Virus record (IMG/VR): IMGVR_UViG_3300020411_002967
Location: 1 to 24,346 of that record
From: a virus
Length of the DNA: 24,346 nucleotides
Reading direction: 5' to 3' (one strand)
Part shown: in pieces, positions 1-24,346 of the stretch
Position numbering within the stretch: position 1 is the first letter of the stretch
Layout: each line of letters begins with the position of its first letter
The notes under the pieces: generated by a model
Told to the model about the DNA's origin: nothing
Databases searched by the model: none
Seen by the model: only the letters and a program-made list of their open reading frames with translations
Position numbers and translations under genes: made by a program

Positions 1-120
1 GAAGTGCAAGATATGTGCGGTGAGGACGTTTCTTTCTGTCTTGATGCGAAAGAAGCAGGTTTTGAAATCTGGTGCGACCCTCGAATTCGTGTAGGACATG
101 AAAAAACCAGAGTTATATAA
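1..120 (+). CDS. Glycosyltransferase-like protein, C-terminal fragment (5' end outside window)
   Basis: The reading frame is open from the left edge and stops at 118-120, leaving the last 39 residues. They contain GED (residues 7-9), then FCLDAKEAGF (12-21), a DP pair (26-27) and VGHEK (31-35). This GED...FC...A...G...DP...V.H order is the usual C-terminal end of the GT-A fold in family 2 glycosyltransferases, where the acidic pair and the late His lie at the active site. A role in glycosylating a phage or host surface component is inference; neither donor nor acceptor can be seen. The next gene starts inside its last codons (ATG at 98), so the two are translationally coupled or co-transcribed. 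The call rests on a short fragment. Confidence 0.65.
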   Translation, partial: EVQDMCGEDVSFCLDAKEAGFEIWCDPRIRVGHEKTRVI

Positions 121-265
121 TATTATAGTAAATAATAAGGTAGTATTTTCTAGTTTATCTCAAATGGAGATGTTTGAGAGACTAGAAGACCTATCTATAG
201 AGTTCTATCAGACAGGCACACCGCACCCAAACGACATTAAAACGGAGATTATTACGGAGGATTAA
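98..265 (+). CDS. Small conserved phage protein, 55 aa, unknown function
   Basis: This frame runs ATG (98) to TAA (263-265) and encodes 55 residues, beginning MKKPELYNIIVNNK and containing FYQTGTPHP (residues 37-45). It overlaps the upstream glycosyltransferase end by 23 bases in another frame, and the next ATG follows its stop by one base. A modest GTAGGA precedes the start. The composition is that of a real small soluble protein with an acidic helix (about residues 21-36, many E/M/L/F), not a random frame. I recall similar YNI.VNGK / FYQTG.P small proteins in marine T4-like phages, but I cannot assign a function. There is no membrane segment, signal peptide or catalytic motif. Confidence 0.6.
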   Translation: MKKPELYNIIVNNKVVFSSLSQMEMFERLEDLSIEFYQTGTPHPNDIKTEIITED

Positions 266-266
266 A

Positions 267-593
267 ATGGCATATACGACCACATGGCATGTTTTAAATA
301 TGCAGCGAGAAACCTCGGATGGGTATGTTTTCGATGTAGCAATTCAATTAGCAGCAGTAGATAACGATGATAGTAATAAAAAATGGGCAGTAAACCAATC
401 AGTACATTTAGAAAGACCAGAAGTACTAGAAATTCCATATTCAGACTTAACTGAAGCAAAAGTACTTGAATGGTGTAAAGAAATTCTTGATACAACTCAA
501 ATGACTCCAAATCAAACTTATACACAATTTCTAGAAGAGGAGATTAAAAGAAACATGGAGGATGGATTAGGTAATGGATTACCTTGGACTTAA
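267..593 (+). CDS. Conserved phage protein, 108 aa, unknown function
   Basis: The gene has a good ribosome-binding site (ACGGAGG, 254-260) just before ATG 267 and ends at TAA 591-593. It begins MAYTTTWHVLNMQRET and reads as an N-terminal beta-rich half (VFDVAIQLAAVD, about 21-32) followed by helical stretches (LTEAKVLEWCKEIL, about 61-74; a charged C-terminal helix, about 84-97). This layout of strands and a W-containing amphipathic helix resembles a small protein family widespread in T4-like cyanophages and pelagiphages, for which I know no experimentally established role. It lies in a tight run of four genes ending at the terminator at 765-788. I see no membrane segment. The start is supported by the ribosome-binding site and by the one-base gap to the upstream stop. 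Confidence 0.7.
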   Translation: MAYTTTWHVLNMQRETSDGYVFDVAIQLAAVDNDDSNKKWAVNQSVHLERPEVLEIPYSDLTEAKVLEWCKEILDTTQMTPNQTYTQFLEEEIKRNMEDGLGNGLPWT

Positions 594-611
594 CTTAAAA
601 GAGGATTAATT

Positions 612-758
612 ATGGCAAAAGCAAAAACAGGACTAACTGGAAACATGTTTGTGGAGGCAATTCCAAAAAAGTCTCGACAAGGGAATGGAAAACATTCAAA
701 ATATTCGGCAACCTCCCGTAACTCGGCTCGTAAAAAGTACAGAGGACAAGGAAAATAG
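612..758 (+). CDS. Very small basic phage protein, 48 aa
   Basis: ATG 612 is preceded by a strong AAAAGAGGA ribosome-binding site (597-605), and the frame stops at TAG 756-758. The 48 residues are strongly basic: more than ten Lys/Arg against a single acidic residue. The C-terminal half, from KKSRQGNGKHSKY through SARKKYRGQGK, is rich in Lys, Arg, Gly, Ser and Gln. This looks like a nucleic-acid-binding or ribosome-like tail, but the function is unknown. I recall similar 'RQGNGKH.KY...KKYRGQG' peptides in marine T4-like phages next to baseplate genes, which supports a real conserved gene. The intrinsic terminator begins seven bases after the stop, so this is the last gene of its transcript. 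Confidence 0.65.
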   Translation: MAKAKTGLTGNMFVEAIPKKSRQGNGKHSKYSATSRNSARKKYRGQGK

Positions 759-764
759 AAATTT

Positions 765-788
765 AGACCCCATTTGGGGTCTTTTTTT
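765..788 (+). terminator. Rho-independent terminator
   Basis: A perfect GC-rich inverted repeat, GACCCC (766-771) and GGGGTC (776-781) around a four-base ATTT loop, can be extended by one A-T pair (765/782). It is followed directly by a run of seven T (782-788). It lies seven bases past the stop of the 48-aa gene and about 40 bases before the late promoter, so it separates the upstream gene cluster from the baseplate operon. Confidence 0.93.
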
Positions 789-828
789 GTGCTAAATATT
801 TCGATGTATGATTATTCCTAGAAATAGG

Positions 829-836
829 TATAAATA
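829..836 (+). promoter_or_regulatory. T4-type late promoter (TATAAATA) for the baseplate block
   Basis: The exact octamer TATAAATA is the consensus late promoter element read by the T4 gp55 sigma-like factor with gp33 and the gp45 clamp. It lies 34 bases before ATG 871 of gp25 and directly downstream of an intrinsic terminator, which is where a late operon should start. Initiation would be expected a few bases downstream, leaving a leader of about 25-30 bases. The site is inside a longer possible N-terminal extension of gp25, which argues against that extension. Confidence 0.8.
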
Positions 837-870
837 TATTAAGAAAACTGTTTATTTTTCTATATTTCAT

Positions 871-1269
871 ATGAATACGAGGATATCTAGATCATTTAAA
901 GATATAAGTTTATCCTTTAATGCTCATCCAATTACGAAAGATCTTACAATAATTAAGAATGAGAATGCAATTAAGCGATCTGTAAGAAATTTAGTCCAAA
1001 CTATCCCTAAAGAGAGGTATTTTAACCCTATTTTAGGGACTGATATCATTAATACTCTATTTGATTTTGTTGATTTTGGTACTGCATCCAATATTCAACG
1101 CCAAATTGAGATCACAATTAATAATTTTGAACCAAGAGTTGAAAATTTAGATATAGAAGTGATTCCTAGACCCGATGATAACCAATTTGAAGTAATTATT
1201 CATTATGATATCATTGGACAACAGTTTCCTAGCCAAGAATTTTCCTTTTTATTAGAAGCTACGAGATAA
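871..1269 (+). CDS. gp25: Baseplate wedge subunit gp25 (sheath initiator), gpW/gp25 family
   Basis: The protein is 132 residues from ATG 871, the same length as T4 gp25. It has the family layout: an early FNAHPITKDL segment, a helix with IKRSVRNLV, a PF.....G.D-like stretch (YFNPILGTD), a helical SNIQRQIEITINNFEPRV segment with the conserved EPR motif at residues 87-89, and a final beta hairpin. gp25 caps the inner baseplate and provides the template on which the contractile sheath polymerises. The frame stays open upstream to ATG 808, but that would add 21 residues unlike the family and place the late promoter inside the gene, so 871 is preferred. No strong ribosome-binding site is visible. 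gp6 follows after one base. Confidence 0.93.
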   Translation: MNTRISRSFKDISLSFNAHPITKDLTIIKNENAIKRSVRNLVQTIPKERYFNPILGTDIINTLFDFVDFGTASNIQRQIEITINNFEPRVENLDIEVIPRPDDNQFEVIIHYDIIGQQFPSQEFSFLLEATR

Positions 1270-1270
1270 T

Positions 1271-3241
1271 ATGCCTATTACTAAATTTACAAACCTAGAT
1301 TTTGATCAAATTAAGACATCTATTAAGGATTATCTTCGGGCAAATTCAGATTTTACTGATTTTGATTTTGAAGGTTCTAACTTTTCAGTTTTAATTGACA
1401 CTCTAGCATATAATACCTACATTACAGCATTCAATTCTAACATGGTTGTAAACGAATCCTTCTTGGATTCAGCAACTGTTAGGCATAATGTGGTATCTCT
1501 AGCAAGAAACATTGGATATGTACCACGTTCTAGGACAGCAGCAAAGGCATCTATTACATTTACAGTGGATATAGATGTATTATCTACTGTAGATAGTTTA
1601 GTACTAAAAGCAGGTCTAGTATGTACTGGAAATCAAGATGATAGTTCGTATATATTTTCTATTCCTGATGATATAGAAAGACCAATTATAGAAGTTAAAG
1701 ATGAAGTAACGACTCAAATAACAAGAAAATATGCTACTTTTTCAGAAATTGATATTTACCAAGGAAATTACTTAACTAGGACATTTCAAGTAGATGGATC
1801 TTTAGATCAGAAATTTTTGTTAGATAATCCAAATATTGACACATCTACATTAGTTGTATATGTTAATAATTACGATTCTACGTCTCAAAGTTATGATTTT
1901 AAGAGTGGAAGAGGTACTTTATATAAAAAAGTAGATAATATTTTAGATATTGATAAAGATTCTACAATTTATTTGCTTCAAGAAGTACAAGATGAAAAAT
2001 ATGAACTTCTTTTTGGTGATGGTATTTTTGGTAAGAAAATATCAAATAATTCTATTATTACAGTAAGTTATGTTATTACTGATGGTGCTGCTGGAAACGG
2101 TCCAGGAGGGTCTGCAGGAGCACAAGGAGTATTTCTATTTAATGGTACTTTAACAAGCACTACAGGGGCATTAGCTGTTCCTTTAACCACACCTACTATA
2201 ACAACTGTAAATCGTGCAAGTAATGGTGGAGAGATAGAATCAATAGACTCTATTAAGTATTATGCCCCAAGACTCTATTCTTCTCAATATAGAGCAGTTA
2301 CTGCACGGGATTATGAATCAATAATACAGCAAATTTACCCAAATACAGAGAGTGTTTCTGTAGTTGGAGGAGAAGAAGTAGATCCACCTCAATTTGGAAC
2401 TGTTTTTATTACAATAAAACCAAAAAATGGCGAATTTGTGTCTGATTTTGATAAATCAAAGATACTTTCAGATTTAAAAAATTATTCTTTAACTGGAATT
2501 AACCAAAAAATCGTAGATCTTAAAATATTATACATTGAAGTTGATAGTTCTGTTTATTATAACAGTTCTAAAGTCGAAGAAATCAATGATTTGCAGACAA
2601 GAGTTGTAAATAGTCTATCTACTTACTCAAAATCATTAGATCTTAATAAATTTGGTGGAAGATTTAAATATAGTAAGGTTTTAAGTGTAATTGATAATAT
2701 TGATGAGTCAATTACATCAAATATAACAAAAATTAGAGTTAGAAGGAACTTAAATGCCCTTATTAACCAATTTGCACAATATGAATTATGTTTTGGTAAC
2801 GAATTTAATGTTAAAAAGGAAGGTCTTAACATTAAAAGTACTGGATTTACTATATCTGGATCATCAGATATAGTTTATTTGACAGATACACCAAATATAG
2901 ATGAAAAAACTGGAATAATTTCAATTGTTAAGAAGGATATTATTGATTCTACAAAAACAATTGTTGTTGAAGAAGCAGGAACTGTTGATTACATAAAAGG
3001 TGAAATTAATCTAACTACAATTAACATAACATCAACAGTAAAACCTAATAATATAATTGAGGTTCAGGCATTTCCAGAATCGAATGATATTATTGGTCTT
3101 CAAGATTTATATCTCCAATTTAGCATTTCTGATAGTACAATAAATATGGTTAAGGACACTATTACTTCTGGAGAACAAATATCTGGAGTTGGGTTTAAAG
3201 TTACATCAAGTTATACAAACGGAGATTTAATAAGGGTATGA
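1271..3241 (+). CDS. gp6: Baseplate wedge subunit gp6 (baseplate J-like)
   Basis: The 656-residue product is close to T4 gp6 (660). Family marks are the N-terminal FEGSNFSVLIDTLAYNT region with LARNIGYVPRS downstream, YELLFGDGIFGKK (FGDG at 248-251), and the hallmark SQYRAVTARDY (338-348) followed by YPNTESVSVVGGEE...P..GTVFITIKP. In T4, gp6 dimers form the continuous ring that joins the wedges around the hub, and their rearrangement drives the hexagon-to-star change during contraction. The gene is one base after gp25, and its stop overlaps the next ATG (ATGA at 3238-3241), so translational coupling with the giant gene is likely. The last ~150 residues are beta-rich. Confidence 0.93.
   Translation: MPITKFTNLDFDQIKTSIKDYLRANSDFTDFDFEGSNFSVLIDTLAYNTYITAFNSNMVVNESFLDSATVRHNVVSLARNIGYVPRSRTAAKASITFTVDIDVLSTVDSLVLKAGLVCTGNQDDSSYIFSIPDDIERPIIEVKDEVTTQITRKYATFSEIDIYQGNYLTRTFQVDGSLDQKFLLDNPNIDTSTLVVYVNNYDSTSQSYDFKSGRGTLYKKVDNILDIDKDSTIYLLQEVQDEKYELLFGDGIFGKKISNNSIITVSYVITDGAAGNGPGGSAGAQGVFLFNGTLTSTTGALAVPLTTPTITTVNRASNGGEIESIDSIKYYAPRLYSSQYRAVTARDYESIIQQIYPNTESVSVVGGEEVDPPQFGTVFITIKPKNGEFVSDFDKSKILSDLKNYSLTGINQKIVDLKILYIEVDSSVYYNSSKVEEINDLQTRVVNSLSTYSKSLDLNKFGGRFKYSKVLSVIDNIDESITSNITKIRVRRNLNALINQFAQYELCFGNEFNVKKEGLNIKSTGFTISGSSDIVYLTDTPNIDEKTGIISIVKKDIIDSTKTIVVEEAGTVDYIKGEINLTTINITSTVKPNNIIEVQAFPESNDIIGLQDLYLQFSISDSTINMVKDTITSGEQISGVGFKVTSSYTNGDLIRV
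3139..3146 (+). promoter_or_regulatory. Possible late promoter element (AATAAATA) inside gp6
   Basis: AATAAATA matches the relaxed NATAAATA form of T4-like late promoters and lies 91 bases before the start of the 4298-residue gene. In such AT-rich DNA a single match is weak. Its credibility comes only from the rarity of the ATAAATA core elsewhere in the window. Confidence 0.3.
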
Positions 3242-6200
3242 TATCTACTGGTATTGATAAAAGAGTTCAAATTCAGCAAATAGTTGATAATCAACTTCCT
3301 CAGTTTGTATTATCAGAAAGCCCAAAAGCAGCTGATTTTTTAAAACAATACTATATTTCTCAGGAATATAGTGGTGGTACAATTGATATTACAGATAATC
3401 TCGACCAATATTTAAAATTAGATAACTTAACACCTGAAGTAATTGTTGGAAAAACAACTTTAGATGTTAGTATAAATTCTACTGATAAAAATATTACTGT
3501 TAATAGTACAAAAGGATTTCCTAATGAATATGGACTATTAAAAATTGGTGATGAAATAATAACTTATACTGGAATTACAACTAATACTTTTACAGGATGT
3601 GTTCGTGGATTTAGTGGAATAACAACATATCAGGATGATAATAATCCAGGAGAATTAATTTTTTCAGATACTACTGCATCATCTCATGATGCTACTTCTG
3701 AGATTACTAATCTTAGTGTATTATTTTTAAAAGAATTTTCTAAGAAATTAAAATATAGTTTAACTCCTGGATTAGAAAATGTTGATTTTGTTAGTAATCT
3801 TAATGTTGGTAATTTTATAAAAGAAGCAAAATCATTTTATCAATCAAAAGGTACTGAAGAATCATTTAGAATATTATTTAATGTATTATATGGATATGAA
3901 CCTAAAATAATTGATCTTGAGCAGTATGTAGTTAAGCCATCTTCTGCAAAGTATATTAGACGTGATAGAATTGTTGCTGAAAAAATAAAAGGAAATCCTT
4001 TAAATTTAAAAGGACAGACAGTTACTAGATCTACAGATTCTACAACTACTGCATCTTTATCTGAAGTTCAACCAGTTTTAGGTATTTCTGGAACAGGGGT
4101 AAGTACATCAACTAATTATTATATCCTAGATGCTTTTATAGGATATAATGATGAAGAATTCATTACAGGAACATTTGATGTTACTGGAAAAACGAAAGTT
4201 ATAGGTGATGTACCGATAGACTCAGATGTTATTACAGTAGATTCTACTATTGGTTTTGGTAATACTGGCACTATTATATCTGGTATTAATACTAATATTA
4301 CATATACTGATAAAACAATTAATCAGTTTTTAGGTGTATCTGGTGTTAATAATCCAATTTCTTCTCAAGATTCTATAAGAGATGATGATTATATTTTTGG
4401 ATATGAAAATGGAGATTTATCAAAAAGAGTAGAATTAAGAATTACTGGTATTTTATCTAAATTTATTCCTGATTCTAATAATAGGTTATCTATAGAAAAT
4501 GAATCTGTTATTGTTAAAAGTATTGGAGAAAAAATAGGAAGTTCTGAATTTACTTCAAATAAAAGTATATTTGCAAATTCTTGGCGTTATAATACATCTA
4601 TAACTTATCAGGTAGATGAATTCTTTTGGAAAGATGTAACTCAAGATGATAGTGATATTACTGAAGATGAAAATAATATTATCACAAAATATGATTCAAA
4701 TGGATCTATAATAGGAAGATATTATCAAACATCAGAATTTAGAATGAGTGAAACTCTTTCTAAAAAGTTTGATTTAGTTGGTCTCTCTGAAGGAGATTTT
4801 GTTGAAATTGTAGAAAGAGTTTCCAATCCACTTCAACCAAAAAAAGTTATTACTAGTAATGATGGAAATGTAGTTACTACTATTTCTAAAATAATAATTG
4901 GTAATGATATTGAAAGAAGTAAAATTCAAGTAACTGATGGACCATATGATCTTGATATTGGTAAGAAATATGATGTAAGAAAGGTATTAACTAAAGCATC
5001 TAGTACTGGAGTTCCTATTAAATATGGAAATAATAAATTAACATCAGATATACAAAATGTATATAATGATTCTGATGAAAACTTATATGTAGCATCTAAT
5101 TGTTTACCTTCATATGAAATCCAAAAAAATATAGCAACAATTGGTATTACTACAACAAATACTAATACTCTACAGGGATATAATCCTGTAACTGAAAAAT
5201 ATTCAGTAATATCATTTACTACTCAAATACCGTTTATTACAGGAGATGCTGTATATTATAAACCAGACAATACTGATAATCCACTTGTAGGTCTAGATGA
5301 GGGTATTTATTATGTAAAAAGTATTCCAAATTTTAATAACAAGATTAATCTATATTTGTCACCATCTTTTATAGCATCAGATGAGAAACTTTCAACTCCT
5401 AATAACTTTATAGAATTTGGTATGCCAACCGTATCTGAAGGGCATACGTTTACTTTACTAGCACATTTTAATAAACAAGTTGAGTCTCAAAATTTATTAA
5501 AGAAATATCCAATAAATCCTTCATTAAAAACTGGAGAAAAAGAAAAAACTATTCCTGGTTCTGTTGGAATGTTGATTGATGGTGTTGAAATTATTAATTA
5601 TAAATCTGATGACAATATTTTTTATGGTCCATTAGATAAATTTTCTGTTTTAAGTCAAGGAACTGGATATGATGTAATAAATCCACCTCAGATTGACATT
5701 TCTTCAGGAATAGGATCAACAGCATTAGTTAGACCTGTTGTTACTGGAAAACTTGAAGAAATTTTAGTAGATCCTCAAGAATTTGATATTGAAAATGTAC
5801 TTTCAGTTAAAATTACTGGTGGTAATAGTAAAAATATTTCCCTAGAACCTATACTCAAAAGGGTAAATAGAGAATTAAAATTTGATGGTAGATTGAAAAC
5901 TGCAAATGGTGGTGTTGATAATCAAGAAGAAACTATAGATTTTGGAAGAAAACATAATTTAAAAAGTGGGCAAGTATTAATTTATGATAGAAATAATAAT
6001 GAACCGTTAGGTATTACAACTTGGGGTGGAAGTAATGCTGATGCATATCAATCTTTAACTCAAGGTGAATCATATTGGCCTGAAGTAGTTGGATTAACAA
6101 CTATTAGACTTTTTAGTAATGAATCTGATTACAATAGTGGTATTAATACTATAGCATTTACTTCTATTAGAAAATCAGGAATTCATAAATTTAGACTAAA

Positions 6201-9200
6201 AAATTCAAAAAATAGTTTAAAAACTGTTAAAGTTGTAAAAACATCTGATGCTGATAATTCTTTCACTAATCGTGAAATATATGTAAGACCAAGTGGAATT
6301 TCAATATCTGATTCTGTAATTACTTTTGAGAATCATGGATTTTCTGAAGGTGAAGTTATAAGTTATACAACTATTCCTGGTATTGGTGTTACCAATCCTA
6401 CTACAATTAGCGGATTATCTACTTCAAATCAATATAAGGTTCTTAAACTAAATGATAACTCATTTAGACTTGCTGATGTTGGAATAGGAAATACTGTAGA
6501 TAGTAATTATATTTCTAATACTTATGTTAGATTAAATTCTGTTGGTACTGGTTATCAAGTATTTAAGTATCCAGATATTGAAATAACATCCGAAATAACA
6601 TATTCAGTAGCAACATCAGAAAAAGTTGTTTTTACTCCTGTAATAAAAGGACAAATAAGTGATGCAATATTATATGAAAAGGGATCTGATTATGGTGCTC
6701 AAACAGTTATAAATTATGAAAATAAACCAAGTATTACCCTAAAAAATGGAATTGGTAGAGCAGGAAAAAATATACAACCATCTTTAGTACCAATAATTGA
6801 TAATAGTAAAATAGTTGCTGTAAATATTCAAAATGGTGGTGCAGAATATTATTCTGTTCCTAATCTTGATATAAAGGGTGATGGATTTGGAGCAAAATTA
6901 AGACCAATAGTTGATAATGATCCAAATTCTAAAACTTATTTGTCAATTATTGATGTAAAAATTCTAAATGGTGGATCAGGATTTAGTACAAGTAACACAT
7001 CTATTAAAGTAAAACCATCTGGATCTAATGTTGTTTTTGATTTAAATATTAGAAAATTACCTATAAACAATATACAAACTTTAGAAAATTTTAATTTAAA
7101 ATACACAAGTGAAATATTACAAGATTCTGTATATGGATTAAAATATGCTACAGTTGGATATTCTACAGCTATTGGTTCAGAATACTTTAATGATCCAAAT
7201 CCTATTACAGGACATTCTCCAATCATTGGATGGGCTTATGATGGAAATCCAATATATGGTCCATATGGGTATAGTGATCCAACAAATACAAATGAAATTA
7301 AAGTTTTACAATCCAGTTATGTTTTAAATTCTTCTAATATTGATAATAGACCTGATATTACAACATTTGGTACTGGATTCTTTGTAGATGATTATGTTTA
7401 TGATCCTTCTGTAGGAGATTTGGATGAACATAATGGTAGATATTGCAAAACACCTGAATATCCTAATGGTGTGTATGCATATTTTGCATCAGTAAATGAT
7501 AATGTAGGTGGAGAAAAACTTCCAAAATTCCCTTATTTTATTGGTAATACTTATAGATCAAATCCAACTGTTGTAGATAGTGAATCTAAAATTACACAAT
7601 CTTTTGATTTTAATAATTCAGATTTAATAAGAAATACTACTCCATATAGAATATCTGAAGAATTTAGTAATAATGATTTTATAATTGAATCTGATAAATT
7701 TATTAATCAAAAAACAATTGTAGAATCAGTAACTCGTGGAAATGTAGATGAATTGATTATTACTAATTCTGGTGATGATTATAAAATTGGCGATAGTTTA
7801 GTTTTTGATGAATCTAACAGTGACGGATCTGGATTAAGTGCAAGTGTTAATTCTATAGAAGGTAAACCAATAATTGATATTGAAACAGTATATGAAGAAT
7901 ATCAAAACGTTAAATTAGTTTGGGATAATTCTAATCAAGTATCAGCATATATTTCAACATATCATGATTTGATTGGTGCAAACCATATTCAAATTTCTGG
8001 CATTTCAACAGATATTGCTAATCTTAATAAATCTCATGTTATTGGTGTTAGTTCAGAAACTACTGTTTTGTATTCTGCAGTTGGTACTGGTGTTGCTGTA
8101 ACTGATATTATTGTTGGTAAAACTGAGTTAATTTCTGTAGGTAGTAGTATAGGGATTGGTACAGAAGTACTATCAGTTCTTAATAAATTTGAAGATAGAA
8201 ACGTATTAAGGTGTGAAAGAGGTCTTACTGGAACTGCACATACTATATCTTCTATAGTTAAGTTACTTCCAAATTCATTTACTTTACCAGTAGAAACTGA
8301 TTATTTTGATTCTGAATTAGATAATATAGTTTATTTTAACCCTAAACAATCTGTTGGTAAAGAATCAACAGCTGGTCTTTCAACCTCAATAGTTGTTACA
8401 GTTGCTGGTATTGCTAAATCAATTTCTATACCTGCCCAGAGCATATATCTTCCAAATCATGGATTTAAAACAGGAGATCGTTTAATACTTAAAGAACCTT
8501 CCAATACTGGATTTACTAATATTGGTGTATCTACTAATGGAATTCCTGGTAGTGGTAGTCCTACTAGTATTGGGCATGATGATGTTGTATATGCTATTAA
8601 TAAATCTAAAGATTTTATTGGTATTGTTACTGATCCATCTGTAATTGGATCTGGAGATACCTCAGGTAAAGCTTCTGGACTATTCTTTGTTGGAGATGGT
8701 GATAATAGTTTTAAATATTCATTTAGAAAAGAAAACAATCAAGTAACTGCAACAGCAGAAAGAATTATATCAAATGTTTCAGTTTCTACTTCTCATGGAT
8801 TGCAGAAAAATGATAGTATTAATTTAGTAATCAAACCATCTAAATCTATTGGTATTGGAAATTCTACTGCAATTAAAGTAAAATATAATTCTATAAAAGA
8901 TAAATTATTAATTAATCCTATTGGGTTTAATTCCACTGGAGTTAATACTACTACAAATATATTAACTATTAATTCTCATGGATTTAAGACTGGTGATAAA
9001 GTATTTTATGATAATACTGATGATGATATTATTGGTGGTTTAAGTACTACTGGTTATTTTGTTTATAGAGTAGATGATAATAAGATTAAATTATCAAACA
9101 CTTATTACGATTCTACTATAACACCACCTAAAGTTGTATCATTAACATCAATAGGTGGAACTTCTCATGAATTATCATTAATAAATCCACCAATTAATGT

Positions 9201-12200
9201 TATAAGAGATAATGATTTAATATTTGATGTTTCTGATTCTTCTTTATCTGGATATAATTTTAATTTGTATTATGATGAAAACTATATTAATAATTTTGTA
9301 TCTACTGGTCAAACAAATAGGTATACTGTTGCTATAGGAACTACACCTGGTAATGTTGGTGCAGCAATAACTTTAAATTACTCTAATAATAATCCATTAA
9401 GTTTATTTTACAGTTTAGAAAAGGGTGGATTTATTAGTACCTCTGATATTGATGTTATTAATAAATCAAAAATTTCTTATATTGATAGTGAATATATTGG
9501 AAATTATTCAGTAGTAGAAACTACCGACACTTCATTTAAAGTTGTTATAGAAGATAAACCAGAAGTTCTTGGATATGCTGCAACTACTATTGGTGTGGGT
9601 GGAACCATAACATATAATACAAATTCTACTAGTGCATTAGGTCCTATTAATTCAATAAAAATTAATTATAGAGGAGAAGGATATAGACAATTGCCAAGAT
9701 TTGTTAGTGTTGCTTCAACTCAAGGTTTTAATGCTAATATTTTACCTAGATCATCTACAGCAAATAAAATTAGTAATACTAATATACTTAATGTTGGGTT
9801 TGAATATTCATCTGATAAAACTTTACTACCAATAGCAAAAGTATCTCCAGTAACTTCTTTGAAAAATTATGATTTTATTACTGGTGTTGATATTATTGAT
9901 GGTGGTTCAGGTTATCAATCTAATCCAAAACTTATTGTTGTTGATAGTGAAACTGGCGAAACTAATGATAATGGTGCGATAGAAGCAATTATAAGTTCAT
10001 CAACACAGTCTATTGAGGAAGTTAATATTTTAGCAAATCCAAAAGGTGTTGGTAATGCTGAGATATATGCTATTGATGGTACAAATGGTATTCCAATTAC
10101 AACCATTAATATGAATTCTGGTGTTGTTAATGATGCAGTATCAGGAATTGTAACTGTTAGATTGGGAACACCTGTTCTTGGTTTTTCAGAGATTCCTTTT
10201 GCAGTGGGTGATCGGGTATTTATCGAAGGAGTACAAAATATTGATGATGGGAATACATTAAATTCTCCTAGCAATGGATATAAGACATATCCAGTAACAG
10301 CAGTTACTAGTTCAAATCCATTTACAATGAAAATTAATTTAGATGGAATTATAACTGAACCTGGAATTGCAAAAACAGATCAAACTTTTGCACAAGTAAT
10401 AAATTCTAAAAATTATCCTAGATTTAAAATAACTCAAGAACCTGGATTCTTTATAGAGGGTGAGAAAATACTAGTAAAAATTAATGATGTATTTTTGGAT
10501 AAAAAATTAATATTGGATAAAATTGGAAATGATTATGTTAAAATACAAGGTAAATATGATCTTAAACAGGGAGATAGAATAAAAGGCGAAAGCTCTGGTG
10601 TTATTGGTAATATTAATACATTATATGAAAATAAAGGTTCGTTTATAGTTGATTTTTCATCTAAGAAAAATCAAGGATGGTTAGATAATGTTGGAAAATT
10701 AGACCAAGACTATCAAGTATTGTCTGATAATGATTATTATCAAAATTTATCATATACTATTCAAAGTCCAGTACAATATAAAGATTTAATAACAGATGTA
10801 AATAGATTAGTTCATACTGCTGGTCTTAAGAATTTTGCTGATGTAGGAATAACTTCAAGTGTAACATCTGGATTAACAACTAGCATTGATACTACAACAA
10901 TAGTTCGTGATCTTTTATCAAATAATAGAGTTGATGCTATTACTAATTTTGATCTTGTTAAAGATATTGATTTCCTTACAAGTCCATTAAGAACAAAATT
11001 TATTCAATTTAAAACTAGAGAACTAGTAAATTACTTTAAATGTAAAACTAATAGAGTTTTAGAAATTGATAATATTAATACATTCTTTGGTAATTCTTCA
11101 AATAATGCAAAATTAGATGGAACAGTTGCTTTAACAGACAATTATAATAGATTTTTAGTTCAATCAAGAAATCCTATTAATAGTGATATTCAAGTTACTG
11201 AATTAGTTACTTCTATAGATTTTGTGAAAGAAGATGTTTATACTATTCAGAAAGCTTCTATAGGTGATGATCTTGTAGAGATTATTGGTGATAAAGTATT
11301 AAATGGGCAATATCAACTTAAGTTCAATCCAAAAAATACTTTCGATGTAGATCTTGATATTAAAATTTATCAAAATGCATTTGATGTTTCTAGTACTGGA
11401 ATAGGAACTACTAATTTTGGATTTGTTGAATTAACTGGTACAGGACAGAATGTTGCAACTGCCACTACTCATACTTTAACATCCGCAAATATATCTAATA
11501 TAGATTCCTATTTTGCATCTGTTGAGGTAAGAGATACATTTACAAATGAGATTCAAATTGTTGATTTATATGTAACTCATGATGGAACTAATTCTTATAT
11601 TTCCAATTATGAATTTAATCCAAATAATTCTAGTGGTATTGGATCTTTCAGTTCTAAGATAGAGTCTAATATTTTATCTATTGATTATACTAATGATAGA
11701 TCAAATGAAGTCTCTCTTCTTAGTAAAATTATTGGTTTTGGTTCTACCACTTCAGGTATTGGTACATATAGATTTAAATCTGATATTCAACCAGATGGAT
11801 CTGAAGAGACTTTAAGAATTGAATCTTCTTTTACGAATGTATCTGCTGGAGCAACAACAATAATATCTCAATTTAATAAAGTAAAGGATAGTAGTGTTAA
11901 AAGTATTATAAGAACTTCTATAGGAAATACTAGTTCTATACATCAATTATTACTTACTCATGATGGTACTGATACAATTCTTACTGAATATGGATTTATA
12001 TCTGTTGATAATAATCTTGGAATTGGTACGTTCTCATCAAAATATAATGGATCAAATATTGATTTAGTATTTACTCCAAATTCAGATTTTTCAAGCGATG
12101 CTGTAGAAGTTCAAGTATTTAATGAAGTAATTAATACTAATATTGATTTGATCAATGAACCATCCATATTAACTTATGGAAAATCTATCGATTCATTATC

Positions 12201-15200
12201 ATTATTACAATTCACTGGTACTAGTAGTGTTAGTTCTAACATTAGGGCTTTTAGATTAAATTACAATAATACTCCAATCTTTGGTAAGTATTTTAATCCT
12301 GGTGATTCTACCAAACTTGATTTAGGAACAGGATTATTTAAAATTAAAGATCATTTCTTTAGTAATAATGAAAAAGTAAATTATACACCTGGTTCTTCTA
12401 TTCAAGGTGTTGGTATTTCATCTTTAGTTATGTCTAATGGTAGTGCTTTACCTGAAAATTTATATGTTCTTAGAGAGAATGAAAATGAATTTAAGTTATC
12501 AATAACAAAAGCTGGTGCTGCAGTAACATTTAATTCTTCTGGAACTGGTAATTATCATAGATTGGAGATGGATAAAAAGAATGAAAAAAGTTTAATAGTG
12601 TTAAATGACATCATTCAGTCTCCTTTAGCATATACCCCAATTTCACATACCCTTAACAATAATGTTAGTGGTTCGGTCTCTATTTCTACTTCTGTTATTT
12701 CTCTTTCTGGTATTTCAACAATACTTATTGATGATATTTTGAATGTTGGTGATGAATATATGACAGTTAAAAATGTTGGAGTAGGAACTACTAATGTTGG
12801 TCCTATTGGATTTGAAGGATCTCTTAATCTTGTTGAAGTGGAAAGAGGTTCTGTAGGAACATCTGCAACAACTCATGCGGATGGTGCTGCTGTTAGATTG
12901 TATAAGGGAGGATATAATATTATTGGAGACACTCTTTACTTTACTAATGCTCCAAGAGGAAATGATGAAACTGCAAAGATTGAATCTAATAGAGATACTG
13001 GAAAATCAAACTTTAGTGGTAGAGTTTATTTAAGGCAGGATTATTCATCTAATATGATATTGGATGATATATCAAATCAATTCACTGGTATTGATAAAAA
13101 GTTTGTAGTAACTTCTAATGGTATTAATACAGTTGGACTTTCTACAGGAAGTACATTAATGTCTATTAATGGATTCTTCCAAAAACCAACAACTGATAAT
13201 AATTTAGGTAATAATTATTTCTTTGAAGCAGATACTTCTGCAGGTATTACTACTGTAGTATTTACTGGTATTACTTCTTATAATGGAACGCAAATAATAA
13301 GTGAAGATGATATTAATCAGAACCAACTTCCTAGAGCTGGTCAAATAATATCCATAGCATCTACAGGTGGATTGGGTATAGCACCTCTGGTTGGAGCAGC
13401 AGTAACAGCAGTTATTGGTGCTGGAAAATCTATTGTGTCTGTTGGTTTAGGAACTACAGATTTTAATGGATCTGGATATAGTTCTGGACTAAGTACAACT
13501 GGAAATGGTTTAATATCCATTGGAATAACAGATGCTGGATATGATCATAGATTTGTAAGTTCTGGTGTAAATTCAGTAACAGTTGCTGCAAATGGTATTG
13601 GTGCTAATGCTACATTTACACCTACAGATGCTTCATATACGTCCCATACAGGCGTTCTAGTATTGACAAAGCAGAATCATGGTCTCATTACATCTGATTC
13701 TCATAAAGCGATCACAGGAACCCAATATAATGCAACTGTAGGTATTATGACTGTTAAGTTAGCAGCAACACCTAGTCCTGCACTTGCAAATGGACAATTA
13801 GTTAAAATTGACGATCTTGGTGTTAAGTTTACTTGTGATAAAGATGCTCATGCTACTGAACATGATTATCCAAGAGAAAATGATCCTCTTAGTGGTAAAT
13901 GGGTTCCTATTTCAAATGTAACTGGTGGAGATACATTTGAGATTACTGTTCTTGATACTATTCCATCATCTAACACTGGTATTCATACTTTTGTGTCTGG
14001 TGTTGCAAATGCTATTAAACGATCTGCTAATACATTATCAATTGCCAATGATAGTTTAGTATTTAATTGTTCTTTAGATGGATATCAAGCTAATAAGGCA
14101 TATCCACGTGCTGGTATAGATCCTGTTGCTGGAGTATCCACCACTATTCTAGAAGCAACTTCAAATACGGTTACTGTAAATATTGGACCTGGTGGAGGAG
14201 CTGGAATTGGAGCATCAATTAGAGCTTCTGTTGGTATTGGTGGTACTTTAACATTTGAAGTTGTTGAAGGTGGTAGTGGATATGTTAATCCAATTATAAT
14301 GCCACCATCACCATCTTATGAAAATCTTGAAGTAATTGGAGTATCTAGATTAGGTCTTGGTGCAACGACAGATACTGGTAAATCTTTATTAGTTTCTATT
14401 GATGTTGGTCCTACTTCTACAACTGGTATTGGATCCACATTATATGAAGTTAAATCTTTTGAATTTACAAAAAAAGGATATGGATTTAGAAAGGGTGATG
14501 TATTCAGACCATTATTCAATGGAGAAGATATTAATAAAGTTGGATTAGTAACTGATGTTGGATTATCATCACCATTATCTAATTTGGAATTTACTGTAAA
14601 TAGTACATTTACTGATCAATTCTCATTATGGAATGTTGGAGAATTTGATTATATTGATTCTATAAAATCATTACAAAATGGTGTTAGAACAAGATTCCCA
14701 ATGAATTTTAATGGAGAATTAGTTGCCTTCCAGGTAGATAGTAATGATGTTGATTCGCAATTAATTGATATAAGATCATTATTATTGATATTTGTTAATG
14801 GTGTTTTACAAGTTCCAGGAGAAGCATATTTCTATGATGGTGGAACTACTTTCTCATTTAGTGAACCACCAGATGAAAATGATGATGTTGGAATTTTCTT
14901 CTATAAAGGTACAAATAATGTAGATGTTGTTTATACTGATATAATAGAAACATTGAAAGTGGGAGATGATGTTCAGATTCTTAAGAATGAATCATTTATC
15001 GATAGTGATGGTATACAAGTAGGAATTCTTGATCAAGAACCAAGAACTGTTGTAGGTATAACAACATCAGATACTATTGAAACTAATCTTTATTATGATG
15101 TTGGTATTAATGATGAAGTTGATAGACCATTAACTTGGATTAAACAAAAAATTGATAAAGTTATTAATGGTAATATTGTTTATAAATCAAGAAATTCTAT

Positions 15201-16134
15201 TGAACCTTTAGTTTTCCCTGAAGCAAGAATTATTGGAGATTTATCAACAACAGATACTGAAGTCTTTGTAGACAACTTGAGTTTATTTAATTATGAAAAA
15301 GAAAATCCATTAAGCATAGATTCTATAATTTTCCCTTATTCAGAAAATCTAGTAGGTGCTGCTATTACTGCTATTGTATCTGCTACTGGTACTATTTCAT
15401 CATTTGATATTGTTAGTGGTGGTTCTGGTTATGTTGGAACAACAACTTCTATTTCAGTTGGTGTACCAACTACAGGTATTATCGCAAATACTGCGAAAGC
15501 AACTGCATCAATTACTGCTGGAATTATTACTAGTATTACTATTACTAATCCTGGTGTGGGATATACTAGATCAAACCCACCAAAAGTTATTGTTGCAACA
15601 CCAAAAGGATCTAATGAAACGATTACTGGTATTGCTGCTACTGCAGGATTTAGTGGAATAATTACTGGAATAACAACTACAACAGGAACTGGAGGTAATC
15701 CATTAGCATTAAAATTCTTTGCTAAGATAGGAGATGGAACATTTAGTGGTTTGAATAATGGATATCCAATTTACATTTATGATACTTCTGTTGGAAGTGG
15801 AGTAACATCTATTGATGAAGGTGGAAATAGTGCTGTAGTTGGAATAGGAACTACTTATTTGGATAATATCTATTATGTTAGAAGTTTAACTTCTGTTGGT
15901 ACAAATGGAGAGTTTGTAGTTAATGTTGATTCTGGATCTAATATCGTTGGAATTGCAACTACTGGTACTTGTGGTAAATTTACTTGGGGTAGACTAAGTA
16001 ACTTTAGTAGAGGTTCTAATCCAATATCAATAGGAGTTACATCTAAAACAATTTCTGGTCTATCAACATTCCCAACAATTCAAAGAAGGAACGCTGGATT
16101 TAGAAATACTGGTGGGATAAATAATCCAACATAA
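3238..16134 (+). CDS. Giant 4298-residue baseplate protein in the gp7 position, with YHYH domain
   Basis: One uninterrupted frame starts at the ATGA overlap with gp6. Contractile-tail gene order (gp25, gp6, gp7; P2 W, J, I) places it at the wedge protein gp7. This is inferred from synteny plus an N-terminal domain (about 1-260: LPQFVLSESP 21-30, FLKQYY, TPEVIVG, SKGTEESFRILFNVLYG 203-219); T4 gp7 is only 1032 aa. The rest is mostly beta-rich modules: RG modules (102-130, 1630-1675, 3168-3222), HGF/HGL modules (His 1033, 1741, 1853, 1914, 3481), about eleven GxGY-type repeats from 811 to 4109, a YHYH-like domain (1322-1439), a GESSG segment (2450-2454) before YYQNLSYTIQSP (2500-2511), a duplicated unit (2721-2966), paired FTC/YPR units (3529-3665) and FVNGVLQVPG (3852-3861). 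There is no signal peptide, membrane segment or visible catalytic triad. It probably combines wedge assembly with a large external rim. Confidence 0.85.
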   Translation: MISTGIDKRVQIQQIVDNQLPQFVLSESPKAADFLKQYYISQEYSGGTIDITDNLDQYLKLDNLTPEVIVGKTTLDVSINSTDKNITVNSTKGFPNEYGLLKIGDEIITYTGITTNTFTGCVRGFSGITTYQDDNNPGELIFSDTTASSHDATSEITNLSVLFLKEFSKKLKYSLTPGLENVDFVSNLNVGNFIKEAKSFYQSKGTEESFRILFNVLYGYEPKIIDLEQYVVKPSSAKYIRRDRIVAEKIKGNPLNLKGQTVTRSTDSTTTASLSEVQPVLGISGTGVSTSTNYYILDAFIGYNDEEFITGTFDVTGKTKVIGDVPIDSDVITVDSTIGFGNTGTIISGINTNITYTDKTINQFLGVSGVNNPISSQDSIRDDDYIFGYENGDLSKRVELRITGILSKFIPDSNNRLSIENESVIVKSIGEKIGSSEFTSNKSIFANSWRYNTSITYQVDEFFWKDVTQDDSDITEDENNIITKYDSNGSIIGRYYQTSEFRMSETLSKKFDLVGLSEGDFVEIVERVSNPLQPKKVITSNDGNVVTTISKIIIGNDIERSKIQVTDGPYDLDIGKKYDVRKVLTKASSTGVPIKYGNNKLTSDIQNVYNDSDENLYVASNCLPSYEIQKNIATIGITTTNTNTLQGYNPVTEKYSVISFTTQIPFITGDAVYYKPDNTDNPLVGLDEGIYYVKSIPNFNNKINLYLSPSFIASDEKLSTPNNFIEFGMPTVSEGHTFTLLAHFNKQVESQNLLKKYPINPSLKTGEKEKTIPGSVGMLIDGVEIINYKSDDNIFYGPLDKFSVLSQGTGYDVINPPQIDISSGIGSTALVRPVVTGKLEEILVDPQEFDIENVLSVKITGGNSKNISLEPILKRVNRELKFDGRLKTANGGVDNQEETIDFGRKHNLKSGQVLIYDRNNNEPLGITTWGGSNADAYQSLTQGESYWPEVVGLTTIRLFSNESDYNSGINTIAFTSIRKSGIHKFRLKNSKNSLKTVKVVKTSDADNSFTNREIYVRPSGISISDSVITFENHGFSEGEVISYTTIPGIGVTNPTTISGLSTSNQYKVLKLNDNSFRLADVGIGNTVDSNYISNTYVRLNSVGTGYQVFKYPDIEITSEITYSVATSEKVVFTPVIKGQISDAILYEKGSDYGAQTVINYENKPSITLKNGIGRAGKNIQPSLVPIIDNSKIVAVNIQNGGAEYYSVPNLDIKGDGFGAKLRPIVDNDPNSKTYLSIIDVKILNGGSGFSTSNTSIKVKPSGSNVVFDLNIRKLPINNIQTLENFNLKYTSEILQDSVYGLKYATVGYSTAIGSEYFNDPNPITGHSPIIGWAYDGNPIYGPYGYSDPTNTNEIKVLQSSYVLNSSNIDNRPDITTFGTGFFVDDYVYDPSVGDLDEHNGRYCKTPEYPNGVYAYFASVNDNVGGEKLPKFPYFIGNTYRSNPTVVDSESKITQSFDFNNSDLIRNTTPYRISEEFSNNDFIIESDKFINQKTIVESVTRGNVDELIITNSGDDYKIGDSLVFDESNSDGSGLSASVNSIEGKPIIDIETVYEEYQNVKLVWDNSNQVSAYISTYHDLIGANHIQISGISTDIANLNKSHVIGVSSETTVLYSAVGTGVAVTDIIVGKTELISVGSSIGIGTEVLSVLNKFEDRNVLRCERGLTGTAHTISSIVKLLPNSFTLPVETDYFDSELDNIVYFNPKQSVGKESTAGLSTSIVVTVAGIAKSISIPAQSIYLPNHGFKTGDRLILKEPSNTGFTNIGVSTNGIPGSGSPTSIGHDDVVYAINKSKDFIGIVTDPSVIGSGDTSGKASGLFFVGDGDNSFKYSFRKENNQVTATAERIISNVSVSTSHGLQKNDSINLVIKPSKSIGIGNSTAIKVKYNSIKDKLLINPIGFNSTGVNTTTNILTINSHGFKTGDKVFYDNTDDDIIGGLSTTGYFVYRVDDNKIKLSNTYYDSTITPPKVVSLTSIGGTSHELSLINPPINVIRDNDLIFDVSDSSLSGYNFNLYYDENYINNFVSTGQTNRYTVAIGTTPGNVGAAITLNYSNNNPLSLFYSLEKGGFISTSDIDVINKSKISYIDSEYIGNYSVVETTDTSFKVVIEDKPEVLGYAATTIGVGGTITYNTNSTSALGPINSIKINYRGEGYRQLPRFVSVASTQGFNANILPRSSTANKISNTNILNVGFEYSSDKTLLPIAKVSPVTSLKNYDFITGVDIIDGGSGYQSNPKLIVVDSETGETNDNGAIEAIISSSTQSIEEVNILANPKGVGNAEIYAIDGTNGIPITTINMNSGVVNDAVSGIVTVRLGTPVLGFSEIPFAVGDRVFIEGVQNIDDGNTLNSPSNGYKTYPVTAVTSSNPFTMKINLDGIITEPGIAKTDQTFAQVINSKNYPRFKITQEPGFFIEGEKILVKINDVFLDKKLILDKIGNDYVKIQGKYDLKQGDRIKGESSGVIGNINTLYENKGSFIVDFSSKKNQGWLDNVGKLDQDYQVLSDNDYYQNLSYTIQSPVQYKDLITDVNRLVHTAGLKNFADVGITSSVTSGLTTSIDTTTIVRDLLSNNRVDAITNFDLVKDIDFLTSPLRTKFIQFKTRELVNYFKCKTNRVLEIDNINTFFGNSSNNAKLDGTVALTDNYNRFLVQSRNPINSDIQVTELVTSIDFVKEDVYTIQKASIGDDLVEIIGDKVLNGQYQLKFNPKNTFDVDLDIKIYQNAFDVSSTGIGTTNFGFVELTGTGQNVATATTHTLTSANISNIDSYFASVEVRDTFTNEIQIVDLYVTHDGTNSYISNYEFNPNNSSGIGSFSSKIESNILSIDYTNDRSNEVSLLSKIIGFGSTTSGIGTYRFKSDIQPDGSEETLRIESSFTNVSAGATTIISQFNKVKDSSVKSIIRTSIGNTSSIHQLLLTHDGTDTILTEYGFISVDNNLGIGTFSSKYNGSNIDLVFTPNSDFSSDAVEVQVFNEVINTNIDLINEPSILTYGKSIDSLSLLQFTGTSSVSSNIRAFRLNYNNTPIFGKYFNPGDSTKLDLGTGLFKIKDHFFSNNEKVNYTPGSSIQGVGISSLVMSNGSALPENLYVLRENENEFKLSITKAGAAVTFNSSGTGNYHRLEMDKKNEKSLIVLNDIIQSPLAYTPISHTLNNNVSGSVSISTSVISLSGISTILIDDILNVGDEYMTVKNVGVGTTNVGPIGFEGSLNLVEVERGSVGTSATTHADGAAVRLYKGGYNIIGDTLYFTNAPRGNDETAKIESNRDTGKSNFSGRVYLRQDYSSNMILDDISNQFTGIDKKFVVTSNGINTVGLSTGSTLMSINGFFQKPTTDNNLGNNYFFEADTSAGITTVVFTGITSYNGTQIISEDDINQNQLPRAGQIISIASTGGLGIAPLVGAAVTAVIGAGKSIVSVGLGTTDFNGSGYSSGLSTTGNGLISIGITDAGYDHRFVSSGVNSVTVAANGIGANATFTPTDASYTSHTGVLVLTKQNHGLITSDSHKAITGTQYNATVGIMTVKLAATPSPALANGQLVKIDDLGVKFTCDKDAHATEHDYPRENDPLSGKWVPISNVTGGDTFEITVLDTIPSSNTGIHTFVSGVANAIKRSANTLSIANDSLVFNCSLDGYQANKAYPRAGIDPVAGVSTTILEATSNTVTVNIGPGGGAGIGASIRASVGIGGTLTFEVVEGGSGYVNPIIMPPSPSYENLEVIGVSRLGLGATTDTGKSLLVSIDVGPTSTTGIGSTLYEVKSFEFTKKGYGFRKGDVFRPLFNGEDINKVGLVTDVGLSSPLSNLEFTVNSTFTDQFSLWNVGEFDYIDSIKSLQNGVRTRFPMNFNGELVAFQVDSNDVDSQLIDIRSLLLIFVNGVLQVPGEAYFYDGGTTFSFSEPPDENDDVGIFFYKGTNNVDVVYTDIIETLKVGDDVQILKNESFIDSDGIQVGILDQEPRTVVGITTSDTIETNLYYDVGINDEVDRPLTWIKQKIDKVINGNIVYKSRNSIEPLVFPEARIIGDLSTTDTEVFVDNLSLFNYEKENPLSIDSIIFPYSENLVGAAITAIVSATGTISSFDIVSGGSGYVGTTTSISVGVPTTGIIANTAKATASITAGIITSITITNPGVGYTRSNPPKVIVATPKGSNETITGIAATAGFSGIITGITTTTGTGGNPLALKFFAKIGDGTFSGLNNGYPIYIYDTSVGSGVTSIDEGGNSAVVGIGTTYLDNIYYVRSLTSVGTNGEFVVNVDSGSNIVGIATTGTCGKFTWGRLSNFSRGSNPISIGVTSKTISGLSTFPTIQRRNAGFRNTGGINNPT
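7201..7554 (+). other. YHYH-family domain within the giant protein
   Basis: Residues 1322-1439 contain the ordered marks of the YHYH domain (Pfam PF14240): GWAYDGNPIYGPYGY (1331-1345), DLDEHNGRY (1394-1402), TPEYPNG (1405-1411), and a final FPYFIG (1431-1436). The name-giving YHYH stretch reads YAYF (1413-1416), so both histidines are replaced, although His1398 remains in the DEHNGR motif. The fold is probably kept while any metal-binding role of the motif would be lost. The family's biochemical role is not established to my knowledge. Confidence 0.85.
11398..11754 (+). repeat. Duplicated protein unit, copy 1 (residues 2721-2839)
   Basis: This is the first copy of a tandem unit in the giant protein. 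It has GIGT at 2721-2724, an NV...TT start at 2738, VTHDGT at 2779-2784 and GIGSFSSK at 2800-2807. The corresponding marks in copy 2 are displaced by 119-130 residues. The DNA copies have diverged strongly, so this is an old domain duplication and not a recent repeat. Confidence 0.75.
11755..12135 (+). repeat. Duplicated protein unit, copy 2 (residues 2840-2966)
   Basis: This is the second copy, with GIGT at 2840-2843, NV...TT at 2867, LTHDGT at 2906-2911 and GIGTFSSK at 2928-2935. It follows copy 1 without a linker. The LTHDGT and GIG.FSSK motifs are the best conserved positions. Confidence 0.75.
13822..14232 (+). repeat. Paired FTC/YPR-type protein modules (residues 3529-3665)
   Basis: Two consecutive modules share a pattern. 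The first has VKFTCD (3529-3534), HDYPR (3542-3546) and DP (3549-3550). The second has LVFNCS (3607-3612), AYPR (3621-3624) and DP (3627-3628). Each pairs a single Cys with a YPR..DP loop and a following beta segment ending in T-rich strands. Cys is rare elsewhere in this protein, which makes the matched placement notable. Confidence 0.65.
16116..16123 (+). promoter_or_regulatory. Possible late promoter element (GATAAATA) at the end of the giant gene
   Basis: GATAAATA lies in the last codons of the giant gene, 41 bases before the gp8 start and exactly 23 bases upstream of the perfect TATAAATA at 16139. It fits the relaxed NATAAATA form and may act as a second start for the gp8 transcript. Confidence 0.35.
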
Positions 16135-16138
16135 TCCG

Positions 16139-16146
16139 TATAAATA
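16139..16146 (+). promoter_or_regulatory. T4-type late promoter (TATAAATA) for gp8 and downstream
   Basis: An exact TATAAATA sits in the 30-base gap between the stop of the giant gene (16132-16134) and ATG 16165 of gp8. It would give a very short leader. It provides fresh late transcription for gp8 and the DUF4815 gene after a 12.9-kb gene, where read-through from 829 may be weak. Confidence 0.75.
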
Positions 16147-16164
16147 AAGAAAAAAGCTATAGAT

Positions 16165-17802
16165 ATGGCAGCAATTGTAACAGATCAATTTAGAATTAAT
16201 AATGCTAGTAATTTTTTGGGGGATATTAATGATACCTCAAACTCGTATTATGTGTTTGTAGGGTTATCAAATCCTGGTATTACTGCTAGTGGTACAATTC
16301 CTGCATATGGTAGAGCAACTAGTGATGCTAATTGGAACGCTGATGGTACTAGACCAAATCCTATCGATAATATTAATTATTTAAATCATAGTAAAGATAC
16401 TATGATTTTTGGTAGAAAAATTAATATCGATAATGCCAGAAGAGTTATTAGAAAACAGACTTGGACTAAAGGCACTCAGTATGAAATATATCGGCATGAT
16501 TATAGCGTTAATAATCTATCTCCAAAAACAAAATCTTCTAGATTATATGATGCAAAATATTATGTAATTAATAAAGATTTTAATGTTTATATTTGTATTG
16601 ATAATGGTTCCTCAGGAATTAATACTGAAGGAAATTTATCACAAAATGAACCTTTATTTACAGGAGTAGAACCATCTGCTGCTTCAGGAGATACTGATGA
16701 TGGATATATTTGGAAGTACTTATTTACAGTTGCTCCAAGCGATATTATAAAATTTGATGCAACTGAGTATATTCCTTTACCAAATAATTGGTCAACATCT
16801 ACAGAAGCTCAAATAGAATCTGTTAGAGATAGTGGAAATTCTGATATTAATAATAATCAGATTAAAAAAGTATATATTGAAGACCAAGGTAATGGATATG
16901 GTGGTTCAACAGGACAAGAATTTCCTATTGTTGGAGATGGAAGTGGTGGAAAGGTTATTGTTGATGTTATTGGTACCAAGATAACAAATACTCAGGTTTC
17001 TGTTGGTGGTCAAGGATATACTTATGGTATGGTTGATTTAAGTAATATTTCATCTGGTGTACCTGCTGGAACAAAGGCAAAGTTAATTCCAATTATACCT
17101 CCTTCAAAGGGACATGGGTATGATTTATATAAAGAATTGGGTGCAGATAGAGTTTTAATTTATGCTAGATTTGATGATTCTACTAAAGATTTTCCAATAG
17201 ATTCTAAATTTGCACAAATTGGAATAGTTAAGAATCCAACTTCAATTGGTTCAACCTCAATATACACTCAAAACCAATTTTCTTCAGTATCATCATTATA
17301 TTTAAATTCATATACTGCTGTTCCTACAGTAGGTTCAATAATTGAACAAGATATTAAATCTGGTGGTGTGACAATTGGTAAAGCAAGAGCTTATGTTGTT
17401 TCATTTGATGTTATTTCAGATACTGATAAGATTGCTGTTATGAAATATTATCAAGATAGATCTTTATATTTTAATCAGACAACTGCTGATCAAACTGATA
17501 GAGCATCTATTAGTGAACTTGGAGATACTACTGGAAAAATTTACAACTTCCAATCTACTGAGGATGATAAAGTTAAATTAGTTGGTACAACAAATCTCTA
17601 TACTATAGATACTTCTTTTTCTGGCATTACTACCAATCCAACTGGTAATAAGGTTATTGAACTTGGAGTTGAATTTGAAAAAGGAATCTCTTCATCTGAG
17701 ATAAATAATCAGTCGGGTGATATTATCTATTTGGATAATAGAGCATTGATCACTAGAGATAAAAGACAAAAAGAAGACATTAAAGTAATCCTGGAATTCT
17801 AA
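16165..17802 (+). CDS. gp8: Baseplate wedge subunit gp8, enlarged
   Basis: The 545-residue product opens MAAIVTDQFRINNASNFL and shows the T4 gp8 pattern: an N-terminal TD.FR....NF segment, YYVFVGLS.P with a P.YGRAT-like loop, the RVIRKQTW segment, and DDGYIWKYLFTVAP followed by TEYIPLP (about 177-202). This last stretch matches the GDGYVWEYLFEIPP...EYI.VP of T4 gp8. In T4, gp8 (334 aa) is a dimeric wedge protein of two beta-sandwich domains that contacts gp10 and gp7. The extra length here is largely C-terminal to the core and contains two GxGY modules (NGYGG at Y245; GQGYTYG at Y285) like those of the neighbouring giant proteins. There is no strong ribosome-binding site, so a short leader from the 16139 promoter is likely. 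The next gene starts three bases after its stop. Confidence 0.88.
   Translation: MAAIVTDQFRINNASNFLGDINDTSNSYYVFVGLSNPGITASGTIPAYGRATSDANWNADGTRPNPIDNINYLNHSKDTMIFGRKINIDNARRVIRKQTWTKGTQYEIYRHDYSVNNLSPKTKSSRLYDAKYYVINKDFNVYICIDNGSSGINTEGNLSQNEPLFTGVEPSAASGDTDDGYIWKYLFTVAPSDIIKFDATEYIPLPNNWSTSTEAQIESVRDSGNSDINNNQIKKVYIEDQGNGYGGSTGQEFPIVGDGSGGKVIVDVIGTKITNTQVSVGGQGYTYGMVDLSNISSGVPAGTKAKLIPIIPPSKGHGYDLYKELGADRVLIYARFDDSTKDFPIDSKFAQIGIVKNPTSIGSTSIYTQNQFSSVSSLYLNSYTAVPTVGSIIEQDIKSGGVTIGKARAYVVSFDVISDTDKIAVMKYYQDRSLYFNQTTADQTDRASISELGDTTGKIYNFQSTEDDKVKLVGTTNLYTIDTSFSGITTNPTGNKVIELGVEFEKGISSSEINNQSGDIIYLDNRALITRDKRQKEDIKVILEF
17700..17707 (+). promoter_or_regulatory. Possible late promoter element (GATAAATA) inside gp8
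   Basis: GATAAATA fits the NATAAATA late promoter form. It lies 98 bases before the start of the DUF4815-like gene, within the last 35 codons of gp8. It could supply extra transcript for the large downstream gene, but this is a motif match only. Confidence 0.35.
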
Positions 17803-17805
17803 AAA

Positions 17806-20800
17806 ATGCCACAGAAAACAAATTTAAATATAAACCCATACTATGATGATTTTACTAAAGATGATAATTTTCATAGGGTTTTATTCAGACCAGGAAGACC
17901 TGTTCAAGCAAGAGAATTAACGACTTTACAGTCGATATTACAAAATCAGATTGACACTTTTGGAAGTCATATCTTTAAAGAGGGATCTATGGTTATCCCT
18001 GGTAATGTTGATTATGATAATGAATATTTTTCAGCAAAATTAGATTCTGAACATCTGGGACTTCCAGTATCATTGTATATTGATAAGTTAAAAGGAACAA
18101 AATTAAAAGGACAGAATTCTGGTATTGAAGTATTAGTCACTGATTATAAATTACCTTCAGATTCAGATGATATAACTGATGTAACATTATTCATTAAATA
18201 TCTTAGTGCAAATGATGATAATGTAGATTCTAGGTTAACTGATGCAGAACCTTTATTGGCTCAACAAAGTATAACTTACGGAAATACAACTATTGATGTT
18301 GGAGAAAGTGTAGCTAATTTAATATCTTCAAACGCAACGGCTACTGGTAGTGCAGTACATATTGCAGAAGGAGTTTATTTTATTAGAGGTAATTTTGTAA
18401 ATGTTTCTGCAGATACTTTAATTTTAGATCCATATTCAAATAATCCATCATATAGAGTTGGTTTAAATATCTTAGAATCAATTATCACCGCAAAAGAAGA
18501 TAATTCTTTATATGATAATGCTAGGGGATTTTCTAATTATGCTGCACCAGGAGCAGATAGATTAAAAATTACTACTACATTAGCTAAAAAAGATTTGAAT
18601 GATTTCAATGATGGTAGTTTTATTGAAATCGTTAAATTAAGTAGCGGTGACGTTAAAAAAATACAAGATACTAGTGTTTACGCTGAAATTGCAAAAGAAT
18701 TTGCTAGAAGAACTTTTGAAGAATCTGGTAATTATTCCATTGGCAATTTTAATGTTAATGTTTCTGAATCTTTAAATGATAATATTTCAAATGAAGGTAT
18801 TTTCCAACCAGATCAAATTACTGTTGAAGGAAATACACCATCAGATGATTTAGCCTGTGTTGAAGTTGAGTCTGGTAAAGCATATATTAAAGGATATAGA
18901 GTTGATAGAGATGGAACTACAATTGTAGATATACCAAAATCAAGAGATATTGAAACAATAGAAAAATCAAAAATTAAATTTGATATGGGAACTCTAATTA
19001 GAGTTAACAATGTTTCAGGAACTCCTTTAATAGAAGTTGCTAATTCTAATAATAATATCGTTAAATTATATGATCTAAGAAAAGCTACAGGGGTACTAGA
19101 TGGTCCACCTACTAATGCTATTGAGATTGGTCAAGCAAGAGTATATTCATTTGGATTAACAAATACTCCATATGTTGATAGTTCTAGTGAATGGGATTTG
19201 AGATTGTTTGATATACAAACATATACAAAATTACAGTTAAATCTTGCATTAACATCTACTGAATGTCCTATTAGTACATTTATTAGAGGTGCAAATAGTG
19301 GTGCAAGTGGATATGTTGTTTCATTATCTGGTAGAGTAGCTACACTTTCCCAAACATCAGGAAACTTTATTAGTGGTGAGAAATTATTAATTAATGAAAC
19401 TGATGAATATTCTAGAACTGTGGATAGTATCACTGTTTATGGTGCTAGAGATATAAAATCAGTATATCAAGATAGTACTGCTCTTGGACTTAAAAAGGAT
19501 TTTACAGCAGATACTGTATTAAAAGAGGTACCATTATTTACTGGTAGTATTGAAGTCGCTCCTGATGGAACCGACATGGCAGGAACAATTAAATCTAATG
19601 GTAATACTTTTACTGGAGTTAAAGTAGGATCAATAGTTAAATATCAATCTGGAGATTTTTCAGCACCTACTAAATCTAGTACATCCGCAAATTTCAATAG
19701 AGTTACTGCAATTTCTGCAGATTTAAGTGAAATTAGTGTTTCTGGTATTGGTAGTGTTGTAGGAGTATGTACTGGTTTTGTTGGAGTAGCTACAGGTAGT
19801 GGTATAAGTCTTGTAGTTCCAGAAATACTTAATAGTCAAACAGGAGGTCTTTATAGTCCTATTGATATTCCTAATGTTTCAAATTTAGATTTATCAAATT
19901 CTGAATTAGCAGTTACTACTCAAATTAAAGATGAAACTTCAGATGGTAATGGAAAATTAACAGCATCTGTATCAAATATTACAGGTATAACTAGTTGTTT
20001 ATTTTCTGATTTTGATCCTGAAAAGTACTCTGTAATTTATGCTGATGGAACTGTAGAATCATTAACCAGTGATCAAGTTACATTTTTAAATGGATTTACT
20101 GATATAGAAATTGAAGGATTAAAAACTAACCAAAGTAATAATGTTACTGTTAATGTAACAGTTGAAAAACAAATTATTAAAGAGAAAGTAAAACAATTTA
20201 ACAGAAGTAATCAACTTATAGTTGATAAAACAAATTCTGGAATATCAACTACTATTACTGGATTATCAACAAGTAAATTTTATGGTTTAAGGGTAGAAGA
20301 TAAAGAAATATCTTTAAATGTACCTGATGTATATAAAATCTGTGGTATTTTTGAGTCTAAAAATACTTCAAATCCAACTCTAGATAAATTAGGATTTGTA
20401 TCTGGATTAGCATTAGATACAAATGTAGTTGTTGGTGAAAAAATTATAGGAAATGATACTACTGCAATTGCTCAAGTTGTAAATGTACCATCTCCAACAG
20501 AAGTAGAAATTGTATATTTAAATAGTAATATTTTTACTCCAAATGAAGTAGTTACTTTCCAGGAATCTAATATTATTACTACATTACAATCAATATCTTT
20601 AGGTAATAATTTAAATATTACAAATAATTATTCTTTAGATACTGGTAATAGAGAGCAATATTGTGATTATTCTAGAATAGTTAGAATAGGAAATCGTCCT
20701 GCACCAACTAAAAAGATATTAGTAGTTTATGATTGTTATAAAGTACCTACTGATGATACTGGAGATGTATTTACTGTAAATTCATATAGTAAAGATAGAT

Positions 20801-23800
20801 ATTCTAAAGATATTCCAATATTAGCAAATGGTGTAAGAGCATCTGATACTCTTGATTTTAGACCTAGAGTACCAGAATTTAGTGCTAGTGATAAATCTCC
20901 ATTTGCATTTACAAGTAGAGATTTTATAAGTGGAAATGGAACTACACCATCTTTAGTCATATCAACTGAAGAAACATCAACAATTGGTCTTAGTTATTAT
21001 CTACCTAGAATTGACAAATTAATTCTAGGTTTAGAAAAGGATAGTGATGGAAATAATAGTGGAAAATTCTCATTAATAAAGGGAGTTTCATCATTAAATC
21101 CTAAAGAACCAGAATTAATTGATGATGCAATGCATATTGCATCAATTCATCTTCCTGCATATCTATATGATGCTAAAGATGCAAAAATATCTCTTATTGA
21201 TAATAAGAGATATACAATGAGAGATATTGGAAAATTAGATGATAGATTAACTAATTTAGAGACAGTAACAAGTCTATCTTTACTTGAATTGGATACTAAA
21301 TCTTTCCAAATTCAAGATGCTGATGGTTTTGATAGGTTTAAAACTGGTTTCTTTGTAGATGATTTTAAAGATGCTGAGAGAATGGATTTTAATAATCCAG
21401 ATCATAAAATTGATATTGATCCTTCTAGACAAGAAATGCTTGTCCCTATAGATAGAGCTACTTTTAAACCAGAATTAGGCGTTGCAGAATCATATGATGT
21501 TGGTACATGTGATTTTTCTCAAAATCTAGATTTGCTAGATTCAAATGTACAAAAAACAGGTGAGTTAGTAACATTAAAATATACTGAAGAGGAATTTATT
21601 AAGAATGCTTTTGCAAGTCATATAGAGAACGTAAACCCATTTACAGTTGTTAGATATACTTGCGATATTAAACTAACTCCACAATCTGACAATTGGACTA
21701 GGACTATTCCTTCTATAATACGCAAGACAAGAGTTGTATGGGGTGATTATAATGGAGAATTACCTCCTGATGATATACTTATTGGAACAAGACCAGATGA
21801 TCATATAAGATCTAGAAATGTTGGATTCCATGCTGTTGGTTTGAAACCAAAAATAAGATATTATCCATTTTTTGATTCAAGAAGTGGTATTGACATAGTT
21901 CCAAAATTAATCAAAATAAGAATGGTTTCTGGATCATTTGAAATTGATGAAACTATTAGAGGATATGGTCTTAATAGTTCTACTGTTCCTAATATTACAT
22001 TTAGAGCTGCACAACCAAATCATAAAACAGGTGCATATAATAATCCAGAGACATTTTACTATGCTAATCCATATGATCCAACAGTGGATATATCAGCAGT
22101 ATATACTGAATCATCTACAATATTAAATGTAGATATTGCATCATTATGTGAAGATGCTCAAGGAGATTATCATGGAAGAGTTTCTACGGGAATGCGATTT
22201 AAAGGAGAATCAAGTGGGGCAACAGCAGTATTAGATTATACTGTAGAAGCAGGAAATCCAGTTCAATTAATTTCTGATAGTTTTGGTGCTTTATCTGGAT
22301 CATTCTTTATTAGAGAACCTAATTCAGATCCACCACCACCATTAAGATTTCCTAATGGTACTTGTACATTTAGATTAACATCATCTAGTACTAATCAAAC
22401 TATATCTGCTGTTGATAGTGGAGGAACTGTTACTCAAGGAGAAGCAGAATATACTACCAATGGTACTATAAGAATGGTTGATAGAACTCCAGTCGTGATT
22501 CGTATTCCACCCCCACCACCTCCACATGATGACCCATTAGCTCAGTCATTTACTACTGGTCCTGATGGAATGTTTGCATCATCTGTAGATGTATATTTTG
22601 CAGAAAAAGATGAATTCCAACCAATAACTTGTGAAATAGTAACTGTTGAACTTGGAACTCCAACAAATCAAGTATTGCAGGGGTATGCTCAGGTTCAATT
22701 AGATCCTCAAGCATTAGATTCTACTGGAACTTCTATTATTAAAACTTCTTTAGATGCCTCTATAGCAACTAATATTAAATTCCCATCACCAGTTTATTTG
22801 GAACCAAATACTGAATATGCTTTGGTTCTTAGAGCAGGTTCTAGTAATGCTTATAAAGTTTGGTGTTCTAGAATGGGTGAACCTACTATCGAGACTAGAG
22901 ATCTTGATGCAGCAAGTCAATCTATCATTGGTGATCAGTATATTGGAGGAAGTTTATTTAAGTCTCAGAATGCGACTATATGGACTCCTAGCCAATATGA
23001 AGATCTTAAATTTACATTATATCAATGTAATTTTGAAACATCAGGTAGAAACGGAACATTAACATTATACAATCCTTCTCTAGAGTATAAAAATGTTAAC
23101 TTTAAGACTGGTACGAATGCTATAGAAACATTCTCAAGAAAATTAAAAGTTGGTATTACTCTTAATGATAAGGCAAGTTTATTGAATGTTTTAACTCCTG
23201 GAAGAGAAGTGTCTGCGTCTGCATCAGGAGCTCCTGCAGTTTCTGTAGATGCAACAGGTCTTATTGAGCAAATTGGTGGTCCAATTAATAAACTATCGGC
23301 TGCAAATGCTGGTATAGGAACTACTAATGGTGGTTCTGGTTATGGTGGATCTACTCATAATGGAGTCCCATTATTTACAATAACAGGTAATGGTTCAGGT
23401 GCTACTGGAAATGTAACAGTATCAAATGGTAAGGTTACTAATGTTGCTATAGCAAATACTGGTTCTGGGTATGTAGTTGGAGATGTCTTGGGAATTACTA
23501 CCTCATCTTTAACAGCACCTAATAAAAAAGGAACTGGTGCTGAAATAACAATAGATGATGTTTGGGGTGTAGATACATTATACTTATCAAATGTTAAAGG
23601 TGAAAAATTAACCACTAATAATTATTTGGTATATACCAAAGATGATGGAACAACTTCAACAGGGGCAGCAACAACTGTCATAACAAGTTCTACTGTTAAT
23701 GGTAGTCTTTATGAAGGTAATGTTATTAAAGTTGATCAATATAATCATGGATTAACTTCAGATAATAATAAAGTTATTTTAAGTAATATTGAACCTGACA

Positions 23801-24346
23801 CAATTCCGACAACTTTAACTGCAGATCTTAGTTTAACTGGTACTACAATTTCTGTTGCTAGTACTGCGACATTTGCAAATTTTGAAGGTATTACAACATC
23901 TAGAGGTTATGCAAAAGTTGGTAATGAAATAATATTCTATGATGGTATTGGATCTGGAACTCTTAGTATATCCCAAAGAGCTTTTGGTGATTCAGTTCAA
24001 GATGCTCATTTTAATGGAGATAGTATTTCTGCATATCAGTTTAATAATATCTCATTAACAGGTATCAATACTACTCATGATATGCTTACTTTACCTAATG
24101 CATTAAATGATCTTAAGACAATAGATAGTTATTATATTACTGCATCAAGAACTGGAAGAACCAATCTTCCAGATAGAAATGGTGGTAAAGAGCAACTAAG
24201 TTTTGCGGAAAATAGTTTTGGTGGTGGAGACTATATATTATCTACCCAAAATCATCAATATAATACATTCATTCCTTCTTTTAATGTTTTGGTTCCTGGA
24301 ACAGAAACAACTTTAACTGCACAGTTAAGGTCTGTATCTGGAACTA
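17806..24346 (+). CDS. Giant DUF4815-type virion structural protein, 3' end outside window
   Basis: The frame starts at ATG 17806, three bases after gp8, and stays open to the right edge (2180 complete codons). The N-terminus (MPQKTNLNINPYYDDF, then RPGRPVQARELTTLQSIL at about 28-45 and FKEGSMVIPG at 57-66) is characteristic of DUF4815-type phage structural proteins. Further family-like marks are RYTMRDIGKLDDRL (1135-1148, possible coiled coil to about 1162), DGFDRFKTGFFVD (1173-1185), RSRNVGFHAVGLKP (1335-1348) with YYPFFD (1352-1357), and DPLAQSF (1576-1582) behind a six-proline run (1568-1573). It also carries GE-SGA modules (about 493-528, 877-919, 1466-1478), two GxGY sites (Y1846, Y1889), an HGL site (His1980) and an RG-type module (about 2038-2072). 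By position it follows gp8 where T4 has gp9/gp10; a peripheral baseplate or fibre-attachment role is inference. Confidence 0.85.
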   Translation, partial: MPQKTNLNINPYYDDFTKDDNFHRVLFRPGRPVQARELTTLQSILQNQIDTFGSHIFKEGSMVIPGNVDYDNEYFSAKLDSEHLGLPVSLYIDKLKGTKLKGQNSGIEVLVTDYKLPSDSDDITDVTLFIKYLSANDDNVDSRLTDAEPLLAQQSITYGNTTIDVGESVANLISSNATATGSAVHIAEGVYFIRGNFVNVSADTLILDPYSNNPSYRVGLNILESIITAKEDNSLYDNARGFSNYAAPGADRLKITTTLAKKDLNDFNDGSFIEIVKLSSGDVKKIQDTSVYAEIAKEFARRTFEESGNYSIGNFNVNVSESLNDNISNEGIFQPDQITVEGNTPSDDLACVEVESGKAYIKGYRVDRDGTTIVDIPKSRDIETIEKSKIKFDMGTLIRVNNVSGTPLIEVANSNNNIVKLYDLRKATGVLDGPPTNAIEIGQARVYSFGLTNTPYVDSSSEWDLRLFDIQTYTKLQLNLALTSTECPISTFIRGANSGASGYVVSLSGRVATLSQTSGNFISGEKLLINETDEYSRTVDSITVYGARDIKSVYQDSTALGLKKDFTADTVLKEVPLFTGSIEVAPDGTDMAGTIKSNGNTFTGVKVGSIVKYQSGDFSAPTKSSTSANFNRVTAISADLSEISVSGIGSVVGVCTGFVGVATGSGISLVVPEILNSQTGGLYSPIDIPNVSNLDLSNSELAVTTQIKDETSDGNGKLTASVSNITGITSCLFSDFDPEKYSVIYADGTVESLTSDQVTFLNGFTDIEIEGLKTNQSNNVTVNVTVEKQIIKEKVKQFNRSNQLIVDKTNSGISTTITGLSTSKFYGLRVEDKEISLNVPDVYKICGIFESKNTSNPTLDKLGFVSGLALDTNVVVGEKIIGNDTTAIAQVVNVPSPTEVEIVYLNSNIFTPNEVVTFQESNIITTLQSISLGNNLNITNNYSLDTGNREQYCDYSRIVRIGNRPAPTKKILVVYDCYKVPTDDTGDVFTVNSYSKDRYSKDIPILANGVRASDTLDFRPRVPEFSASDKSPFAFTSRDFISGNGTTPSLVISTEETSTIGLSYYLPRIDKLILGLEKDSDGNNSGKFSLIKGVSSLNPKEPELIDDAMHIASIHLPAYLYDAKDAKISLIDNKRYTMRDIGKLDDRLTNLETVTSLSLLELDTKSFQIQDADGFDRFKTGFFVDDFKDAERMDFNNPDHKIDIDPSRQEMLVPIDRATFKPELGVAESYDVGTCDFSQNLDLLDSNVQKTGELVTLKYTEEEFIKNAFASHIENVNPFTVVRYTCDIKLTPQSDNWTRTIPSIIRKTRVVWGDYNGELPPDDILIGTRPDDHIRSRNVGFHAVGLKPKIRYYPFFDSRSGIDIVPKLIKIRMVSGSFEIDETIRGYGLNSSTVPNITFRAAQPNHKTGAYNNPETFYYANPYDPTVDISAVYTESSTILNVDIASLCEDAQGDYHGRVSTGMRFKGESSGATAVLDYTVEAGNPVQLISDSFGALSGSFFIREPNSDPPPPLRFPNGTCTFRLTSSSTNQTISAVDSGGTVTQGEAEYTTNGTIRMVDRTPVVIRIPPPPPPHDDPLAQSFTTGPDGMFASSVDVYFAEKDEFQPITCEIVTVELGTPTNQVLQGYAQVQLDPQALDSTGTSIIKTSLDASIATNIKFPSPVYLEPNTEYALVLRAGSSNAYKVWCSRMGEPTIETRDLDAASQSIIGDQYIGGSLFKSQNATIWTPSQYEDLKFTLYQCNFETSGRNGTLTLYNPSLEYKNVNFKTGTNAIETFSRKLKVGITLNDKASLLNVLTPGREVSASASGAPAVSVDATGLIEQIGGPINKLSAANAGIGTTNGGSGYGGSTHNGVPLFTITGNGSGATGNVTVSNGKVTNVAIANTGSGYVVGDVLGITTSSLTAPNKKGTGAEITIDDVWGVDTLYLSNVKGEKLTTNNYLVYTKDDGTTSTGAATTVITSSTVNGSLYEGNVIKVDQYNHGLTSDNNKVILSNIEPDTIPTTLTADLSLTGTTISVASTATFANFEGITTSRGYAKVGNEIIFYDGIGSGTLSISQRAFGDSVQDAHFNGDSISAYQFNNISLTGINTTHDMLTLPNALNDLKTIDSYYITASRTGRTNLPDRNGGKEQLSFAENSFGGGDYILSTQNHQYNTFIPSFNVLVPGTETTLTAQLRSVSGT

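Follow-up and report, generated by a model that had tools for sequence, protein, structure and literature searches.

The YHYH domain (Pfam PF14240) has already been annotated and discussed in phage tail and baseplate proteins (PMC7824862, PMC7029224). The passages of PMC7824862 dealing with the domain describe a conserved histidine triad together with an aspartate, which are predicted to bind Zn. Cellular copies were taken from the phyla of a Chitinophagaceae record (G007; matches in 39 of 395 genomes) and of a Gammaproteobacteria record (G006; 28 of 398). The alignment comprised 57 cellular copies, 54 of which cover the histidine region. Three histidines are invariant in all 54, a single one being followed by YHxH; the tyrosine of the latter motif is present in 53 of the 54 copies and its third letter is a tyrosine in 35 and a histidine in 15. 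According to fragment scans the invariant histidines are situated in the N-terminal half of the domain, at approximately Pfam positions 65 and 75-78, and the aspartate of the block xDGxPIYG is present in 57/57 copies. The invariant triad and the aspartate agree with the statement on the YHYH domain in the passages of PMC7824862. Based on this conservation the H...YHxH of the N-terminal half, and not the Y-x-Y site of the C-terminal half, appears to be the eponymous motif.

Seven further loci among the genome contigs (L082-L087, L090) contain long gp7-type ORFs in metagenome-assembled genomes and were treated as phage and left out of the cellular set. These genomes are labelled Flavobacteriales, Gammaproteobacteria, Euryarchaeota and Betaproteobacteria, and the loci are probably misbinned cyanophage contigs. 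A search of plasmids detected two proteins with a YHYH annotation and no closer match.

The window, i.e. the whole stretch of 24,346 bases of a virus record that was analysed here, harbours a T4-like baseplate gene cluster on the plus strand (Table 1), the gene order of which corresponds to that of P-SSM2 and S-SRM01. The ORF of 4298 aa shows a full-length match to its phrog family and is located between gp6 and gp8; it encodes a gp7-like baseplate wedge protein, and the virus is of the marine cyanophage type. Upstream of gp25 a small ORF (267-593) of unknown function matches DUF7936 (E 5.4e-15) and phrog_7802.

T4 gp7 itself is absent from such phages according to the relevant passages of PMC7029224. 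A profile of the region around SFYQSKGTEESFRILF compared with the PDB resulted in a weak match of 35 residues to T4 gp7 (9f4a, residues 728-761; E 0.0073), and with a match of this kind we do not claim membership of T4 gp7 for the window protein. Judging from this motif, the wedge core could lie close to the N-terminal end, most of the gp7-like protein then being extension.

Table 1. Predicted features of the baseplate gene cluster and of the YHYH segment in the window.
Feature	Position	Strand	Basis or remark
gp25	808-1269	+	
gp6-like	1271-3241	+	
gp7-like baseplate wedge protein, 4298 aa	3238..16134	+	phrog_2885, residues 2-4284, E 0; P-SSM2 gp25-gp6-gp7-gp8 order
Short motif SFYQSKGTEESFRILF, approximately residues 193-227	3814..3918 (approximate)	+	Weak T4 gp7 match
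LKYATVGYS, residues 1301-1309, approximately at the site of GxYHYHGNP	7138..7164	+	Placed by eye, without significant homology
YHYH domain, C-terminal half, residues 1325-1421	7210..7500	+	Pfam PF14240, profile positions 92-184 of 193
HSPIIGWAYDG block with H1326 and the family-invariant Asp D1335	7213..7245	+	
LDEHNGR block; H1398 at a site often Cys in cellular copies	7420..7440	+	
YAYF, residues 1413-1416; ordinary Y-x-Y site of the C-half	7474..7485	+	
gp8-like	16165-17802	+	
Long reading frame running off the window end	from 17806	+	

Positions 7201-7554, which represent residues 1322-1439 of the single open gp7-like ORF, had been assigned to the YHYH family in an earlier note, and both the family blocks and the YAYF are present there as described. 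The profile search indeed returned PF14240 (E 2.5e-25; 90 bits at a Pfam cut-off of 25), far beyond chance. Of the roughly 193 positions of the full-length profile the second half alone matches, and by these profile data the domain of the window is a genuine PF14240 domain represented by its C-terminal half only. The window copy possesses the invariant aspartate of xDGxPIYG and lacks the three histidines of H...YHxH. Not a single histidine was detected across the 140 residues upstream of the domain, and residues 1181-1450 contain just two, H1326 and H1398. The proposal that YAYF represents the lost eponymous motif does not hold, the match starting at profile position 92 and the invariant histidines lying at about positions 65-78. 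The domain had also been called a central insert in a virion protein; it does reside in a virion-type protein, at about 31% of its length, so that "central" is a loose description.

It had further been assumed that a YHYH once stood at the site of the YAYF and lost its two histidines in this phage protein. In the 57 cellular copies the C-half site reads YHYH in 9, YAYF in 11, YGYY in 7, YAYY in 7 and YCYF in 4 copies, besides others. The cellular YHYH at this position is mostly found in a short subclass carrying YHYH at both sites (L101, L128-L133), which is what speaks for such a derivation. However, YAYF also occurs in histidine-complete proteins of bacteria (L134, L115) and phages (L189 and the L163 ORF), and in the tree described below gp7 copies fall into one starred group together with Bacteroidota-type and other phage copies. 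Taking furthermore into account that YHYH is confined to 9/57 cellular copies, the derivation by histidine loss at this site is hardly tenable, and YAYF, which is the usual reading in the related proteins of bacteria, cannot serve as a sign of loss. At the C-half site the phage rows with an intact triad carry YAYF, FAYF or FAYY, so YAYF is compatible with a complete histidine site; the loci fetched from cultured phages show YAYF and, in a few cases, YAYY, YAYH, YGYF or YCYF. Since the separate three-histidine YHYH proteins of phages show YAYF too, the YAYF of the window was most likely inherited.

Practically every cultured cyanomyophage carries the half-domain (about 460 records). Relatives of the YHYH segment were detected in 463 cultured phage records, nearly all of them cyanophages and one an Actinomycetia record, and relatives of the gp7 N-terminus in 461 records of nearly the same phages. 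Among the 73 gp7-type rows compared, one of which was the window's own locus again, none has the histidine triad (0/73; 0/72 independent) and all have the aspartate (73/73). A motif scan of the gp7-type regions revealed no YHxH, and the only instances of Y-x-YH were four YAYH, all of them located at the C-half site. Because the predicted metal-binding histidines are absent in every gp7-type copy compared, the histidine-free gp7 YHYH represents a widespread, probably non-catalytic version of a known domain and not an oddity of one virus. The suspected loss of a metal site is consequently borne out as far as the predicted histidine ligands are concerned, here and in the 72/72 gp7-type copies, yet not by way of the YAYF argument: it is the N-terminal half that is missing. 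The pairwise dN/dS within the gp7 YHYH domain amounts to approximately 0.27-0.56, indicating purifying selection, which is no stronger than on the flank.

In a profile-profile comparison of the gp7 family with the cellular copies the C-half reached a probability of 99.9% and the upstream part 0.1%. The gp7 proteins of S-RIM8, ACG-2014d, S-BM3 and S-PM2 can still be aligned with a portion of the N-half, in which other residues stand in place of the histidines. This suggests that the gp7 half-domain arose by decay of a full-length domain. The tree of the C-half does not prove such decay, since it is built on 103 columns and support is scarce, with stars on 15 of its 89 inner branches. In this tree 28 of the 32 gp7 copies cluster in a single starred group, and a starred group of 75 unites gp7 with the other phage and the Bacteroidota-type copies. 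The remaining four gp7 copies are positioned outside the main gp7 group, so that gp7 may have acquired the module on more than one occasion. At least 8 changes of the triad state are required on the tree, a number that is indicative only, and the alignment is too short to tell in which direction the domain was transferred.

The earlier note had also raised the question whether phage copies lack the histidines as a group. This applies to the gp7 copies but not uniformly to the phage proteins outside gp7, where 17 of the 40 rows covering the site have an intact triad, several of these rows being closely related to one another. In ACG-2014d, for instance, a protein of 587 aa with GHARQNGEYHYH is encoded directly after gp7, and the search of viral contigs revealed many proteins with an intact triad and GHPEQNGEYHYH. 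The triad is partly or wholly replaced in the non-gp7 phage copies L203-L224 (e.g. YHR in GYPETTGQYHYRD and TFD in GTPNTNNQYFYDD), and the loss of histidines is therefore not confined to gp7.

Three of the intact proteins, with lengths of about 580-596 aa (L163:19863-21626 of ACG-2014d, L172:2848-4635 and L179:2827-4563), show sub-threshold C-terminal matches to alpha/beta hydrolases, namely to an NCBIfam PHA depolymerase in L163 (E 6e-6, below the cut-off) and to Abhydrolase_2 in L179 (E 0.0075) and L172 (E 0.047). Fusions of a YHYH domain with a putative hydrolase are thus possible in these proteins.

In phages such as ACG-2014d there may be a division of labour between the half-domain in gp7 and the intact neighbour. 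Such a division is not obvious for the relatives of the window, since S-SRM01, P-SSM2, S-SKS1 and S-T4, its nearest relatives, each show a single YHYH-matching place and seem to lack an intact neighbour.

Structure models were generated for the gp7 segment and for the intact phage copy L189. The AlphaFold model of residues 1195-1451 (59 sequences) reached a mean pLDDT of 72.6 and a pTM of 0.55, with good prediction of the beta repeat upstream and of the larger part of the C-half (pLDDT of the C-half block about 82-92) and poor prediction of the stretch between them; the model of L189 (29 sequences) reached a pLDDT of 86.7 and a pTM of 0.87. Foldseek searches with both models against the PDB gave no credible match, so fold analogy does not decide on the function. 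Sequence searches against solved structures gave hits at chance level only for the segment (E 0.34 and 0.38) and for the intact phage copies (E 0.83); the whole protein had no hit. In the structure-side viral library the strong matches include YHYH or baseplate proteins, some of them of giant viruses. Given the confident model of L189 and its lack of a credible PDB match, the YHYH domain may represent an unsolved fold.

Based on the sequence comparisons the C-terminal half of the YHYH domain has probably long been an established part of the extension that the gp7-like wedge proteins of cyanomyophages carry. Its role there would most likely be that of a folded block with a structural or binding function, not that of a metal enzyme. 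The ancestral domain would have been complete, with its histidines in place and of the Bacteroidota-like (YAYF) type, and would have lost its N-half by decay after its capture into gp7. The surviving C-half would have been retained because it packs inside the wedge or makes contacts at the rim of the baseplate. The structural or binding role previously suggested for the window domain is plausible.

For phage YHYH domains, tail and baseplate fusions included, the pertinent passages of PMC7824862 predict metal-dependent hydrolase activity by which the cell envelope is digested. All gp7 rows have retained the invariant aspartate of the predicted Zn site, but no gp7-type copy has any of the three predicted histidine ligands, and neither H1326 nor H1398, the histidines remaining near the window domain, is invariant across the family. 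As the predicted ligands are gone from the window copy, a function as metal enzyme seems highly unlikely for it, even though a metal site formed by other residues of the gp7 segment is possible.

The half-domain could alternatively serve as a host-contact module binding a surface glycan or another receptor, a variant that falls within the non-catalytic reading. The YHYH domain is grouped with carbohydrate-binding and host-recognition domains in the respective passages of PMC7029224. Moreover, the module tracks the host group, since its carriers are cyanophages, apart from the one Actinomycetia record, whereas the gp8 homologues (512 records) extend to phages of other hosts. However, this correlation may reflect plain descent, the sequence of the half-domain is strongly conserved across phages, where a fast-evolving receptor-binding tip would differ, and no lectin-like fold was found for the gp7 segment in the PDB search. 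A role in host contact is possible but rather unlikely.

Returning to the structural or binding block, it may tentatively be speculated that a YHYH metalloenzyme acting on the envelope was absorbed into the wedge protein of cyanomyophages and became a histidine-free half-domain, a pseudo-enzyme within the contractile apparatus, with a separate active copy among the neighbouring virion proteins being kept or lost depending on the lineage.

The passages of PMC7824862 and PMC7029224 on the domain contain no statement that the gp7 copies are histidine-free half-domains. The finding is a useful correction and concerns an ordinary kind of degeneration. It corrects the location of the histidines in YHYH proteins and limits the proposal made in the passages of PMC7824862, in that the copies fused to gp7 lack the predicted Zn ligands; the intact separate phage copies are worth assaying. 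As no solved relative was found, a single experimental structure would serve the family in bacteria, phages and giant viruses.

Compared with the known systems, the window shares its gene, the neighbourhood and the histidine-free YAYF module with the gp7 of the cyanophages P-SSM2, S-SRM01 and S-PM2 (phrog_2885), although the identity within the segment is about 35-50% and some copies keep more of the N-half. The cellular PF14240 proteins of Bacteroidota (e.g. L088, L089, L115) have the C-half blocks HSPIIGxAxDGxPIYG and LDxxNGRxxxTPEYPxG and the YAYF/YCYF site in common with the window, but they are non-virion proteins of 340-820 aa that have kept the N-half with H...YHxH, of which no recognisable counterpart exists in the window. 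The separate intact YHYH proteins of phages (the 587-aa protein of ACG-2014d and the L189 type; phrog_2576) have the domain and its YAYF site as in the window and, unlike the window, are full-length with GH(P/A)xQNGEYHYH and encoded by a gene of their own outside gp7.
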